From Betaproteobacteria bacterium (GTDB lineage Bacteria > Bdellovibrionota_B > Oligoflexia > Silvanigrellales > Silvanigrellaceae), in NCBI GenBank assembly GCA_016868315.1, contig VGHE01000003.1, positions 1 through 64,000 on the forward strand: a stretch of 64,000 bases of DNA, written 5' to 3'. The position numbers and the translations under genes were made by a program. How positions within the stretch are numbered: the first letter of the stretch is position 1; each line of letters opens with the position of its first letter. Of the stretch, positions 1 through 64,000 are shown piece after piece. The notes below the pieces were generated by a model that had not been told where the DNA came from, did no database searches, and saw nothing but the letters and a program-made list of their open reading frames with translations.

Positions 1-602
1 TTGATAAAGCCGCTTCTCTCGGGTGCAAGATAGGGCAGGGTTGCCAGGGCATGTGCGGGTCGACTCAAAAAATCGCTGCTGTTGATGAGTGCCGCTTGTC
101 CGAAGTCTACGAATACAGGTTGATTGTGCCCAAGATCTCTGAAGCCAATATTTCCGGGCTTGATGTCGCCGTGAACAAGACCAGAGGCGTGAAGAGCTTC
201 GAGTCCCTCAGCGAGTGCAACAGCCAATCTCAACCAGTTCTGTGGGTCACGATAATCGTTATGCTGAAGGCGGATTGCGTCATGCAGTGAGCCTCCCGGG
301 AGATATTCCTGAACAAGGAGGTGCATTTCATCTTCGACGAGCAGCTCGAGAGCCTTAACGACGCTTGGATGGTCAATCTTTGCGAGTGCCTCGGCTTCGT
401 GTTTGATGCGGGCATGCAATTCTAAGATGGGTGCTTCGTTCTGCGAAATCTCAGAAAAGATTTTGAGTGCAACTTGGTTATCGAGCGATTCGAGCTGGGT
501 GTCGCGCGCAAGATAGACCTCTCCGCTCCCGCCCACACCGAGCAGTGAAACGATCTCGAATCGGTTTTTACAGATTCTTTGTCCGACCTTAAGTCTCTGC
601 AT
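1..602 (-). CDS. Serine/threonine protein kinase, N-terminal part (cut by window edge)
   Basis: The first 200 residues of a Hanks-type protein kinase are visible and the gene continues past the left edge. Reading on the minus strand from ATG at 602, the Gly-rich loop GVGGSGE is at residues 22-28, the ATP-binding Lys47 in VALKIF, the catalytic loop HGDIKPGN at 144-151 (HGD instead of the usual HRD), DFG at 166-168 and APE at 193-195. It should phosphorylate Ser/Thr on protein substrates in the cytoplasm. The missing C-terminal part may hold a membrane segment or sensor domain. A weak GGGAG sits about 8 bases before the start. HGD kinases lack the Arg that contacts the phosphorylated activation loop, so autophosphorylation control may differ (inference). 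Confidence 0.9.
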   Translation of the reverse strand, partial: MQRLKVGQRICKNRFEIVSLLGVGGSGEVYLARDTQLESLDNQVALKIFSEISQNEAPILELHARIKHEAEALAKIDHPSVVKALELLVEDEMHLLVQEYLPGGSLHDAIRLQHNDYRDPQNWLRLAVALAEGLEALHASGLVHGDIKPGNIGFRDLGHNQPVFVDFGQAALINSSDFLSRPAHALATLPYLAPERSGFI

Positions 603-874
603 GGCGAGGCTCCCATCTGCGTCGGTGTATCGGAGCATGCGCGTTGCGCTCGCCGGCAGAATTTTCAGGGCAGAGCCATCCGCCCTGGCGGTCGTCGTGC
701 GTGGGAGCAATACAAAGCTTTAGAGGGGAGACTTGGGACTACGTATATTCGTTAATATTCATACTTTTCGATAACTTGTATCAATCTTATTTCTCCGGCT
801 CGGTCTTGACTTCTTGTCAGAACACGACGAAGGTGAGGCAAAGTTTTCCGGTAAAACGATATGAGGAGAAGCCC

Positions 875-1672
875 ATGAAGTTGGCTTGTATTTCTTCCGT
901 TGCTACTTGCGTTGCAGGCGTTTCGTTTGTTGCTCCTGCATTTGCATCTTCCAAAAAGGCTTCCACCAAAGCACCTGGCACACTGGTGGCTATGAGCGGT
1001 TCGGGCAGCATGGGCAGCTCGAGCGGTGCCGACGCGGCATACATGGGTATCCGCATGTTGCCCTACACAATGACCAGCGCAACCTCGAAGCAGGGCGACC
1101 AAAGCGTGGACACTCCGTCTACATCCTTCCGTGCCATGCCTAAGCAATTCGACTTCTACGGACGCTTTGGCGCATGGGTTTTCCGTCCGACGCTTGATCT
1201 CGATCTTGATATCGCCGGCCAGAACGTCAGTGAGAACATCTCTTACGTCAGATTTGGGCAACAGTGGTCTTCAAACCTGGAAATCGGTGGAGCATTTGCT
1301 ATTGACCGCCGAACAGCTGAAGATGCGAACAAAAACAAATCAACTGAAAGCCGACTTTTAGTTGGTCCTTATGCGGTTTACTTTGCTGAATTCGGAGGCT
1401 ATCCCGTTGAACTCGACGCCATGCTGTTCATCATCAGCGGTTCTGCAGAGGCAACAGCCAACAACGTCACGCAGACAACTGTTGATGCGAGCGGATACGG
1501 ATTCGAAGCCGACGGCAACGTTATTAAAGAGCTCAGCAACTCGCTCGAGTTCGTTGGTGGCTTGAAATTGAAATATTCCAAGGTCACCAATAAGGCCGAC
1601 AAGAACAATCAAGTCGAGAGTTCGGAGTTTGCCTTCAGCATCGTTCCAGCAGGCCTGCGCTTCAAGTTCTGA
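875..1672 (+). CDS. Predicted outer-membrane beta-barrel protein
   Basis: A 265-residue protein with a cleavable signal peptide (MKLACISSVATCVAGV... ending near AFA, about residue 24), a Ser/Gly-rich segment (residues 36-52) and alternating hydrophobic strands. It ends in LRFKF with a terminal Phe, the usual outer-membrane barrel signature. The start at 875 follows AGGAGAAGCCC; longer in-frame starts back to 644 lack a ribosome site and a signal peptide at the N terminus. Its 3' end overlaps the convergent DUF423 gene by 11 bases. It diverges from the kinase gene. No family was recognised beyond a porin/OmpA-like barrel; function unknown. Confidence 0.75.
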   Translation: MKLACISSVATCVAGVSFVAPAFASSKKASTKAPGTLVAMSGSGSMGSSSGADAAYMGIRMLPYTMTSATSKQGDQSVDTPSTSFRAMPKQFDFYGRFGAWVFRPTLDLDLDIAGQNVSENISYVRFGQQWSSNLEIGGAFAIDRRTAEDANKNKSTESRLLVGPYAVYFAEFGGYPVELDAMLFIISGSAEATANNVTQTTVDASGYGFEADGNVIKELSNSLEFVGGLKLKYSKVTNKADKNNQVESSEFAFSIVPAGLRFKF

Positions 1673-2075
1673 GGCGTGTTGCTAGCACCAACCATCCTGC
1701 AATCATCATGAGGCCACCCACCGGAGCGACTGCACCGAGGGGGCTCAATTGTATCAGCACCAGCAGGTACAGGGCACCGGCGAAAATCACGCTGCCGAAA
1801 AGCAAAAGCTGAAGACCTAAAACAGGAATGACTAAGGATTTCTCTTGATTTATCTGTGAGCTCTGGCTTGTCAGCGTAAGGCAGAGCCCAACAGCCGCAT
1901 GCACCAGTAAATACAGTGTTGCTGTTTTCCAGGTTTCAATGTGCTGCGCTGAACGAATGTCCTTCAACGCATGGGCTCCGAAGGCTCCGAGTGCAACTCC
2001 GGCACCTCCGGTAGCGGCAAAAGCTCGAGCCATCCAGGCTGGACATGTGTGCGGGGTTGAGTTCTTAAGGCTCAT
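1662..2075 (-). CDS. DUF423 family small integral membrane protein
   Basis: A 137-residue membrane protein with about four hydrophobic helices. The N-terminal stretch GVALGAFGAHALK (residues 26-38) is the hallmark of the DUF423/YgdD family, and the family pattern of Trp/Leu-rich helices ending in a Gly-rich GGLMMIAGW helix is present. The family's function is not established. The gene converges on the barrel gene and overlaps its last 11 bases, so transcription of the two genes must run into each other. Confidence 0.85.
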   Translation of the reverse strand: MSLKNSTPHTCPAWMARAFAATGGAGVALGAFGAHALKDIRSAQHIETWKTATLYLLVHAAVGLCLTLTSQSSQINQEKSLVIPVLGLQLLLFGSVIFAGALYLLVLIQLSPLGAVAPVGGLMMIAGWLVLATRLRT

Positions 2076-2182
2076 CTTGCCGGCTCCTTTTTTTGCAATG
2101 CCTCATGCTTCTGAACCCATTTCTGACTTGCCGCAAGCCTTGCTCCGTGTTTTGATGGTGTGCACTTGCTCGGAGTCAACCC

Positions 2183-2647
2183 ATGTCTTTGTTTTTTTCG
2201 CGCCTCTTGCATCTCATGCACGACAAAACTCTCCGTCATCAGATCGCTCGGTTTGTTGTTGCAGGTTTTACAGGCTTGTTTACTGACCTGTCGGTGTATC
2301 GTGGACTCGTTGCACTAGGTGCGCATGTGACTCCAGCCAAGGCTCTGGGCTGTGTTGCTGGAACGATTGTTGTCTTTTTCATTAACCGCTCCTGGACTTT
2401 CTCCAGTCAGCGGGCTTCGTTGTCGCAATTTGTGCGTTTTTCGATGCTTTATGGAGCTAGCATTACGGTTAATACGACACTCAATACGCTCGGGCTGCAC
2501 CTGCTGCCCGAGCCTTGGCAAGTTTCATTTGTATTTGCCACTGGCGTTTCAACAGTGATGAACTTTCTTGGCTCAAAATTTCTAGTTTTCAAACCGGCTG
2601 CTGCTGTTGCAGAGCAGCATGAACAACCAGGCGTAGATTTGGCCTGA
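2183..2647 (+). CDS. GtrA-family membrane protein
   Basis: A 154-residue protein with four predicted membrane helices. It contains RFVVAGFTGLFTDLSVY near residue 23 and the conserved FFINRSWTF and MNFLGSKFLVF segments typical of GtrA (PF04138). GtrA proteins are thought to flip or carry undecaprenyl-phosphate-linked sugars for cell-surface glycan synthesis. The start follows CGGAGTCAACCC. The gene converges tail-to-tail with a GtrB-like glycosyltransferase 16 bases away, and those two usually work together, although here they are on opposite strands. Confidence 0.85.
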   Translation: MSLFFSRLLHLMHDKTLRHQIARFVVAGFTGLFTDLSVYRGLVALGAHVTPAKALGCVAGTIVVFFINRSWTFSSQRASLSQFVRFSMLYGASITVNTTLNTLGLHLLPEPWQVSFVFATGVSTVMNFLGSKFLVFKPAAAVAEQHEQPGVDLA

Positions 2648-2665
2648 TGCGCAATGCGCGCATCA
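2645..2665. terminator. Hairpin between convergent gtrA-like and glycosyltransferase genes
   Basis: A perfect 8-bp inverted repeat (TGATGCGC / GCGCATCA) with a 5-base loop overlaps the stop codons of both convergent genes. There is no clear T tract on either side, so it may be only a weak transcription barrier. Confidence 0.35.
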
Positions 2666-3670
2666 ACGCGGTGCCGATGGAGTCTCGACGTTGCGCCGAT
2701 AGCTCACGAGATACAAAGGTCGCGCTTTAATTTCATCGTAGATGCGCGCCACATATTCGCCTAGAATTCCAATTCCAACAAGAATTGCGCCCCCCACGAG
2801 GCAGAGTAGGGTCATAATCGAGGCCCAGCCGCTGCTGTAGGGGATACCCAGGTCAGCGAAAAAGAAGTGGATGATCGCAACCACCAAGGCATACAGGCCG
2901 GCAAAGAATCCGATAAGAGCTGTTAGAATTCCAAGCAACAGGCTGACGCGCAACGGTAAAGGGCTGAAACTCAACGCGGCCGTCCAGGCGAAGGTTAGCA
3001 TCTTACGCAGAGGATATTTTGTTTCACCGGCAGCCCGCGCATCGCGCTTATAAAGCACTGCGGTTTGCGGAAATCCAACCCATGCAACCATTCCGCGCAG
3101 AAACCGGTGTGTCTCGCGCATGCTCTGCAGAGCATTCAAACATTCCCGCGAAACAAGGCGAAAATCACCAGCGTCAACGGGTAAGTCTGGATGCACGAGC
3201 TTTTTCATGAGGCGATAAAATGCCCAGGCAGTGATCTTTTTGAAGGTCGTTTCACCCGCACGCTCCTCACGCTGACCGTAAACCACATCGTATCCTTCGC
3301 GGAAACGTGCAAGCATTTCGTGCACAACCTTTGGGGGATCTTGAAGGTCGGCATCCATGATAACCACCGCGTCGCCCTGCGCGACATCGAGCCCTGCAGT
3401 GACGGCGGTTTGATGTCCAAAATTTCGGGCAAAGCCCAGCAGACGCACGCGTGGGTCGGTCTTTGCCCAATCGTCGAGAACAACAAGAGTGCGATCGCGG
3501 CTTCCGTCGTTGATGAAAATAAACTCGACTGCACAGGGGAGTGTGGCTGCAAAAGCCTCAATCTCTCGGCGCAAAAGCGGAACAACTTCTTCCTCGTTGT
3601 AGCATGGAATGACGATTGAAAGCAGAGCAGGGTTGGCGCGAGGATTGAGAATATGAAGCGTTTTAGACAC
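2663..3670 (-). CDS. GtrB-like family 2 glycosyltransferase with C-terminal membrane helices
   Basis: A GT2 enzyme of the dolichol-phosphate-mannose-synthase/GtrB type. The N-terminal domain carries SIVIPCYNEE, the INDGSRD segment and the metal/nucleotide motif MDADLQDPP. The region around QSMRETHRFLRGMVAWVGF is typical of the subgroup that moves a sugar onto undecaprenyl phosphate. Two hydrophobic helices near the C terminus anchor it in the inner membrane. I place the start at GTG 3670 because GGAG lies 6 bases upstream. An in-frame TTG at 3697 would give 344 residues and overlap the upstream folA stop by 4 bases. Last gene of the thyA-folA-GT2 operon. Confidence 0.88.
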   Translation of the reverse strand: MSKTLHILNPRANPALLSIVIPCYNEEEVVPLLRREIEAFAATLPCAVEFIFINDGSRDRTLVVLDDWAKTDPRVRLLGFARNFGHQTAVTAGLDVAQGDAVVIMDADLQDPPKVVHEMLARFREGYDVVYGQREERAGETTFKKITAWAFYRLMKKLVHPDLPVDAGDFRLVSRECLNALQSMRETHRFLRGMVAWVGFPQTAVLYKRDARAAGETKYPLRKMLTFAWTAALSFSPLPLRVSLLLGILTALIGFFAGLYALVVAIIHFFFADLGIPYSSGWASIMTLLCLVGGAILVGIGILGEYVARIYDEIKARPLYLVSYRRNVETPSAPR

Positions 3671-3693
3671 AGTTTTCTCCGGTGCGTTTGTCT

Positions 3694-4674
3694 TCAAAAT
3701 TCAAGTTCAAGAAGATCGTAGTGCTCGCCGTTGAGACCAAATTCCTTGTAAACCAGTTGAGCAGCTTGGTTGTTCTTCTCGACGTAGAGTTTGAGTCCGA
3801 GGGCTGATGCTGTTTTAGAATCTTCACGAATGACCAGCAGCATCCAACGACAAATCCCTTGGCGACGTTCCTCGGGGACAACATACAGGCTGTGAATCCA
3901 GTGGAACCAGCCGTTGCGCCAATCACTCCATTCTCTTTGAAGCAGCAAGCATGCAACCGGTGTGGCTTTCTCCGCAGTGAGCTTTTCGGCTATCCAATAT
4001 GTGCCACGGTTGGGGTCGGCAAAAACACTGTTGACTCCGGCTTCAACGGTTGCGCAATTGAGTTTGAGCCCTTCAGATTCAGCTGCCATTTTGATTTGCG
4101 AGAGTGCGATGAAGCTCGCATCCTCTGGAGTTGCGCGTCGCATGACTAAGTTTTTAGGGCGGCGCGAGTGCCAGGTCGCAAAAGAGAAACTCAGTTCACC
4201 TTCGCTAGAAAGGCTCTCTTCTGTTTTCTCGAAGAGCGATTCAAAACATGGGAAAAAAGCATCGCCATCGAAGTTTTTTTGAACGTGGGTGAGCTCCAAT
4301 GTATCAGCCCACGGCAACGCATGACGGTAGATTTCAGCACCGCCAATAATGAAAAGAGTGGTTTTTGAATCAGAAGCAGATTCTTTTTCTAAAAGCTGCA
4401 GTGCGGCTCGTAAATCTCCACACCAGAAAACTTGTTCCGGCCAACGCGGGTCTGCTTGCAGAGCGTTCTGCGGTGCAGTGCGCGAGACGCAAATATGGCG
4501 CCTTCCTGGCAATGGTCGCCCAAGACTCTCAAACGTTTTTCGCCCCATGACAATCGTGTTGCCCGTGGTCAGTGCTTTGAAACGTTTGAGGTCGGCCGAC
4601 AGTTTCCAGGGCAAGGTGTTGTTGATGCCTATCACGCGGTTTGCTGCGAGGGCTGCAATCAGTGTGATTTTCAT
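3694..4674 (-). CDS. folA: Dihydrofolate reductase fused to a GNAT acetyltransferase domain
   Basis: A 326-residue two-domain protein. Residues 1 to about 165 are a [20 protein letters not shown] at the N terminus, [15 protein letters not shown], the NADPH motif [18 protein letters not shown] and IIGGAEIY. It reduces dihydrofolate with NADPH, which is what the adjacent thyA product requires. Residues about 172-326 form a GNAT fold: [14 protein letters not shown], the strand [14 protein letters not shown] with the acetyl-CoA-binding loop, then [20 protein letters not shown]. Bacterial FolA is normally about 160 residues, so the second half is an added domain whose substrate is unknown. The start codon overlaps the thyA stop by 4 bases (ATGA). 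Confidence 0.92.
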
Positions 4675-5504
4675 ACGGCCACAGGTGCCTTAATTCCGGG
4701 GTGTGGGTCGTAGCCTTCAAGCTGAATATCTTCGTAAGAGAAGGTGAATAGGTCAGTAACTGCAGGGTTCAGGCGCAGTGTTGGCAGCAGACGAAAATCG
4801 CGAGAAAGCTGCAGACGAGCTTGGTCGATATGGTTCAGATACAGATGTGCATCGCCCAGAGTGTGCACAAAATCTCCCACTTTGAGGCCACAGACCTGCG
4901 CAAGCATGTGAGTCAGAAGCGCATAGGATGCAATATTGAAGGGGACACCGAGAAAAACATCGGCTGAACGTTGGTAGAGTTGGCAGCTGAGTGCACCACC
5001 AGCCACATAAAATTGGAACAGGGAATGACAGGGGGGGAGTGCCATTTGGGGCACATCAACGGGATTCCATGCCGAGACAATCAGTCGGCGCGAATCGGGA
5101 TTCTTCTTGAGCTGCTCGACTAGGTTTTTGATTTGGTCGACACCCGGAAGATCTTGAGCGAGCTGCGTTCCGCACCAGTCTTCACCCGCTTTGCGCGCAC
5201 CGAAGTTTCTCCATTGGTGACCATAAACCGGCCCGAGATTGCCCTCGCTGTCGGCCCATTCATCCCAAATCGAGACGCCGTTCTCCTTGAGGTACTTGAT
5301 GTTTGTATCACCTTTAAGAAACCACAACAGCTCATGCACGATGGATTTGAAATGAACTTTTTTGGTTGTCATGAGCGGAAACCCCTGGTTCAGGGGAAAG
5401 CGCATTTGATACCCGAAGACACTGAGTGTTCCTGTTCCGGTGCGGTCATCCTTGCGGTGACCAAACTCGAGAATATGAGTCAGGAGGTCGTGGTAGGTTT
5501 TCAT
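4671..5504 (-). CDS. thyA: Thymidylate synthase
   Basis: A classical ThyA of 277 residues that methylates dUMP to dTMP with methylene-tetrahydrofolate, releasing dihydrofolate. Visible motifs are [12 protein letters not shown], the catalytic Cys159 in [34 protein letters not shown] and [10 protein letters not shown]. It is about 13 residues longer than the E. coli enzyme because of an insert near residues 103-117, as seen in several other ThyA proteins. AAGGAG precedes the ATG at good spacing. It is the first gene of a translationally coupled operon with folA, so the enzyme that makes dihydrofolate and the one that recycles it are co-expressed. Confidence 0.97.
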
Positions 5505-5570
5505 CTGCGCTCCTTCGCTGATTTTTCCACTGGCATACCTGATTTTCTGCCCTTTGACGAGACAGGCGCT

Positions 5571-6212
5571 TCACCAGTTGTAGCCGACTCCCAGCCAAAA
5601 GAGATTCAGATTGCTCTGCTGGGAGACGTTGTTAATCTTGCTTTTCCACCATCCGAATTCTGCTCGAAGGTGCAGCGCGATGGGGTGGGCGTGTCCGGAG
5701 TGGACACTCAATCCAAGCGGGAAGCTGCCTAGGACTTGAGCATTTGAGGAGCCTTGATCCAGCCACGCAACGCGCGGGCCGTCGTCCATGCAGAGGAGCC
5801 AGAGAGGGGCTGGCACATAGCATCCTGAGAAGCCGAAACGGACAAGAACAGCGCGGGTCGAGCGTTCCGCTTCGAGTTGTGCAAGCGGGGTTTGATTGGG
5901 AGTCAGCTGAGTCACGACTGTATCAGCCAACATACGGAGTACAAATTTGCCGGGTTGTGGCGCGCTGAAGGCGCGGTAGTAAATAAAGCCCCCTAGAGGT
6001 GCCTTCAGGTTCTTCAGACCGCTGCCGCTGGCCTGTGACACCCCTCCAATCAAGCTCACTTCTTTCATAAAAGGCTCGGAGCCTTGTGCAGGAGGGGATT
6101 CGCTGTTGGCCGAGGCGGTTGTTGGTACAGCAAGTCCGAGTGGCAAAATAAGTGCGAGAAGGCGAGATGTGATGTTTTTCGAAAATTCAAATTTCATGTT
6201 TAAACCCGACAT
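5571..6212 (-). CDS. Predicted exported protein, probable outer-membrane barrel
   Basis: A 213-residue protein (208 if it starts at the second ATG, 6197). The N terminus carries a signal peptide (SRLLALILPLGLAVPTTASA), followed by strands with alternating hydrophobic residues and the aromatic end FWLGVGYNW, consistent with an outer-membrane barrel. Neither start has a clear ribosome site. It lies upstream of thyA in the same direction with 66 bases between, and diverges from the following lipoprotein gene. No family was recognised. Confidence 0.65.
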   Translation of the reverse strand: MSGLNMKFEFSKNITSRLLALILPLGLAVPTTASANSESPPAQGSEPFMKEVSLIGGVSQASGSGLKNLKAPLGGFIYYRAFSAPQPGKFVLRMLADTVVTQLTPNQTPLAQLEAERSTRAVLVRFGFSGCYVPAPLWLLCMDDGPRVAWLDQGSSNAQVLGSFPLGLSVHSGHAHPIALHLRAEFGWWKSKINNVSQQSNLNLFWLGVGYNW

Positions 6213-6343
6213 TGTTGGGGATTTGTTTAAGCTCGTTCACTCATAGCTGCAAAGTTTGCTCACTTGCAACCCGCTAAAGATCGAACTCCAGATGTCCGAA
6301 AACATCAACAGTCATGAGCGGTTGTGTTGCGGGAGGTGAGTTT

Positions 6344-8419
6344 GTGAGCGCGTCCGCGAGGATGCTGTTCTTTGTCGTAAACACACTGATATTATTTTTC
6401 TTAGGATGCGGCACAGCCACGAAAGAGGTGCCAGTCCGTTCTCGTTTCACAGTTTCTGGGAAATTGAAGCTCTCAGAGCAGCAACGCACAGCTGCATTGG
6501 CAAGCACTCCTCTCGTTTCGCTTATCGACGAAAATGGCCAAAGACGGATTTTGCCATCGGGCACTCTCACCTTCGATGCTCTCTCTGGAACATTCTCTTT
6601 CGCAGTGAGTCGACCGAATTTTTTCGCTGGCCGTGGTCTCTCTGCAGCTGAGTCGCTGGCATCACTCGGGCAGATCTCTCCGGAGACGAATCGAGATGGA
6701 CGCAGCTTTCGTAAAAGTGAGTTTGGTTATCTGCGCTTTGAAATCTTCTCAGGCCTTGAAAATAATCAATCCTCTTTTCTTCCACTTTACGTGCAGCGTT
6801 GGTTGCCCTTGCCTGCGCTTTCACGTTTCAGTCAGAATGATACGCTCTCTTTGGAATCCGACTCCATCGAGCCGGTGCAGGTCTCCTTGGTGCGAGCCCG
6901 CGTTTTGGGTGCGCAGTCGCGTCCCCTAGAAGGCGCACTTGTAACGGTCGTTCCGTTGCAGAATAAATCGACTCGCGAGGCGGATGCAGAGCTTCTCGAC
7001 TTCACGCGTGAAGTTAATTTCACTCCCATCGGATCGCGCACGGATGGTGAAGGTAAAGTTTCGCTTTGGCCTGTGCCAAGCGACGCACAAGGAAAAAAAC
7101 TCTTTCAAGTGATTGCGTCAGCTGATGGATACTGCACGTCAACATCTTTGCCGGCTGTGGCAAAAGAAAATAATTCAGAAGTTGTCTTGCAACTGCAGGA
7201 GTGTTCGGGAGAGCAAAAGAATTCTAAGGATCCCTCCTGGGATGTTTCACTCACAACCCAAATCGCTCAGCTCGAGGCGGCTACAGCCACACTTCCGTTG
7301 GGAACTTATCTCACCAACGCGGACTCTGTGGAGCTGGAGTTTAAAAGCAAAAGTTCAGTCAAGCGCGGCTTTCGTGTTCGCATCTTTGAGGGAACTAAGC
7401 CCGAGGGAACCTTGCTATCGCAGCAGCTTTTTAGAGTTTATTCGCCCCGAATCAGGGTGGCCTTGCCTACGAGTTTTAAAGACAGAACCTCAACCCGAGG
7501 TTCGTTTGTTGTGTTGGTGGAAAGTCTCCTCTCAGAAAAAGATGTTGAGAACGGTTTGAAGTCGCCACGTGCAATATTCACGTTCGACAAAATAGTACGC
7601 AACCTCAGCACAGTGTTTTCGAGCCGGTTTCAGGTCATCGGAGCCACCGGCGTAGAAAATGTCATCGCGGGTGATGTCAACCTGCCTTTTGTGGTAAAGT
7701 ATCTCGATTGCTCCGCGGGAATGAAGTTTGCAATTTCGTTCTCTGATAATTTTAATTTTGCCGCGCCACTTGTCTGGCAAACCTGCCAACCGCAAGGTAA
7801 CACCATGACACTCTCGGAACTGGGGCTGACACTGACTGCAGCGGGTGGCTTTAAAAATGCAGCATTTTTTCTGAAGGATAGATATGAAAACGTTTCACGC
7901 GACGATCCGCAGAACTCAATCAACCGCCGCTCCAATATCTGGTTCGACTCTGGGACACCTGATTTGAGTGGTGTTGACCTTGGAACAGAGTTGGATGTCG
8001 TTCTCTCAAACACGCCACTTCCGCTCACCACCAAGCCGGCGGCAGTTCAAATTCAACCGGCGACAGTGAGTCAATATGTTCTTGCATTCCGACAGAATGC
8101 TTGCACGGCCGTGCCTGGAATAGATGCTATCGCAGATGGCGTAGATCCAAGCCTTGGACGCGGACAGAAAATCAATAAAATTTTCATTGGAACTCCTCAA
8201 ACCAACGCGCAAATGCTCATCTCCTCTGTGAGCTGTGAGACAGCTGGATATGCTTTGAGTGAAACGCGGGTGCAGTTCCCCGATGCAGCCTCGAATTCTC
8301 CGGCAACATTCCTGCTCACAGTTTTTGATTTGGCCGGTAATCCTGCGACCAGAACATACTCAATTCCCCGCTGCACCGGTGGCGCTGCTCCTGCAGAAAA
8401 TGTGTGTTGGAGTCCATGA
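6344..8419 (+). CDS. Large lipoprotein with carboxypeptidase-regulatory-like repeats
   Basis: A 691-residue protein. GTG 6344 is chosen because GGGAGGTGA lies 5 bases upstream; an ATG at 6362 is the next option. The N terminus MLFFVVNTLILFFLGCGTA has a lipobox, so it should be a lipoprotein. A segment around residues 180-285 (VRARVLGAQSRPLEGALVTV ... DGEGKVSLWPVP ... ADGYCTS) reads like a carboxypeptidase-regulatory/Ig-like domain, a structural module common in surface proteins. The remainder is beta-rich with paired Cys (SCETAGY, RCTGG, NVCW). The last bases overlap the ATG of the next gene, so the two form an operon. Function unknown; adhesion or envelope role inferred. Confidence 0.75.
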   Translation: MSASARMLFFVVNTLILFFLGCGTATKEVPVRSRFTVSGKLKLSEQQRTAALASTPLVSLIDENGQRRILPSGTLTFDALSGTFSFAVSRPNFFAGRGLSAAESLASLGQISPETNRDGRSFRKSEFGYLRFEIFSGLENNQSSFLPLYVQRWLPLPALSRFSQNDTLSLESDSIEPVQVSLVRARVLGAQSRPLEGALVTVVPLQNKSTREADAELLDFTREVNFTPIGSRTDGEGKVSLWPVPSDAQGKKLFQVIASADGYCTSTSLPAVAKENNSEVVLQLQECSGEQKNSKDPSWDVSLTTQIAQLEAATATLPLGTYLTNADSVELEFKSKSSVKRGFRVRIFEGTKPEGTLLSQQLFRVYSPRIRVALPTSFKDRTSTRGSFVVLVESLLSEKDVENGLKSPRAIFTFDKIVRNLSTVFSSRFQVIGATGVENVIAGDVNLPFVVKYLDCSAGMKFAISFSDNFNFAAPLVWQTCQPQGNTMTLSELGLTLTAAGGFKNAAFFLKDRYENVSRDDPQNSINRRSNIWFDSGTPDLSGVDLGTELDVVLSNTPLPLTTKPAAVQIQPATVSQYVLAFRQNACTAVPGIDAIADGVDPSLGRGQKINKIFIGTPQTNAQMLISSVSCETAGYALSETRVQFPDAASNSPATFLLTVFDLAGNPATRTYSIPRCTGGAAPAENVCWSP

Positions 8420-9609
8420 GGATGAACTCAACACGTGTTCGGCTCAGAAATGCTTTGCTGCTTGTTGTGGTTGCTGGGTTGTTTAGCACTTCAGCGGTCG
8501 CATTTGCTTTGCTCGCACAGGCGGAAAGCACGAAGCCAGAGAACTCGTCTGCGAGCGGAACCTCCACAGGCACCAAGCCTGCAGTAAGTCTTCCTTCAGA
8601 GGCTGGAGCAACTCCACCCACTGAACAAGGTGCAGAGATTCCAGCATCTCCTGCAACAACTCCTGGTGATTCTCCCGCGCCGCCTCAGGTGAGTCCTCCA
8701 GCGCCTGACGCGGCTGACCCGAGTGATGCGGGCGATAAGCGCGATTCGTCTGAGCCACCCAAACGGCGAACAGTACGTCGAGCAAAGAACCAAAAATTTG
8801 CAATTCTCTCACCCGCCCCAGCAAGTCTGGCAGGAAAGAATCTTCCTTACGGAGTGGGTGTAGGATGGCGGCAGAAAATAAATAATGAATCCGATCTTCT
8901 CACGGGGCTCGGGTCAAACCAAACCCTCTCGGGGCTGACCTGGGAATCTCAGCTCTTTATTCCCCACATAAAGGATCTTCCCCTGCTGAACATGTTCGGT
9001 CTTGGTTTAGGCGTTGATTTTGATTTTCCATACGAGATTGTTGGCCGCGATGCCCTTGCAGGCGAAACACAAACCTTGGAATGGTCTGGACTCGGATTTC
9101 AGATTTCTCCACTCGCTCAGATTTATCTTCAAAAAGGGAGCTTGAGCCGGGTTTGGTTGCAGCCCATGGGTTATGCTTACCGCTCATCCAAACTCAAAGT
9201 GAATTCCGGCACGGGACAAGGTTCGTCGACACTGAGTCTTGTGCGGAGCGGTTATTTCACCGCGTTCGGCGGCGAATATAGCTTTTTGCCTTACTTTCAT
9301 ACGGGGGGCGAGATTCTTCTCGGCTGGGGTCAAAACTGGAAAGCAGTTGACAGCTCAGTTTCACAAAGCCGTGAAGGGGAGTGGAATTACATTGAGCCAC
9401 GTTTTCTCGTGTCACTCCGCTATCCGACCCGAACATCGTTCGTTTCAATTTTCAATTTGAGTATCGTGACGGGCGTGTCGATAGAACTGTTCAAAAGCAA
9501 AAGCCCGGATGTGAATTTTCCGGGCCGAAAAACTGCAGGTCTGCTCAGTTTGAAGTTGGGGTGGCAGTTTCAGCCACCCACTTCGCCCATCAGCGCTGGC
9601 GTTCGGTGA
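8416..9609 (+). CDS. Outer-membrane barrel protein with Pro/Ser-rich N-terminal linker
   Basis: 397 residues from ATG 8416, which overlaps the upstream stop (ATGA) and follows TTGGAG. It has a signal peptide (LLLVVVAGLFSTSAVAFA), then about 85 residues of low-complexity Pro/Ala/Ser/Thr/Glu sequence, a basic stretch KRRTVRRAKNQK, and a C-terminal half of amphipathic strands (GVGVGWRQKI, GLGLGVDFDF, LKLGWQF). The layout fits a periplasmic linker followed by an outer-membrane barrel. It is translationally coupled to the large lipoprotein, suggesting the two make one envelope complex (inference). Its 3' end overlaps the convergent lipoprotein gene by 20 bases. Confidence 0.72.
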   Translation: MRMNSTRVRLRNALLLVVVAGLFSTSAVAFALLAQAESTKPENSSASGTSTGTKPAVSLPSEAGATPPTEQGAEIPASPATTPGDSPAPPQVSPPAPDAADPSDAGDKRDSSEPPKRRTVRRAKNQKFAILSPAPASLAGKNLPYGVGVGWRQKINNESDLLTGLGSNQTLSGLTWESQLFIPHIKDLPLLNMFGLGLGVDFDFPYEIVGRDALAGETQTLEWSGLGFQISPLAQIYLQKGSLSRVWLQPMGYAYRSSKLKVNSGTGQGSSTLSLVRSGYFTAFGGEYSFLPYFHTGGEILLGWGQNWKAVDSSVSQSREGEWNYIEPRFLVSLRYPTRTSFVSIFNLSIVTGVSIELFKSKSPDVNFPGRKTAGLLSLKLGWQFQPPTSPISAGVR

Positions 9610-10921
9610 CACCCTGAGGACAGCTGCCTTTATCTGCCTTCCGGGTTTTCACACAGGACGCAAAAGTGTTCATTGCTGTTTTCCAGTTTTGATCGACCGT
9701 GTAAACCTTGCTCACGTATGAGAATTGCGATTGCATACCCATGGGCGAGCCAATCTTGCTCACATCAAAACCAGTGAGTGTGGTGTACTCTTTTTCAAAG
9801 TTTTCAAAGAACGCAGGACCCCAGATATTTGCGTATTGCTCCGGACGCACCCAGCTTGGAGGGACGTTGCCGTGCAGAAGGCCAACAGCAATGCTCAGCC
9901 GACCGTTGAGAAGGTTTTCGGCTGCGGCCAATCGGGTTGCAACATTTTGTGCGGCGAACAAGTCGGATTGCTCTTTGAGAACAAAGACATCTCCCAAGTC
10001 ACGGAGAATCACGCGGCCTGTAGGTTTCTTTTGCTTATCGAGCTCAATGAGGAAGTTTTGTGAATGCGGCGAATCAAATGATAGCCCCCAGATTCCAGCA
10101 AACTCAGCCAGTGCACGCCCCAATGGTTTCACGTAGTATTCGTTCCAGAACTCAACGGGGTTTTCTTTTCCAGCGAGTTCTTTACCCACTTGTTCATGAA
10201 GTGCACTGAAACCAGGGAGATAGTATTTATCGCAAGTGGCAACTTCACCCACCAAACGTACCACGTTTGATTGGTCGATGTCTGCAATTCCGAATGCCAT
10301 CGGTTCCTGAAGGATAACTGCATTTTTGAGTTTTAAGTTTTTCTCAAGGCGCGCAACGTAATCGGAAACAGCGCGGATATCTTGGCCGTCTTTCCAATCT
10401 TGTTTTTTATCCTTCCAATTGCCACCTGTCTTGTTAGTTGATGCCTTCAGTGAAAAACTGTATCCGGTCGCTGGGTCAATCACCAACATACTGCGTGATG
10501 CAGTGAGATAGCCATTGAAATACTCCTGCTGCACAGGCTTTTTACCTGTCTTTTTCTCCAGGAATGTCTCCACTTCGGTGAACCATTTGGTGTCTTCCTG
10601 TTGCACAATCCAGCGGACGAATTTTTTGCCGTCTTTCTCGAAGAAGAAGGCATCTTTGATTTCCTTTGGAGTGCTCTCTGCAACGTCACTTTCAATTAAT
10701 TCTAACGGAATCTCGTAGTTTTTGAGCTTGAGAAGAGTCGAGGCTCGCTTGCTGACGCCGTTGGCCTCATTCTCCCATTTTGCCAGTTGACGCAGACACT
10801 CGTTACCTTGAATTTTGTCTTGTTCGCTGACCTTCTTGCTGTCGACGTTGAAGTCACGAGTCTTACACGCAGTCCCAAGCAATATCAGCGCGGAAACGGA
10901 AATCAGGCTGCCACGGATCAT
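9590..10921 (-). CDS. Lipoprotein with a C-terminal motif resembling NIS/IucA-type synthetases
   Basis: 443 residues with a strong ribosome site (GGGAGGAATTTTAA-ATG). The signal ends in the lipobox LLGTACK (Cys near residue 19). The middle contains NEYYVKPLGRAL and then PHSQNFLIEL...GRVILRDLGDV (residues about 285-315). This spacing of a His-x-Gln-Asn and an Arg-Asp pair recalls the active site of IucA/IucC-type and related kinase-like enzymes, where the His/Gln/Asn and Asp bind nucleotide. The rest is not recognisable. If real, it is an exported protein with a nucleotide-binding-like fold, which would be odd in the periplasm; the likeness may be coincidental. Confidence 0.7.
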   Translation of the reverse strand: MIRGSLISVSALILLGTACKTRDFNVDSKKVSEQDKIQGNECLRQLAKWENEANGVSKRASTLLKLKNYEIPLELIESDVAESTPKEIKDAFFFEKDGKKFVRWIVQQEDTKWFTEVETFLEKKTGKKPVQQEYFNGYLTASRSMLVIDPATGYSFSLKASTNKTGGNWKDKKQDWKDGQDIRAVSDYVARLEKNLKLKNAVILQEPMAFGIADIDQSNVVRLVGEVATCDKYYLPGFSALHEQVGKELAGKENPVEFWNEYYVKPLGRALAEFAGIWGLSFDSPHSQNFLIELDKQKKPTGRVILRDLGDVFVLKEQSDLFAAQNVATRLAAAENLLNGRLSIAVGLLHGNVPPSWVRPEQYANIWGPAFFENFEKEYTTLTGFDVSKIGSPMGMQSQFSYVSKVYTVDQNWKTAMNTFASCVKTRKADKGSCPQGVTERQR

Positions 10922-11026
10922 TTAAAATTCCTCCCTTTCTCGGATCGAACACTTCAATTGAAGCAGAACCGAATCACCGGAGGGCGGAAGGAATGAGAGA
11001 GCTTGTGGAACTCATGTCGGGGAATG

Positions 11027-11054
11027 AAAAAAGTGCACAGCTGCCTCTGTGTGC
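11027..11054 (-). terminator. Probable intrinsic terminator of the serine-protease gene
   Basis: On the minus strand an imperfect hairpin (GCACACAG...GCTGTGC) is followed by a run of six T. It lies about 40 bases past the stop of the trypsin-like protease gene. Confidence 0.5.
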
Positions 11055-11091
11055 TCCTTGAAGGGCTCGGCTGTATCGAGAGGGAGTGAAT

Positions 11092-12249
11092 TCACTTGCA
11101 GTACGGGAGAACGCTTTGATTCGATGAGCCACGCTTTGAGCTTACAGCGACCTTCGGTGAAGAAGTTTTTCCGTCTGTGTCGCCGCCTTCAGGTGTGAAT
11201 ACATCTGTATCACGAGGCTCCGATGCATCTGGCCCGGAACTTGCCGAAGGCGTGCTTCCACCCATTCCCCCCCAGGCGGGCGACTGAGCCACGCTCTGTG
11301 GGTCGCCAGAAACGTTGAGTTTGTAGCCAATCTGTTGCTCTATCCATCCCATGAAAGGTGCCACGAGAGTGTAGTTATAATCAGCTTCTTCGCAGCTTGA
11401 ACCCAGGCCTTGAACGGTGCTGTGTACGCCCTGAACGACACCGAAAACGTTCGCCTTGCCTCGGACGAAGCCAGGTCCACCGCTATCGCCGAAACATGCG
11501 CCACGTGTGGAGCCTGAAGTGTCAACGATGCGGATCTGATCGCGCAGTGGCGAGCCTGGGTAGTTCGCTGCATTAATTAGGTTGGCAACAGAGGAATCAG
11601 CTCGCCGTTTCAGTCCAGAATCTCTGTTCGACGTTCCGGTTACACCATAACCAATGGCAGTAATGCCTGAGCCCGCTGCGAGTGACCCCGGGTTGCGCAC
11701 GAAGGAAGCCACCAATTGTGACGATGGCACGGAACGAGTGAGCTTCAGAACAGCAATGTCAGCGTTTGAGTAATTGGCTCTGTTACCCGTGTAATCCGGG
11801 TGCGTGATGACACGCTCAGCCTCAATAACATCGCTGGCATCGAGATTTCGGAGCTCTTCATTGAAGGTGATGTAAACCTTGCGGCTCGTTGCATTAGCTG
11901 GCGGTTGAAAACAGTGCGCTGCGGACAGGACAACGTCTTTGCCTGCGACGACTCCCGTGCAGGTTCCACCTGAACTGTTTCCGTCGCTGAGTGTGTACTG
12001 CATGAGAATACCGACCACAGTACGTTCGAGTGGGTCGCTGTTTCCGGCAACCACACCGTTGACAATTCCAAGTCCAGCCGGGCTCTCCGGTTTACTTTTG
12101 TTTGCCGAAAAGGGATTTGGAACACACAGACGTACTGGAACTTTCATCGCAGTTTGGGGTTTTGAACACCCGGTGACAACAACAAATGCAAGTGTGAAGG
12201 CCGAGATGACCGAGCAGATTCCTGCTGCGTGCCGAGCGCCTAATGCCAT
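11092..12249 (-). CDS. Trypsin-like (S1 family) serine protease, lipoprotein
   Basis: 385 residues from ATG 12249, preceded by a near-perfect GGAGGTGAT; a longer start at 12264 would place that site inside the gene. The signal peptide ends in lipobox VVTGC (Cys28), so the protease is probably lipid-anchored. The catalytic triad is visible: His112 in LSAAHC, Asp164 in NADIAVLKL and Ser256 in GDSGGP. The start of the mature domain is GIVNGVVAG (residue 61), the usual IVGG-type activation site, so it may be made as a zymogen. Residues after about 320 are a Ser/Gly/Asp-rich tail. Likely role: degradation or processing of extracellular protein. Confidence 0.92.
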   Translation of the reverse strand: MALGARHAAGICSVISAFTLAFVVVTGCSKPQTAMKVPVRLCVPNPFSANKSKPESPAGLGIVNGVVAGNSDPLERTVVGILMQYTLSDGNSSGGTCTGVVAGKDVVLSAAHCFQPPANATSRKVYITFNEELRNLDASDVIEAERVITHPDYTGNRANYSNADIAVLKLTRSVPSSQLVASFVRNPGSLAAGSGITAIGYGVTGTSNRDSGLKRRADSSVANLINAANYPGSPLRDQIRIVDTSGSTRGACFGDSGGPGFVRGKANVFGVVQGVHSTVQGLGSSCEEADYNYTLVAPFMGWIEQQIGYKLNVSGDPQSVAQSPAWGGMGGSTPSASSGPDASEPRDTDVFTPEGGDTDGKTSSPKVAVSSKRGSSNQSVLPYCK

Positions 12250-12359
12250 GCCGATCACCTCCATAAGAGTTATCGGCTTTTTGGCAGCAAGGGCTGAATT
12301 TAAACATCAATGCACTGAGATTACGGAATCTTGGGTGGGTGGCAGTCGATGATCAGAAG

Positions 12360-13016
12360 TTAGTCTTGCCACCAGGCAACCCCATTGGGGAGTTCATTGG
12401 CCGAGGGAAGCGCCTGCGCCTCGGGCCAACGCAGAGTTCCAAGTTTGCGGAGCTTTTCTAATAATTGAAGCGACGCCGACGCAGCAGAAGCATTGCTGCT
12501 CATTGCCTGGCCAACGTCATCTACGAGCTCGGCCATTTTCAACTCGGGCCACTCTGTCGCCAAGGTGTTATCAGGGCGCAGGAGAAAGATGCGCTCTTTC
12601 ATGTTGAAAAACACAAGCAGAGCGTTCCGCGCCTTGGTGCGCGCCAATCCCAAATCAGAAAAACATTTTTCAGCCTGCAGCATCACACCCTGCTGACGCT
12701 CGTGTTTGAACCTGAGGAGCCGGAAAATCCATGCGCTCTGCCAAGCAGACGTGGGCAGAAGAAGTGCAAAAAACACCACTAGTCCCAACAACCAAGCTGG
12801 CACGGGTATCCAGAAAGCCTCGGCAATGAGTTCGGCAGCAACGGCGAGCAAGGCAATCATGCGCGCAGCTGCAAAAGAGACCAGCGCAGGTTTATCGGTG
12901 AACGCAACGACGACCTCGAGAGGGAATTTCTGCTCGAGTTCAAGAATCAGGCGTTCAATTTCCTGTTGTTCATTTCTTGAAATCCACTTTTGGAGCTTGT
13001 TCGAGTGTTTTGACAT
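12360..13016 (-). CDS. TPM-domain membrane protein
   Basis: 218 residues. The N-terminal part (ERLILELEQKFPLEVVVAFTD) matches the first helix and strand of a TPM (Psb32/MOLO-1/TPM) domain. Two hydrophobic segments follow (FWIPVPAWLLGLVVFFALLL), and the domain resumes with LGLARTKARNALLVFFNMKERIFLLRPD and ELVDDVGQAM. I use ATG 13016, which overlaps the end of lemA by 47 bases; an upstream start at 13124 would overlap 155 bases. No strong ribosome site is visible, so translation may depend on lemA translation. Third gene of a TPM-LemA-TPM operon. Function of the domain is unsettled; membrane stress or repair roles have been suggested. Confidence 0.78.
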   Translation of the reverse strand: MSKHSNKLQKWISRNEQQEIERLILELEQKFPLEVVVAFTDKPALVSFAAARMIALLAVAAELIAEAFWIPVPAWLLGLVVFFALLLPTSAWQSAWIFRLLRFKHERQQGVMLQAEKCFSDLGLARTKARNALLVFFNMKERIFLLRPDNTLATEWPELKMAELVDDVGQAMSSNASAASASLQLLEKLRKLGTLRWPEAQALPSANELPNGVAWWQD

Positions 13017-13572
13017 CTTTGTCGGAACCCCACTGCGGCAGAGGTTTGTAGTGATAAATAAAATTGTTGGTGATGCTGGTTGGGAAAATTGTGATTTGAT
13101 TGTTGTGCTCTTCAATGGCTGCAATCACGCGCTGCCGCGCAACCGTAATGCGATTCTCAGTTCCCTCGAGCTGCACCTGAAGGTCACGATAACTTTCTGA
13201 GGCTTTGAGCTGGGGATAGTTTTCGCTCACCACCATAAGGCGCGAAAGTGCGCTGCTCAAAGATGCTTGCGCACTCTGAAATTGACGCACGGATTCTGCG
13301 TCCCCAAGGTTCACCTGCATCTGGGTTGCTTTGGCACGGGCATTGACCACAGCCTCGAGGGTTTCCTTTTCAGTTGCAGCTGTGGCTTTAACGACTTCGA
13401 CCAAATTCGGAACCAAATCGGCACGGCGTTGGTATTGGTTTGTGACCTCTGCGTAGGCAGCATCAACCGCGTTCTTTGATTTTGGAATACTCTGCAAACC
13501 ACACCCCGTGACACCTGCGCCAGATGCGATGAGGGTGGAAGCAATCAAGAGTCTGTTTTTCATAACGTTCAT
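12970..13572 (-). CDS. lemA: LemA family lipoprotein
   Basis: 200 residues from ATG 13572 after AAGGAG. Signal with lipobox GVTGC near residue 22, then the LemA core: NQYQRRADLVPNLVEVVKATAATEKETLEAVVNARAKA and LMVVSENYPQLKASESYRDLQVQLEGTENRI, followed by FPTSITNNFI. LemA forms a helical bundle of unknown biochemical role and is usually encoded beside TPM-domain proteins, exactly as here. Most LemA proteins have an N-terminal transmembrane helix; here a lipoprotein signal takes that place. Confidence 0.95.
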   Translation of the reverse strand: MNVMKNRLLIASTLIASGAGVTGCGLQSIPKSKNAVDAAYAEVTNQYQRRADLVPNLVEVVKATAATEKETLEAVVNARAKATQMQVNLGDAESVRQFQSAQASLSSALSRLMVVSENYPQLKASESYRDLQVQLEGTENRITVARQRVIAAIEEHNNQITIFPTSITNNFIYHYKPLPQWGSDKDVKTLEQAPKVDFKK

Positions 13573-13594
13573 TGTTTGAACTCCTTTTGAATGT

Positions 13595-14389
13595 TTACCA
13601 ATCGCCACTTGCGCCACCACCGGAGAATCCTCCACCTCCGCCACCCCAGCCACCACCCCAGCCGCCGCGCGATCCGGAACCGTATGAGCCATGATAGGAA
13701 TCGTTCACACCGCCCGTTTCCCACGCTGAGCGTCCTCTGCCTCCTCTTCTAACGATACTCTGGAAGAGGAGGCCGCCAATAAACAGGAGAATCAAAAAAA
13801 TGTAGAGGAGAGTCAGGTTGAGTGGATTGTGCTTGTCCTGGACGTCATCGGCTGAGCTCTGTCCGGGACGTACGAGTCTTTCAATTTCATCAATCAGCGC
13901 AAGTAATGCTGAATCGGTTGTGCCTGTGCGTAGACCAGGTACGAGGTATTTCCGGAGCAAACGGGAGGCCATGATATCCGGTATCACACCTTCAAGTCCC
14001 TGACCCACCTCAAGGCGATAGCGCCGCTCTGATTTTGCGATGGTCAACAAAAGACCATCATCCCTTTCAATGTTGCCAAGCTTCCATTTTTCAACAGCAC
14101 GCAGGCTGAGGGTTTCTATGGGTTCACCCTCGAGAGATTTCAGTGTCCAGATTTGCATCTGCGGTCCACCACTCTGCTTGAGTGTCGTCAGGCGCTCTCG
14201 GAGCCGTTCCTCTTCAGAGCGAGATAGGAATTCTCCAGAGTCAATGACCGGAGAGGAGAGTTCCGGAATGGAAACCTCGGCCTGCGCAGACCGATGAACA
14301 AAGGTAAACGGGTTCAGAAACAAGGCCACACACACCAGCACACAGTAGCGCAGGAGGGGAGTGAGCATTGTATTGTGTTGAGGCAACAT
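13595..14389 (-). CDS. TPM-domain exported membrane protein (YgcG type)
   Basis: 264 residues with a signal peptide (cleavage near AQA, residue 37), then a TPM domain: SSPVIDSGEFLSRSEEERLRERL, QMQIWTLKSLEGEPIE, NIERDDGLLLTIAKSERRYRLEVGQGLEGVIPD. A single membrane helix at about 193-212 is followed by a Gly-rich tail ending GGGFSGGGASGDW, the classical end of YgcG-type TPM proteins. The start follows GGGAGAACG. First gene of the TPM-lemA-TPM operon; 22 bases separate it from lemA. Confidence 0.92.
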   Translation of the reverse strand: MLPQHNTMLTPLLRYCVLVCVALFLNPFTFVHRSAQAEVSIPELSSPVIDSGEFLSRSEEERLRERLTTLKQSGGPQMQIWTLKSLEGEPIETLSLRAVEKWKLGNIERDDGLLLTIAKSERRYRLEVGQGLEGVIPDIMASRLLRKYLVPGLRTGTTDSALLALIDEIERLVRPGQSSADDVQDKHNPLNLTLLYIFLILLFIGGLLFQSIVRRGGRGRSAWETGGVNDSYHGSYGSGSRGGWGGGWGGGGGGFSGGGASGDW

Positions 14390-14575
14390 CGTTCTCCCAA
14401 GTTCGACTCATGACGCGGTGAGTGTTTGTTTGTCACAGCGAAGTTTAGGCAATTGAGTTGATCAAGGCAATAATATCATTGTCAAAAGGTGTGGGATTAA
14501 AAAAAAATTGTGACTCTCTATCGGAGGCCTCTCTGGGGTGATACAAGTGCCCAACATTTATGGGAGAGATACCTC

Positions 14576-15193
14576 ATGCTTCAGACACAGCTGCAAAAAA
14601 TTAGTTACATTATCGGTCTCGACATCGGTCGCAATCTTGCCAACCAGGGCATCGATATCGAAGCTCAAGCTCTCTCCGCCGGCGTCGCCGATGCCTTGAA
14701 CGATGCCGCTCCAAAATTTTCGGACGATGAAATCCAAGCGATCATGACCGCTTTCCAAACCGAGATGGAAGCCAAGCAGGCAAAAATGCAGGCTGCAGCA
14801 ACCGAGAAAAACACCTCCGAAGGCCAGACCTTTCTTGAGCTCAACCGCCACAAAGCGGGTGTTGTGACCCTGGCTTCAGGATTGCAATACCGTGAAGTGA
14901 AGGCGGGCACAGGAAAATCGCCCAAGGCAACAGACAAGGTCACAACGCACTATAAAGGCACATTGCTCGATGGCAGCGTGTTCGACAGCTCCTATGATCG
15001 TGGCGAGCCTGCAACCTTCCCTGTGAATGGTGTGATTGCTGGCTGGACAGAAGCTCTCCAACTCATGAAAGAGGGCGCTGTGTGGGAACTGTTCATTCCA
15101 TCGGATCTTGCATACGGAGCGCGCGGCGCAGGTGGCAAAATTGGCCCCAACGCAACGCTCGTTTTCACAGTTGAACTCATTAGCGTTCACTGA
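14576..15193 (+). CDS. FKBP-type peptidyl-prolyl isomerase (FklB/FkpA-like)
   Basis: 205 residues from ATG 14576, after GGGAGAGATACCTC. Residues 1-95 are the helical dimerisation domain (KISYIIGLDIGRNLANQGIDIE ... FSDDEIQAIMTAFQTEM). Residues 105-205 are the FKBP catalytic domain: SGLQYREVKAGTGKSPKATD, VTTHYKGTLLDGSVFDSSYDRGEP, VIAGWTEALQLMKEGAVWELFIPSDLAYG. It speeds cis-trans isomerisation of prolyl bonds during protein folding. No signal peptide is visible, so it is probably cytoplasmic and closer to FklB than to periplasmic FkpA. Confidence 0.95.
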   Translation: MLQTQLQKISYIIGLDIGRNLANQGIDIEAQALSAGVADALNDAAPKFSDDEIQAIMTAFQTEMEAKQAKMQAAATEKNTSEGQTFLELNRHKAGVVTLASGLQYREVKAGTGKSPKATDKVTTHYKGTLLDGSVFDSSYDRGEPATFPVNGVIAGWTEALQLMKEGAVWELFIPSDLAYGARGAGGKIGPNATLVFTVELISVH

Positions 15194-15252
15194 GCGTTCA
15201 TCGCACGTGGGTGCGCTTCAGGGTTTGCCTGCGCAACCTCTGGGGCGAACCC

Positions 15253-16302
15253 TCAAAGAGACTTAGAACAAACCTCGAAGCCGTGGCGTGCCCCGGCTTT
15301 CATTTTTTCCCCTGTTTTCTTTCCGTGTGCATCGAGCTTTCGGGTATCGGCCACGAGCTGGTCAATGGGTTTGCGCAGGCGCGCTGCGAGTTTTGTCATT
15401 TGATATGCATAGCCCATGCTGTATGCCTCGAGTTCTGCCAGTGCGGCAGAGCGCTTGAGCTGAGCCATCCGGCATCCCAAATAGAATCCGGCATAAGCCT
15501 TGTAGGTTTGGTTCTCTCCCTCGGCGACACCTGGCAGGGTTGCCAGACCTGTGCGTATTGAGAAGAGGACGGCGAGGAAATCGCGACTGTAATCGTTCTG
15601 GCCCTGGGCTGGGAAAACTGCATATTGAGTGAGAGCTGGAAAGACGCGCGCGTATTCCTCAAGGCGCTTTTCCTTCAGTAGATTTGCCTTGAGCCTGTCT
15701 GCCTGAACAGCGTTGTCGTCGAGTCCAAGGAAACCAGCGAGAAGCGCGATGCGCTGTGTGCGGTTGTTTAATGTTGCTGGAAGGCTGCGTGCAAGAATTT
15801 GGTTAAAATCGACCTCTGTGGAGTTGGCAATCTCTTTTCCGAGGGCATTTACCGCTTGCGGAAGCAGTGCAATGAGCTCCTTATCCTGCGTTATTTCCGC
15901 TGCGGATTCCACATCAGCTGCCATGCAGAACGGGCCGTAAAGATCGTTTTCGTTCCGGCAGTAGGGCTTGAGGATAGCAACCGAGTCTTTCACAAATCCG
16001 TTGGGAACTTTGGCCACGAGACGGGTGATGTTGTTCATTGCTGTGTTGGCAGTTGTGACGGGCTCATTGAGCGAACGGATTTTGAGGCTCTCTTTGCAGT
16101 CAAACTCAAGCGCAGTCTCGAGTTCGTCTGGATTCAGCCGTGTTCCCGGCCAGGCTTTCTCAAGTGCTTTGAAAGAATCGGTGGCGCAGGCTGAAAGACG
16201 CGCGAGCGAGCGGCTGTTCCCATAATCCGGTGCAACTTTGCAGCCCAACATGAGGCCGAGCACGGAGCCAAGAGCAGCAAGCGCAATTGAGTAGCGTGGC
16301 AT
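15253..16302 (-). CDS. Predicted lipoprotein of unknown function
   Basis: 349 residues from ATG 16302, which has GGAGAGGCG 5 bases upstream. The signal ends in lipobox LGLMLGC (Cys near residue 21). The mature part is mostly helical with several Cys (LSACATD, EFDCKE, YCRNEND, PFCMAAD, YLGCRMA, FEVCSKS) that could form disulfides in the periplasm. No family recognised. It follows the SohB gene in the same direction (51 bases apart), so the two may share a transcript, and it converges on the FKBP gene. Confidence 0.65.
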   Translation of the reverse strand: MPRYSIALAALGSVLGLMLGCKVAPDYGNSRSLARLSACATDSFKALEKAWPGTRLNPDELETALEFDCKESLKIRSLNEPVTTANTAMNNITRLVAKVPNGFVKDSVAILKPYCRNENDLYGPFCMAADVESAAEITQDKELIALLPQAVNALGKEIANSTEVDFNQILARSLPATLNNRTQRIALLAGFLGLDDNAVQADRLKANLLKEKRLEEYARVFPALTQYAVFPAQGQNDYSRDFLAVLFSIRTGLATLPGVAEGENQTYKAYAGFYLGCRMAQLKRSAALAELEAYSMGYAYQMTKLAARLRKPIDQLVADTRKLDAHGKKTGEKMKAGARHGFEVCSKSL

Positions 16303-16353
16303 ATTGACGCCTCTCCACAAGAGAAAGAAACAAATGACAACTCACCGCCAAGT

Positions 16354-17373
16354 TCAGACGAGACTCGATGGTCTCATGAGGCCAGCAATTTCGTTGCGGA
16401 CAGAGGTAAAAAACTTTTTGAGCAATTTGGTTTTTAAATCCTGCTTCTCCTCAGATTTAATGAGGTAGACGTCTGCGGTTTTGCCCATTTCTACGAGAAG
16501 GTCATCGCTGGTGTTCAGGGCATCCACAAGCTGGAGCTTGAGCGCTTCCGATGCAGGCCAAACATCGCCCGTGGCCACCTGGGCAATGTCCACCTGGGGG
16601 CGAAACTCAGCCACGTGCTTTTTGAAGAGGTCGTGGATGAGGTTGAGCTGCTCTTTCAACTTGCCGCGTTTCTCTTCGGTCAATTCGCCGAAAAGGGTGA
16701 CGTTGCGTTTGTTTTCACCGGCAGTTTGCTCGATGTAATCAATCTCGTGTTTTTTCAGAAATCGGTTGAGGTTTGGTGTTCCCATGATCACCCCAATTGA
16801 GCCAATGAAGGCAAACGGCGCTGCTACAATTCGGTTTGCAACACAGGCAATCATGTAACCGCCGCTGGCCGCAACTTTGTCGACCGCGGCTGTGACGTGG
16901 ATATTGCGGCTCCTGAGGCGAGCAATTTGAGAAGCAGCAAGACCGTACGAGTGCACCACACCGCCAGGGCTTTCGAGGCGCACAACAACTTCATCTTGCT
17001 GGCGTGCTATCGAAATAAGAGTTGTGATTTGCTCACGCAGGTTTTCGCACTGTGATGCGCCTGGGTCACCCTCAAAATCGACCACAAAAACCCGCTTGCG
17101 CGCGCTCGAGCTCTCTTCCTTTTCCTGTGCCTTTTCGGCCTTCTCACGCTCCTTCAAGAGCGCTTTGATCTCCTTAGGCTTGAGCAGCGCAGCATTCATG
17201 CGGTCGGCGTTGCTTTCCCATTTCTTATTGAGGTGTTCAACGATGATGTTGTCTTCCTCGGGCTTGGGTTTTCTGCGTGCGAGCACCACCAGCAGCAAAG
17301 CAATAATGGCAAGAAACAAAATAACGACTGCCGAGGAAACCGAGAATTGAATCCAGTCGGAAAATGTCTGCAT
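16354..17373 (-). CDS. sohB: SohB-type inner-membrane signal peptide peptidase (S49)
   Basis: 339 residues. One N-terminal membrane helix (residues 12-32), a charged coiled region (38-92), then the S49 peptidase domain: VFVVDFEGD, EVVVRLESPGGVVHSYGLAASQI, nucleophile Ser170 in VAASGGYMIA, GSIGVIMGTPN and the general-base Lys222 in ENKRNVTLFGE. SohB cleaves membrane-embedded or misfolded exported peptides from the periplasmic side. The Ser/Lys dyad is intact, so it is probably active. Confidence 0.95.
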   Translation of the reverse strand: MQTFSDWIQFSVSSAVVILFLAIIALLLVVLARRKPKPEEDNIIVEHLNKKWESNADRMNAALLKPKEIKALLKEREKAEKAQEKEESSSARKRVFVVDFEGDPGASQCENLREQITTLISIARQQDEVVVRLESPGGVVHSYGLAASQIARLRSRNIHVTAAVDKVAASGGYMIACVANRIVAAPFAFIGSIGVIMGTPNLNRFLKKHEIDYIEQTAGENKRNVTLFGELTEEKRGKLKEQLNLIHDLFKKHVAEFRPQVDIAQVATGDVWPASEALKLQLVDALNTSDDLLVEMGKTADVYLIKSEEKQDLKTKLLKKFFTSVRNEIAGLMRPSSLV

Positions 17374-17596
17374 GAGAGTCCTTATCTTCTTCGAGGGTCT
17401 GCTTTTTTTGGTGCTGAGTTTACGGGTGAAAGATTAGCAGGAAGAGTGGGGAGATAGAAGTCTCGGGTGGGTTGATTTTTTTACTTTGCCTATTTGCTGT
17501 GATTTTGGAACCGCTAAAAACTATAAAGTTTTCAGGATTATTGTCCGAACCCTCGGCGCGAAACGATTCGCCTGAGCTGCAGTGGAGTTCGAACTC

Positions 17597-20500
17597 ATGA
17601 TTTTTGCAGTTGTAACTCGATACGCACGAAAATATTCCTTTTTTGCGCTGACCGTTGTGCTTTCGGGGTGCTTTGATTTTAACCTCGATGTCGACCATTC
17701 CATCACCCTAAGTGCTGACAAATTCGAAATTGAACGATCATACAAAATGCGCATTGGTGATGCTATTTCCAAAGGTGGAACTAGGAATAAAAACGACGTA
17801 GATAACGAAATTGTAAATACCTGCAAAGAGATCTTTGAGCGTTCAATACCGCAAACTACAAAGATGGTGGCGACCACATCTTTTGCGCGATCGGAATTTG
17901 GTGTTATCTGCGCGCAAAAGATTTCTGGCCCACTAGATTACAGTTTGCTCTCAAAGACCGGGAATTTTTTGGATAGCGAGAGTGAAAAGATAGTCAATCT
18001 CAAAAAATCAGTTGAGCACGATATTGTCTTTGAACGTATTGATAACAAAACATTAAAGCTGACGCGCTTTGTGAGCACTGCTGACGTTATACCTGAGTCG
18101 CTCCTGCCCAAAGGAGTCGGAGGCTCAGACGCAGTGAGCGCGATGATTGCAAAATCAGTTGAGACAAACCTCGCTCGTACCGAGTTTGTGCAGAGCTTCA
18201 ACGTCGCAAGTATAATCGATTCAAACGGAATTGTGAGCCGCGACAGAGGAACTGTTCAATGGCGTACCCCAATTTCTGAATTCAAGTCGGGTAGGAAGGC
18301 TCTGTGGGTCACCTTTGAAATTCCGAGGAAATGGCACGTCCGGGTCTGGCATTCGTTACTCAGCCTCGTCGGGCAAAAGTGCACATCCGAATGTAAGGAA
18401 CACCGCAAACAGATCCAGTCACGTCCAGCTGAGCAGGTCGCGGACAACGCCGCTCAAATAACTGGTTCTGCGAGCAGTCCATCACAAAAATCCAAGAAAA
18501 ACCGGCATCGAGATCATCCACACTCAATTGAATCGGCTCAATTGCATCAGAAGAAGTCACAGCTCGACGACAAGCGATCGGAATTGGAGCGCGCGATAAA
18601 GGCGTACGCCATTGACACGGGCAAGCTCCCTCTCTCTGCAAACGGTCTCGATGTTTTGCTCAAGAATTTGGAGTCGGATCCGCTCTGGAAAGGCCCCTAC
18701 CTCTCAGGTTCAGAGAGTTTGATTGACCCCTGGGGAGAGAAATTCGGCTTCAGGAAGTCCGACCAGGAAAAAGTAGAATACGAGTTTGTACTGAGCCCCA
18801 GGAGTCTTGAGCAGCTCAGAGAAGCAGGCTCGGACAAGAAACTCATTTATCGTTATCAAGAGTTTGGCCTGACCCAGAAGATCCCCAACCCAGACCTCCG
18901 CGGGTCGATTCAAACTGTCGCACCCGATGGAACGGTTTGGTTGATTGGGCAAAATATTTCTGAACAGAACAAATTTGAGCTCTGGAAGTATAAAAACGAC
19001 GCGTGGGCTTTGGTAGCGAAAGCTTATTATTCTGATGAAAATAAGGCGCGCGCATTATGGGCTGATACTTCGGGAGGTGTCTGGGGGTTGTTCGCAGGCA
19101 CGCGCAGTGCTTTGTTCTGGAAATTGCATCAACGCGAAATCAAAAACATGACCGCGTGCAGGGGGAGGCGTGGTCAAATCCATGAATGCATCCAAATCAA
19201 TCCTGATGACAACGCAAAGTCAGTTTTAAAATCGGGTCTGCTGCCTAAGAGAGAAAAGTTTGAATTTTCAAAATTGCCGATGCCTGTCATCAATTCTGAA
19301 GTTTTCTTCTGGAAAGACAAAGCGGGACATTTTTGGGTTTCTGAGGGAGGCGATTACGGAAAAGAAACCAATGAGGTCTGGGTTTGGAATGGAAAAGCTT
19401 GGGCGAAGGAAAATTGGCTCTCAACGAATGACAGAGAGCTTCCTTTTGTAAATCAGCATGCAGCGCATTGGACGGACGCCCAAGGTCATACAATTGTTTT
19501 TGGAGGGGAGAACGGAAGAGCATCGAATGAAAAAATTCTTCGTCCGAATTTCTGGAAGTGGAATGGTGAGACTTGGAATCGGATTGTTGAACGCCCTGGT
19601 GGTGGTCATCCTGGCAGACGTTCAATGGCAACAACGTGGCAAGATGCAAGCGGATGTCTTTGGCTTTTAGGCGGAAAAAGCAGCGATACACCAGCAATGA
19701 ATGACCTGTGGAAGTGGGAGGGTGGCCAGTGGACATTAGTGACCAAAAACACCGAGCTCAATCCTCCGATTCCGCGCAGGCGTCCCGGCCTGGAAAAAGA
19801 CTCGAGTCCCGCTTTTCGCACGGGAGCTATAACCTGGATTGATTCAGCTCAAACGTTATGGTTGCTCGGTGGGCATGGCGCTTCGATTCATGGCTCCAAA
19901 GAAGACTTAAGAGAGCTTTGGAAATTCGAACAAGGAAAATGGATTTTTGAACGGGATTTCTCCTCACCCAGACAAATCAAAAGACGTGAAACTAGTATTG
20001 CAGATTGGAAAAGGGAACAAACCAGCGTGGCATTTTCCAGAATTGATGTCGCCATTTCGGAATTTGCGGGAGACGTAGGCAGACCTCCGACACAAGATGA
20101 GGGTCTCGATGCCTTATTCACAAAGCCCCAAGGAAACATCAATTGGCGTGGACCGTATTTGCCCAGCGATGAATTCAAGTACGGTTTCTACAATGACAAA
20201 ATCCAATACAGCAACGTTCAGAATACGGTAGAGGTTGCTTCCGCAGGGGTGGATGGTCGTTTTGGTACAAGCGATGATCTGCGCCGGTTGTGGATTTCTG
20301 CAGTCTATCCCGCGCTCGGGAAATCCTCCGCCCACAGCTTTCCCGGATTTCGCGAGCGCTCAGCCTTGTGGACGAACGGAAAGGAGTCGTGGCTCTTCGG
20401 TGGTCTTTGCACCGAGAACAACCGTATGATGTTTAGCAATGACCTCTGGAAGTGGGACGGAAAAAACTGGACATGGCTTGCGGGTCGGAAGTGCGCCCAA

Positions 20501-23014
20501 GCAAATGAGAAGAATGTTTCTGCAAGCGCAGAGCAGGAGCCATCTCCCCGCGTTGCGACGACGACCTGGATTGACAGAGCAGGTCATCTTTGGATGTTCG
20601 GAGGTTTCTCCTACCATTCTGGTTCTTTTTCCACTCCAAGAATGAACAATGAGCTTTGGAAGTGGGATGGGCGTTCCTGGATGAATGTCTTGTCAAGTGA
20701 TTCTTCGAAAAATCGGAAAACTTCGAGAGAAAAATCACCCTCACCATCCGTCGAAATGCCTTCGCCACGCAGTGATGCGCGCGCTTGGGTAGACGCTCAG
20801 GGGGAAGTTTGGCTCTATGGTGGCGAAGGGGACGATTCCAAAAAACCAACATTGAATGAACTCTGGAAATGGAGTGGAACGCAATGGACAAAAGTCTTTG
20901 CATCAAATGAAGATGCCTGTGAGGCTCGCACACAACCCAATCCTCGGCGAAGCCCTTCAATCTGGGTTGATGCCAAGGGACAATTCTTTCTTTTCGGCGG
21001 AATCAGTTTCTGCACTGTCAGAGACTACACGATGCGTGTTGTTTCGAATGATTTGTGGCAATGGAACGGAAAAAGCTGGGTTCTATTATCCGGCATTCCT
21101 AACTCGAGCAGACCCTCCCGTTTTGGCAGACGAGGGCACGCATCGTCCCTCAATTATCCGCCTGAACGTTATGGAGCGTCGTCGTGGCTTGATTCCGAGA
21201 ATAACCTTTTCCTTTTTGGTGGTAGTAAAAATAAGGAAAGAACACGCGGAATCGACAATTTAGCAAATGAAGTGAGAGTGAGCGACCTCTGGCGTTGGGA
21301 TGGCTCATCTTGGACCTGGGTTTCCGGCCATCGCTTCCGAGGCGTGATTGAAAACAATAATTTGCGCAAGAGAATGTCGGGCGTAGGCTCTCCAGGGGCG
21401 AGGTCGGAAAGTGTTGTGGCGCGCGCAGCTGATGGCCGAGTGACACTTTTTGGCGGAACTTCGGAATTTGATCAGTCGTGCGTGAATCTGGGCTGTCGAA
21501 TTGGGAGTGTCCAGTCCATCGAATCCATTGTCTACGATTCGTGGAGTTGGGATGGAGAGGTGTGGAGTCTTGAAGCATCGAATACACCTCAGACCATCAA
21601 AGTGATGGCTCCTACCTTGAAGACACATTTAAACGCTGAAGCAATTCAACAAGCACTGCTCGATTTTGTTGAGGTTCGGGGTGATTTTCCTTCTGCGCTT
21701 GAGGTTCTCACAAGCGAGCAAGTTGGTCAGCGTTTGTCATCACGACTTTCACCCGACACTCTGAGGGACGGTTGGGGGAATTCTTTTAATTATAATTTTG
21801 TGGATGGGTATCCCGTGTGGGTGTCGAACGGAGCCGATGGGGCGCCAGGGTCAGATGACGACCTGAAATACCGCTGGGTCGATGAGATTAAATCAAACAA
21901 AAGCAAAAACAGGAAGATTGAATACCCGGGAAGACGCATCAATACGCACACTCAGAAATCGAACGATGGCACGGTTTGGCTCTTTGGTGGTTCAATGGAA
22001 GAGACTCATTCCGATTTTAAGAGGAATTTATCAGAAGACTCTTCCTATAGCGAAGATAAACTCGACCTCTGGCGTTTGAAAGAAAAAAAATGGGTGAAGG
22101 TTGCGGATTTGCAACCTGAAATCGAAAAGAAATACGGAATCGAATTTCAGTATCTCAGTTACAATATGACTATTGCTCCGAATAATGACGTGTATATTTA
22201 TGCGTCGGGTTTGAATGTTCAGAATGGATTTGAGAATTTGTCGGCACGTCGCTTGGATTTAGCGAAAGGTTTTGACCTCTGGAAGTGGGATGGTCAGCGT
22301 TGGCGATGGCTCACTGGAGGCGCAACGTCTGGCAAGATTGATGAAGCTGCGGCTGTTCCAGATGTGGAGAGTCAGTTTGCTGCTTGGGCAGATTCAAATG
22401 GAGATTACTGGCTCTTCGGTGGACAAAGTCGAAGAAATGTTTCAAGTGCTTTTTGGCTTTGGAGCGGAAACAAATGGTCTCAACTCTCGGGAGTCTCAGT
22501 CACACAGTCTGTGAACCAACGTTCCTCAAAAAGAACAGAACCAGATACGCAAGGCCTCTCCGCACGAAGCAATGCAGTTTTGTGGAGAGATCCTGTTACG
22601 GGTCAGCTTGTTCTGTTTGGGGGATTCGATTCCGGAAAAAACTGGCTGAAAGAATCCTGGCGTTGGGATGGGAAAGGTTGGATTCTCATCAGTCAATTTA
22701 AGGAAAAAGAAAGCCTATTGGATTCTAAATCTACCGATTTCTTTGGTCCTCATTCTGAGGTCGGAGTGCGTTTTTGTTTGAACTCGAAAAATCAACTGGA
22801 GCTTGTTGAGCGTTCGCTGGAGGGTTACTCCCGCCAGAGTCCAATAAGAAAAGACGAGACGTGCTCCTCCAGTGACTCTGATGAATGTGTTGCGAATTCG
22901 AAATGGGTTTTTGAGAAGAACGGGTGGACAAAAGCGAAACTTGACCTGAAGGGATTTGATGTTCGGGACTCGAGTGGCTCTGCGTTGAAAATTTTTGAAC
23001 AAATGTGTCAGTAG
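17597..23014 (+). CDS. Giant lipoprotein: kelch-like repeats with three pseudopilin GspG-like modules
   Basis: About 1805 residues from ATG 17597 (GGAG 9 bases upstream; a GTG at 17582 is in frame). The signal ends in the lipobox VVLSGC. Residues 1-300 are unrecognised. From about 420 onward there are some 15 kelch-like units with the pattern W-D-x-x-G-x-x-W-L-F-G-G ... N-D-L-W-K-W-D-G-x-x-W (for example LWLLGGKSSDTPAMNDLWKW). Three modules break the series at about residues 316-418, 808-899 and 1343-1427. Each reads like the C-terminal domain of a type II secretion major pseudopilin (AIKAYAIDTGKLPLSANGLD ... WKGPYLSG ... DPWGEKFGF; the last two end in DGRFGTSDDLRRLW and DGAPGSDDDLKYRW). The hydrophobic pilin helix is absent. 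Probably surface-exposed or periplasmic; function unknown. Confidence 0.85.
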   Translation: MIFAVVTRYARKYSFFALTVVLSGCFDFNLDVDHSITLSADKFEIERSYKMRIGDAISKGGTRNKNDVDNEIVNTCKEIFERSIPQTTKMVATTSFARSEFGVICAQKISGPLDYSLLSKTGNFLDSESEKIVNLKKSVEHDIVFERIDNKTLKLTRFVSTADVIPESLLPKGVGGSDAVSAMIAKSVETNLARTEFVQSFNVASIIDSNGIVSRDRGTVQWRTPISEFKSGRKALWVTFEIPRKWHVRVWHSLLSLVGQKCTSECKEHRKQIQSRPAEQVADNAAQITGSASSPSQKSKKNRHRDHPHSIESAQLHQKKSQLDDKRSELERAIKAYAIDTGKLPLSANGLDVLLKNLESDPLWKGPYLSGSESLIDPWGEKFGFRKSDQEKVEYEFVLSPRSLEQLREAGSDKKLIYRYQEFGLTQKIPNPDLRGSIQTVAPDGTVWLIGQNISEQNKFELWKYKNDAWALVAKAYYSDENKARALWADTSGGVWGLFAGTRSALFWKLHQREIKNMTACRGRRGQIHECIQINPDDNAKSVLKSGLLPKREKFEFSKLPMPVINSEVFFWKDKAGHFWVSEGGDYGKETNEVWVWNGKAWAKENWLSTNDRELPFVNQHAAHWTDAQGHTIVFGGENGRASNEKILRPNFWKWNGETWNRIVERPGGGHPGRRSMATTWQDASGCLWLLGGKSSDTPAMNDLWKWEGGQWTLVTKNTELNPPIPRRRPGLEKDSSPAFRTGAITWIDSAQTLWLLGGHGASIHGSKEDLRELWKFEQGKWIFERDFSSPRQIKRRETSIADWKREQTSVAFSRIDVAISEFAGDVGRPPTQDEGLDALFTKPQGNINWRGPYLPSDEFKYGFYNDKIQYSNVQNTVEVASAGVDGRFGTSDDLRRLWISAVYPALGKSSAHSFPGFRERSALWTNGKESWLFGGLCTENNRMMFSNDLWKWDGKNWTWLAGRKCAQANEKNVSASAEQEPSPRVATTTWIDRAGHLWMFGGFSYHSGSFSTPRMNNELWKWDGRSWMNVLSSDSSKNRKTSREKSPSPSVEMPSPRSDARAWVDAQGEVWLYGGEGDDSKKPTLNELWKWSGTQWTKVFASNEDACEARTQPNPRRSPSIWVDAKGQFFLFGGISFCTVRDYTMRVVSNDLWQWNGKSWVLLSGIPNSSRPSRFGRRGHASSLNYPPERYGASSWLDSENNLFLFGGSKNKERTRGIDNLANEVRVSDLWRWDGSSWTWVSGHRFRGVIENNNLRKRMSGVGSPGARSESVVARAADGRVTLFGGTSEFDQSCVNLGCRIGSVQSIESIVYDSWSWDGEVWSLEASNTPQTIKVMAPTLKTHLNAEAIQQALLDFVEVRGDFPSALEVLTSEQVGQRLSSRLSPDTLRDGWGNSFNYNFVDGYPVWVSNGADGAPGSDDDLKYRWVDEIKSNKSKNRKIEYPGRRINTHTQKSNDGTVWLFGGSMEETHSDFKRNLSEDSSYSEDKLDLWRLKEKKWVKVADLQPEIEKKYGIEFQYLSYNMTIAPNNDVYIYASGLNVQNGFENLSARRLDLAKGFDLWKWDGQRWRWLTGGATSGKIDEAAAVPDVESQFAAWADSNGDYWLFGGQSRRNVSSAFWLWSGNKWSQLSGVSVTQSVNQRSSKRTEPDTQGLSARSNAVLWRDPVTGQLVLFGGFDSGKNWLKESWRWDGKGWILISQFKEKESLLDSKSTDFFGPHSEVGVRFCLNSKNQLELVERSLEGYSRQSPIRKDETCSSSDSDECVANSKWVFEKNGWTKAKLDLKGFDVRDSSGSALKIFEQMCQ

Positions 23015-23055
23015 TTGCATTTTTGCGAGATCGCTGTTTTTAATATTGACCTTCA

Positions 23056-26000
23056 TCAAAACAACGTATCGTTTCTTTCTAGCCCGGTGGGTGGTGCGCT
23101 GGGTAATTTCTTTTGATGCACTGCTGGCAACACTTCCGTGACCAGCACCGAAGGGTTGGGGCCATTTTCCTGCACCCAGCCGCGCACACAGAGAATTGAA
23201 GTGCTCTCCATCCACTCTTTGTATTGTGCCTGGGTGTCGGGGCGAAACACCAGATTCATGGTGCCGGTTTCATCTTCGAGCGTCATAAAGAGCATTCCTT
23301 TTGCTGTGCCGGGCGATTGTCGCACCATAATAAGCCCTGCCACCACCACTTGGGTTTTGTGGCGTTTTTTGCGCAGTGCAAAAGCGGGTGTGAGATTCTC
23401 TACCGGGAAGGCATAAGGCCAGCCGATGTTGCGCAGAAGCAGCATTGGATGAGGGCCGAATGTACTTTGTGTGCTGGCGAAGTCGTCTTGCATGTTGTCC
23501 CAGGCTTCGTGCTGCAGGGATTCTTTTTCCGGAAACAACACATACTCGACATCCGGCATGAGCGCCGAAGGGCGAGCCAGCAGCAGCCAGAGAATATTGC
23601 GGCGGTTGGCATCGAAGACCTCAAAGCAGTTGGCCTGTGCCAGCAGGATTTTTTCATGGGCATAGAAGTTGTCGCACAGCGCAATGGTGTCGTGCAGGGA
23701 AAGGTTTTTGCGGCTGCGGAGAAGCTCTTGTCGCTGTACCACATAAGCGCGTGCCCGCTCTTCGCTGAGGCCGCGCAAAAACCTTAAGCCGAGCTGGAGA
23801 GCTCCATTTTTTGTGACGTAGTGATCCCAGCCCGAGCGCAACACACAGGGAGGGTATACTGCGAGACCACTGTGGCGTGCCTCCTGAATAAGACTGTGCG
23901 GTGAGTAGAAGCCAAGAGGCTGCGAGTTGAGCAAGCCTGCCAGAAAGTAGATGGGGAAATGCGCTTTGAGCCAACACGATGCATAAGCCAAATGCGCAAA
24001 GCTGGTGGCATGGGATTCCGGAAAGCCGTACTGCGAAAAACCCTCAATCTGGCTGTAGATGAGGTCTGCAAAAGCATCTGGGATACCATTTTGCTTCATG
24101 CCGCTGCGCAGCTTCTCTTCGAATTGGGAGATGCGTCCTGTGAATTTCCATGCTCCCATGGCTCGGCGGAGTTCGTCGGCTTCACCGCCCGAAAAATTTC
24201 CAACAGCCATGGCAATGCGCATCACTTGTTCCTGGAACACCGGCACACCCAGGGTGCGGTGCAGAATCCGCTCAAGGCTGGGGTGCGCATAGGTGACCTT
24301 CTCCAGACCACGCTTGCGTTTCACATAGGTCGGAACAATGCCTGAGACGATGGGACCTGGGCGAACAATCCCGACTTGAATCACAATATCGTAAAAGCTG
24401 CGTGGCTTGACCTTGGGCAGCATGCTCATTTGTGCACGGCTTTCAATTTGAAACACTCCAGTGGTGCGTGCTGCGCAAATCAGGTCGTAGGTTTTGCTGC
24501 ATTCGGCCGGGATGGTGTCGAGCTGTACCGGGATAAGCGTACCCGGTATGCACATGCGGTGTCGCCGCAGTTCGGCAAAGGTCTTGCGCAGGGCTGTGAG
24601 CATTCCGAGCGCAAGCACATCCACTTTGAAGAGCCCAAGAGCCTCGATGTCATCTTTGCACCACTGCACCACGCTCCGCCCGGGCATGGTGGCAGGCTCA
24701 ACCGGGCTCAACATGTTGAGTGGTTCGTGACTGATCACGAATCCGCCCGAATGGATTCCGAGGTGGCGTGGGAAGCCTTTGATGAGGCCAATAAAGTGTT
24801 CCCAGCGGGCATTGAACTCTGGTGACTGGGGCTCATTCAGTTGGTCATCGGAGAGGCCGAGCGCTTTGCCCACAAAGCGGCGCGCTCCACGGCTGCGGAA
24901 GGTGATGACGTTGGCCACCATAGCTGCATGCGAGCGGCCGTAGTGCTCATAGATGTATTGAATGACTTCCTCTCTGCGTTCGTGCTCGAAGTCGACATCG
25001 ATATCCGGAGGTTCGCCGCGCTCACGGCTAATGAAACGCTCAAACAGAACATCGGAGACCATTGGGTCGACCGCCGTGATGCCCAGCAGAAAGCAGATGG
25101 CCGAGTTGGCAGAAGAACCACGCCCTTGGCAGAGGATATCTTGCTCGCGTGCAAAGCGGACAATATCCCAGACAGTGAGAAAGTAGTCGGCGAATTTGAG
25201 GTCGCGTACCACATTCATTTCTTTTTCTACCAGAGCCAAAATCCGCTGCGGCGGGGCGTTATTGTAGCGCCGCTGCAGAGCTTCGTGCACCAGGAATTCG
25301 AGGTAGCTTTCGGCGTTGTAGCCCTCGGGAATGAACTTGGACGGGTAGTTGTACTTGAGTTCGTTCAACGAGAATTGAAAGAATCCTGAGAGTTTTTTGT
25401 TGTTCGCAAGGGCATCGACAAGCTCCGGGACTTTCGGGAATTCCATTGCAAAATGCTGCGCTGGGGTCATGCTGCGGCGTGTGTTGCTGAAGCACGCCCA
25501 GGGAATGTTTTCGAGCGGGGTGTTCAAGCGGATGGCAGTGAGGATGTCGTGCAGTTCTTTGCGTTCAGGAACATGAAAAAAGACATCCGGTGTAGCCACA
25601 AGCGGCCATGAGAATTTTCGGTGGCAGGCCAGGTGATTGGCATAGGCCTGGCGTTCGAAGGGTGTGCTGGGTGGGGTGAGTGCCATGAAAAAGCGCTGCG
25701 GATAACGCTCTGCGAAATGCCCCACGCACTCGCTCCACGCATTGAAGAGATGGGACTGACGTGGTGAAAACAGCTGCTGCACACCACGCATCGGCCAGAG
25801 CACCACAGCCTCACGCGGCCAGGGGATGTGCGGATCGTTCCACTCGAGCGGGGTTGCTGTTTTGCCATTGCGGTGCGCATAGCTGATGAGTGTGCAGATT
25901 TCAGCGTATGAAGATTTGCTTGTGGCCAGAAACGCAACCCGGTTTTGCAGAAACACAGGCGCATTGTGCACGGGATCATCCCAGATGCGCGCGGCGAGGG

Positions 26001-26241
26001 GATCTGTGCGCAGAGCCTCGGGAACAGGGCAATGCAGCAGCAGCTCGGCACCATAAAAGAGCGGCAGCGGATGTGAATGATTCTTTGCGGCGAGGTGAGT
26101 CTGCACAATCCCATACACACCATCGAAATCGGTGATGCCCAACCCCCACCAGCCCTGTTCGCAGGCAGCCTCCACAAGTTCTCTTGGGTACGAGGCTCCT
26201 TGTAGAAAGGAATAATTGGAGTGTGACAGCCAAACGTACAC
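23056..26241 (-). CDS. dnaE2: Error-prone DNA polymerase DnaE2
   Basis: 1061 residues, the usual DnaE2 length (shorter than replicative DnaE). N-terminal PHP domain (LSHSNYSFLQGASYPRELVEAA) with a changed motif, TDFDG in place of TDHDG. The polymerase active site has PPDIDVDFEHERREEVIQY and the FKVDVLALGMLTALR segment characteristic of DnaE2. The C-terminal OB-fold domain (GMLFMTLEDETGTMNLVF) is present. DnaE2 performs translesion synthesis and damage-induced mutagenesis with ImuA and ImuB. It lies 2 bases after the imuB-like gene, last in the imuA-imuB-dnaE2 operon. Confidence 0.96.
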   Translation of the reverse strand: MYVWLSHSNYSFLQGASYPRELVEAACEQGWWGLGITDFDGVYGIVQTHLAAKNHSHPLPLFYGAELLLHCPVPEALRTDPLAARIWDDPVHNAPVFLQNRVAFLATSKSSYAEICTLISYAHRNGKTATPLEWNDPHIPWPREAVVLWPMRGVQQLFSPRQSHLFNAWSECVGHFAERYPQRFFMALTPPSTPFERQAYANHLACHRKFSWPLVATPDVFFHVPERKELHDILTAIRLNTPLENIPWACFSNTRRSMTPAQHFAMEFPKVPELVDALANNKKLSGFFQFSLNELKYNYPSKFIPEGYNAESYLEFLVHEALQRRYNNAPPQRILALVEKEMNVVRDLKFADYFLTVWDIVRFAREQDILCQGRGSSANSAICFLLGITAVDPMVSDVLFERFISRERGEPPDIDVDFEHERREEVIQYIYEHYGRSHAAMVANVITFRSRGARRFVGKALGLSDDQLNEPQSPEFNARWEHFIGLIKGFPRHLGIHSGGFVISHEPLNMLSPVEPATMPGRSVVQWCKDDIEALGLFKVDVLALGMLTALRKTFAELRRHRMCIPGTLIPVQLDTIPAECSKTYDLICAARTTGVFQIESRAQMSMLPKVKPRSFYDIVIQVGIVRPGPIVSGIVPTYVKRKRGLEKVTYAHPSLERILHRTLGVPVFQEQVMRIAMAVGNFSGGEADELRRAMGAWKFTGRISQFEEKLRSGMKQNGIPDAFADLIYSQIEGFSQYGFPESHATSFAHLAYASCWLKAHFPIYFLAGLLNSQPLGFYSPHSLIQEARHSGLAVYPPCVLRSGWDHYVTKNGALQLGLRFLRGLSEERARAYVVQRQELLRSRKNLSLHDTIALCDNFYAHEKILLAQANCFEVFDANRRNILWLLLARPSALMPDVEYVLFPEKESLQHEAWDNMQDDFASTQSTFGPHPMLLLRNIGWPYAFPVENLTPAFALRKKRHKTQVVVAGLIMVRQSPGTAKGMLFMTLEDETGTMNLVFRPDTQAQYKEWMESTSILCVRGWVQENGPNPSVLVTEVLPAVHQKKLPSAPPTGLERNDTLF

Positions 26242-26243
26242 GC

Positions 26244-27857
26244 CTAAAAAAGCCTTTCCTGGAGTGAGCTGCCACGGGGTTCGTAGATGCCCTTGAGCTC
26301 AAAGCGAGCCTCTGCAGGTGCGCTTCCCGCAGCGCAGCTGAGCAGCAGGGCAGGGAGCGAGGGCGCGTGGAGGGCGTAGAGATCTTCGCTCTCGATGCTT
26401 TCCAGATATTCGAGGTGATGTACGGGAGCTTCGCGTGCAGCAAAAAAATCAGAGAGAGTGAACTCGATTTTCTCCTTGAGCAGATGCAACGGCCGCTCCT
26501 GCACGGCATAGCGGAACAAACACGAAGGGGCGTGTTGGTTCATTTTCTTTTTGTTCAAGTACTGCAGCTTTTCGGCTGCCTCCACAAGTTTAGTGGTATT
26601 TTTTTGTGGAGAAGACGCACTCGAGAAGCTGGCCTGCAAGGGAACCTGAAAGGCTTCGCCTGCATGCTTGAGCTCAAGGTTCTGGATGATGCGCTCAAGC
26701 GGCAGGGAAGCGCGCTGGGTGTGCAGAGCGCTTGATGCTGAAACAGTGCATGGTGTGATGCGCAGTGGTTCCAGTGTGAGCCGATAAATTTGAAAGGCCT
26801 TGAAATAAAATGAGGGCTCGTTGGGGTGCTGAAACTCCTGGCCTTTGTGCGGTAGCTTGGCGAGCAGGTTGTCGAGCAACAGCCGTGTGGTTTTGTTGAA
26901 TTCCATAACCGGTTCATTCAGCAAACACGACTGCTGAATTTTGAGATTGTTTTCAATTTCGAGGGTGAGCTTGAAGTCGCGGATACCGAAGGCGCGCTCC
27001 AGGCTGTTGTAGGCCGACACTTTATCGAGAAGCTTTCTGAAGACACTTTCAAGCATAGCGGGAAGCGTGCTGATCGGATAGCTCGGTTCGTTGCGGAAGT
27101 CGTCGCAGTCTTCGCTTGTGGTGATGAAATCCTCGGCGCAGAGGTCTTGAGGGAGATCTTTGAAGACAGTTCCCAGCGAGAGCTCTGGTCGGCTCCACAT
27201 TTCCCAGAAGAGAACCGCCCAGCGTCCGAAGCGGCGTGCGATGTCGTCGTTTTGCAGGTCGTGTGGAAAATGTGCAGGGCTTTGGAAACGCATTTTTTGC
27301 GCGGCCTCGGAAAACTGGCTGACACTGCGCACAAGTTCCTGGAGTTCGGTGTTTTTGAGTTGAAGAAGGCTCGCAAAGAGCAGACATGCTTCCCGCCACT
27401 CAGGCCAACCCAGAGCCGAAAGATGATTGCGGAACACGAGATTGTTGGAATCGGCCACGACAAATTCGGTTTCAGGATGATGCAGACCAAAGTGAAGCCC
27501 GGCAAAAAGATGATGCGAGAGGAGAAGTCGCGGCCGCACACCGGGCGCCAGGTGCTGCACCTGAGCATGGTAGACACGAGCCATGGCATCCCATGACCCG
27601 AAATACCGGAGGGTGTGTTGGAGGGAGACGAGCAGGACGGTGAGGTGGGGTCGAAGGACATGCTCCGACAACGCCTGTGCCAGTGTGCGCGCCGCGAAAA
27701 GTGAATTGGAGTTGAGATCCGGAAGAAAAATGTATCCCCACAACGTGCCAGTGTGCGCACCGCGGCTGAGCGGAAGATGCGTGCGCGATGAGGCTTTGAG
27801 GCTGCGCTGTTCGAACAGAGTGCCTATGGATTTGCCGGAGAAATGTTTGAACCTCAT
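26244..27857 (-). CDS. imuB: Highly divergent ImuB-like Y-family polymerase homologue
   Basis: 537 residues. Assigned mainly by position (between an imuA-like gene and dnaE2) and by a few ImuB features: WGYIFLPDLNSNSLFAARTL near the N terminus, the little-finger-like stretch GIRDFKLTLEIENN...LLNEPVMEFNKTTRLLLDNLLAKL (about 308-353), and FELKGIYEPRGSS near the end. ImuB is a catalytically dead Y-family protein that links DnaE2 to the sliding clamp. No catalytic Asp/Glu motif is visible, as expected. The last five residues, QERLF, fit the clamp-binding pattern QxxLF, which in other ImuB proteins is internal. The start overlaps the imuA-like stop (ATGA). Confidence 0.72.
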   Translation of the reverse strand: MRFKHFSGKSIGTLFEQRSLKASSRTHLPLSRGAHTGTLWGYIFLPDLNSNSLFAARTLAQALSEHVLRPHLTVLLVSLQHTLRYFGSWDAMARVYHAQVQHLAPGVRPRLLLSHHLFAGLHFGLHHPETEFVVADSNNLVFRNHLSALGWPEWREACLLFASLLQLKNTELQELVRSVSQFSEAAQKMRFQSPAHFPHDLQNDDIARRFGRWAVLFWEMWSRPELSLGTVFKDLPQDLCAEDFITTSEDCDDFRNEPSYPISTLPAMLESVFRKLLDKVSAYNSLERAFGIRDFKLTLEIENNLKIQQSCLLNEPVMEFNKTTRLLLDNLLAKLPHKGQEFQHPNEPSFYFKAFQIYRLTLEPLRITPCTVSASSALHTQRASLPLERIIQNLELKHAGEAFQVPLQASFSSASSPQKNTTKLVEAAEKLQYLNKKKMNQHAPSCLFRYAVQERPLHLLKEKIEFTLSDFFAAREAPVHHLEYLESIESEDLYALHAPSLPALLLSCAAGSAPAEARFELKGIYEPRGSSLQERLF

Positions 27858-28429
27858 GTGCGCCCTCGTGTTTCATCGAGGGCAATGAACAAGCGATCGC
27901 GCACAGCATTTTCGAGCCCGTTGGCCGACTGCGGCTGCATTGGATTGTGAGTGCTCGGTTTGAGCCAGCGCTGCGCGCGTTTGAGGATGACCGGAGTGAG
28001 AGGGGCTTCAAGAACAATGACATCAAAATGCCCTTCACTGCACACTGCCTCAACGCTTTGTTGGGGGTGTGTGCTTTCAAGAAAAAGTGTGTGTGCAAGC
28101 GAGATCTCAAAAGATTCAAGGGTGCGGCGGTTGAACTCCAGCGCGCTGCTGGCCAGGGAGATCCAGGCGATGTTGAGTAGAAGATGAGGATCGCGCTCGC
28201 GCTTGCGCAGAATGTTTTGTTGCTTGCGGAGGAGTTCTAGGGTTTGCGCATAGGGTTTGAGCTGTAGAGCCTGCAGAGCTGCAGGCAGAGCGCGGTTGTG
28301 AGTGCCCCAGATTCTCAGGGGGGTACTGTTGAGACGCACAAACCCAGTAGAGGACGGGCGTGTGAGCGAGGCTTCCCGCGGCCGAGCAGAAGCTTCGATC
28401 TGAAAGGGGATGTGGAGTCCGCTGCTCAT
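27854..28429 (-). CDS. imuA: ImuA/SulA-like protein, first gene of the mutasome operon
   Basis: 191 residues. It occupies the ImuA position (imuA-imuB-dnaE2) and overlaps imuB by 4 bases. Sequence likeness is weak: RALPAALQALQLKPYAQTLE at residues 45-64, LLLNIAWISLASSALEFNRR and EGHFDVIVLEAPL resemble the beta-strands of a RecA/SulA-type fold. No Walker A motif (GxxxxGKT) is present, so it cannot be a canonical ATPase. ImuA proteins interact with RecA and ImuB during translesion synthesis. Function assigned from context; a small SulA-like inhibitor is the alternative. Confidence 0.6.
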   Translation of the reverse strand: MSSGLHIPFQIEASARPREASLTRPSSTGFVRLNSTPLRIWGTHNRALPAALQALQLKPYAQTLELLRKQQNILRKRERDPHLLLNIAWISLASSALEFNRRTLESFEISLAHTLFLESTHPQQSVEAVCSEGHFDVIVLEAPLTPVILKRAQRWLKPSTHNPMQPQSANGLENAVRDRLFIALDETRGRT

Positions 28430-28484
28430 AAAACAACTCGAAGTTCAGTAGGTTAAATACCCCGGTCGAGAGTCTTTATGGCTC

Positions 28485-28506
28485 TGTATGGGGTACATGT
28501 GTATGG
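28485..28506. promoter_or_regulatory. Candidate SOS operator upstream of imuA-imuB-dnaE2
   Basis: The 22-base motif TGTATGG-N8-TGTATGG (direct repeats 15 bases start to start) lies 56-77 bases upstream of the imuA-like start. It is matched at 18 of its first 20 positions by the site over the lexA start, which is what a LexA regulon would predict. The left half also contains TGTA-N5-TACA, an inverted repeat that may be the true operator. Another TATGGCTCT lies at 28477 and again at 28586. Confidence 0.5.
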
Positions 28507-28697
28507 TATTAAATCTGTGTTGGGATAGCAAGCGTGTCACCCTCCCTCCGAGGACTCGCTTTGAAATAACATCACCCGAACTGTGTATGGCTCTATTCAA
28601 CCCACCGGACTTGCGTTTGTTTTTTTATTGTGTCATAAATCTCTTGGGAATTTCGTGAGTTGCTTAGACTAACGCACGACTCGCTCTCTTGCTGTTT

Positions 28698-28719
28698 TGT
28701 ATGGGGTATATTTGTATGT
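28698..28719. promoter_or_regulatory. Candidate LexA autoregulatory site over the lexA start
   Basis: TGTATGGGGTATATTTGTATGT repeats the imuA-upstream motif almost exactly. Both candidate lexA start codons (ATG at 28701 and 28716) lie inside it. LexA bound here would block its own transcript. Known LexA boxes are inverted repeats, so either the direct repeat or the partial inverted repeat TGTA-N5-TATA could be the recognised form. Confidence 0.5.
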
Positions 28720-29570
28720 TGCCGTTAACCGACCTACAAGGCCAGGTGATCACCTACATTCTTCAATGCCTCGATCACACTGGCATGCCGCCCACACTGC
28801 GGGAGATCGCAGCACACTTTGAGTGGAAGGCTGTAGGCAGTGCGCAGGATGTGGTGAACGTGCTGCGCAAGAAAGGTTTTCTGTTGCCCCCCAATCCGGG
28901 CAAGTCGCGGCAGCTGGTACCAACCTCGGAAGCGGTGGAGTGGTGGGCAGCGCAAGCGCAATCTCAAGGCACATCAAGTTCTGGAACCTCGCGCTTGTTG
29001 CGCAACGTCCTGAGAGATCGCGCTCCATTGGGGCTATCTCAATCCGAGGCAGGGCGAGCGTCTTTAGGCACGTCGGCCTCACGCAGCGGTTCCCCAGAGC
29101 AGCCCGCATGTTTGTTTGTGCCGGTCATCGGTTTGGTTCAAGCCGGTTCTCCGATTGAAGCCATCGAGCACGCAAGCACAACCGTCCCCTTCATGAACGT
29201 GGCAAAAAAATCCACCGAAAGTGATCTCTTTGCAGTCGCAGTTGATGGCTACAGCATGATGAACGTCGGCTTTCTTCCCGGAGATTTTCTGTTGGTTGAA
29301 TCCGCCACAAGCGCACGCAATGGTGACATCGTTGTTGCGGCGGTTGGCGATCACGAAGTTACTGTGAAGCGCTTTGCCATGCGTGGTTCGCAATTATACC
29401 GCCAGGCTCACGAGAACCTCATGCATTCAAACAAACGCTCTTTTGAGAATCTTCCCCCGGCACTGCTTGTTCCCGAGAACAACGATTTTGCAGCTATTCC
29501 ATTTGGATTGAATGAGTCCGATAAAATCATCGGGCTTGTGCGTTCTTTGTATCGCCAAGATGTCAATTGA
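28716..29570 (+). CDS. lexA: LexA repressor / autoprotease with long linker
   Basis: 284 residues from ATG 28716 (289 from 28701). N-terminal winged HTH (LTDLQGQVITYILQCLDHTGMPPTLREIAAHFEW...VVNVLRKKG, residues 4-54). The C-terminal S24 domain has the self-cleavage bond Ala143-Gly144 (GLVQAGSP), nucleophile Ser180 in VDGYSMMNVGFLPGD and Lys218 in VTVKRF. It should repress DNA-damage genes and cleave itself on RecA filaments. Between the domains lies an unusually long Ser/Ala/Gly-rich linker (about 73-132); typical LexA is near 200 residues. No Shine-Dalgarno is visible before either ATG, so the message may be leaderless. Divergent from the imu operon, which it probably controls. Confidence 0.93.
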   Translation: MLPLTDLQGQVITYILQCLDHTGMPPTLREIAAHFEWKAVGSAQDVVNVLRKKGFLLPPNPGKSRQLVPTSEAVEWWAAQAQSQGTSSSGTSRLLRNVLRDRAPLGLSQSEAGRASLGTSASRSGSPEQPACLFVPVIGLVQAGSPIEAIEHASTTVPFMNVAKKSTESDLFAVAVDGYSMMNVGFLPGDFLLVESATSARNGDIVVAAVGDHEVTVKRFAMRGSQLYRQAHENLMHSNKRSFENLPPALLVPENNDFAAIPFGLNESDKIIGLVRSLYRQDVN

Positions 29571-29571
29571 A

Positions 29572-30318
29572 TCAGCGCACCTGTTTCTCAATCAGCTCTA
29601 GGCTGTCCGCAAAATCAAATGCACAGTGGCCGGGCTCTTCGGTGAGCCGTGCACGCAAGGGTAAACCCATTTCGGCGTATTTTTTCAGGCCTTGCTCTGT
29701 TTGTTGAAACAAAAAATCCTTGCGGCTCATTTGAATAAAAAGCGGAAAATTTTTCTCCAATGTGCTTAATCCCTGAATCTTTGCTGTTGTCGGTGCAGAT
29801 CCACCGCAGAGCGCAGCGGCCACGCCTTTGAGCTGTGCACCATGACGTGGATAAAAATCACCCATCAAAAATGTTGCGCCCGCCGAAACTCCTACCAAAT
29901 AAATTTTCAGTTCCTCTTTGCTTTCTAATTCTTTGGGAATTGTTTTTTTTATCAGCTCTATTAAAAATAGGTCTTGTTTTTCACCCTCCATTTTTTCAAA
30001 CGGCCAATTGTGGTTTTTGGTTGGAGCGCGTGGAGCCACCACCGCAAAACTTCTCGGACAGGCGAATTTTAAAAACATTTGAGCGAGGTCTGCTGTTGAT
30101 GCGTGGCCACCGCGGCCATGTAAGGCCACCACCACGCCTGCAAGCTTCTGCGGGTTTTGTTGTGCGCAGCGAGCCACTGCGAGAGTGGAAGATTGCTGTG
30201 CGGCGCTGACCATCACTTCTCTCACCAGGCCTCTGGGTTGAGCAGTCGCCTGCGTTGGCAGGCTCAAGAAGACGCATAAGAAAAGTTTTATATAATTATT
30301 TTTATTATTGATATTCAT
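29572..30318 (-). CDS. Secreted alpha/beta hydrolase (PHB depolymerase/phospholipase type)
   Basis: 248 residues with a signal peptide (YIKLFLCVFLSLPTQATA). The alpha/beta hydrolase core shows the oxyanion region VVALHGRGGHAS, the nucleophile elbow GVSAGA (Ser near residue 147) and a late His in EEPGHCAFDF. The sequence around ALHGRGG resembles LpqC/PHB-depolymerase-like esterases. The substrate is unknown. Its 5' end faces the ferric-iron transporter, with two Fur-box-like sites between, which suggests expression under iron starvation and possibly a role in hydrolysing an iron carrier (inference). Only one base separates its stop from the lexA stop. Confidence 0.8.
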   Translation of the reverse strand: MNINNKNNYIKLFLCVFLSLPTQATAQPRGLVREVMVSAAQQSSTLAVARCAQQNPQKLAGVVVALHGRGGHASTADLAQMFLKFACPRSFAVVAPRAPTKNHNWPFEKMEGEKQDLFLIELIKKTIPKELESKEELKIYLVGVSAGATFLMGDFYPRHGAQLKGVAAALCGGSAPTTAKIQGLSTLEKNFPLFIQMSRKDFLFQQTEQGLKKYAEMGLPLRARLTEEPGHCAFDFADSLELIEKQVR

Positions 30319-30331
30319 ATCTTAGTCTCTT

Positions 30332-30350
30332 ATTGAAATTTATTCTCAAA
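30332..30350. promoter_or_regulatory. Fur-box-like site A (proximal to the hydrolase gene)
   Basis: ATTGAAATTTATTCTCAAA resembles the 19-bp Fur consensus (inverted GAnAATnATT halves). It lies 14-32 bases upstream of the hydrolase start. It repeats site B with the same orientation 34 bases away. Confidence 0.65.
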
Positions 30351-30365
30351 AAAACACAATTCCTT

Positions 30366-30384
30366 ATTGAAATTGATTCTCAAT
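30366..30384. promoter_or_regulatory. Fur-box-like site B (proximal to fbpA)
   Basis: ATTGAAATTGATTCTCAAT is a 19-base palindrome with 7 of 9 half-site positions matching, close to the classic Fur box. It lies about 40 bases before fbpA. Iron-bound Fur here would repress fbpABC and, with site A, the divergent hydrolase. Confidence 0.75.
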
Positions 30385-30424
30385 TGCATTAGACCTCAGA
30401 AGACAAGAGAAAAGGAGAGGACAA

Positions 30425-31453
30425 ATGCGCTTGAACACCATATTCGCAGTTTTGATTGCTTCTAGCTTACCATTGATCGCGCACCCAGCTGAGGCCAAAA
30501 AATCTATCAACGTCTACACAACCCGCCACTATGAATCCGATCAAAAGCTCGCTTCTGAGTTTGAGAAGAAAACGGGCATTGCGGTGAATATCGTTCAGAT
30601 CAAAGAAGCCTCACAGCTGATTGCGCGCATCATTGAGGAAAAAGACAAGAGCCAAGCGGATGTGGTCATTACAGCCGACGTCGGAAATCTCTGGAGAGCC
30701 TCGGAAGCCGGAATTTTTCAGCCACTCGCGTCTGCGGCGGTCAAGAAGAGTGTCCCCACGGAGTTTCGCGATCCTAAAGACAATTGGACAGGCCTTGCCA
30801 TGCGTGTGCGTGCACTGGCCTACAACAAAGAAAAAATTAAGCCCGAGCAAATCGCGCGCATGGAAGATATCGCTTCACCTGCGCTGAAGGGGCGGGTTCT
30901 GGTGCGTAGCTCTAACCATGTTTACAACCAGTCGCTTGCAGCCACGCTTCTCGCAGCCAACGGACGCGATGCAGTCGTTGGTTGGGCGAAGGGTGTAACG
31001 GCGAACCTCGCGCGCAAGCCTCAAGGTGGTGATACCGACCAGATCAAAGCAATCGCTGCCGGTGAAGGTGATGTCGCTATGGTGAACAGCTACTATGTTG
31101 CGCGTCTGCTCGATTCCAAGAATCCAGCAGAGAAAGACCTCATGAAGAATACTGCGGTCGTGTTCCCCAACCAGAAAGACAGAGGTGCCCATGCCAATAT
31201 CAGTGGTGGCGGCATCACCCGTTCAGCGAAGAACGTGGCTCATGCACGCCAATTTCTTGAGTTTCTGGTCAGCAAAGAAGGGCAGGAGATCTTCGTCTCC
31301 TACAGTAAAGAGTACCCGGTTCGAGCGGATGTTGCGATTCCGGCTGTTCTGAAATCACTGGGCCAACCTAAGCTCGATTTGAAGGGGCTGTCAGCTGTCG
31401 GGCAAAACACACCTGAAGCAATCAAAATCCTCGAAGAGGCTGGTTGGCGTTGA
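30425..31453 (+). CDS. fbpA: Ferric-iron ABC transporter, periplasmic binding protein
   Basis: 342 residues with a signal peptide (cleavage near AEA-KK, residue 24) and a strong AAAAGGAGAGG site. Family marks of FbpA/FutA are INVYTTRHYESDQKL at the start of the mature protein, ADVVITADVGNLWRASEAG, and the Tyr pair NSYYVARL that binds Fe3+. It captures ferric iron in the periplasm and hands it to FbpB. First gene of fbpABC, next to a good Fur box. Confidence 0.95.
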   Translation: MRLNTIFAVLIASSLPLIAHPAEAKKSINVYTTRHYESDQKLASEFEKKTGIAVNIVQIKEASQLIARIIEEKDKSQADVVITADVGNLWRASEAGIFQPLASAAVKKSVPTEFRDPKDNWTGLAMRVRALAYNKEKIKPEQIARMEDIASPALKGRVLVRSSNHVYNQSLAATLLAANGRDAVVGWAKGVTANLARKPQGGDTDQIKAIAAGEGDVAMVNSYYVARLLDSKNPAEKDLMKNTAVVFPNQKDRGAHANISGGGITRSAKNVAHARQFLEFLVSKEGQEIFVSYSKEYPVRADVAIPAVLKSLGQPKLDLKGLSAVGQNTPEAIKILEEAGWR

Positions 31454-33000
31454 GTCTTTTGGCTAAGTTTTTCATCCTTGTTTGTGTCGCTGTTTTTTTG
31501 GCTCCCCTCTTCGCTTTGGTGGTGGAAGGGAGCGGAGCTTTTTTTTCTGAAACTCTCACTCTTTCTCCAGAACTGCTCTCAGCCTACGGGCAGAATTCGC
31601 TTCTGTTGTTGTTGGGAAGTGTTTTCGGTGCGGTGTTTTTTGGTGGCGTAACGGCCTATTTGTGTGCCCGCTTTGAATTTTGTGGTCGAAAAATGCTTCA
31701 GTGGCTTGCAGTACTTCCGTTGGGTGTGCCGAGCTATCTCGTGGCCTATACGTGGGTCGATTTCCTGGTTGATCAGGGCGTTCCCGGGGGAAGCCTCAGA
31801 AATCTCACCCTGACTTGTTTTATTTTTGCGTTCAGTCTTTCTCCCTACATTTTTCTTCCTGTGTATGTCGCGCTTGTTTCGTTGTCTGGTTCGCTCATTG
31901 AGTCTGCACGTCTTTTGGGACGTTCTCGGCTGGCGATTGTGCGCGAAATTGAAATTCCCTTAGTGCGTCCTTCCCTTTTCGCCGGTGCACTGCTTGCAGC
32001 GATGGAGGTTCTTGCAGACTTCGGAACGGTCGATTTCATGGCTATCGATACCTGGAGCACCGGAATTTATCGCAGTTGGTTTGGATATGGCGATCGTGCC
32101 CGGGCTGCACTGCTTGCATTGGTCTTACTTTCTTTTTCGGGCGTCATCTTGTTTTGGGAGGCGCGCCTGCGCGGCCGTGCATCTTTGGCACGCACTGGGC
32201 GTAATACCTCCGATCTCGTGCGAACGCGCATGAGTTTCAGACGCGCTTTTCCTCTTATTCTGGTTGCACTCGTTCCTGTTCTTTTGGCCTGCGTTTTACC
32301 ACTTCTGATTCTCGTTCAGCGTTCATTGCTGTCGTTCGATGTGGAGCAATGGATTGCTGTTGTGCGGCCGACGACTGCTACACTCTCGCTCGCGCTCGGC
32401 TCTGGTGCTGTGGTTGTCTGCTTTGGATTTCTTTTTGCATTTGTTCTGCAGTTGTGTGCAGGGCGGTTTTGGAATGACATGGTGCGTTTGGCAACTCTTG
32501 GCTATGCGCTGCCGGGTGGTGTGATTGGTATTGGTCTTCTTGTTTTTCTCGCGCCTTTTTCCCTCAGTGGAAGCCTTGTGGGGCTTGTGTTTGCGTACTG
32601 TATACGTTTTGTAACTTTGGGTACTTCAACCATCGAGGCAGGTTGGCTGACCGTCCCACGTGTTTTTGAAGAACAGGCACGCATCTTAGGGTGTTCAACC
32701 CTTGCTGTGTTACGCCGTGTGAGTATTCCGCTGCTGCAAAAGAGTCTTGCATGCGCGTTTATTTTGGTTTGTATCGATATCATTAAAGAGTTGCCGGCAA
32801 GTATGCTGTTGCGGCCATTTAACTTTGAAACCTTGGCGATTCGAACCTACAACCTAGCCTCCGACGAGCGACTTGCAGAAACTGCTCCTGCCTCGCTGCT
32901 CATGATTGTTCTTTGCGTTGCAGGGGTTTTCTTGGCTCAGTCTCTGGGAGCATTTGGGATTTCTGAAAACAAAAAAGCAGGCAAAAATCATGAGCAATGA
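31444..33000 (+). CDS. fbpB: Ferric-iron ABC transporter, permease
   Basis: 518 residues with about 12 membrane helices arranged as two fused permease halves, as in FbpB. Each half carries an EAA-type loop for the ATPase: SARLLGRSRLAIVREIEIPLVRPS in the first and EEQARILGCSTLAVLRRVSIPLLQKS in the second. The TTG at 31444 overlaps the fbpA end by 10 bases; the TTG at 31450 (TTGA overlap) has better spacing from GAGG and may be the true start. Moves Fe3+ across the inner membrane. Confidence 0.93.
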   Translation: MALSLLAKFFILVCVAVFLAPLFALVVEGSGAFFSETLTLSPELLSAYGQNSLLLLLGSVFGAVFFGGVTAYLCARFEFCGRKMLQWLAVLPLGVPSYLVAYTWVDFLVDQGVPGGSLRNLTLTCFIFAFSLSPYIFLPVYVALVSLSGSLIESARLLGRSRLAIVREIEIPLVRPSLFAGALLAAMEVLADFGTVDFMAIDTWSTGIYRSWFGYGDRARAALLALVLLSFSGVILFWEARLRGRASLARTGRNTSDLVRTRMSFRRAFPLILVALVPVLLACVLPLLILVQRSLLSFDVEQWIAVVRPTTATLSLALGSGAVVVCFGFLFAFVLQLCAGRFWNDMVRLATLGYALPGGVIGIGLLVFLAPFSLSGSLVGLVFAYCIRFVTLGTSTIEAGWLTVPRVFEEQARILGCSTLAVLRRVSIPLLQKSLACAFILVCIDIIKELPASMLLRPFNFETLAIRTYNLASDERLAETAPASLLMIVLCVAGVFLAQSLGAFGISENKKAGKNHEQ

Positions 33001-33679
33001 AATTCTTTCGCTGCAGATCAACGACGCGCTTTTCTCGTACCCCGGAACACCATCTGTTTTGGCCGGATTATCTTTGCGGGTTGGCCTGGGAGAGCGCGTG
33101 GCCGTTCTTGGTCAATCAGGAATTGGAAAAAGCAGTCTGCTGCGCCTGATTGCAGGTTTGGAAAAGCTTTCAGGCGGTGAGATCTGGATTCATGGTGAGA
33201 AGGTTTCCTCAGCACAACTCCACGTTCCCCCCGAAAAACGCAGAGTCGGAATGGTTTTTCAGGATTGGGCGGTTTTTCCGCACCTGACTGTGTTCGAAAA
33301 TATTGCGTTTGGTTTGCAACGTCGCGGGAAAGATGTCTCTGAGCGGTCGCGGGTCGGTGAATTGCTGACTGAGTTTGAGCTGCAGGGGCTGGAGTCGCGC
33401 ATGCCCTCGACACTCAGTGGTGGTCAGTTGCAGCGCGTCGCTTGCGCGCGTGCACTCGCTCCAAAGCCTGAAATACTTCTTCTTGATGAGGCTTTTTCGA
33501 GCCTGGATGTCAGCCTGCGGCAGCGCGTCCGTCAGCAGGTGGTCGGAGCTCTGAAGCTGGAAAAAGCAACGAGTATTCTTGTCACTCATGACCTCGATGA
33601 AGCACGTGAGTTTGCTGATCGTGTGTTCGAGTTGCGTCACGGATGCCTTCATGATGCCTCAGTGGTCTCGGCAGGTTAG
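32990..33679 (+). CDS. fbpC: Ferric-iron ABC transporter, ATP-binding subunit (short form)
   Basis: 229 residues from ATG 32990, overlapping the fbpB end by 11 bases. Walker A is GQSGIGKSS, the Q-loop GMVFQDWAVFPHLTV, the signature LSGGQLQRVACARAL, Walker B ILLLDEAFSSLD and the switch His in LVTHDLDEA. All catalytic parts are present. FbpC is usually near 350 residues; the C-terminal regulatory domain that senses iron in Neisseria-type FbpC is missing. An in-frame start at 32906 would lie deep in fbpB and is unlikely. Confidence 0.93.
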   Translation: MSNEILSLQINDALFSYPGTPSVLAGLSLRVGLGERVAVLGQSGIGKSSLLRLIAGLEKLSGGEIWIHGEKVSSAQLHVPPEKRRVGMVFQDWAVFPHLTVFENIAFGLQRRGKDVSERSRVGELLTEFELQGLESRMPSTLSGGQLQRVACARALAPKPEILLLDEAFSSLDVSLRQRVRQQVVGALKLEKATSILVTHDLDEAREFADRVFELRHGCLHDASVVSAG

Positions 33680-33794
33680 GGGGTAAGGCTAGGATTTTAT
33701 TTGCTTGTCCTCAGATTTTTTCGATTGTCAGGGTAAGTGTCCTGGTTTAGGTGGTAGTGCCGGAGAGGCTCTGTTTTCTTAAAGAGGAATCGAA

Positions 33795-34319
33795 ATGAAA
33801 TTAAATTCACTGATGATATTTTCGACCCTGCTTTTTTCTGCCTGCGGAATGAATTTAGATTCGGATAAGCAATCCGAGCTGAGCTCTGAGAAGTTCGCTA
33901 TTGCTGTTCTCGGTATTGAAATGGGCTCGTGCACGCGCGAAGAGCTGACGCGCTTTGTGGCGGGTGAATATGTGCCTGCGATCTCTGATAAACTCCCTCG
34001 CGATCAGCAGATTGAACTCAGGCAGAAGTTTGGTCGGGTCTTGAAATTCCCGGCTCACATGGCCTCAGACGCAATCGCATCTCCCTTAGGCGCGGAATTG
34101 AAAAAGATTCTCGGAGGTATTTTTCCGCGCGATTACTCTGGTGAGCGTGTGGAAAAGGCCTTCTTTGAAAGCGTCGCTGATGGTTCATTTACGCTGTTGG
34201 AGTTCGTATCGCAGTACCCGACCGATGTGCTGCGTGTAAATGGTATTGCCTTTATGTCGAAGAAGGCGAAACTCGAGAAGTCATTGATTGACCTCGAGCG
34301 TAAATACCAGGGGCTCTGA
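33795..34319 (+). CDS. Stand-alone DUF1400-like lipoprotein
   Basis: 174 residues after AGAGGAATCGAA. The signal has a lipobox LLFSAC (Cys near residue 17). The mature part follows the order of the DUF1400 region found in front of some alpha/beta hydrolases: REELTRFVAGE, IELRQKFGRVLKF, SPLGAELKKILGGIFP, GERVEKAFFESVADGSFTLLEFVSQYP and a final helix. Here it is alone, with no hydrolase domain and no hydrolase gene adjacent. Family likeness is by eye. A strong hairpin terminator follows. Confidence 0.65.
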   Translation: MKLNSLMIFSTLLFSACGMNLDSDKQSELSSEKFAIAVLGIEMGSCTREELTRFVAGEYVPAISDKLPRDQQIELRQKFGRVLKFPAHMASDAIASPLGAELKKILGGIFPRDYSGERVEKAFFESVADGSFTLLEFVSQYPTDVLRVNGIAFMSKKAKLEKSLIDLERKYQGL

Positions 34320-34335
34320 AAAAGGCGCCTGGTGT

Positions 34336-34381
34336 TTAAAAGCAAAGAGCCGTGCATCTCTGCACGGCTCTTTGCTTTTAA
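34336..34381. terminator. Bidirectional intrinsic terminator
   Basis: A perfect 21-bp stem with a TCTC loop (left arm ...AGCAAAGAGCCGTGCA, right arm its complement), with A/T-rich arm bases forming a T run on both strands. It sits between the stop codons of the DUF1400-like gene (plus) and the His-rich protein gene (minus). Confidence 0.85.
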
Positions 34382-34389
34382 GATTGTAA

Positions 34390-35034
34390 TTAGAACTTGA
34401 GTTTGCTGAGCAGTGATTTTAGCCCGGTCGCTCGGAGTCCGGCGAGCGCTTTGCGCACATCAGCGAGGAGTTGTTCGACCTCTGCCCGTTCATGACCAGA
34501 AAAATTCTCCAGCTCCTCAACGCTCTTGGCGAGTGTTTCTTTTCCACCAGAACGTGTCAGTGCTAGCTCAAGACCCTTGAGCGCGTTCATTTGTGCGCGT
34601 TGCAGCGCGGTGAGTGCGGTTGTCCCCGATACTTTAGTGGCAAGCTCTCCATTGACTGCTGCCGTCGCTGCTGCGTCGCCCAGGTGTGCAAATCCGGAAC
34701 CTGCCTCAATGAGGAGTGCAACTGCTTGCACTGTGTTGACCGAGGCCTGAGCCTGGTTGAACAAGGTTGTGCATTCGTGAGCGCTGAGATGCTTGTGGCA
34801 ATGAGCGTGGTCGTGATGGCCATCGTGCGCATGATGGTCGTGATGGCCATCGTGCGCATGGGTGTGATGGCCATCGTGCGCATGGGTGTGATGATGGCTG
34901 TGGTCGTGTTCGTGCTGTGGGTCGTGTTCGTGGCCAACATTGCTGCCATGAACGTGATGATGCGCATGGTCATGTTGGTGCTCATGACCGCAGCAGCCAT
35001 CGTGTTTATGTTCTTTATCTTTGTGGTCGTGCAT
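34390..35034 (-). CDS. His-rich metal-binding protein with helical C-terminal domain
   Basis: 214 residues. Residues 1-85 are about 40% His mixed with Asp, Glu and Ala, including a CCGHEH motif and repeated HAHDGHH units, so this part should bind several Ni, Zn, Co or Cu ions. Residues 86-214 are a helical region (FNQAQASVNTVQAVALLIEAGSGFAHLGD ...) without recognised family. There is no signal peptide, so it is probably cytoplasmic, for metal storage or delivery. The ribosome site AAGGATAA overlaps the stop of dusB, 7 bases upstream, so it should be co-transcribed with dprA-dusB. The long plus-strand reading frame opposite it is an antisense artefact. Confidence 0.8.
   Translation of the reverse strand: MHDHKDKEHKHDGCCGHEHQHDHAHHHVHGSNVGHEHDPQHEHDHSHHHTHAHDGHHTHAHDGHHDHHAHDGHHDHAHCHKHLSAHECTTLFNQAQASVNTVQAVALLIEAGSGFAHLGDAAATAAVNGELATKVSGTTALTALQRAQMNALKGLELALTRSGGKETLAKSVEELENFSGHERAEVEQLLADVRKALAGLRATGLKSLLSKLKF
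34814..34884. repeat. Short tandem repeat in the His-rich gene
   Basis: A 20-base unit (TGATGGCCATCGTGCGCATG) occurs identically at 34814, 34841 and 34865, with periods of 27 and 24 bases. It encodes the repeated HAHDGHH unit, and copy number change would leave the frame intact. Confidence 0.85.
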
Positions 35035-35041
35035 GTGTTGG

Positions 35042-36211
35042 TTATCCTTCTTGTGTCGCTGGTGTCAGGTCTTCATCCCCGACACCGCGGTCGAGCTGAC
35101 GGTCCATTTCGTATTTGGGATCATACATATATTTGTTTGCATTACCATCAACGTCACACCAGACGAAGCGTGGTGTTTCGGGAGCAAGTGTTGTCGCAAA
35201 GTTCTTGAGAATCTCGCGCGCCACATCGAGCGATTCAATCCGGTTGAGAGTGTCGCGTAGTGCTTTGATTCCAGGGTAACCCTTCGCATACCAAAGCAGA
35301 TGCTTGCGCATCAGTGCGGCAGCCGTGGGTGTGTTGCCGCAGTGCGCCTGGTGATAATCGAGGTGCCGCAGAACGAGGTCGTGCCATTCTGCAAAAGTTG
35401 GGTTGTAGGTTTGCTCCTCGAGAATCTCTCTGAACACCCATGGGTTGCCCAATGCTCCGCGGCTGACCATGATGCCATCGCAGCCTGTTTCCTCACGCAT
35501 CCGCCGAGCCGAACCAATGTCGAAGATATCTCCATTGCCAATCGTTACAGGGATTGGTCGTGCAGAGTTGCAGGCCGAGGAGATCGCCGATTGGATTCCC
35601 AGACGCACACCGCTGCAATCGACGGGGGTTGAGTACGATTCGGAGCGGGTTCGCCCATGGATGGTGACCATGTCGGCAGCCGAAAGAGTGATGCGGCTGA
35701 CCGTATCGGTAACGTTGACATCTTCCCTGGTAAAACCGAGGCGGATTTTTGCACTCAGAGGGAGCGATGTGCTTTGACGCGCCAGACGGACGGTTTTTTC
35801 AACGCGATGAGGGTCTTTGAGGATGGCGCTGCCGCAACCGGCACTGGTGACTTTCTTCACCGGACACCCCATGTTGATGTCGATGGTGTCGAACCCAAGA
35901 GCATCGAGTTGTTCAATAGCAATAGCTACATCTTCTGCACTCGAGCCGGTCACTTGAACACCCAGAAGGTTCTCACTCGGGTGGCGTACCATCATTTCAA
36001 AGGTGCGCTTATTCTTATAGCGAATGGCTGTTGCCGAGAGCATCTCCACATAGGTTAGCCCTGCACCTTGCTCCTGACACACGCGGCGGAAGGGAACATC
36101 TGAGACACCCGCCAAGGGCGCGAGCAGCACGCGGTTCTTTACGCGCAGCTTTCCGACCTGAAGTGGCTCAGAAAAGAAGAGATTCTTGTTGCTTTTGGAC
36201 TGTTCCTGCAT
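35042..36211 (-). CDS. dusB: tRNA-dihydrouridine synthase (DusB family)
   Basis: 389 residues. Flavin-dependent TIM barrel: VLLAPLAGVSDVPFRRVC, GVQVTGSSAEDVAIA, the catalytic Cys in DINMGCPVKKV, LSAKIRLGF, VTIHGRTRSESY, VTIGNGDIFD and the FMN-phosphate region GIMVSRGALGNPW. It reduces uridine to dihydrouridine in tRNA D-loops. GGAGAG precedes the ATG. The C-terminal tail (about 35 residues, TPRFVWCDVDGNANKYMYDP) is longer than usual. Follows dprA and precedes the His-rich gene. Confidence 0.94.
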   Translation of the reverse strand: MQEQSKSNKNLFFSEPLQVGKLRVKNRVLLAPLAGVSDVPFRRVCQEQGAGLTYVEMLSATAIRYKNKRTFEMMVRHPSENLLGVQVTGSSAEDVAIAIEQLDALGFDTIDINMGCPVKKVTSAGCGSAILKDPHRVEKTVRLARQSTSLPLSAKIRLGFTREDVNVTDTVSRITLSAADMVTIHGRTRSESYSTPVDCSGVRLGIQSAISSACNSARPIPVTIGNGDIFDIGSARRMREETGCDGIMVSRGALGNPWVFREILEEQTYNPTFAEWHDLVLRHLDYHQAHCGNTPTAAALMRKHLLWYAKGYPGIKALRDTLNRIESLDVAREILKNFATTLAPETPRFVWCDVDGNANKYMYDPKYEMDRQLDRGVGDEDLTPATQEG

Positions 36212-36239
36212 GTGCCGGGCTCTCCATCAGGTTGCCCCT

Positions 36240-36902
36240 CTAATGGCCCAAAATCTCCAATCTTTCAAGGATTTCCTCAGGCTGTTCAATACAAAAAGCT
36301 CCCTCTTTTATTAGAAGGTTACTGCCCTGGCTTAGAGGACTGCTGACTGGGCCGGGTAGGGCACCCACATCGACTCCACAGTCTGCCGCCAGACAGGCTG
36401 TAATCATTGAACCACTGGCTCTCGCGGCTTCAATAACCAGAAGGAAGTCGCACAGCGCCGCAATGATTCGGTTACGCTTGGGGAAGTTCCATCGCATGGC
36501 GACTTCGTGGTCTTCGAACTCGCTGAGCAGGAGTGCATTCTGTGAGCTTGCCATGCGCTCAAACAAAGCAAGATTGGTGCGGGGGTAAGGAACACCCAAG
36601 CCGCTCCCGAGAACTGCCGCAGTTGTTCCGGATTGGTAAGCCACGCTGTTGGCAATAGTATCGATTCCGATAGCCGCACCCGATACAACACAGACCTGGT
36701 TTTCAGAAAGCACGCGCGCGAAATATGCTGCCTGCTCTCGGCCGTAGAATGTCGGGTGACGTGAGCCGACGATGGCCACCCTTTTTTGGCTGAGCACATT
36801 CGGATTTCCCGCATACCTAATTTCGGCAGGAAAGGAGTGCGGGAGTGGTTTGCGGATCAACTGCTCGAGCTGATGTTTCGTTAGAATATTCGCTTCGCTC
36901 AT
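36240..36902 (-). CDS. dprA: DNA-processing protein DprA (Rossmann domain only)
   Basis: 220 residues from ATG 36902 after GGTGAAGAA. Core DprA motifs: VAIVGSRHPTFYG, VVSGAAIGIDTIAN, AVLGSGLGVPYPRTN, WNFPKRNRIIAALCD and EAARASGSMITA. DprA loads RecA on incoming single-stranded DNA during natural transformation. Typical DprA has N-terminal SAM-like and C-terminal winged-helix domains; here only the Rossmann-like core is left (usual length 290-370), so DNA or RecA interactions may differ. No other competence gene is in the window. Upstream of dusB with 28 bases between. Confidence 0.92.
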   Translation of the reverse strand: MSEANILTKHQLEQLIRKPLPHSFPAEIRYAGNPNVLSQKRVAIVGSRHPTFYGREQAAYFARVLSENQVCVVSGAAIGIDTIANSVAYQSGTTAAVLGSGLGVPYPRTNLALFERMASSQNALLLSEFEDHEVAMRWNFPKRNRIIAALCDFLLVIEAARASGSMITACLAADCGVDVGALPGPVSSPLSQGSNLLIKEGAFCIEQPEEILERLEILGH

Positions 36903-37112
36903 TTCTTCACCACCGGTTGAAGCTGCGTGAAAATTCCGCAGCAGCACAGCGTGATGACAGATGTGCACGTTGGAATCGAACCGGAGTGAGGCGTGATCGA
37001 AAATTATTTACAAATTTTTTTGAGGTGTTGTTTTTTCAGCAGTGGCGCAGAAAGGCAGCGCTGTGGAGTGCCGAAAAGTTGACTCAAACCCGGAGCTTGA
37101 CTGGCCGGCGGG

Positions 37113-37141
37113 TTGACACTCTTTAGAGTGCGTGTTTTAAT
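37113..37141 (+). promoter_or_regulatory. Strong sigma-70 type promoter for the Cys-rich protein
   Basis: TTGACA, a 17-base spacer and TTTAAT: a perfect -35 and a -10 with one mismatch. It would give a leader of about 78 bases before the ATG at 37226. It sits in the 323-base gene-free stretch 36903-37225; nothing else was recognised there apart from a weak CAGCA hairpin in the leader. Confidence 0.75.
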
Positions 37142-37225
37142 GCAGGCGTAAATCACAACATAAGTTTCTATATCAACAGCAGTTTTGCTGCTCGTTGCGC
37201 ACTTTGCCGTCAAGGAGGATAGGCG

Positions 37226-37501
37226 ATGAAAGCACAGCGTTGTCCGTATCACGTTAAACAAGGCGTGGTCGATGCGGAAGGGAAGCTGGTTTTGAGTGAT
37301 GTCTGTGGTGTTAAGTCTGCATGCGGAGCCGCATGCACCTACGCACCCTTTGAGGATTCGGCATTCAAGGCCTGTCCGCGCTTCGCGTCTTATCAGCGCG
37401 GTGGCACAGGTGAACGTCAGGTTCTCATCCCCAAGAACGACGTCGAGTATATGCCCGAGTTCGGTGGGTTTTCGAGCTTCAGTGAAATGGAGCTGATGTA
37501 A
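37226..37501 (+). CDS. Small Cys-rich protein of unknown function
   Basis: 91 residues, with an excellent ribosome site (AAGGAGGATAGGCG-ATG) and a near-consensus promoter, so it should be well expressed. Cys at positions 6, 27, 33, 37 and 50 with His9 (CPYH, VCGVKSACGAAC, ACPRF) could hold a Zn ion or an Fe-S cluster. No signal peptide or membrane segment. No family recognised. A separate gene 28 bases downstream probably shares the transcript. Confidence 0.75.
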   Translation: MKAQRCPYHVKQGVVDAEGKLVLSDVCGVKSACGAACTYAPFEDSAFKACPRFASYQRGGTGERQVLIPKNDVEYMPEFGGFSSFSEMELM

Positions 37502-37528
37502 ACTTACCTGCTGAGGGAGTCTGCCAGG

Positions 37529-38122
37529 ATGGTTGTTCATTCCCCTGAGCTTCTGGGGAACGTGGCTGAGGTCGTGCAGACTTCAACTGACGTTGTCCAT
37601 GAGCCAAGAACGCTTGAGAGCGTTTTTTTTCTGTTGGCCAATCTGGGTTGCCTAGATGTTTTGGCCTCTTCATCTGAAAATCTCAAAACGCAGCTCGACG
37701 ATTCTATTCGCGGAAAGCTGCAGGACTCGGTCGGTGTAATGCACCTATCGAAATCTCTTTCGCTCTGGACTGGTTTTGAACGTTTTCTGCGTGCATCAGC
37801 TGCCCAAATGAGTGACTGTGAGCGCGACCGCGTGCGCGTTGCGTTTGCTTTAACTCAGTCCACTCCCACACAGCTCTTTGATCCATCCATGAACTGGACT
37901 GTTCTTCAAGCCTTGGGTGCGGCACAGTTTGAAAAGCTGATTGTCGCGCGGGGTGGCGCTGCTGTTGTGGAAAGTTTTGTGCGGGTTGCTTACCGCCGCC
38001 AGCGTGATGCGCTTGCACGTGAGTTGTTGCTTCGGGCGTTGCCTATGGCGGTGCTTTGGTTGGCAGGCCTGGTGGCCATCGCCATGGCTCTGCTTTTCAC
38101 TCGTTCTCTTGTCAGCGGTTGA
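37529..38122 (+). CDS. Tail-anchored protein of unknown function
   Basis: 197 residues after GAGGGAGTCTGCCAGG. Mostly helical and soluble, with a single hydrophobic helix at residues about 170-192 (LPMAVLWLAGLVAIAMALLF) close to the C terminus, so it should be anchored in the inner membrane with the bulk in the cytoplasm. No motif recognised. It follows the Cys-rich protein gene closely and converges on the YceD gene. Confidence 0.65.
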   Translation: MVVHSPELLGNVAEVVQTSTDVVHEPRTLESVFFLLANLGCLDVLASSSENLKTQLDDSIRGKLQDSVGVMHLSKSLSLWTGFERFLRASAAQMSDCERDRVRVAFALTQSTPTQLFDPSMNWTVLQALGAAQFEKLIVARGGAAVVESFVRVAYRRQRDALARELLLRALPMAVLWLAGLVAIAMALLFTRSLVSG

Positions 38123-38134
38123 GGCCAGCCGGAC

Positions 38135-38716
38135 TCACTGGAAATACTTAAGACTTGGACAATCAAAGTCTTTCTGTGACTTGCTCTTTGAGGCACACTC
38201 TCGAGCGTCATTTAGATTGCAGCCACATTCTGTGCAGAGTCCTTTGCATTCCGGCTGACACAGCGGGAAGTCCGGCAAGCTCGTATAGATAAGATCTGTT
38301 ACAAATTCAGACAACATCAGCCCAGACCCGTCGTGTTCGTAAGACTCAAGCTCACTTTCCGACATTTCATGCTCACCACCTTGGGGTGTTTCTGCAGACT
38401 TCACATACAGTGCTTCAGTTTCTGTAATGACGTCGCTGCGAAACTCGGTGAGGCTGCGGACACACTCGAGTTTGGGAATCATCCGTAACTTGGCTTTGAC
38501 CCTGTAGGTCTCGCTTTGTTTCTCAACGTCGAGTTGAATGGCGAAATTTGCCTCGGAGCCAGCCGTGCGGCAGTCGAGTTCATCGAGAATTTCAGACAAC
38601 CAAGGGTGTTGTTCTACGCTCAAGGTCGTTTGCTTGAATCGTGGCGTTTCGAGCTGTTGTCCAAAAATAAAAGTACTGCCGCTGCCAATTTGATTCAGAG
38701 GAAGTTTCCAGCTCAT
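38135..38716 (-). CDS. YceD/DUF177 family protein
   Basis: 193 residues from ATG 38716, which overlaps the stop of the MFS gene by 4 bases (ATGA). The C-terminal part shows the DUF177 metal-binding pattern CQPECKGLCTECGCNLNDAREC after a region of acidic sheets (FRSDVITETEALYV, GLMLSEFVTDLIYTSLPDFPLC). DUF177 proteins are linked to 23S rRNA maturation and are usually encoded before rpmF; here the partner is an MFS gene and rpmF is absent. A longer reading frame to 39052 would run inside the MFS gene and is rejected. Confidence 0.88.
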   Translation of the reverse strand: MSWKLPLNQIGSGSTFIFGQQLETPRFKQTTLSVEQHPWLSEILDELDCRTAGSEANFAIQLDVEKQSETYRVKAKLRMIPKLECVRSLTEFRSDVITETEALYVKSAETPQGGEHEMSESELESYEHDGSGLMLSEFVTDLIYTSLPDFPLCQPECKGLCTECGCNLNDARECASKSKSQKDFDCPSLKYFQ

Positions 38717-40032
38717 CGAGAATCTCCGTTCGGTATGTGCTCGTGTTGAGGGCAAGCACGAGGCAGTCTCGCCAATCCGGCCATACCGACGACAACCAAA
38801 ACGAGCAAGAGTGCCCCAGAAATATAGAGAGACCGGGCTCCATTCAACCACTGATACAGGATTCCCATAAAAGCAGGGCCAAGAATCCGCGCCCCGGCCG
38901 ACACAGCCTGCGCCAGGCCGATGGCCATGCCTTGTCTGTCTTGTGGACTGAGCCTGCTCACAAGTCCGCTCAGTGCTGGGTTTGCAAGTGCGCTGCCGAG
39001 TGCAAGGCAAGCCAAAGCGGGGTAGAGAGCATCTCGGTTTGGAGCAACCCATGGGATCAAGAGTATTCCCAACCCCAAACAGGATTGCCCCAGGTGCAGG
39101 ACTCCACTTTCGGGGAGTTTACGCAGAAGTGGGCGTGAGATGAATCCATTCATGAGAAGCACCGCACCGCCTAAAAACATGAATGCTTTGTAAACTTCAA
39201 CTTGGTTTAGGGTGTAGGCGTCGCTGAGTGCGAGCGGTAGAATTGTTTCCACTCCTACAAACCCAAAAACCTGCAGGAATTGAATCAGTAAAACGGTCTT
39301 GAAGTAGGGGCGAGAGAGCAATGCAAGAAACTCCGCCTTGGCGTGACGCTGTTCGCCTGCCAGAGGGGCATTTACACCTGCTGCCTCAATCAAGGATTGG
39401 AGCTCTGGTGGGGCAAAGTTACGGTGTGTTTCTTTGAAACGTGTGAGCAGAAATATGATGTTGCAAAGGTTGAGTGCAACCGCCGCAACTGCGATAGCTT
39501 CGAGGGGATTATTCGGAAAAAGTGTCGAAAGGGCTGCGCCCAGCGCAGGTCCCACGGCAAATCCAGCGCCGAAAGCAACGCCAACAATCACCATCGAGCG
39601 TGATCGTTCATGTGCTGGCGTTATATCTGCGATCGCAGCTTGAGCGACTGAAATATTACCCGCGGCGACGCCCGCAACAAACCGAATGCAAGCAAGAAAA
39701 GCATAGCTTCCCAAGCTCATGGCCAGTGCTGTTGCGGATTGTGCGACCACGGAAAGGATCAATGTTGCCAGCAAAATTTTACGGCGCCCGAGCTTGTCGG
39801 AAACTCTCCCGAGTACCATAACCGAAATAAGTGTTCCTAAGGAAAAGAGTGTGGACAGATAAGCGGCCTGCGCGTCGCTCGCCTCAAGAGAACGCGCCAC
39901 AGCAGGAAGAATGGGAATGAACATCCCAAATCCAAGTAGGTCGAGAAAAATTGTCAGAAAGACGCCAAGAAGAGTATAACGCCTTATGGATTTTTCAGAG
40001 CCTGGGGTTGTAGTTGGTTGAGTTGAAGTCAT
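38713..40032 (-). CDS. MFS transporter (TetA-like drug/metabolite exporter)
   Basis: 439 residues with 12 membrane helices. The first half has LLGFGMFIPILP and the loop GRVSDKLGRRKILLATL between helices 2 and 3, the MFS signature as found in the DHA1 (TetA) group. A middle loop of about 35 residues (KETHRNFAPPELQSLIEAAG) separates the halves, and the second half has QDRQGMAIGLAQAVSAGARILGP. Probably a proton-driven exporter; substrate unknown. First gene of a coupled pair with yceD. Confidence 0.9.
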   Translation of the reverse strand: MTSTQPTTTPGSEKSIRRYTLLGVFLTIFLDLLGFGMFIPILPAVARSLEASDAQAAYLSTLFSLGTLISVMVLGRVSDKLGRRKILLATLILSVVAQSATALAMSLGSYAFLACIRFVAGVAAGNISVAQAAIADITPAHERSRSMVIVGVAFGAGFAVGPALGAALSTLFPNNPLEAIAVAAVALNLCNIIFLLTRFKETHRNFAPPELQSLIEAAGVNAPLAGEQRHAKAEFLALLSRPYFKTVLLIQFLQVFGFVGVETILPLALSDAYTLNQVEVYKAFMFLGGAVLLMNGFISRPLLRKLPESGVLHLGQSCLGLGILLIPWVAPNRDALYPALACLALGSALANPALSGLVSRLSPQDRQGMAIGLAQAVSAGARILGPAFMGILYQWLNGARSLYISGALLLVLVVVGMAGLARLPRACPQHEHIPNGDSR

Positions 40033-40088
40033 CGTTTCTCAGGCCTGTTGTGAATTGAGAATGCTGCAAAGTCTTAAGAGGAGCTTGT

Positions 40089-40586
40089 ATGCCCAGCTTC
40101 GATATTGTTTCGGAAGTCAATGTTCAGGAAGTCGACAATGCAGTCAATCAGGCTCAGAAGGAAATTCAGGCACGGTACGATTTTAAGGGAACTAAATTTG
40201 ATTTGAGCTTCGACAAAGCCACTTGCGAGATTAAGTTGAGCGCCGATGCAGAAAGCCGCTTGGAAAGCATGTTGGATATTTTGAACGGCAAGTTCATTAA
40301 GCGTGGAATTGAGCTCGGATACATTGAGGTTGGTAAACGTGAAGCCGCCGGTGGAATGATGTTGAAACAGGCAATTAAGGTGAAGCAAGGGCTTGAGCAA
40401 GATAAGGCTAAGCAGATTATCAAAGCGATCAAAGACTCCAAACTCAAAGTGGAAGCTCAAATTCAAGACAAACAGGTGCGTGTTACGGGCAAGAAGATCG
40501 ACGACCTTCAAGAGGTCATTGCCCTGTTGCGTGCCCAGCAGGCACAGCTCAAAATTCCGCTTCAATTTGTGAATATGCGAAGTTGA
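40089..40586 (+). CDS. yajQ: YajQ family nucleotide-binding protein
   Basis: 165 residues, full length. MPSFDIVSEVNVQEVDNAVN, RYDFKGTKFDLSF, KFIKRGIELGYIEVGKREAAGG, VKQGLEQDKAKQIIKAIKDSKLKVEAQIQD and KKIDDLQEVIALLR are all family marks. YajQ proteins bind nucleotides; in some species they bind cyclic di-GMP and act as transcription cofactors. The start follows AAGAGGAGCTTGT. Confidence 0.96.
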   Translation: MPSFDIVSEVNVQEVDNAVNQAQKEIQARYDFKGTKFDLSFDKATCEIKLSADAESRLESMLDILNGKFIKRGIELGYIEVGKREAAGGMMLKQAIKVKQGLEQDKAKQIIKAIKDSKLKVEAQIQDKQVRVTGKKIDDLQEVIALLRAQQAQLKIPLQFVNMRS

Positions 40587-40627
40587 TAGGCGATAATTTT
40601 GTCAAATCCTCGGAAGGGTGAACAAAC

Positions 40628-40864
40628 ATGATTCAAGTGACACGCCTTGATGGTGCATTGGTCTACATCAATGAAGCGAATATCCAATGGATTGAGAAAC
40701 TTCCTGACACCTCCATTACCTTCCTGAGCGGTGCACGCATCTTGGTGCGCGATACACCGGAAGAAATCGCGCAGCGTGTAAATCAGTTGCACGCGCGTCC
40801 AGCAAAACCTGTTTCAGATTCAGGCAGCACTTCTGCGTCAGTGCGTGAGGCGTCAAACTCCTAG
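40628..40864 (+). CDS. flbD: FlbD-like small protein
   Basis: 78 residues. MIQVTRLDGALVYINEANIQWIEKLPDTSITFLSGARILVRDTPEEI closely follows FlbD (PF06289), a small protein usually encoded in flagellar operons beside motA. The last 25 residues are Ser/Pro/Ala-rich and not conserved. No flagellar gene is present nearby, so its flagellar role is uncertain. It lies 41 bases after yajQ in the same direction. Confidence 0.85.
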   Translation: MIQVTRLDGALVYINEANIQWIEKLPDTSITFLSGARILVRDTPEEIAQRVNQLHARPAKPVSDSGSTSASVREASNS

Positions 40865-40971
40865 CGATATGTCAAAGTTTGGATGTGGGTGACGGAATCG
40901 TCACACCCGTTCGTCCAGGCCGCCAGATTATTATCTTCCGAGGCATACAGGTGCTCAAGGAGGAATCAATA

Positions 40972-42711
40972 ATGGTGTCAGTGAAGTCGGTTCGCAGCAG
41001 TGGCAACAAGCAGGTCAGTTGGCGTCGATGGGGTGTCATCTCTGCTGGAATGATTGCCGGCATGATGTGCGCAGCAAATGCTCAGGCTTCCATCCTCCCG
41101 CCGAACAATCTGCACTTGCAAGACAACGTTCATTCTCTTGCGAACATGACCGAGCAGGAATTCAACACCATTATCAACAACATTATGAATCTGTACCGTC
41201 CGATTGTGACTGCTCGGGGTGCGCGCCTCGTGTCCAACAATCTCTGGACAGACCCTACAGTTAACGCGAGTGCGCAGCAGAGCGGCAGCAGCTGGATAAT
41301 CAATATGTATGGTGGTCTCGCACGCCGTCCTGAAGTGACAGCTGATGGTTTCGCTCTGGTTGTCTGTCATGAGTTGGGACATCATTTGGGTGGTTTCCCA
41401 TTCTATGGCGACTCTGACTGGGCATCTTCAGAAGGCCAATCAGACTATTTTGCAACCCAGTCGTGTGCGCGCGAAATCTGGCGCAACCAGACCACTGAAA
41501 ATGCTCGATTCCGACAATTGGTAGGAGCATTTGAGAAGCAGAAGTGCGACGCAGCTTGGAGCAAGGTCGAAGATCAGGATCTGTGTTACCGCACTGTAGC
41601 GGCAGGACACAGCCTGGCAACTCTTTTGGGTGCTTTGCGCTCTCGCAGCAATCCTCCTCGCTTTGACACTCCCGATCAGCGCAAAGTCAGTGCCACTTTT
41701 ACAGGTCACCCAGAAGCGCAGTGCCGTCTGGATACCTACCTCAGCGGCGCGCTGTGTGGGGTTGGTTTCGACAAAAATCAGATCCCAGGCCGCAGTACCA
41801 CGGGTGGCCAGACGAGCCTCAACGCTGAACTCGCTGCTTCGAGTCAGTCATGCATGACGGCGGCTGGATACGATGTGGGTGTGCGTCCTCTCTGCTGGTA
41901 CAAACCCAAGCTCGAATTCCTCGCTATTCAATACTCCGATGTGCGCTATCAAGAGCAAGTTGGAAACGGCAATGGCTATATTGAGCCAGGCGAGACAGTT
42001 GAAGCCTTCTTCAAGTTGGCAAACAAAGCTGTAAAGGCAACGACAAACATTCAAGGTGTATTGAGCAGCCCTTCAACAAAGGTACAGATAATTGAGCGCT
42101 CCACCAGCTTTGGTGACATGAGTGCGGGTGAAACAACCGACGCTAAGTCTCCTGTGGTCTTTAAGGTCGCTCAGGATGCTCAATGTGGCGAGAAAGTTAA
42201 CCTTTCGTTAAAGGCATCGAGCGATCAGGGTGCAACCGAGCTGACCCGCGAGTTGCAGCTGGGTCGTGTTGAATTGACTGAACAAGGCACCGTGAACGCG
42301 CAGGCTTCCATTCCAGACAACGATCTCAAAGGAATTGAATCAGCTTTGGAGAGCCAAGGTCAAGGTTCAGCAAGTTCGATAGATGTGCGCCTTGATATCG
42401 ACCATCCCTATGTGCGCGATCTGCGTATTACCTTGCTTTCGCCCGAGGGCAAAGAGCTGCGTGTCTATCCTGATGTGAATTCGCTCAAGGGACGCCGCAC
42501 CAGCAAAAATGATGGTCGTTCTGACACAGGCATTCACGAGACAATTCGAGTAAACTCACGTGTGGAGAAACTCGGTGGCACCTGGAAGCTGAGAGTGAAG
42601 GATGTTGCAGCACGCGACGTCGGAACTCTTTTGAGCTGGGGGTTAACTGCGGCCAAGAACAAATGTGACGGGTTAACAACGTGGGCATCACGCCGCGCAC
42701 GCAAACAGTGA
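40972..42711 (+). CDS. Secreted zinc metalloprotease with C-terminal P-domain
   Basis: 579 residues from ATG 40972 (AAGGAGGAATCAATA upstream); a longer in-frame start at 40879 has no site. Signal peptide ends near ANAQA. The zinc site is HELGHH in ALVVCHELGHHLGG, with a third ligand perhaps in the downstream SSEGQSDYFA (Glu or Asp). The middle carries many Cys pairs (SCAREIW, KCDAAW, LCYRTV). At about 400-480 an Ig/CARDB-like segment (NGYIEPGETVEAFFKLANKA). The last 120 residues (SIPDNDLKGIESAL ... DIDHPYVRDLRITLLSPEGKE ... GTWKLRVKD) are a proprotein-convertase P-domain, which usually stabilises or targets secreted proteases. Confidence 0.88.
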   Translation: MVSVKSVRSSGNKQVSWRRWGVISAGMIAGMMCAANAQASILPPNNLHLQDNVHSLANMTEQEFNTIINNIMNLYRPIVTARGARLVSNNLWTDPTVNASAQQSGSSWIINMYGGLARRPEVTADGFALVVCHELGHHLGGFPFYGDSDWASSEGQSDYFATQSCAREIWRNQTTENARFRQLVGAFEKQKCDAAWSKVEDQDLCYRTVAAGHSLATLLGALRSRSNPPRFDTPDQRKVSATFTGHPEAQCRLDTYLSGALCGVGFDKNQIPGRSTTGGQTSLNAELAASSQSCMTAAGYDVGVRPLCWYKPKLEFLAIQYSDVRYQEQVGNGNGYIEPGETVEAFFKLANKAVKATTNIQGVLSSPSTKVQIIERSTSFGDMSAGETTDAKSPVVFKVAQDAQCGEKVNLSLKASSDQGATELTRELQLGRVELTEQGTVNAQASIPDNDLKGIESALESQGQGSASSIDVRLDIDHPYVRDLRITLLSPEGKELRVYPDVNSLKGRRTSKNDGRSDTGIHETIRVNSRVEKLGGTWKLRVKDVAARDVGTLLSWGLTAAKNKCDGLTTWASRRARKQ

Positions 42712-42716
42712 ACCGA

Positions 42717-45545
42717 ATGAAGAGTGGCCTCGTTGCATTTTCCCTTGCAGCGACGGTCACTCTGTATGCTTTGGCTGCCGACAAAAAGGAGCCAGAGCCC
42801 ACTCCCGAGCCTTCCCCCGAGCCAACACAGGTTCCTCGTCCCGAGGACCTCAATATCAAAAAACGTTCTGCATCAGATGATCTTCTCGCGCGCGAGTGGC
42901 TCAGGATTTCTTTGCTCAAGGCAGATGACGTTCCTGGTTTGAAGCAAGTCCCAGAATTTGCTGATGAGGCGCTGCGCAACCGCATCAACGCGAGTTTTGG
43001 TTTTCCAGCAGTCATGACTATGCGCGAACCCCCACTCACTCCGCCCGTGTGGTGGAGTGCAGACAAGCAGGGTGCAAAAGCCCTGACTCTTGGCCCAACG
43101 CGCAGCTTCAATCGACCTGAGTTGAGCATTGAAGTACCGATGCTACGTTTGCGAGAAGTACCTTACATTGTCGGTGATTCAACTTTTGTTCGAACCTTGA
43201 ATGAAATGATTCGCCTGTGGACTCTCGGTCGAACCCAGGAAGCCATCGCGCTACGTAATAAGCTTCAGGCCGATAAAAAAACACTTCCGCGTGGTACGCT
43301 CGAGCGCACAACAGTTGCCATTCTGTCCGGATTCCTCGATTTGCAAGCAGCCGCAGAATTGAAAATGCCATTGGAACGTTTTGGTCCTGCGCAAGGATCT
43401 TTTTGGGATGCTTTCGGTAGCACGGAGCTCAAGGTCTATCTTCCGGATTCTGACAAGGGCGTAGATGACAACCTTTTCAGAGCCGCATTGGCTGAACCTG
43501 CCGTGTTCTCGGATGAAGGAATCTATCCGCCGCGTCTGACTCCACCCAAGTTGGCGCCACGCTCGATAGAGATGATTCGTTTTGCGCGCGCACTTGCGCT
43601 TCCGGCAATTTACAACGTTGCTGCGCTCGGGGCGAAGGCTAAGAATTGGACACGCGTATTTGAGGCAAGTCAGAAGTTCGAGGAAGTCTACAACAGTCTT
43701 GATAAGCGTTTCGTTGCTCAGAAAAGTACTGAACTCAACTTCACCACACCTCCGGGTGTGAAGAGCACTCACCCGATAATGATGTGGCCTCGCACAGCGC
43801 ATCAGCTCAAGAGCATTGTGCAAATGTTGCGAGTGAACGGACAGTTTATTGCTGAAGATCCGCTTATGGCCTTGAAGGAGTCGGCCAGGGTCATTCTTCA
43901 ATCGGATGTCCCAGCGTTCAAAGTGATTGGTTTTGCTCAGGCGGGAAATGTTTACTCAGACCTCGGGTATCCAAATTTTGCGCGCCGCTTTCACGGTTTT
44001 TCAGAGGCCTTTGCCGACGCAGAATGGTACCAACAGAATCCATATTTTTTGCTTGTTGGCGCTGAAAATGCGTTCTGGTCAGGTGAACTCGCTCTCGCTA
44101 AGCAGGCTTTTTCTAAGTTTTTGCTCTCGGCCGGAGACAAGCTTTTTGGTCCGTGGGCACGGCTCCGTTTGGCTGAGATTGCACACCTCACAGAGGGACT
44201 CGATAAAGCAACAATTTTGTATGAGCAGATTCTTCGTCACCAAGAAAAGCATCCTGCTGGTTTGATTGCACGGCGCCGCCTCTTTTGCATAACTGCACCG
44301 CAAACTGGAGCAAAGGCTCGATACATCGAATATCAAGCACTGAAAGATAAATTCAGTTCGATGGATGAAGCTGAACAGGAACAGGTTCGTGCTTGTCATT
44401 TGAATGGACTTGTCGATGATGCGGGCGCAATGGCTCAGAACACAATGAAAAGTTTGCCCGACGATGCTGCCGTGCAACTTGGACTTCTCGATGAGTTTTC
44501 GAAAAAATATCCGCAGAGCAAGTATCTTCGCTTTCTTGAGGAGCGAAAGACGACTTTGCAAACAGCCCTTGGAACGTATGCCTTGGCCTTCAAGCAATGT
44601 GGAGATGCCTTGGCCTTCTTCACTGCCAATGAGAAAAAGATTGCTGTTTTGAAAAAGAATGGTGGAAAGTTTCTTCCGCTGCTTAAGTGGACTAATGAAG
44701 AACAGGCGAGGCTTTTGAAGTGTGCCGCCTTGTTTGCCAAGAAGGATGTCCTTGAGAAACTTTCTCCTCAGTTGTTTAAAAGCACCGCACGCCAGACTTC
44801 GGGAAAAGATCGTGCTCAAGCTCGGGCAGGTGAAACGGCTGATGCTCTGGTTACGCGACTCGCACTCGAGATGACACTGACTCCCACAGACAAGCGTGCT
44901 GAAGCACTGTTTTTGGCGTTGCGGCGGGGCGGTGAAGAGGATTTGTGGTCACTGGTGCGCGCTCTGGAGAGTAAGCAATCGCAGTCTATAGATGATGATA
45001 AATTCTGGAAATATCTTGCAGCCGTTCGCGTGATGCAGTGGGATCTCGAGCAGCCTGAAAAGAAAAAACAGAACCTGCGCCGTAGCATGCGGTTCGAGGT
45101 TCTGCGTCAGCCCGAGCAGACTCTCAAACGCAAAGAACTTTGTGAGCGCTTTCTCCTTGAGACTTCGTCCTTGAGCACGCGTGAATGGGATTCCTTCGTT
45201 CTCGCAATGCCAACCGAGCGTTGGTTGGAGTTGCTCAAAACAGCTCCAGCGGGTTCCACAAGCTGTGAATTGACTGCCGCTGCATTGGCTTTGAGTACCG
45301 CTCAGAGTCAGCCAAGTTTAGCGCGCGACCGTCATGTGCTGTGGCCGTGGCTACAATCTCAGGGGGCTCGCAAAGAGCAGGAAGCATGGCTTGCGCTTGG
45401 GACGCGTTGGGCACGCGAAAGAAGTGTTTCTAAACAGGAGGTTGAGGAACTCTTTAAGACTCTCGAGAAAGAGGCCGATACTCCGTCCGTCAAGCAGGCA
45501 GCACGCGCCTGGCTCGAGTCGAAGAAACCTGGTGGTTTGTGGTAG
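42717..45545 (+). CDS. Large periplasmic repeat (TPR-like) protein
   Basis: 942 residues from ATG 42717; in-frame GTG codons at 42708 and 42681 are alternatives, none with a strong ribosome site. A signal peptide (LVAFSLAATVTLYALAA) is followed by a Pro/Glu-rich linker (EPEPTPEPSPEPTQVP). The long helical body contains tetratricopeptide-like pairs, e.g. ARLRLAEIAHLTEGLDKATILYEQILRHQEKHPAGLIARR. It is close behind the metalloprotease gene and may be its partner or a scaffold (inference). No enzyme motif was seen. Confidence 0.75.
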   Translation: MKSGLVAFSLAATVTLYALAADKKEPEPTPEPSPEPTQVPRPEDLNIKKRSASDDLLAREWLRISLLKADDVPGLKQVPEFADEALRNRINASFGFPAVMTMREPPLTPPVWWSADKQGAKALTLGPTRSFNRPELSIEVPMLRLREVPYIVGDSTFVRTLNEMIRLWTLGRTQEAIALRNKLQADKKTLPRGTLERTTVAILSGFLDLQAAAELKMPLERFGPAQGSFWDAFGSTELKVYLPDSDKGVDDNLFRAALAEPAVFSDEGIYPPRLTPPKLAPRSIEMIRFARALALPAIYNVAALGAKAKNWTRVFEASQKFEEVYNSLDKRFVAQKSTELNFTTPPGVKSTHPIMMWPRTAHQLKSIVQMLRVNGQFIAEDPLMALKESARVILQSDVPAFKVIGFAQAGNVYSDLGYPNFARRFHGFSEAFADAEWYQQNPYFLLVGAENAFWSGELALAKQAFSKFLLSAGDKLFGPWARLRLAEIAHLTEGLDKATILYEQILRHQEKHPAGLIARRRLFCITAPQTGAKARYIEYQALKDKFSSMDEAEQEQVRACHLNGLVDDAGAMAQNTMKSLPDDAAVQLGLLDEFSKKYPQSKYLRFLEERKTTLQTALGTYALAFKQCGDALAFFTANEKKIAVLKKNGGKFLPLLKWTNEEQARLLKCAALFAKKDVLEKLSPQLFKSTARQTSGKDRAQARAGETADALVTRLALEMTLTPTDKRAEALFLALRRGGEEDLWSLVRALESKQSQSIDDDKFWKYLAAVRVMQWDLEQPEKKKQNLRRSMRFEVLRQPEQTLKRKELCERFLLETSSLSTREWDSFVLAMPTERWLELLKTAPAGSTSCELTAAALALSTAQSQPSLARDRHVLWPWLQSQGARKEQEAWLALGTRWARERSVSKQEVEELFKTLEKEADTPSVKQAARAWLESKKPGGLW

Positions 45546-45604
45546 ACTTGCGAAAGCGGTTTTCGGTTTGACAACCCCCTTAAAGCACCGTTGTGAGGTT
45601 TGCC

Positions 45605-46003
45605 ATGGGTGAAGTCCTTTCGTTCAGCAGGAAAAAATCGCCATCCTCCGAGAAGAGCCGCGCGGCGCCCTCGAAATCCAAAGCACCCAAAACAGAAGCT
45701 AAGAATGCTAAACCCAGCATGACTTCAGAGCGCCCTGAGCTTAAACCGCGCGCTTTGAAAAAGAAGGAGACGATGAGCTCCGAGAGCATCAAGGTGTGGT
45801 GGATTTCGCAAGAGTTTGACGACCTCATTCGCAAAGCTGTGCTCGACAAGCATATTCCTGTCGAGGAGCTTGCGGCCGTGATGGCTCACCGTTTGGGCAC
45901 ACTTTTAATGTCGAGTGAACGCACCCCGGAGCTGACGCTCTTTTGTATGAAGGTGATTTCTAAGATCACCAATCAGCCCCATCCGGGCTCAAATGCGAGT
46001 TGA
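45605..46003 (+). CDS. Small basic protein of unknown function
   Basis: 132 residues from ATG 45605 (GAGG 6 bases upstream). The first 60 residues are rich in Lys, Ser and Pro; the rest is a helical domain (WWISQEFDDLIRKAVLDKHIPVEELAAVMAHRLGTLLM). The basic tail could contact nucleic acid or membrane (inference). No family recognised. Its end overlaps the convergent ABC/adaptor remnant by 15 bases. Confidence 0.6.
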   Translation: MGEVLSFSRKKSPSSEKSRAAPSKSKAPKTEAKNAKPSMTSERPELKPRALKKKETMSSESIKVWWISQEFDDLIRKAVLDKHIPVEELAAVMAHRLGTLLMSSERTPELTLFCMKVISKITNQPHPGSNAS

Positions 46004-46774
46004 TACGCTCAGTCCCTCTTTCATTGCGCTGCTTGGAAATCGAACGATGGTCTCGGTTCCGTCGAGCCCCGCGAGGACTTCAACCTCCTGCTGAGAGCGC
46101 AAATCCGTGCGCACTTCGCGGCGCAGCAGTTTGTTGTTCAGCACAACGAAAATAAAACTCTGTTCGTTTTCACTCCAGACTGCTGTGAGTGGCGAAATCA
46201 GTGTGTTTTCACTTCTTGCGACCTCAACATGTGCCTCGAGTTCAAGCCCACTGGGGCACTGCTCAGGTAGCGCATGTTCGAAATCGATTTGAATGCGGAC
46301 ACGCTGTTCGCCACCCGATAGTTCCCCGGGAAAATGATTTCGTCTCTCCCACAGCTGAAGCCGCTGTAGCGCCTCTTCTGCAGACATCGCTGACTCGGAG
46401 AGAGAGGCCATGAGCTCAACATTTTCAAGTGCTGTCAGTGTCGGAATCAGGTTAAAAAATTGGAACACCAACCCCACATTTTGTCTGCGGAAGAAGGCGA
46501 GTTCTTCGTTGCTTTTGGTGAAGAGATTTTTTCCTTGGAACAAGACTTCAACCGAGGTTGGTCTGTCGAGCGTAGCAAGGATGTTGAGAAAGGTAGATTT
46601 TCCACTTCCGGAGGGGCCAAGTACGACCACCAATTCACCGGATTAGAGTGTGAATTGAACTTCCTTGAGTGCCATAACCGTTTGCGCAGCTGTTTGATAA
46701 CTCTTGCTCACTGCGACTGCCTCAAGCAGAGGTTCTTGATTCTTGCCATTGGTGACTTTCGAAAGAATCCTCAT
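45989..46774 (-). pseudogene. Broken ABC-transporter ATPase fused to an RND/HlyD-type adaptor remnant
   Basis: Starting at ATG 46774 the frame runs MRILSKVTNGKNQEPLLEAV ... MALKEVQFTL and meets a TAA stop at 46643-46645. It then resumes in frame with GELVVVLGPSGSGKSTFLNI (Walker A), NVGLVFQFFNLIPTLTALENVEL (Q-loop) and LSGGEQ (signature). At that point the ATPase ends without Walker B or the switch His and joins in frame to a periplasmic adaptor C-terminus (RVRIQIDFEHALPEQCPSGLELEAHV ... LISPLTAVWSENEQ ... VRTDLRSQQEVEVLAGLDGTETIV). Two lesions, a nonsense codon and a deletion that fused two genes of one operon, leave it non-functional. Formerly a MacB/LolD-type exporter with its HlyD-like partner. 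Confidence 0.88.
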
Positions 46775-46793
46775 GTTCAAGACCAAGTCCCCA

Positions 46794-46802
46794 CCCCCCC
46801 CC
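46794..46802. repeat. C9 homopolymer upstream of the broken ABC gene
   Basis: Nine C bases (G9 on the transcribed strand), 20 bases before the pseudogene start. Homopolymers of this length are prone to slippage. Confidence 0.8.
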
Positions 46803-46882
46803 TCGGGAATACCTTGTCTTGCTTTTGGGGCTATTGCTTCGCTTGGGCAATGATCCGCTCTGCAAAGGAAGAATTGGAAGCG

Positions 46883-46913
46883 AAAAAAAAAGCTGGGCGA
46901 TCATGCGCCCAGC
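46883..46913 (-). terminator. Intrinsic terminator of the barrel gene
   Basis: On the minus strand GCTGGGCG-loop-CGCCCAGC (8-bp perfect stem, 6-base loop) is followed directly by nine T. It begins 26 bases after the barrel-protein stop. Confidence 0.92.
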
Positions 46914-46938
46914 GGGATGGTTTGGTTATCTGACTCTA

Positions 46939-47694
46939 TTAGAGACGGAAGCCAACTCCGAAATCGAACCAAGGCAAGGTTGTGCCATCCGATTCGGTGA
47001 TTGATCGCTGGCATTGACCGGCTAAATCCTTCTCGATGGAGCCGGATGTTTTGGTTTTCACCGTGCCGATTCCTGTTGTGACGTGCACCGACTCAGAAAG
47101 ATTCCAGAGTTTACCGACAGCAAAAGCACCGACCCGGTGGTAACCTTTCTCTCTGAAGTCGCACAAGAGTTCAGGTAAATCGCCATCGTACTTCTTCGTG
47201 GTCGATTCAAAAAGTCCAAACATTAGCGCTGTTGAAAGGTAGAGGTCGGTCATGTTGCCGACCTCATTGAGAATCAAATCGGCACGCACGCCTAGGTTAA
47301 GCGATTGCATCTTGGTATCCTGCTGCTTGCCAAAGTGGTAGACCGCCGTAGGACCGATATGAAAATTAGGGTTGACCACTTTCATGAGTTCAATATCGAT
47401 CACGCCGGTGTCGGAGACCGCAGCAAGGCCAAGCAGTGGGAGTTGCTGAATGCGCGCGTACCAGTAGCCCTCTTGAGATGCTGGCTCGGATGATCGAACG
47501 GTCTGTTTGAATTTTTTCTTGGGCTTGTTTACAGGAGCTGCATCATCCATCTCTTCGCCTTCGTTCTGAGCGACAAGCGTGCGTGTCTTTTCATTGCTTG
47601 CAAGAGGACGGTTGGGGCGCGCCAAAGCCTGGCCGAAACTCATCAGAGAAACCAGGGAAACTGCAATCAGGTTGTTGATAGATTGAACTCTCAT
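46939..47694 (-). CDS. Predicted outer-membrane barrel protein
   Basis: 251 residues with a signal peptide (NLIAVSLVSLMSFGQALA), an acidic and Lys-rich linker (residues 30-75), then amphipathic strands (LLGLAAVSDTGVIDIELMKV, IGPTAVYHFGKQ, LNLGVRADLIL, ...) ending in FDFGVGFRL, a barrel-type end. A Cys pair near the end (LLCDFRE, GQCQRS) may form a disulfide. No family recognised. The 125 bases upstream (47695-47819) are AT-rich and should carry its promoter; no clear boxes were found there, only a 7-bp hairpin at 47806-47825 over the stop of the next gene upstream. Confidence 0.7.
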   Translation of the reverse strand: MRVQSINNLIAVSLVSLMSFGQALARPNRPLASNEKTRTLVAQNEGEEMDDAAPVNKPKKKFKQTVRSSEPASQEGYWYARIQQLPLLGLAAVSDTGVIDIELMKVVNPNFHIGPTAVYHFGKQQDTKMQSLNLGVRADLILNEVGNMTDLYLSTALMFGLFESTTKKYDGDLPELLCDFREKGYHRVGAFAVGKLWNLSESVHVTTGIGTVKTKTSGSIEKDLAGQCQRSITESDGTTLPWFDFGVGFRL

Positions 47695-47819
47695 GGGAAA
47701 CCCTCCTAGGTTGTTCCGGTTCAGTCATTGCAACTTGTGCGCCGAGTAAGTAAAGCTGTTATTACAATATGTTAAAAGATGGGTTAATTAAATTTTATAC
47801 ACTTGATGTAGGTTACAGC

Positions 47820-49304
47820 CTACATTTTAGGTAGCCCAACCCATTTCTTGACAGTTCGCCAGTCCATCTCGAGGCGCTGTGCAACCTTTTCGAACGAGCC
47901 CCATTTTTCATAGGCCGTGCGCGTGTATGCGGCCAGCATTTCATCTGCGGTCCAACGCACAGAAACCCAGGCATCGGGAAGTTCGCCGCCTGTTTGTGCT
48001 GGGAGTGTTTTTAAACCTGTGAAGGTCGAGTTCTCCTGCTGGACTCCGTGCAGCAGCACCGAACGAATGCACTGCTCGAATTCGCGCAAGTTGCCTGGCC
48101 ACGGATGATTTTCGGGAACCATCCGCATCACACCATCGAGCACTTGATTCACATCGACGACGCTTTTCTCGCCAATGAGGTGTTTGAGAATGCGTTCAGT
48201 GAGAACGTACTTTTCCTCAGGAGAGGTGTTGAATCGGTCGCGCAGGGCCGGCACTTCAATCACGTCGGAAGCTAGGCGATAGAAAAGGTCAGCACGGAAT
48301 TCGGCACGGCTGATTTTTTCGAAGATGTTTGCGTTGGTCGCTGAAATGAGACGACCTGCAAAGCGACGTTGTTCATGGCTGCCGACAGGTGTGTAGATGC
48401 GCTCTTGCAGTACGCGCAAGAGCTTGACCTGCACAGGTTGGGAGAGCTCTCCAATTTCATCGAGAAAGAGCATGCCATTGGGATGGGTTTCTCCCAGCAG
48501 TCCGGCGTAATTGTCTAGGGCTCCTGTGAAAGAACCTTTGCGGTGCCCAAAGAGTTCACTTTCAATCAACGTTTCGGGATATTCAGAAATGTTGGCAGCG
48601 AGGTGGATGTCGAGAAAGCTTGCAGCGAATTGATTGGTTTTGGGATCGAACGGAATAAAAGCACTCCGCCCGAGCGCAGATGCTGCTTGGCTCTTTCCGA
48701 CACCCGTTTCGCCGAGCAACAGCACAGAAAACGATTCCATCCGGGAATGCATGGTGCTGAGGTAAAGGCGGATGTCATGAGTGAACAAGCTGCGCCAAAG
48801 GCGTTCTCGAAGGTTTCTGATGGGACGAGAGGAGCCACCCACATGCCGAGCTATAAAAAAGTAAGCGCGCCGCATTTGGAAAAACAGCCCGACCAACTCG
48901 ACCGCCTCGTCAGCTCCAACGAAGCGTTTGAGGTCGGTGAAAATCTGCGCGCCGCAGTTGAGGACTAAGTTTTTCCCTGGTGCTTCGTTCTGGGTAGCGA
49001 TGTGCTGATCAAATTGCAAAACATATCGGTGAAAAAGAGAGAAAAGCGCAGCGTCGCTGATAATCTCCTTAATTTCAGGTTCTGCCTTACGATTTTTCAA
49101 TTCAGCCAGACCAACCAATCCCTGCAGGATTTTCTCTGTTTCCTGCGCAATGGCTTCCGGAACCATTTCAGGCGCATACTTTCGTGGAAGTTGCTTTGCA
49201 ATCAGTGTGTCGAGCCGGTCACGTTCGGAACTGAAGGGGTTGGCGAGTGCGGCTAAGGAAACAAGCTTCAAGAAATCGAGCGTCTTGTCTGGCAAGGGCT
49301 GCAT
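47820..49304 (-). CDS. Sigma-54-dependent activator without receiver domain
   Basis: 494 residues. Residues 1-185 are an unrecognised helical N-terminal region with no phosphoacceptor receiver. The AAA+ domain has Walker A GETGVGKS (198-205), the sigma-54 contact loop GSFTGA (257-262; usual GAFTGA, a change seen in active members), Walker B GMLFLDEIGEL and the sensor region RLISATNANI...FRADLFYRL. A C-terminal HTH follows (EKVAQRLEMDWRTVKKWVGL). It should open promoters held by sigma-54 RNA polymerase in response to an input read by the N-terminal region. Confidence 0.9.
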   Translation of the reverse strand: MQPLPDKTLDFLKLVSLAALANPFSSERDRLDTLIAKQLPRKYAPEMVPEAIAQETEKILQGLVGLAELKNRKAEPEIKEIISDAALFSLFHRYVLQFDQHIATQNEAPGKNLVLNCGAQIFTDLKRFVGADEAVELVGLFFQMRRAYFFIARHVGGSSRPIRNLRERLWRSLFTHDIRLYLSTMHSRMESFSVLLLGETGVGKSQAASALGRSAFIPFDPKTNQFAASFLDIHLAANISEYPETLIESELFGHRKGSFTGALDNYAGLLGETHPNGMLFLDEIGELSQPVQVKLLRVLQERIYTPVGSHEQRRFAGRLISATNANIFEKISRAEFRADLFYRLASDVIEVPALRDRFNTSPEEKYVLTERILKHLIGEKSVVDVNQVLDGVMRMVPENHPWPGNLREFEQCIRSVLLHGVQQENSTFTGLKTLPAQTGGELPDAWVSVRWTADEMLAAYTRTAYEKWGSFEKVAQRLEMDWRTVKKWVGLPKM

Positions 49305-49347
49305 GCGCTGTGCTCTCGGCGATTGGTTTGTAGATTTACAATACTCT

Positions 49348-49701
49348 TCAGGCTAGCCGAGGTAGATAATTTTTCAAGGCCTCGAGCAGCTCTTCGACAT
49401 CTGTCTCGGGTGCGACAGTCCAGGTCAGAACTTTGTTTTCCGAAGTTTCGGCGCCGACGAGGCGAACACTGATGGCTCCGACAGGGCAGATATCAAGACA
49501 GCTGCTCTCGACGATGCGTACCTGCCATTTTTCCTTTTGACCATTGAGCAGGCTGTTCTCCAGTGCAACGCGCAGCTTCTTGGTTGGATGTTCTTCATTT
49601 GAAGCTTCTTCAGTGCTGCTCGAAGACATGCAGGTATCACCGCATGTTCTGCACACAAGTATATGTGCATGTTGGGAGCGTCGTTTCAAAACAACCGTCA
49701 T
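49348..49701 (-). CDS. Thioredoxin-like [2Fe-2S] ferredoxin
   Basis: 117 residues. Cys17, Cys20 and Cys24 (CRTCGDTC) and Cys68 and Cys72 (SSCLDICPVGAISV) match the thioredoxin-fold ferredoxin pattern, and the tail VLTWTVAPETDVEELLEAL is family-like. Probably an electron carrier in the cytoplasm; partners unknown. Thirteen bases separate it from the upstream lipoprotein gene and 43 from the sigma-54 activator gene, so all may be one transcript. Confidence 0.85.
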   Translation of the reverse strand: MTVVLKRRSQHAHILVCRTCGDTCMSSSSTEEASNEEHPTKKLRVALENSLLNGQKEKWQVRIVESSCLDICPVGAISVRLVGAETSENKVLTWTVAPETDVEELLEALKNYLPRLA

Positions 49702-49714
49702 GAGGCAATCCTTC

Positions 49715-50242
49715 TCATTGTGGGAGACTTGCGCTCACGCTAATCTTCAGTTTCTGTTCGATGTCTGTCGACTCTACGCTGAGGCGCACGTAGCAAGACT
49801 GGCCGTTTGATTTGTAAAACTCAAACGTATACGCACTTGCCGAGAAAACGCCCGAGCTTGCAAAAACGATATCCTTGACTTCGATAAAGCTGTTTGTACT
49901 CAGAGTTCGCATCAAGAGCGTCGAGCCATCACTTGCGCTTGATTCTGCAAGTTCAACGGATGCGCCATCTTGGCCTGAGCTGTTGGCTGCTCCGCGGGAC
50001 AGGCTGACTGTGCAATTAGAGTTGGGGAGCGGAATGTTTGCTGCAGGTCGACTTTCTGTACGTGTGCTTACTGAGTTGTCGGGGGAATTTCTAGCATCTC
50101 CGGCCCCCCCCCGCTTTGGAGAAATAGGTGCCGGGTTTTCTGGATTTTCAACCTCAAACGCGCATCCGGCAAACAAGCAGAGATTCAATCCAGCGATCAG
50201 TGCAGCTCCTCTGCCTCTTATGAGCGCTTTAGACGTTTTCAT
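49715..50242 (-). CDS. Lipoprotein paired with a TIGR02147 regulator, with an internal G9 tract
   Basis: 175 residues. The signal carries a lipobox LFAGC (Cys near residue 27). The N-terminal part is a low-complexity linker (PENPAPISPKRGGAGDARNS), then a small beta-rich domain with two Cys (NCTVSLSRG, SCYVRLSVES). Nine consecutive G bases (plus-strand C9 at 50104-50112) encode Arg-Gly-Gly-Ala near residues 43-47. Its start overlaps the regulator stop by 4 bases. Function unknown; likely an envelope protein whose expression is tied to the regulator. Confidence 0.75.
   Translation of the reverse strand: MKTSKALIRGRGAALIAGLNLCLFAGCAFEVENPENPAPISPKRGGAGDARNSPDNSVSTRTESRPAANIPLPNSNCTVSLSRGAANSSGQDGASVELAESSASDGSTLLMRTLSTNSFIEVKDIVFASSGVFSASAYTFEFYKSNGQSCYVRLSVESTDIEQKLKISVSASLPQ
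50104..50112. repeat. G9/C9 homopolymer inside the lipoprotein gene
   Basis: Nine identical bases in a coding region, about residue 45 of the lipoprotein. Gain or loss of one base would shift the frame and end the protein early. Confidence 0.85.
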
Positions 50243-51126
50243 TTTGGCCGTCCTGTCACTGGAAAAAGTTGCATGTTGAGTTGGAAGATTTCCTGATCTG
50301 TTCCGGCTTTTTCGCTGAGTTCAACAATGCGGCGTCGGGTCTCCCGAAGCAGTTGTTTGACTTCGGGGATCTGCTGCGCATTGAGCATCACGGTCAGTGC
50401 GCTCAGGTCACGTTCGCTTTTGTCCACTTCGCTCAGACTCAACTCACTCAAGCTGAGCATCTCCTGGTGATATTTATGGACGGCTAAATGATTGGCTCCT
50501 TCGGGAACACGAATGTGAGCATAGGTGAGGCGCCAAGTGCCGTCCTCGCCACATTCGACATATCCAAGGCGCAATAGGAGTTCTAGGCTTAATTTAGATT
50601 GTTCTGCGGTGATGCGTGGCCGAAGCTGGGCGGCAATCCAGCGAGGTTCGGGTTTGAAGTCTTCCCGCCCAACAAGCTCTCGAACAACAGGGTGATACCA
50701 TTTTCCAAAAAATTCCATTTCATCGCGCGTGAGATCGTTCTCGATACACCTTTGCCGGACTTCAAATGCTTTGTTGATACCCTCGGTTCGCGTTGCCACG
50801 TCTCTTGCACCATTGTGTGCAACCAGCGATAAAAACCAGGTGCGGCGTTCAGCGTGAAGGCCGAGATGATTCACCACTTGTTGCGCGCTGCGCATCGAAA
50901 GTGGTCTCTTCTGCGTGCAGATGAGATGGAGATAGTTTGTTTCACCAAAACCCAGGTCGTGTGAGAAAGCTCGGTAGGAATATCGCGGCAATCTTTTTTT
51001 GAGTTCGGCGTAAATGTGTTGAAGTAATTCTTGAACGGATAAAAAAGAGAAAACGTCGATACTCGCGACGAGCTCCTTGAGGAGATTTTCTTGAATCCGT
51101 TTTTCGCCCATGAATTCGACCACCAT
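50239..51126 (-). CDS. TIGR02147 / DUF4423 family regulator
   Basis: 295 residues (290 from ATG 51111, which has GGTGG upstream). The N-terminal HTH-like segment YSYRAFSHDLGFGETNYLHLICTQKRPLS and the C-terminal KYHQEMLSLSELSLSEVDKSERDLSALTVML (beginning about residue 220) match the TIGR02147/DUF4423 family, known mainly from Bdellovibrio- and Fibrobacter-like bacteria, where such genes often sit beside lipoprotein genes as here. Likely a DNA-binding regulator of its neighbour (inference). Overlaps the lipoprotein gene by 4 bases. Confidence 0.88.
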   Translation of the reverse strand: MVVEFMGEKRIQENLLKELVASIDVFSFLSVQELLQHIYAELKKRLPRYSYRAFSHDLGFGETNYLHLICTQKRPLSMRSAQQVVNHLGLHAERRTWFLSLVAHNGARDVATRTEGINKAFEVRQRCIENDLTRDEMEFFGKWYHPVVRELVGREDFKPEPRWIAAQLRPRITAEQSKLSLELLLRLGYVECGEDGTWRLTYAHIRVPEGANHLAVHKYHQEMLSLSELSLSEVDKSERDLSALTVMLNAQQIPEVKQLLRETRRRIVELSEKAGTDQEIFQLNMQLFPVTGRPK

Positions 51127-51261
51127 TCTTTAATAATGATCGTATCGGCAAAAAGTTGGAAATATACAGGGTGGGCGACAATTGTCTGGCTTGCAGTCTT
51201 ATAAATACCAAAAAATACTATGATTTATATTGCAACGTTGTGCACTATTTGGCTTTAGAGT

Positions 51262-52098
51262 TTAGTAACAGTCGAACGACTTGCCCATACTAATAACTTC
51301 GAATTCGAAGCTGCCATGGCTCATCCAAACATATTTAGACGAGAAAATTGTATCTTGGTTATGGCCAACGCAAATATCCATTCGTGCAAATCCTTTTCCA
51401 ATGAAGGCACTTCCCGTATCAACCACTTTGAATGGAATCGGTTCTGAAACTTTAAGTCGTTTCTCGATTTCGGGTATACGAATAAGGGTTCCATAAGGGA
51501 GAGCGAGCCTGTCCATTGCAACGCTCACTTCATTGGCCTTCCAATTCATGTAATCATCGAGAGTGTTGAGGTTGCGCCCACACCGGTCTTTCGGACCGCC
51601 TTCGATTGGGGTGTTTTCGGTCGTGTAGAGCGTCGTGACGGTGCGATATTTTTTACCGGAAGACGTTGGGGCTGGGTCATTCGAAGAACCAATATGCGCC
51701 GCGAAGACGAAACCTGTGGTGAAGTTGCATCCAACCATGGGTTGCTTGAGAGTGATTTTCACATGAGAACCGTTCCACTCAGGCGCAGCCGCAAGTGAGT
51801 GCCGTGTTCCGCGTGGTAACGGGCATTTTTCGCTTTGGAGAAGCGCTCCTGAGTCAACCGGATTGGTTTTAAAAACCGTGTCTGCGATTGAGTTGATTTG
51901 AATCCAATGGGGAGCGTTGTCGATGCTGCGAGCGTTCTCAGTTTCTCTTGCAACTTGATCGGCAGCCTGACCCTCTCCAGGTGTGGGCGCTCCGGAGCGC
52001 TTTTCGAACGTCTGCACCGGAGGAAGTTCACACGCGGCGGCCAAGCCAAGGCTGGCAGAGAGGAGAAGAGTTTTTGCAAGCGTTGCATGTTTTCGCAT
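51262..52098 (-). CDS. 3D-domain lipoprotein (double-psi beta-barrel)
   Basis: 278 residues from ATG 52098 (GGGGGACGAACC upstream). The signal ends in lipobox LAAAC (Cys near residue 23). The C-terminal 120 residues hold the 3D domain: VSVAMDRLALPYGTLIRIPEI, PIPFKVVDTGSAFIGKGFARMDICVG (three key Asp: Met-Asp, Val-Val-Asp, Met-Asp). Such domains occur in MltA-like lytic transglycosylases and related cell-wall enzymes. A peptidoglycan-cleaving role is possible but no MltA N-terminal domain is present. Confidence 0.8.
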   Translation of the reverse strand: MRKHATLAKTLLLSASLGLAAACELPPVQTFEKRSGAPTPGEGQAADQVARETENARSIDNAPHWIQINSIADTVFKTNPVDSGALLQSEKCPLPRGTRHSLAAAPEWNGSHVKITLKQPMVGCNFTTGFVFAAHIGSSNDPAPTSSGKKYRTVTTLYTTENTPIEGGPKDRCGRNLNTLDDYMNWKANEVSVAMDRLALPYGTLIRIPEIEKRLKVSEPIPFKVVDTGSAFIGKGFARMDICVGHNQDTIFSSKYVWMSHGSFEFEVISMGKSFDCY

Positions 52099-52236
52099 GG
52101 TTCGTCCCCCGAGCGTCGTCTCATCTGCGCGCCTGAGGTGCCGAGAGCAATCCCCATGCCACACAAACTGACCCCAAACCCGCATAAAAACTCAGCTCGG
52201 GTGGGTGGGAACTGTTCAAGGTTTTTACACGACGCG

Positions 52237-54342
52237 TTAGTGTGCACGGGGGCGGAGGTGGAGGTGGTTCAGGCAACGCTCTGCAATGCTTTCGGTTGTG
52301 AATCCGAACTTTTGGGTGAGAACGTCCGCGGGAGCCGAGGCTCCAAAATCGCGCATGGCCAATACTGCACCTTTGCGACCTACAATTTCAGCCCATCCCA
52401 GAGGCGAGCCCGCCTCAACGGCGACTGCCGGAATGTTCTCTGGCACGAGGCGTGCGAGAGCCACGGGGTCAGCAGCAAGTTTTTGCGGAGCAGGACAACT
52501 GACAACACGCACATTGAGCTGCACGCCTTCACCGCTCAGTGTTTCGAACTTTTGATCTTGAAGCCAGAGGGCAGCTTTCAGGGTTGCCGCAACTTCGGAA
52601 CCGGAAGCCACAAGGATCACTTTTTGTGCATGTGTTGGCGCATCGAAATCTTTCAGAAGATAAGCGCCAGTGCGGAGACCTTCAGCAACAGTTTTTGGTG
52701 AGCGAGGTGCCTTGAGGAGATCGTCGAGACAGGGGAGGTCTTGGCGCGTGAGCAGCAGCGCTGTGGGCGTGCTGCGGTGGCTCAGCGTGAGCTCCCAAGC
52801 CATGAGGGTTTCGCGTGCATCGGCCGGACGCAAGACTTCAAGATTTGGGATGCAACGCAGGCTCGCTGCGTGTTCTACCGGTTGGTGGGTTGGTCCATCT
52901 TCGCCGACAGCATAGCTGTCGTGTGTAAGCACAAATACCGTTGGGATTTTCATGAGAGCCGCGAGACGAATGCTTGGACGCATGTAGTCGGAGAATACAG
53001 CAAAGGTCGCACAGTAAGGCCGGAACCCACCGTGCAGCGCAAGGCCATTGGCGATGGCCGCCATGGCGTGTTCGCGCACGCCGAAGTGAATGTTACGTCC
53101 GCCGTATTCTCCGGGTTGCACAAAAGAGGTGCCAGGAAGAGTTGTGTTGTTGCTCCCTGCAAGGTCTGCACTGCCGCCCACAAGGGTGGGATTGAACTCG
53201 GCAAGTCGTGTGAGTGCTTTTCCGCTGGCGACCCGTGTTGCCATTTTTGTGCCGAGCGCATCCCAGAGTTCATCTGCTGCATCGACATTGTAGACGGGCG
53301 AGACGTGTGCATTCCAGCGTTCAAGTGCAGCCGAGTTGGTTGTGCGCCAGTCTTTCAGCATGCTCTCAGTTTTCTTGTTCCAGTTTTCAAAGTTCGCCAA
53401 GGCAAATGCAGCGAGACAGGAGCTGGCAGCTTTATAGGCCTCTGCCTCAACAGCGAAGGGCTCAAGATTATCCAGCCTCAAGTGTTTTTTGGCTTCAATG
53501 ACATCTTCGGGGGTCATCGGATTGCCGTGAATTTTTGGTTTACCTTCCCATTTGGGTGAACCCTTCCCAGCCACACCTGTGCAAACAACCAGCGTGGGCT
53601 TGGGCGAAGTTGTGTTGTCTGCTTGCGCACTGTCGAGTGCTTGCGCAAGTGAAATGAAGTTGTGGGAGTCGGCCTTCAGAACACGCCAGCCAAAACCTTC
53701 GAAGCGTTTCGAGACATCTTCCGTGAAGGTAATATCAATGGTGCCGTCGATAGTGATGTTATTGGCATCATAGAAGGCAACCAGCTTATCAAGCTTGAGA
53801 TGGCCAGCGAGACTGCAAGCTTCACTGGAAATACCTTCCATAAGGCAGCCGTCACCGAGGAGCACATAGGTGGTGTGATCGACGGGTGCATGCGCGGCGT
53901 GGTTGACCCGCGCCGCCAACATGCGTTCTGCAAGAGCCATTCCCACGGCGTTGGCAATGCCTTGACCAAGGGGGCCGGTTGTGACTTCGATTCCCTCGGT
54001 ATGACCGAACTCTGGATGTCCTGGAGTCTTGCTGCCCCATTGGCGGAAGTTTTTGATGTCTTCGAGGCTCACATCATAACCCGACAGATGCAGCAGAGCA
54101 TACTGCAGCATTGAGCCATGGCCTGCCGAGAGGACGAAACGATCGCGGTTGAGCCAAGTCGGGTTTTGAGGTGAATGATTCATTGCAGCAAAATAAAGAA
54201 ACGTGCCGATTTCAGCTCCACCCAGGGGAAGTCCAACGTGTCCGGATTTGGCCTTGAGAACAGCATCCATGCCTAAAGAGCGCACTGCGCGCGCTACGGT
54301 TTTCAGCTCAGCTTCTTTGCTTTTTACGCGTTCAACAAACAT
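52237..54342 (-). CDS. tkt: Transketolase
   Basis: 701 residues from ATG 54342 (AGGAG 6 bases upstream). A longer frame to 54525 would run into the upstream lipoprotein gene. Thiamine-diphosphate motif GDGCLMEGISSEA...LVAFYDANNITIDG, SAGHGSMLQYALLHLSGYD, GPLGQGIANAVGMALAERM, the transketolase signature GSADLAGSNNT, and VREHAMAAIANGLALHGG. It swaps two-carbon units between sugar phosphates in the pentose phosphate path. Full length, all catalytic motifs present. Confidence 0.96.
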   Translation of the reverse strand: MFVERVKSKEAELKTVARAVRSLGMDAVLKAKSGHVGLPLGGAEIGTFLYFAAMNHSPQNPTWLNRDRFVLSAGHGSMLQYALLHLSGYDVSLEDIKNFRQWGSKTPGHPEFGHTEGIEVTTGPLGQGIANAVGMALAERMLAARVNHAAHAPVDHTTYVLLGDGCLMEGISSEACSLAGHLKLDKLVAFYDANNITIDGTIDITFTEDVSKRFEGFGWRVLKADSHNFISLAQALDSAQADNTTSPKPTLVVCTGVAGKGSPKWEGKPKIHGNPMTPEDVIEAKKHLRLDNLEPFAVEAEAYKAASSCLAAFALANFENWNKKTESMLKDWRTTNSAALERWNAHVSPVYNVDAADELWDALGTKMATRVASGKALTRLAEFNPTLVGGSADLAGSNNTTLPGTSFVQPGEYGGRNIHFGVREHAMAAIANGLALHGGFRPYCATFAVFSDYMRPSIRLAALMKIPTVFVLTHDSYAVGEDGPTHQPVEHAASLRCIPNLEVLRPADARETLMAWELTLSHRSTPTALLLTRQDLPCLDDLLKAPRSPKTVAEGLRTGAYLLKDFDAPTHAQKVILVASGSEVAATLKAALWLQDQKFETLSGEGVQLNVRVVSCPAPQKLAADPVALARLVPENIPAVAVEAGSPLGWAEIVGRKGAVLAMRDFGASAPADVLTQKFGFTTESIAERCLNHLHLRPRAH

Positions 54343-54358
54343 GGATGCTCCTGATGAT

Positions 54359-55033
54359 TCAGTAGTTGGGTGCTGGTGGAGGAAGTGCAACAAGTTGTTC
54401 GTAGATTCGTTGTGCTGCGATTTGAGCGAGGGACTCGAACGCGTTCTCGCTGTTTTCGTTGTAGCGCAGCGGATGTAGTCCCTGTTTGTTACTGAGGGAT
54501 GAGCGCACCGAGCCATCTCCCACAACCGGATAGGGACCCGTAGTTAGGTTTGGGAAGTTAGCTTGGAACAGCAAAGCACCGTTTTCGAGATCCATAGCGC
54601 GTGCACGCACAGAGATTTGTGCGATTTCTTCCTCGGCTGAAATGTCAGGAAGCTGGCCGTTTTCTTTTATTCGGGCGCAAGTCACCGCACCGCTCGCGAG
54701 AATTTCATTGCCTTGGTCGCATTTTTCAACGCGTGTGATGGCGCGTCCAGACGCGATGATTTGTACTTCAACTCCCCAGCGTGCGGTGCTTTTGTCAGTT
54801 AAAATAAAGACACGGTCTTGTGCCAGCAAGCGTTTGAGCGCGGCCATAAGGCGCGCGGATTGTCCGGCACGTGAGGTGTTGTCGGCGACAGGTGCGATAT
54901 AAAGTGTACGCGGCTGGGTAGAATAGGTTCTTTCACTGTTGCCGAAACGATAAACGCAGCCTTCGAGCATAAGCAGGACAATGGTGGCGGCGACGAACTG
55001 ATACAGGCGAGTCGGCAGGCCAGTGCAAAGCAT
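54359..55033 (-). CDS. LptE-like lipoprotein
   Basis: 224 residues from ATG 55033 (GAGGGAG upstream). Signal with lipobox LEGCVYRFG (Cys near residue 25), followed by RTLYIAPVADNTSRAGQSARLMAALKRLLAQDRVFIL. A Cys-Tyr-Arg-Phe-Gly start, a beta strand and then the N-T-S region is the layout of LptE/RlpB, the outer-membrane partner of LptD in LPS insertion. The likeness is structural in pattern, not strong in sequence. Downstream of grx with 16 bases between, upstream of tkt. Confidence 0.7.
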   Translation of the reverse strand: MLCTGLPTRLYQFVAATIVLLMLEGCVYRFGNSERTYSTQPRTLYIAPVADNTSRAGQSARLMAALKRLLAQDRVFILTDKSTARWGVEVQIIASGRAITRVEKCDQGNEILASGAVTCARIKENGQLPDISAEEEIAQISVRARAMDLENGALLFQANFPNLTTGPYPVVGDGSVRSSLSNKQGLHPLRYNENSENAFESLAQIAAQRIYEQLVALPPPAPNY

Positions 55034-55049
55034 GTGCGACTCCCTCGAT

Positions 55050-55313
55050 TCAGACGGGTGAATAGATTTTGGGGAGAAGTTGTCCGGCCTCGTGGAGAGA
55101 CCTGATGTCGGTGTAGCCGCCCAAAAACTCGCTTCCCACAAAAATCATAGGAACGGTGCGCCAGCCGTTGTTTTCGGCGCTCAGCCGACTCCACAGTTCG
55201 GGCTGCTGATCGAGGAACACTTCCTCAAACCCGACCTGCAGGTTGGTCAACAGGGTTTTGGCAGCGACGCAGTAGGGGCATGCGCGCGTTGAATACACAG
55301 TAACCTTTTTCAT
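55050..55313 (-). CDS. grxC: Glutaredoxin
   Basis: 87 residues from ATG 55313 (AGAGGTCATCC upstream); an in-frame ATG at 55334 has no site. Active site CPYC (Cys12, Cys15 in TRACPYCVAAK), the cis-Pro region TVPMIFVG and GGYTDIRSLHEAGQL, the glutathione-binding end. It reduces disulfides with glutathione. Full-length monothiol/dithiol GrxC type. Confidence 0.95.
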   Translation of the reverse strand: MKKVTVYSTRACPYCVAAKTLLTNLQVGFEEVFLDQQPELWSRLSAENNGWRTVPMIFVGSEFLGGYTDIRSLHEAGQLLPKIYSPV

Positions 55314-55395
55314 GGATGACCTCTTAGCGAACACCGCTGCTTAACAGAGGTTTTGCTTTTTGTCACTGCTCCCGCGCGCATGCGGCTCGGCCTGT

Positions 55396-56820
55396 TCAGC
55401 GGAACAAGGGTTCAGCAAATCCCACAGTCACAATGAGATTTGCGCACTCTTTTGGAGCAGTTTTATCTGCGAGGAGTTGCTCGATGCAGTGGTCATTGTC
55501 GAACACAATGGCCAGAGTTTTCTCATCGAGGAAGGTCACCCCTTCGGCTTTTTCAGGCAATTCCAAGCCCGCCAGGAGCGGCGCAAGGTCAGCGACAAGA
55601 CGCGTCTCGACCGCCGTGTAGGGAGCCTTTCCAGCTTCATGCGCATTGCTGTCGAGAAGTCGAGTTGTTTGCGCGGTAATGCGCGCTTCGTAGACCGCAA
55701 TGTGCTTGCGGGCGTTGGAGTGTTCGAGCACCAGGAATCGGCCTCCGGTATCGTCGAGCGCAGCCAGGTCGCCAATCTTGACGTCTTTGTGTGAGCCTCC
55801 GGCCTTGATCGCATTTTCACTGTGCAGGTAAGCAAATTGCTCGACAAGTCCAGTGCTTCTTTGAAGGCGGATGAGACGATGAAGTGGAGTGTTTTTATTG
55901 CCGTGTCCGGCTTCTCCAGTGGCCCCCCCTTTGGCATCGAGTGGGGATTGCATTGCAGCGAGAACGAAGTCACCCGAAACAGTGACACCCTCGAAACCTC
56001 GATTATCCGAGCGCTGACGAATCACCCAAGGCAACGAGACCGGAATCGCAGTGTGTTTCCTCGATGGGCTCCAGCGCTGCGTGATGTTGCCTTGAGCATC
56101 TGCCCTGAGCAGTGAAGGTCCGTACTCCTCCACCAGCCAGAATTCACGCTGACCACTTTTATCGAAAGTCTGTGCAACACCTTCGAAGTCGAAACCGTGC
56201 GGCGATGTGGCGAGCTTTGCAAATGGACCTTTCGGGGTTTTCATTTCAAAAGGTTTTTCACCGGTTGCCATGTCGGGCTGGGAGGAGGGCAGGCCGTTGG
56301 TGGGCGCGCCTTGTGCTTTCAAAGCAATTTGTTCGAGCACGGCTCCCTCTCCGGAGGGCGACAGCTGGATGCGAAACAGGGTTTGGTTGAATTGTGGGGT
56401 TGGAAAATAGCGATCACCATCAGAAAATTTCAGGCCATCGCGTGAGTCTTTGGCTTCAAGGTAGAGGTTCAAGCCGCGATCGTTGACAGTCCAAATTTCG
56501 TCAGGAACAAGCGCTCCGGGGCGAGGTTGAACGCGACTTGCGCCACTCCATCCGCCCTGCGCATAGCTGAACTGCTTTGGAAAATAAGCAGTGCCGATTG
56601 ATTGAAGATTCTTGAAGCGGTGTACCTGAACTTTGGGTGCTTTTACTGTGGCAACGGCCTGTGCCACAGGCGACTGTGGCACGTTGTGAGAGGGCTTGGT
56701 TTGCGAAGCCTTGGCATCCACGGCTTGGTTTGTGGACGGGGTCGGTGGCTGGGTTGTTACGCAACCTGCCAAGGCTGCAGCAGCGAGCAGGTTGACGTGT
56801 GTACGAAGAAGTTTGTTCAT
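55396..56820 (-). CDS. Lipoprotein with esterase-like phytase domain
   Basis: 474 residues from ATG 56820 (AGGAGATTTCTC upstream). Lipobox LAGC near residue 20 (NLLAAAALAGCVTT), a Pro/Ala-rich linker to about 60, then a phytase-like esterase domain (PF13449 type): ALVPDEIWTVNDRGLNLYLEA, SPHGFDFEGVAQTFDKSGQREFWLVEEYGPSLLRA, RQRSDNRGFEGVTVSGDFVLAAMQSPL, RFLVLEHSNARKHIAVYEA and GVTFLDEKTLAIVFDNDH. Acts on phosphate or ester substrates outside the cell; the exact reaction is unknown. Downstream of the minus-strand ceramidase gene, 31 bases apart. Confidence 0.85.
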   Translation of the reverse strand: MNKLLRTHVNLLAAAALAGCVTTQPPTPSTNQAVDAKASQTKPSHNVPQSPVAQAVATVKAPKVQVHRFKNLQSIGTAYFPKQFSYAQGGWSGASRVQPRPGALVPDEIWTVNDRGLNLYLEAKDSRDGLKFSDGDRYFPTPQFNQTLFRIQLSPSGEGAVLEQIALKAQGAPTNGLPSSQPDMATGEKPFEMKTPKGPFAKLATSPHGFDFEGVAQTFDKSGQREFWLVEEYGPSLLRADAQGNITQRWSPSRKHTAIPVSLPWVIRQRSDNRGFEGVTVSGDFVLAAMQSPLDAKGGATGEAGHGNKNTPLHRLIRLQRSTGLVEQFAYLHSENAIKAGGSHKDVKIGDLAALDDTGGRFLVLEHSNARKHIAVYEARITAQTTRLLDSNAHEAGKAPYTAVETRLVADLAPLLAGLELPEKAEGVTFLDEKTLAIVFDNDHCIEQLLADKTAPKECANLIVTVGFAEPLFR

Positions 56821-56851
56821 GAGAAATCTCCTAAGAGCAATGAGTTGTTTG

Positions 56852-58327
56852 TTACTGAGCCTCACTGAAGAGGTCGATGAGAGCTCGATGAATGAGGGGG
56901 GCGGTTTTAGGCCCGAGTGAGTTTTCCTCGCCATAGGGCTTGTCGTTGTATGTATAGGGCTCCTTTTCATCCCATTGGCTGCGCGGGATGATGTAGCCGA
57001 TTTGATCGTTGGTCAAACCGAGTAGCATGTTCATTTGCCCTCGCATGACCGAGCGCAAATGTGGAACTTCCACGGGAGCAGTCAATTTGAAATCGTTTCC
57101 AGCTGGCGCCTCAATGCCGCCGTTGGCGATTTCTGGATAGAGCTCACCTGGAATCGTTCCAATCCATGTGTCGCCAAGCTGCAATAGACCTACTTCACTG
57201 CGTGTCCTGAATCCGACTTCAAACTGTCGCCGGATGACTCGCAACATGGCCGCTGCGCGAAATTTTAGATTGTCTACAGGCAGCAACAAAGACTTGAATG
57301 ACCAGTTGAAGGTTGGGTCGGTGATTTCGGTTTCGCTCCCTGCATTTACGCCGTCGATCACGGCCTCGGCAACCCGATATCCCACCGCACGCGCCTTTTC
57401 GAAACTCGGGGTCAGGAGGGTTTCGTTGAGAACCGTATCGAGCACAGGAGTTGTATCGAGGGTCGTCATGAGTCCGCCCACAGCGCCGTTGATAAAGACT
57501 GCCGTTCCCCCCAAGCCTGCTTTGAGGGTGTTGTCGCCGTAGCGGATTCCGGTTTCGATTCCTTCCCGAAGATAATGCACAAAGTCAGAGGTGATTGCCG
57601 TATTTGCATTCCAAAGCACTTCGGGGTGATTCGCCCAAGTCACGAGCGTACCCAGAGTCTGCCGGTTTGCGCGGGCAACAAACCGCAGGGCACGCACGTT
57701 GGAGTCAAACACCTGTGGCAGACGGGTGTCGACCAAAACATCTGCGCAAACATTGGGTAATTCCATGCGATGAATCTGAACGGGCTCGAGCGCTGCAACG
57801 GCGTCGCGGATTGCCTGCACGGAGCGTTCCTTAACCAATGCGAGGTAACGTGAATCGACCCCTGTCTTGAGAAGGCTCGGACCCCAAATACCGATGAGGT
57901 CGGGAGCTTCATGATTGTGAGTTGAGGAAATAATGACAAAGTCGAGCTGAAGCTGCTTTTGAACTGCATTGCGCACATCGATAATGTCGTTGTGCATGAA
58001 GCCAATCGCATCGAGAGAAACAATCACGCCTTTCTTTGAACCATTGCTCAGTGCAATCGCGCGTGCCCAGAGGGGGTCGTGAATGGATTTTGCCTGGCGC
58101 TTTTGACCAAAGCCAGCAATCCAAATCGGGCGCTTGGGATCGTCGATAGTCGGATTGATATTTTCTTTGGCAAATCCGGCAGAGAATGTTGTGGCGTTGG
58201 CATACGCTTTTTGCACTTCAAAGACGCTTGCCATTAAGATTGGCAGGAGTGCAGCGCGGGTGATGTTGCTTTTCAACAGACCTTGCAGCATTTGCCAAAC
58301 AGGCCGTTTCACGCTGGAGCCAAACAT
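56852..58327 (-). CDS. Neutral ceramidase-like secreted hydrolase (paralogue 1)
   Basis: 491 residues from ATG 58327 (AGGGAGAACACCAT). Signal peptide (ALLPILMASVFEVQKAYA). The neutral/alkaline ceramidase N-terminal domain shows FSAGFAKENINPTIDDP, the zinc motif SSTHNHEAPD, WANHPEVLW and the PGELYPE segment bearing the second zinc ligand Glu. Neutral ceramidases split ceramide into sphingosine and fatty acid. The immunoglobulin-like C-terminal domain of longer members is absent. It pairs with a paralogue transcribed from the opposite strand, their ATG codons back to back in CATATG. Confidence 0.88.
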   Translation of the reverse strand: MFGSSVKRPVWQMLQGLLKSNITRAALLPILMASVFEVQKAYANATTFSAGFAKENINPTIDDPKRPIWIAGFGQKRQAKSIHDPLWARAIALSNGSKKGVIVSLDAIGFMHNDIIDVRNAVQKQLQLDFVIISSTHNHEAPDLIGIWGPSLLKTGVDSRYLALVKERSVQAIRDAVAALEPVQIHRMELPNVCADVLVDTRLPQVFDSNVRALRFVARANRQTLGTLVTWANHPEVLWNANTAITSDFVHYLREGIETGIRYGDNTLKAGLGGTAVFINGAVGGLMTTLDTTPVLDTVLNETLLTPSFEKARAVGYRVAEAVIDGVNAGSETEITDPTFNWSFKSLLLPVDNLKFRAAAMLRVIRRQFEVGFRTRSEVGLLQLGDTWIGTIPGELYPEIANGGIEAPAGNDFKLTAPVEVPHLRSVMRGQMNMLLGLTNDQIGYIIPRSQWDEKEPYTYNDKPYGEENSLGPKTAPLIHRALIDLFSEAQ

Positions 58328-59737
58328 ATGGTGTTCTCCCTGAAATTGAAGGTGACACAGAGCATACCTGATTGCGCGCAACTTTCCAGAATGGCTGGGC
58401 GTGCCGGACTGCTTTTTGGTTTTGCTTCCCTGGGGTTGGTTTCGCCCACATGCGCACAAGCAGCGTCACTCAGAGTGGGTTTGGCGCAAGTGGATATCTC
58501 GACCCGATTGCCACTCGCGATGGGTGGGTACGGAACTTTTTTTCTTTCTTCGCCTCGTAAAAATGGGGAAGGGATACACGACCCGCTTTACGCATCGGCT
58601 GTTGTGCTGGAGTCGGCACAGGGCGAAGTTGCCGCTTTGGTGAGTGTCGATGCTGTGGGTCTTTCGAGCAGACAAATTAGCCGCATTGAGGCAAGGCTGC
58701 GCGATACGGTCGACCCCAATATTCATCTCATCGTAGCAGCAAGTCATACGCATCACTCACCCGACACACTCGGACTGTGGGGTTCGCTGCCGCGCTCCGG
58801 GCGTGATTCGCGCTACTCGGAGCAACTCGAAACCGGAGTTGTACAGTCTGTTCGCGATGCCTTTGCGCTGCGCACAGAGGCCAAACTTTCACAACGCACG
58901 GGTCGGCATGCAAATGATTCGACTTCATCGGATTCACCTGAGAATATCCACGATGGTTTTGTGAATGTCGCATTCTATGCTGCCGACGATGGGCGATTGT
59001 TGGGGACTTTAACGCAATGGGCAGCCCATCCAACCGTTCTCGGAATGGATAACAATGCCCTCTCCTCAGATTATATTGGAGCTTTCCGCAAGCAGATGGA
59101 GCGCTTTGCTTCCGTTCCACATCTCTATTTCAATGGAGCTATCGGGAAAGTTTATCCGCTCGTTCCCGCTGCCAATGACTCCGGACTCATCGACGACCTT
59201 TTTCCTCAAGGCGACCGCGACCTCGATGTGAAGGATAATTATAAACGAGTTTCGACGGTGGGCTGGCGACTAGCCAATGCGGTTTGGAATGCACCAGCGG
59301 TGCATCTTTCTCCCAACGCGAGCGAATCTTTCGCAATGTGCCATGTGGGTGTGAGTTTTCCTGTAGATAATAAGCTTTTCAAACTGGCAAGCAATCTGCG
59401 CGTCGTTGAAACCCGCATTCGTTCTGGGCGCATTCAATCGCGCGTTTCCACTTTGAGTGTAGGCGGTGTTGTTTTCGCTTCGCTGCCAGGTGAGCTGTTT
59501 CCAAAGCTTATCAAACGTGTTCCGGAAGCGAGCCTTGCCGGAAGAACGCCTGTCTGGCTGGGGATGGGGCAGGATTGGCTGGGATATTTCGTCGATTCAG
59601 CAGATTATGAAAATCCAAACCTCAAGTACTGGACAGATCTTTCAGTGCATCGGGAGGCTTCACAGATACTTCTCGATGGATTGGACAAAGCTCTGCAGGT
59701 GCGCGACTGCGTGCAGTGGACAGACGACGAGGAATAG
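58328..59737 (+). CDS. Neutral ceramidase-like secreted hydrolase (paralogue 2)
   Basis: 469 residues from ATG 58328 (TGGAG 8 bases upstream); ATG 58391 would leave a tighter signal peptide (MAGRAGLLFGFASLGLV...) but has no ribosome site. LRVGLAQVDISTRLPLAMGGYG, the zinc motif AASHTHHSPDTLGLWGS, WAAHPTVLG and FASLPGELFPK are ceramidase marks. It is a distant paralogue of the minus-strand gene: same order of motifs, different sequence between. Possible substrates are ceramide-like lipids, or sphingolipids made by the organism itself. Confidence 0.86.
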   Translation: MVFSLKLKVTQSIPDCAQLSRMAGRAGLLFGFASLGLVSPTCAQAASLRVGLAQVDISTRLPLAMGGYGTFFLSSPRKNGEGIHDPLYASAVVLESAQGEVAALVSVDAVGLSSRQISRIEARLRDTVDPNIHLIVAASHTHHSPDTLGLWGSLPRSGRDSRYSEQLETGVVQSVRDAFALRTEAKLSQRTGRHANDSTSSDSPENIHDGFVNVAFYAADDGRLLGTLTQWAAHPTVLGMDNNALSSDYIGAFRKQMERFASVPHLYFNGAIGKVYPLVPAANDSGLIDDLFPQGDRDLDVKDNYKRVSTVGWRLANAVWNAPAVHLSPNASESFAMCHVGVSFPVDNKLFKLASNLRVVETRIRSGRIQSRVSTLSVGGVVFASLPGELFPKLIKRVPEASLAGRTPVWLGMGQDWLGYFVDSADYENPNLKYWTDLSVHREASQILLDGLDKALQVRDCVQWTDDEE

Positions 59738-59782
59738 AGCAGAAAAAGGAGTGTCTCAGCCCGCTTCGAAAGGACGCAGACA

Positions 59783-60805
59783 GTGATACTCTCTATCGAA
59801 AACTCAAACGCTCCTCTACAAGACTACGGTATCCAGATTCCTCTTCTGGCTGACCGCTACACCCGAACACTTGAGTCTGTGTCGCAGCACCCTGAACTTG
59901 CATCTCATAAAAAGGCTTGGCTGCTGACGGCCGATCCCAAGCCCTTCTCGCGTGAGCAGCTTCTCCGTGTGCACGATGAACAGTATGTAGATGCGTTGTT
60001 GTCATCTGACCCTGTGCAGGTGATGGGACAGGTTTTTGAGTTCATTGATGCCGATGGAAAATTCAATGATAGGTACGTTGCCAGCCCAAACAATCGTCCG
60101 ATGCAGGAGTTGGTTGAAAAGCGGCTCGCGCACGCAGCCGGAACTCTTTTGGCCTGCGAAGCTGCATTGCAACGAAGTTTTTGTTACTTTTTGGGCGGTG
60201 GAGCGCATCACGCAATGCGCAGCGGTGGACGTGGTTTTTGCCTTGTGAACGATTTGCTCATTGCTGTGCGTGAGCTTCAGTTTCGTAAGAAAATTGGGCG
60301 CGTCTGGATAATCGATCTCGATGCTCACAAAGGCGATGGCACTGCTGAAATAACCCAAGGCGACCCGAACATTCTCACCTTGAGCATTCATATGGCCAAA
60401 GGCTGGCCACTGGATGAAGACTCACCGCTCGACGCGCAAGGGCATTTGAAACGCCCGTGGTGGCCAAGTTCCGTTGATATTCCCGTGCCAGAGGGAGCTG
60501 AGTCTGCTTATCTCGAAATGTTGAGGCAGGGTTTGCGTCAGCTCGAAATTCTCTCGTGTGGGCATCTGCCTGACCTTGCACTTGTGGTCGATGGTAGCGA
60601 CCCGTACGAGAAAGATGTACTCAAAAGTGCTCAGCCTCTGCAGCTGAGCCTCGAGCAATGTATTGAGCGCACAAAAATCGTCCACGACTGGTTGCGACTC
60701 AAGAAAGTTCCTCAAGCTTACGTCATGGCGGGTGGCTACGGACCAGAAAACTGGCGCGTGCACGCAGGTTTTCTAAAAAGTGTTTTACCAGAGTATCTGC
60801 CCTAA
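59783..60805 (+). CDS. Histone-deacetylase-family amidohydrolase
   Basis: 340 residues, GTG start after AAAGGACGCAGACA. Arginase/deacetylase fold: the paired His 142-143 in GGGAHHAMR, zinc ligands Asp180 and His182 in IDLDAHKGDGT, a third Asp in VDGSDPYEKD, and the transition-state Tyr in MAGGYGPENW. All needed for activity. Bacterial members (AcuC, ApaH-like) remove acetyl groups from Lys or polyamines. No substrate is suggested by the neighbours. Confidence 0.9.
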   Translation: MILSIENSNAPLQDYGIQIPLLADRYTRTLESVSQHPELASHKKAWLLTADPKPFSREQLLRVHDEQYVDALLSSDPVQVMGQVFEFIDADGKFNDRYVASPNNRPMQELVEKRLAHAAGTLLACEAALQRSFCYFLGGGAHHAMRSGGRGFCLVNDLLIAVRELQFRKKIGRVWIIDLDAHKGDGTAEITQGDPNILTLSIHMAKGWPLDEDSPLDAQGHLKRPWWPSSVDIPVPEGAESAYLEMLRQGLRQLEILSCGHLPDLALVVDGSDPYEKDVLKSAQPLQLSLEQCIERTKIVHDWLRLKKVPQAYVMAGGYGPENWRVHAGFLKSVLPEYLP

Positions 60806-60831
60806 AGATCTTCTCTCGGCGCGCGCACGCA

Positions 60832-61725
60832 CTAGCCACCGAGGCCAGTCAGACGCACGCTTGTTTCCCAGAGATTCTTCGCCATTTTTTCGTTGAAAGC
60901 GAGCTGCGACGGTTTTGCCTCGCGGCAGTTCTTGAAATAGGCGCCGTGTGTTTTTGCTCCCTCCAACTCCGCTGCGAGATAGAGCGAAGTGCGTGCGCCT
61001 TTTTCAGGAGTCAGAAAAAGTGGACGCGCTGCGTTGAACAGAACACCCAGGAAGCCCCAATCGTTTTGAGTTCCGAAGCCCGTGCGCACAACACCCGGAT
61101 GAAGGCAGTTGGTTGCTATTTCGGCGGGGTTGAGGCGCAACGCTAATTCTCGGGTAAAAAGGATATTTGCGAGTTTGCTGAGTCCATAAACGAACATGGG
61201 TTTGTAGTCCGAGTTCTCAAATTGCCAATCAATCGTCTCGCTGCGGATTTGTCTGTGAGCCTCTGATGCGACATTGACAATTCTTGAGGGCTGCTTGCAC
61301 TCGTGGGCGCCTTTTTTTAGCAGATCAAGGAAGAGATGACTCATGATGAAATAGTTGAGATGATTCGTAGCGAACGTGAGTTCCACACCATCTTCTGATG
61401 TCTTTCTTTCGCCGAAAATCGCACCGGCATTGTTCACCAACACATGAAGTTGACCATATTTTTCACGAATATCTGCCTGCAGGGTGTGCATTTCGCTCAT
61501 CTGGGTGAGGTCGGCTGTGAATAAACTCACAGATTTGCTGCCGGAGGCTTTTTTGATTTCAGAAACCGCAACTTCTCCCTTAGAACGGTCGCGACAGACA
61601 GCTAAAACTGATGCGCCACGGCGTGCCAACCCAAGCGCTGTTTCCTTTCCAATTCCAGAGTTTGCACCTGTCACTAGACAAATGCGTCCTTTTAATTGTT
61701 CTGAGGGTGTTTGATTTGCATTCAT
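60832..61725 (-). CDS. Short-chain dehydrogenase/reductase
   Basis: 297 residues from ATG 61725 (a TTG at 61734 is the other choice). NAD(P) motif TGANSGIGKETA, NNAGAIFG, catalytic Ser in NVASEAHRQ and the YGLSK Tyr/Lys, and PGVVRTGFG. The sequence resembles retinol-dehydrogenase-like SDRs (short C-terminal after FLTPEKGARTSLYLA). Substrate unknown. Confidence 0.92.
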   Translation of the reverse strand: MNANQTPSEQLKGRICLVTGANSGIGKETALGLARRGASVLAVCRDRSKGEVAVSEIKKASGSKSVSLFTADLTQMSEMHTLQADIREKYGQLHVLVNNAGAIFGERKTSEDGVELTFATNHLNYFIMSHLFLDLLKKGAHECKQPSRIVNVASEAHRQIRSETIDWQFENSDYKPMFVYGLSKLANILFTRELALRLNPAEIATNCLHPGVVRTGFGTQNDWGFLGVLFNAARPLFLTPEKGARTSLYLAAELEGAKTHGAYFKNCREAKPSQLAFNEKMAKNLWETSVRLTGLGG

Positions 61726-61867
61726 GTTCAGCAAGCCTTCCTCTGAAGCAGTGTGTGGGCGTCATTCCATGACTCACCCATGGCCGCTTGAATTTACCAG
61801 AAAGGCCACACTGTGTAGTCTGGGCAAACCAAAAAAATGTGATTTTTGACACCTTCGGGAGGTTAAC

Positions 61868-63115
61868 ATGCGGTTGCTGCACACTTCAGACTGGCATTTG
61901 GGTCAGGAGTTTTATCGGCACGATCGTGCGTTTGAGCATGCCCGGTTCCTGAGTTGGCTCAAAGCAACAATTCTGGAGCAGAAAGTCGATGTTTTACTCA
62001 TATCTGGCGATCTTTATGACACTTCCAACCCGCCGGCGAGCGCGCAGCGACTATTCTACAATTTTGTGCGGGAGGTTAAAGAGGTTGCCAAAGACCTAGT
62101 GATTGTTGCAGCGGCGGGGAACCACGATTCACCTGCTCGCTTTGAGATTCCTGCAGAGCTCTTTGAGTCGTTCAATGCGCACGTTGTCGGACGTGTTACA
62201 AGCACAGCAGAAGGTTTATCTGCGACCGAGAATTTTTTGATCCCGTTGCATCGCCCGGGCAGCTCTAAGCCTGCTGCGGTTTGTTTGGCTCTGCCTTACT
62301 TGCGCGCAGCAGATATCTATTGGCCAGGAGAGGCCATTTCCTATCCCGAGGCGGTGACCCGTGCCTACATGCAGGGAATTGCTCAGGCGCGAAAGATTTA
62401 TGGTGCGCATGTTCCACTGATCGCCCTGGGGCACATGCATGCCAGTGGTGGGCAGGTATCTGAGGAATCGGAGCGTAAGCTCGTGATTGGTGGGGAAGAG
62501 GCTGTTGCGCTCGGAGGAGTCGCCCCTGAATTTATCTATATTGCCCTGGGGCATTTGCATTTGGCGCAGGAGGTTGGTGGTCTAAATTTTGTCCGCTACA
62601 GTGGCAGTCCGCTCCCCATGTCCTTCTCTGAGATTAACTATCGCCATCAAGTTCTCTTGGTTGATCTTGAAGAATCAGGTGAAGCGAAAATTCAATCTCT
62701 GTTGGTGCCACGCAGCGTGGAAATGTTGCGCATCCCAATGAAGGCAGCGCCTCTCGATGATGTTGTGAAAGCGCTGCGTTCGTTGCAACTCCCTGAGTGT
62801 ACTTTGGAAGAGCGCCCGTTTCTCGAGGTGCATGTGCAAATTGAAGGCCCGACACCAGATATGCGAGCACGTATCGATGAAGCGCTTAAGGATGTTCCGG
62901 TACGGCTCGCGCGAATTGTACCCTCGCGCCTCGCTGGTTCTGTGGCGGATGCAGCAGAACCACAGCTCGTTGGGCTCGAAAATCTCCGTAGTATTGATCC
63001 CGTTGTCGTTTTCAAGAAAATTCACGAGCGTGACTATGGCACTGAACCTGCAGCGGAATTGACTCGGCTTTTTGCTGAGGTCACCCTCGAAGTGAGCGGA
63101 GGAGATGAGCAATGA
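61868..63115 (+). CDS. sbcD: Exonuclease SbcCD subunit D
   Basis: 415 residues. Metallophosphoesterase motifs: HTSDWHLGQEF, ISGDLYDTSNPP, AAAGNHDSPARF, and later GHMHASGG and GHLHLAQEV, ligands for two Mn ions. With SbcC it cuts hairpins and ends at stalled forks. Followed by the capping domain SGSPLPMSFSEINYRHQVLLVDLE. The stop overlaps the sbcC start by 4 bases. Confidence 0.96.
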   Translation: MRLLHTSDWHLGQEFYRHDRAFEHARFLSWLKATILEQKVDVLLISGDLYDTSNPPASAQRLFYNFVREVKEVAKDLVIVAAAGNHDSPARFEIPAELFESFNAHVVGRVTSTAEGLSATENFLIPLHRPGSSKPAAVCLALPYLRAADIYWPGEAISYPEAVTRAYMQGIAQARKIYGAHVPLIALGHMHASGGQVSEESERKLVIGGEEAVALGGVAPEFIYIALGHLHLAQEVGGLNFVRYSGSPLPMSFSEINYRHQVLLVDLEESGEAKIQSLLVPRSVEMLRIPMKAAPLDDVVKALRSLQLPECTLEERPFLEVHVQIEGPTPDMRARIDEALKDVPVRLARIVPSRLAGSVADAAEPQLVGLENLRSIDPVVVFKKIHERDYGTEPAAELTRLFAEVTLEVSGGDEQ

Positions 63116-64000
63116 AGATTCTTGCCATTCGTGGCCAAAATATTGCGTCATTGCAAGACCACTTCGAAATCGACTTTACCCGCGAACCGCTTGCCAGTGT
63201 TGGTTTGTTTGCCATCAGCGGACCAACGGGGGCTGGCAAAAGCACAATCCTCGATGCTGTTTGTCTTGCCCTCTATCATCAGACTCCCAGGCTGGCATCA
63301 GCTCCATCGACTCAAGTGCGGATACCCGATGGTCAAAAGGAGAGTCTGCTTGCAAACGATGTTCGCAATCTGCTGCGTCGCGGTGCCGGAGCAGGTTTTG
63401 TGGAGGTTGAATTCGTTGGGGTAGATCGGCAGCACTACCGAGCACGCTGGAGCATAAATCGTGCGCGCAAATCGCCCGATGGAGCGCTTCAGGAGCCAGG
63501 AGCATCGCTGCATCATGTGAATGAAGACCGCCTGCTGACTGCAGTACGTAAAGAAGTGCGCGAGCAGATTGTGCGCTTGGTGGGTTTGACCTTTAACGAG
63601 TTCACTCGTTCGGTTCTCCTCGCACAGAATGAATTCACAAGCTTTCTCAAAGCAAGCGACAACGAACGCGCCGAAATTCTTGAAAAGCTCACGGGCAATG
63701 AAATTTTTTCAAAAATTGGTAGCAGGGTTTTTCGGATCTGCGCAACCAAAAAGGCCGAGCGTGATCAGAAGCGTGGGCAAATTCAGAATGAAAAAGTTTT
63801 GGACGATGCAGCGCGTGAAACACTCATGCAGCAGGTGAATCAAGACACTGCTCTCGGAGCATCGCTCACGGATGTTGTTCAGGAAGTTCAGAGTCTGCTC
63901 GCAATGAGCGTTCATATGCATGACACGCAGCAGAATCTCGTGGTTCAACAGAGGCAGCTCGATGCGGCAACACTGCGTCTTGCTAGCCTGCAGGGTGTGG
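63112..64000 (+). CDS. sbcC: Exonuclease SbcCD subunit C, N-terminal part (cut by window edge)
   Basis: The first 296 residues are present and the gene runs past the right edge. GGAGGAGATGAGCA precedes the ATG. N-terminal half of the SMC-like ATPase: MKILAIRGQNIASL, Walker A SGPTGAGKSTILDAVCLALYH, the GAGAGFVEVEF strand and the Q-loop QNEFTSFLKASDNERAEILEKLTG, then the start of a coiled coil. SbcC drives ATP-dependent DNA scanning for the SbcD nuclease. Confidence 0.96.
   Translation, partial: MKILAIRGQNIASLQDHFEIDFTREPLASVGLFAISGPTGAGKSTILDAVCLALYHQTPRLASAPSTQVRIPDGQKESLLANDVRNLLRRGAGAGFVEVEFVGVDRQHYRARWSINRARKSPDGALQEPGASLHHVNEDRLLTAVRKEVREQIVRLVGLTFNEFTRSVLLAQNEFTSFLKASDNERAEILEKLTGNEIFSKIGSRVFRICATKKAERDQKRGQIQNEKVLDDAARETLMQQVNQDTALGASLTDVVQEVQSLLAMSVHMHDTQQNLVVQQRQLDAATLRLASLQGV

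What the first reader, a model, noticed from the sequence alone, without database searches (positions are those of the whole stretch)
17597..23014. Mosaic lipoprotein: kelch propeller units interrupted by pseudopilin GspG-like modules
About 15 kelch-like units are broken by three modules that follow the pattern of the globular domain of the type II secretion major pseudopilin (Gly-Leu-Asp-x-Leu, Trp-x-Gly-Pro-Tyr-Leu, Asp-Pro-Trp-Gly, and Gly-x-Asp-Asp-Leu at the end). The modules lack the pilin helix and sit inside a long secreted protein. I know of no described architecture like this. Because the pseudopilin domain binds calcium in the Asp-rich end, the modules could be calcium-stabilised spacers or contacts with a secretion machine.
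Basis: partly seen in the sequence, partly recalled or inferred. Interest (0 to 1): 0.85.

Follow-up and report, generated by a model that had tools for sequence, protein, structure and literature searches.

The report
Lipoprotein alternating pseudopilin and kelch domains
A bacterium carries one very large, probably cell-surface lipoprotein in which a domain normally used to build a secretion pilus is reused three times without its membrane helix, each copy set in front of a propeller-shaped binding domain; this arrangement was found in no other genome we could search.

Summary
The 1,805-aa ORF (17597-23014, +) is a predicted lipoprotein with three segments that are each true PF08334 (GspG pseudopilin) homologues without the N-terminal pilin helix (44.6, 50.2 and 21.6 bits; cut-off 21). 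A profile of the three modules alone picks out all eight solved GspG-type structures in the PDB and nothing else significant. One correction: the modules do not interrupt a propeller. There are 17 kelch units in blocks of 6, 6 and 5, with one module before each block. A structure model of block B is a complete six-bladed kelch propeller, so the architecture is N-domain + 3 x (pseudopilin module - propeller). The calcium loop is intact in modules 2 and 3 and lost in module 1. Among 58 held genomes of the phylum only this one has the protein. In a same-genus genome the flanking genes (dnaE2, sohB) are adjacent, so the gene is lineage-specific. The pseudopilin fold of the modules rests on sequence homology, since the models were poor there. 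Most likely function (inferred): a surface ligand-binding rod in which helix-less pseudopilin domains act as spacers, two of them calcium-stabilised. This is a new architecture of known domains, moderately interesting.

The parts
17597..17668 (+). Predicted lipoprotein signal peptide ending in the lipobox L-S-G-C; the acylated Cys is at 17669-17671
   Evidence: Read directly from the translation, residues 6-30 MIFAVVTRYARKYSFFALTVVLSGC; the lipoprotein assignment is inferred from the lipobox
17669..18529 (+). N-terminal domain, about 290 aa, function unknown
   Evidence: No Pfam match up to E=10 and no NCBIfam match up to E=1; no relative in the phylum apart from one chance-level match, E=0.009
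18530..18880 (+). Pseudopilin module M1 (PF08334 without the pilin helix), calcium loop lost
   Evidence: 44.6 bits, E=1.6e-11; alignment shows GLDVLL, W-K-GPYL, DPWG kept and the Asp-rich loop deleted
18881..19957 (+). Kelch block A, six units
   Evidence: Six unit matches at residues 450-789, the second one very weak at 0.4 bits; PF24681 E=1.6e-8
19985..20299 (+). Pseudopilin module M2 with intact calcium loop
   Evidence: 50.2 bits, E=3e-13; module-free GspG profile i-E=1.2e-18
20246..20278 (+). Calcium-loop motif GVDGRFGTSDD of M2 (residues 889-899)
   Evidence: Exact match to G-x-D-G-x-x-[GN]-[TN]-x-D-D; that loop binds Ca2+ in the pseudopilin structure 3G20 (PMC3396595)
20336..21583 (+). 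Kelch block B, a complete six-bladed propeller
   Evidence: Six unit matches at residues 923-1333; AlphaFold2 model region 118-536 matches KLHDC3/KLHDC2/LZTR1 kelch propellers with Z about 25 and bacterial YjhT with Z 24.5
21599..21913 (+). Pseudopilin module M3, degenerate in the middle (W-x-GPY stretch missing), calcium loop nearly intact
   Evidence: 21.6 bits against a cut-off of 21; best hits are the seven GspG proteins of one genus of the same family, which lack the same stretch
21830..21862 (+). Calcium-loop motif GADGAPGSDDD of M3 (residues 1417-1427)
   Evidence: One substitution (S for T/N) from the motif
21917..22951 (+). Kelch block C, five recognisable units, degenerate
   Evidence: Units at 1451-1784, the last with negative score; structure model uninformative, pLDDT 36

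Best explanation
It is a cell-envelope lipoprotein built as an anchored rod: lipid anchor, unknown N-terminal domain, then three repeats of [helix-less pseudopilin domain + kelch propeller of five or six blades]. The propellers are the functional heads (binding of protein or glycan ligands outside the inner membrane). The pseudopilin domains are compact folded spacers that set distance and orientation between propellers; two of them probably bind one Ca2+ each and are stabilised by it. The gene arose or arrived recently in this lineage between dnaE2 and sohB; the pseudopilin modules were taken from GspG-type genes, possibly more than once. Shown: domain identity by sequence, order, block structure, one complete propeller (by prediction), calcium-loop residues, absence from relatives. 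Inferred: surface location, ligand binding, spacer role, calcium binding, capture history.
For: Module homology; no hydrophobic helix before any module, homology begins after the membrane part of GspG; strict alternation module-propeller three times; block B is predicted as a closed six-bladed propeller whose ends coincide with the module boundaries; calcium loop residues D, T/S, D kept in M2 and M3, the ligands seen in 3G20; same-genus G001 has dnaE2 and sohB about 150 bp apart with no gene between; no other member in the phylum; kelch-rich long proteins without pseudopilin domains exist in other families of the class; GC3 0.48 against 0.49-0.64 in eleven nearby genes.
Against: M1 has lost the calcium loop, so calcium is not a general requirement of the spacers. 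Block C has only five clear units and no reliable model. The fold of the modules themselves was not predicted with confidence. No ligand, localisation or expression evidence exists. With no homologue, selection on the parts cannot be measured.
Confidence: 0.6

Rival explanations
1. The modules are interaction domains for the type II secretion machinery: they mimic GspG and dock onto the pseudopilus or the GspD/GspC complex, so the lipoprotein is a T2SS-associated or T2SS-exported surface protein.
For: The genome has a GspD and an ordinary GspG on the same contig. In mitochondria-type GspG the soluble pseudopilin domain alone self-associates with Kd about 0.2 uM (PMC8134430), so contacts without the helix are possible.
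Against: Bacterial pseudopilus assembly depends largely on the N-terminal helix, which is absent (recalled). The three copies are degenerate in different places (M1 lost the calcium loop, M3 lost W-x-GPY), which a shared docking surface would not favour. Relatives with a T2SS lack the protein.
Confidence: 0.12
2. The modules mediate self-association: lipoproteins bind one another through pseudopilin-pseudopilin contacts and form a lattice or filament of propellers.
For: Self-association of an isolated soluble pseudopilin domain has been measured (PMC8134430); several modules per chain would give multivalency.
Against: Divergence among the modules is as large as their divergence from free GspG; no conserved shared surface beyond the fold core is visible.
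Confidence: 0.12
3. Evolutionary debris: a recently assembled mosaic in which the modules have no function beyond tolerated insertion.
For: Single-genome distribution, decay of motifs in M1 and M3, and a low-scoring block C.
Against: A 1,805-codon frame without a stop, module position repeated exactly before each propeller, and calcium-loop residues kept in two of three copies.
Confidence: 0.1

Closest known systems
GspG major pseudopilins (PF08334; PulG, EpsG, XcpT)
   Same: The soluble domain: end of helix 1, GLxxL helix, W-x-GPY loop, DPWG turn, Asp-rich calcium loop
   Different: No prepilin peptidase site, no hydrophobic helix, three copies inside a 1,805-aa lipoprotein; two copies partly degenerate
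Kelch propeller proteins (KLHDC2/3, LZTR1, bacterial YjhT; PF24681, PF13418)
   Same: Block B models as a six-bladed kelch propeller, Z about 25
   Different: Three blocks in one secreted chain, each preceded by a pseudopilin domain
Long kelch proteins in other families of the same phylum (G020, G049, G021, G028, G034, G050)
   Same: Closest kelch relatives found, 35-40% identity in places, the longest from about 1,500 to 1,750 aa
   Different: What flanks the kelch repeats is other repeat-like sequence (fibronectin-III-like by eye, not tested); no T2SSG domain was found in them
Two 457- and 491-aa proteins in G043 and G047 (L056, L057)
   Same: A T2SSG-like domain outside a pseudopilin, in the same phylum
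   Different: Single copy, near an N-terminal membrane segment, weak match (23.9 and 18.9 bits), downstream part unrelated to kelch by Pfam
PERCAL calcium loop of bacterial peroxidases (PMC3396595)
   Same: Same loop consensus G-x-D-G-x-x-[GN]-[TN]-x-D-D, there shown to bind Ca2+
   Different: There a short insert in a peroxidase domain; here part of a whole pseudopilin domain

Membership tests
PF08334 (T2SSG) domain | Sequence match above the curated gathering score | tested here: met
   All three modules alone: 44.6, 50.2, 21.6 bits against 21; M3 only marginally
PF08334 (T2SSG) domain | Three-dimensional pseudopilin fold | tested here: inconclusive
   Modules modelled with pLDDT about 25-57 and about 25-41 from three-row alignments
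GspG major pseudopilin (TIGR01710) | Score above the equivalog cut-off | tested here: not met
   58.6 bits against 88.85
GspG major pseudopilin (TIGR01710) | Prepilin signal and hydrophobic N-terminal helix before the globular domain | tested here: not met
   Homology begins after the helix; hydrophilic sequence precedes each module
Calcium-binding pseudopilin loop | Side-chain ligands D117, T122, D125 of 3G20 | tested here: met
   M2 has D, T, D; M3 has D, S, D; M1 lacks the loop, so met in two of three
Kelch beta-propeller | Tandem kelch units that close into a propeller | tested here: met
   Block B: six units, model Z about 25 against solved kelch propellers. Block A: six units by sequence only. 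Block C: five units, closure not shown
Bacterial lipoprotein | Signal peptide with lipobox and Cys | tested here: met
   LSGC at residues 27-30 after a hydrophobic stretch; lipidation itself not testable

The most novel reading that the evidence does not exclude
Pseudopilin globular domains can be captured repeatedly from type II secretion genes and used as general-purpose, calcium-dependent linkers or docking domains in surface proteins, outside any filament; here they were captured at least twice independently (M3 resembles the GspG of a different genus of the family, which lacks the same stretch; M1 and M2 do not).
Probability: 0.25. Interest if true: 0.65.

Novelty: new variant of a known kind. 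Interest (0 to 1): 0.48.

Why it matters
Major pseudopilins are known as filament subunits whose helix does most of the assembly. A protein that uses only their globular part, three times, as inter-propeller modules would show that this fold can be exapted as an ordinary extracellular building block, and gives a natural test of what the domain and its calcium site do without the filament. It also warns that a PF08334 hit does not by itself mean a secretion pseudopilin.

Tried and rejected
Propeller interrupted by the modules: rejected, since block B closes by itself between M2 and M3 in the model. En bloc triplication of the module-propeller unit: not shown; blades at the same index in different blocks are not significantly more alike than others (permutation p=0.18), although C1 matches A1 best. 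Single origin of the modules from one GspG: not resolved; branches of the modules are very long and tree support for M3 with the g5 GspGs is weak (88/70). Profile comparison A3 against A2 was circular because A2 contains the modules; redone with GspG only. Structure model of M3 + block C: pLDDT 36, discarded. Structure match of the modules: none could be tested, the matches cover only the propeller part. Searches that gave nothing: viral contigs, phages, plasmids (only ordinary gspG genes or unannotated gspG-like matches), 395 genomes of the phylum of the Cyclobacteriaceae kelch hit (only four short ORFs), phmmer of the whole protein against PDB. A Shine-Dalgarno pattern scan was at chance level, and promoter/terminator scans likewise.

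Full report
What is there. The ORF at 17582-23014 (+) codes for 1810 residues; the likely start is the ATG at 17597, giving 1,805 aa with a signal sequence that ends in a lipobox, LSGC. Pfam-A finds PF08334 (T2SSG, protein G of the type II secretion system) with E=2.9e-28 in three stretches and kelch families PF24681 (1.1e-25) and PF13418 (1.7e-13). NCBIfam's GspG equivalog TIGR01710 matches but stays below its cut-off, 58.6 against 88.85 bits, as expected for a protein that is not itself a pseudopilin.

The modules are real pseudopilin domains by sequence. Scanned alone, each passes the PF08334 gathering score: M1 44.6, M2 50.2, M3 21.6 bits against 21, the last marginally. A profile made only of the three modules, searched against all PDB chains, returns the eight GspG/EpsG/PulG-type structures at E=5e-6 to 1e-3 and then nothing below 0.47. 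Profile-profile comparison with GspG proteins of the phylum, modules excluded, gives probability 99.5%, E=3e-23 over 96 columns. A GspG profile built without the modules finds exactly three domains in the protein, i-E 3.5e-12, 1.2e-18 and 3e-6, with the best of 200 shuffled proteins at E=0.8. The alignment shows that homology begins after the hydrophobic helix of GspG and runs to the calcium loop. The pseudopilin fold itself could not be confirmed by prediction: with only the window's own three sequences allowed, the modules were modelled at low confidence.

The modules lie between propellers, not inside one. A profile of the kelch unit finds 17 units: six at residues 450-789, six at 923-1333, five at 1451-1784, of which the 2nd and the last are very weak. 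AlphaFold2 on M2 + block B, with the other two repeats as alignment, gave mean pLDDT 53.5 and pTM 0.53; strands are predicted for all six units. VIA-align matches model residues 118-536 (protein about 917-1335) to the kelch domains of KLHDC3, KLHDC2 and LZTR1 with Z about 25, rmsd about 3.1-3.7, 280-299 residues aligned, and to bacterial YjhT with Z 24.5; Foldseek's best match is a designed six-bladed kelch protein, E=6e-13. So the plan is: lipid anchor, unknown domain, then (M1-A6), (M2-B6), (M3-C5). Block C is the weakest; its model had pLDDT 36 and says nothing.

Calcium. In the pseudopilin structure 3G20 the ion is held by D117, T122 and D125 and two main-chain oxygens, and the loop follows G-x-D-G-x-x-[GN]-[TN]-x-D-D, a consensus whose peptide binds Ca2+ (PMC3396595). 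M2 has GVDGRFGTSDD, an exact match; M3 has GADGAPGSDDD, with Ser for Thr; M1 has lost the loop. Calcium binding by M2 and M3 is therefore likely, by M1 not.

Distribution and origin. Among 58 held genomes of the phylum (identical with the class here), PF08334 occurs in 55, as ordinary short GspG-like ORFs (132-235 aa), except in this protein and in two weak cases in 457- and 491-aa proteins of G043 and G047. The module profile likewise finds no other long ORF, and the N-terminal domain has no relative. In G001, same genus, dnaE2 (86% identical) is followed directly by sohB with about 150 bp between them, so the gene is absent there. GC3 is 0.48 against 0.49-0.64 in eleven nearby genes. A gain in this lineage is the simplest reading; loss elsewhere is not excluded. 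The nearest kelch relatives are long proteins of other families with other repeat-like sequence instead of pseudopilin domains. The modules are no closer to each other (28, 24, 16.5% identity) than to free GspGs. M3's seven best GspG hits are all seven GspGs of one genus of the same family, which share with M3 the loss of the W-x-GPY stretch, whereas M1 prefers GspGs of other families and M2 those of its own genus among others. This hints at separate captures, but tree support is weak and branches are very long.

How it probably works. The genome has a normal GspD and GspG, so the modules are not needed as pseudopilins, and without the helix they could hardly polymerise as such (recalled). The regular placement of one module before each propeller, and the different decay in each copy, fit structural spacers better than a shared docking surface. 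I take the propellers to be ligand-binding heads held away from the membrane by folded, partly calcium-stabilised spacers. The rivals (docking onto the T2SS; self-association, since an isolated soluble pseudopilin domain has been seen to self-associate, PMC8134430; tolerated debris) remain open.

Novelty. No paper in the held library describes such a protein (the one co-mention, PMC10580974, concerns separate genes). All domains are known; the combination, and the use of the pseudopilin domain without helix in a lipoprotein, is new as far as tested. Other phyla could not be searched properly, so rarity is shown only within this phylum, a sample of one other, and the plasmid, phage and viral collections.

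Noticed in passing
L056:1008-2378 (-) and L057:896-2368 (-): Two similar proteins (457 and 491 aa) in two other families of the phylum carry a T2SSG-like domain just after an N-terminal membrane segment, followed by a part without Pfam match; a second non-pseudopilin use of this domain. In both loci a mannose-1-phosphate guanylyltransferase-like ORF (by eye) lies on the same strand.
   Followed up: partly
17374-23058: Lineage-specific insertion site between sohB and the error-prone polymerase dnaE2; adjacent in same-genus G001, different neighbour in G002.
   Followed up: partly
23056-28429: dnaE2 (error-prone polymerase, NF004225) with two upstream same-strand genes of 537 and 191 aa at the positions of imuB and imuA/sulA, but with no Pfam or NCBIfam match; a divergent ImuA-ImuB-DnaE2 cassette is likely by gene order only.
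   Followed up: partly
G000:C8:30515-31183 (L077): A second, separate kelch protein (412-aa frame) in the same genome.
   Followed up: no
L024, L086-L091: The GspG proteins of genus g5 lack the W-x-GPY stretch and have a degenerate calcium loop, unlike most other GspGs of the phylum; their pseudopilus may not depend on calcium in the usual way.
   Followed up: partly
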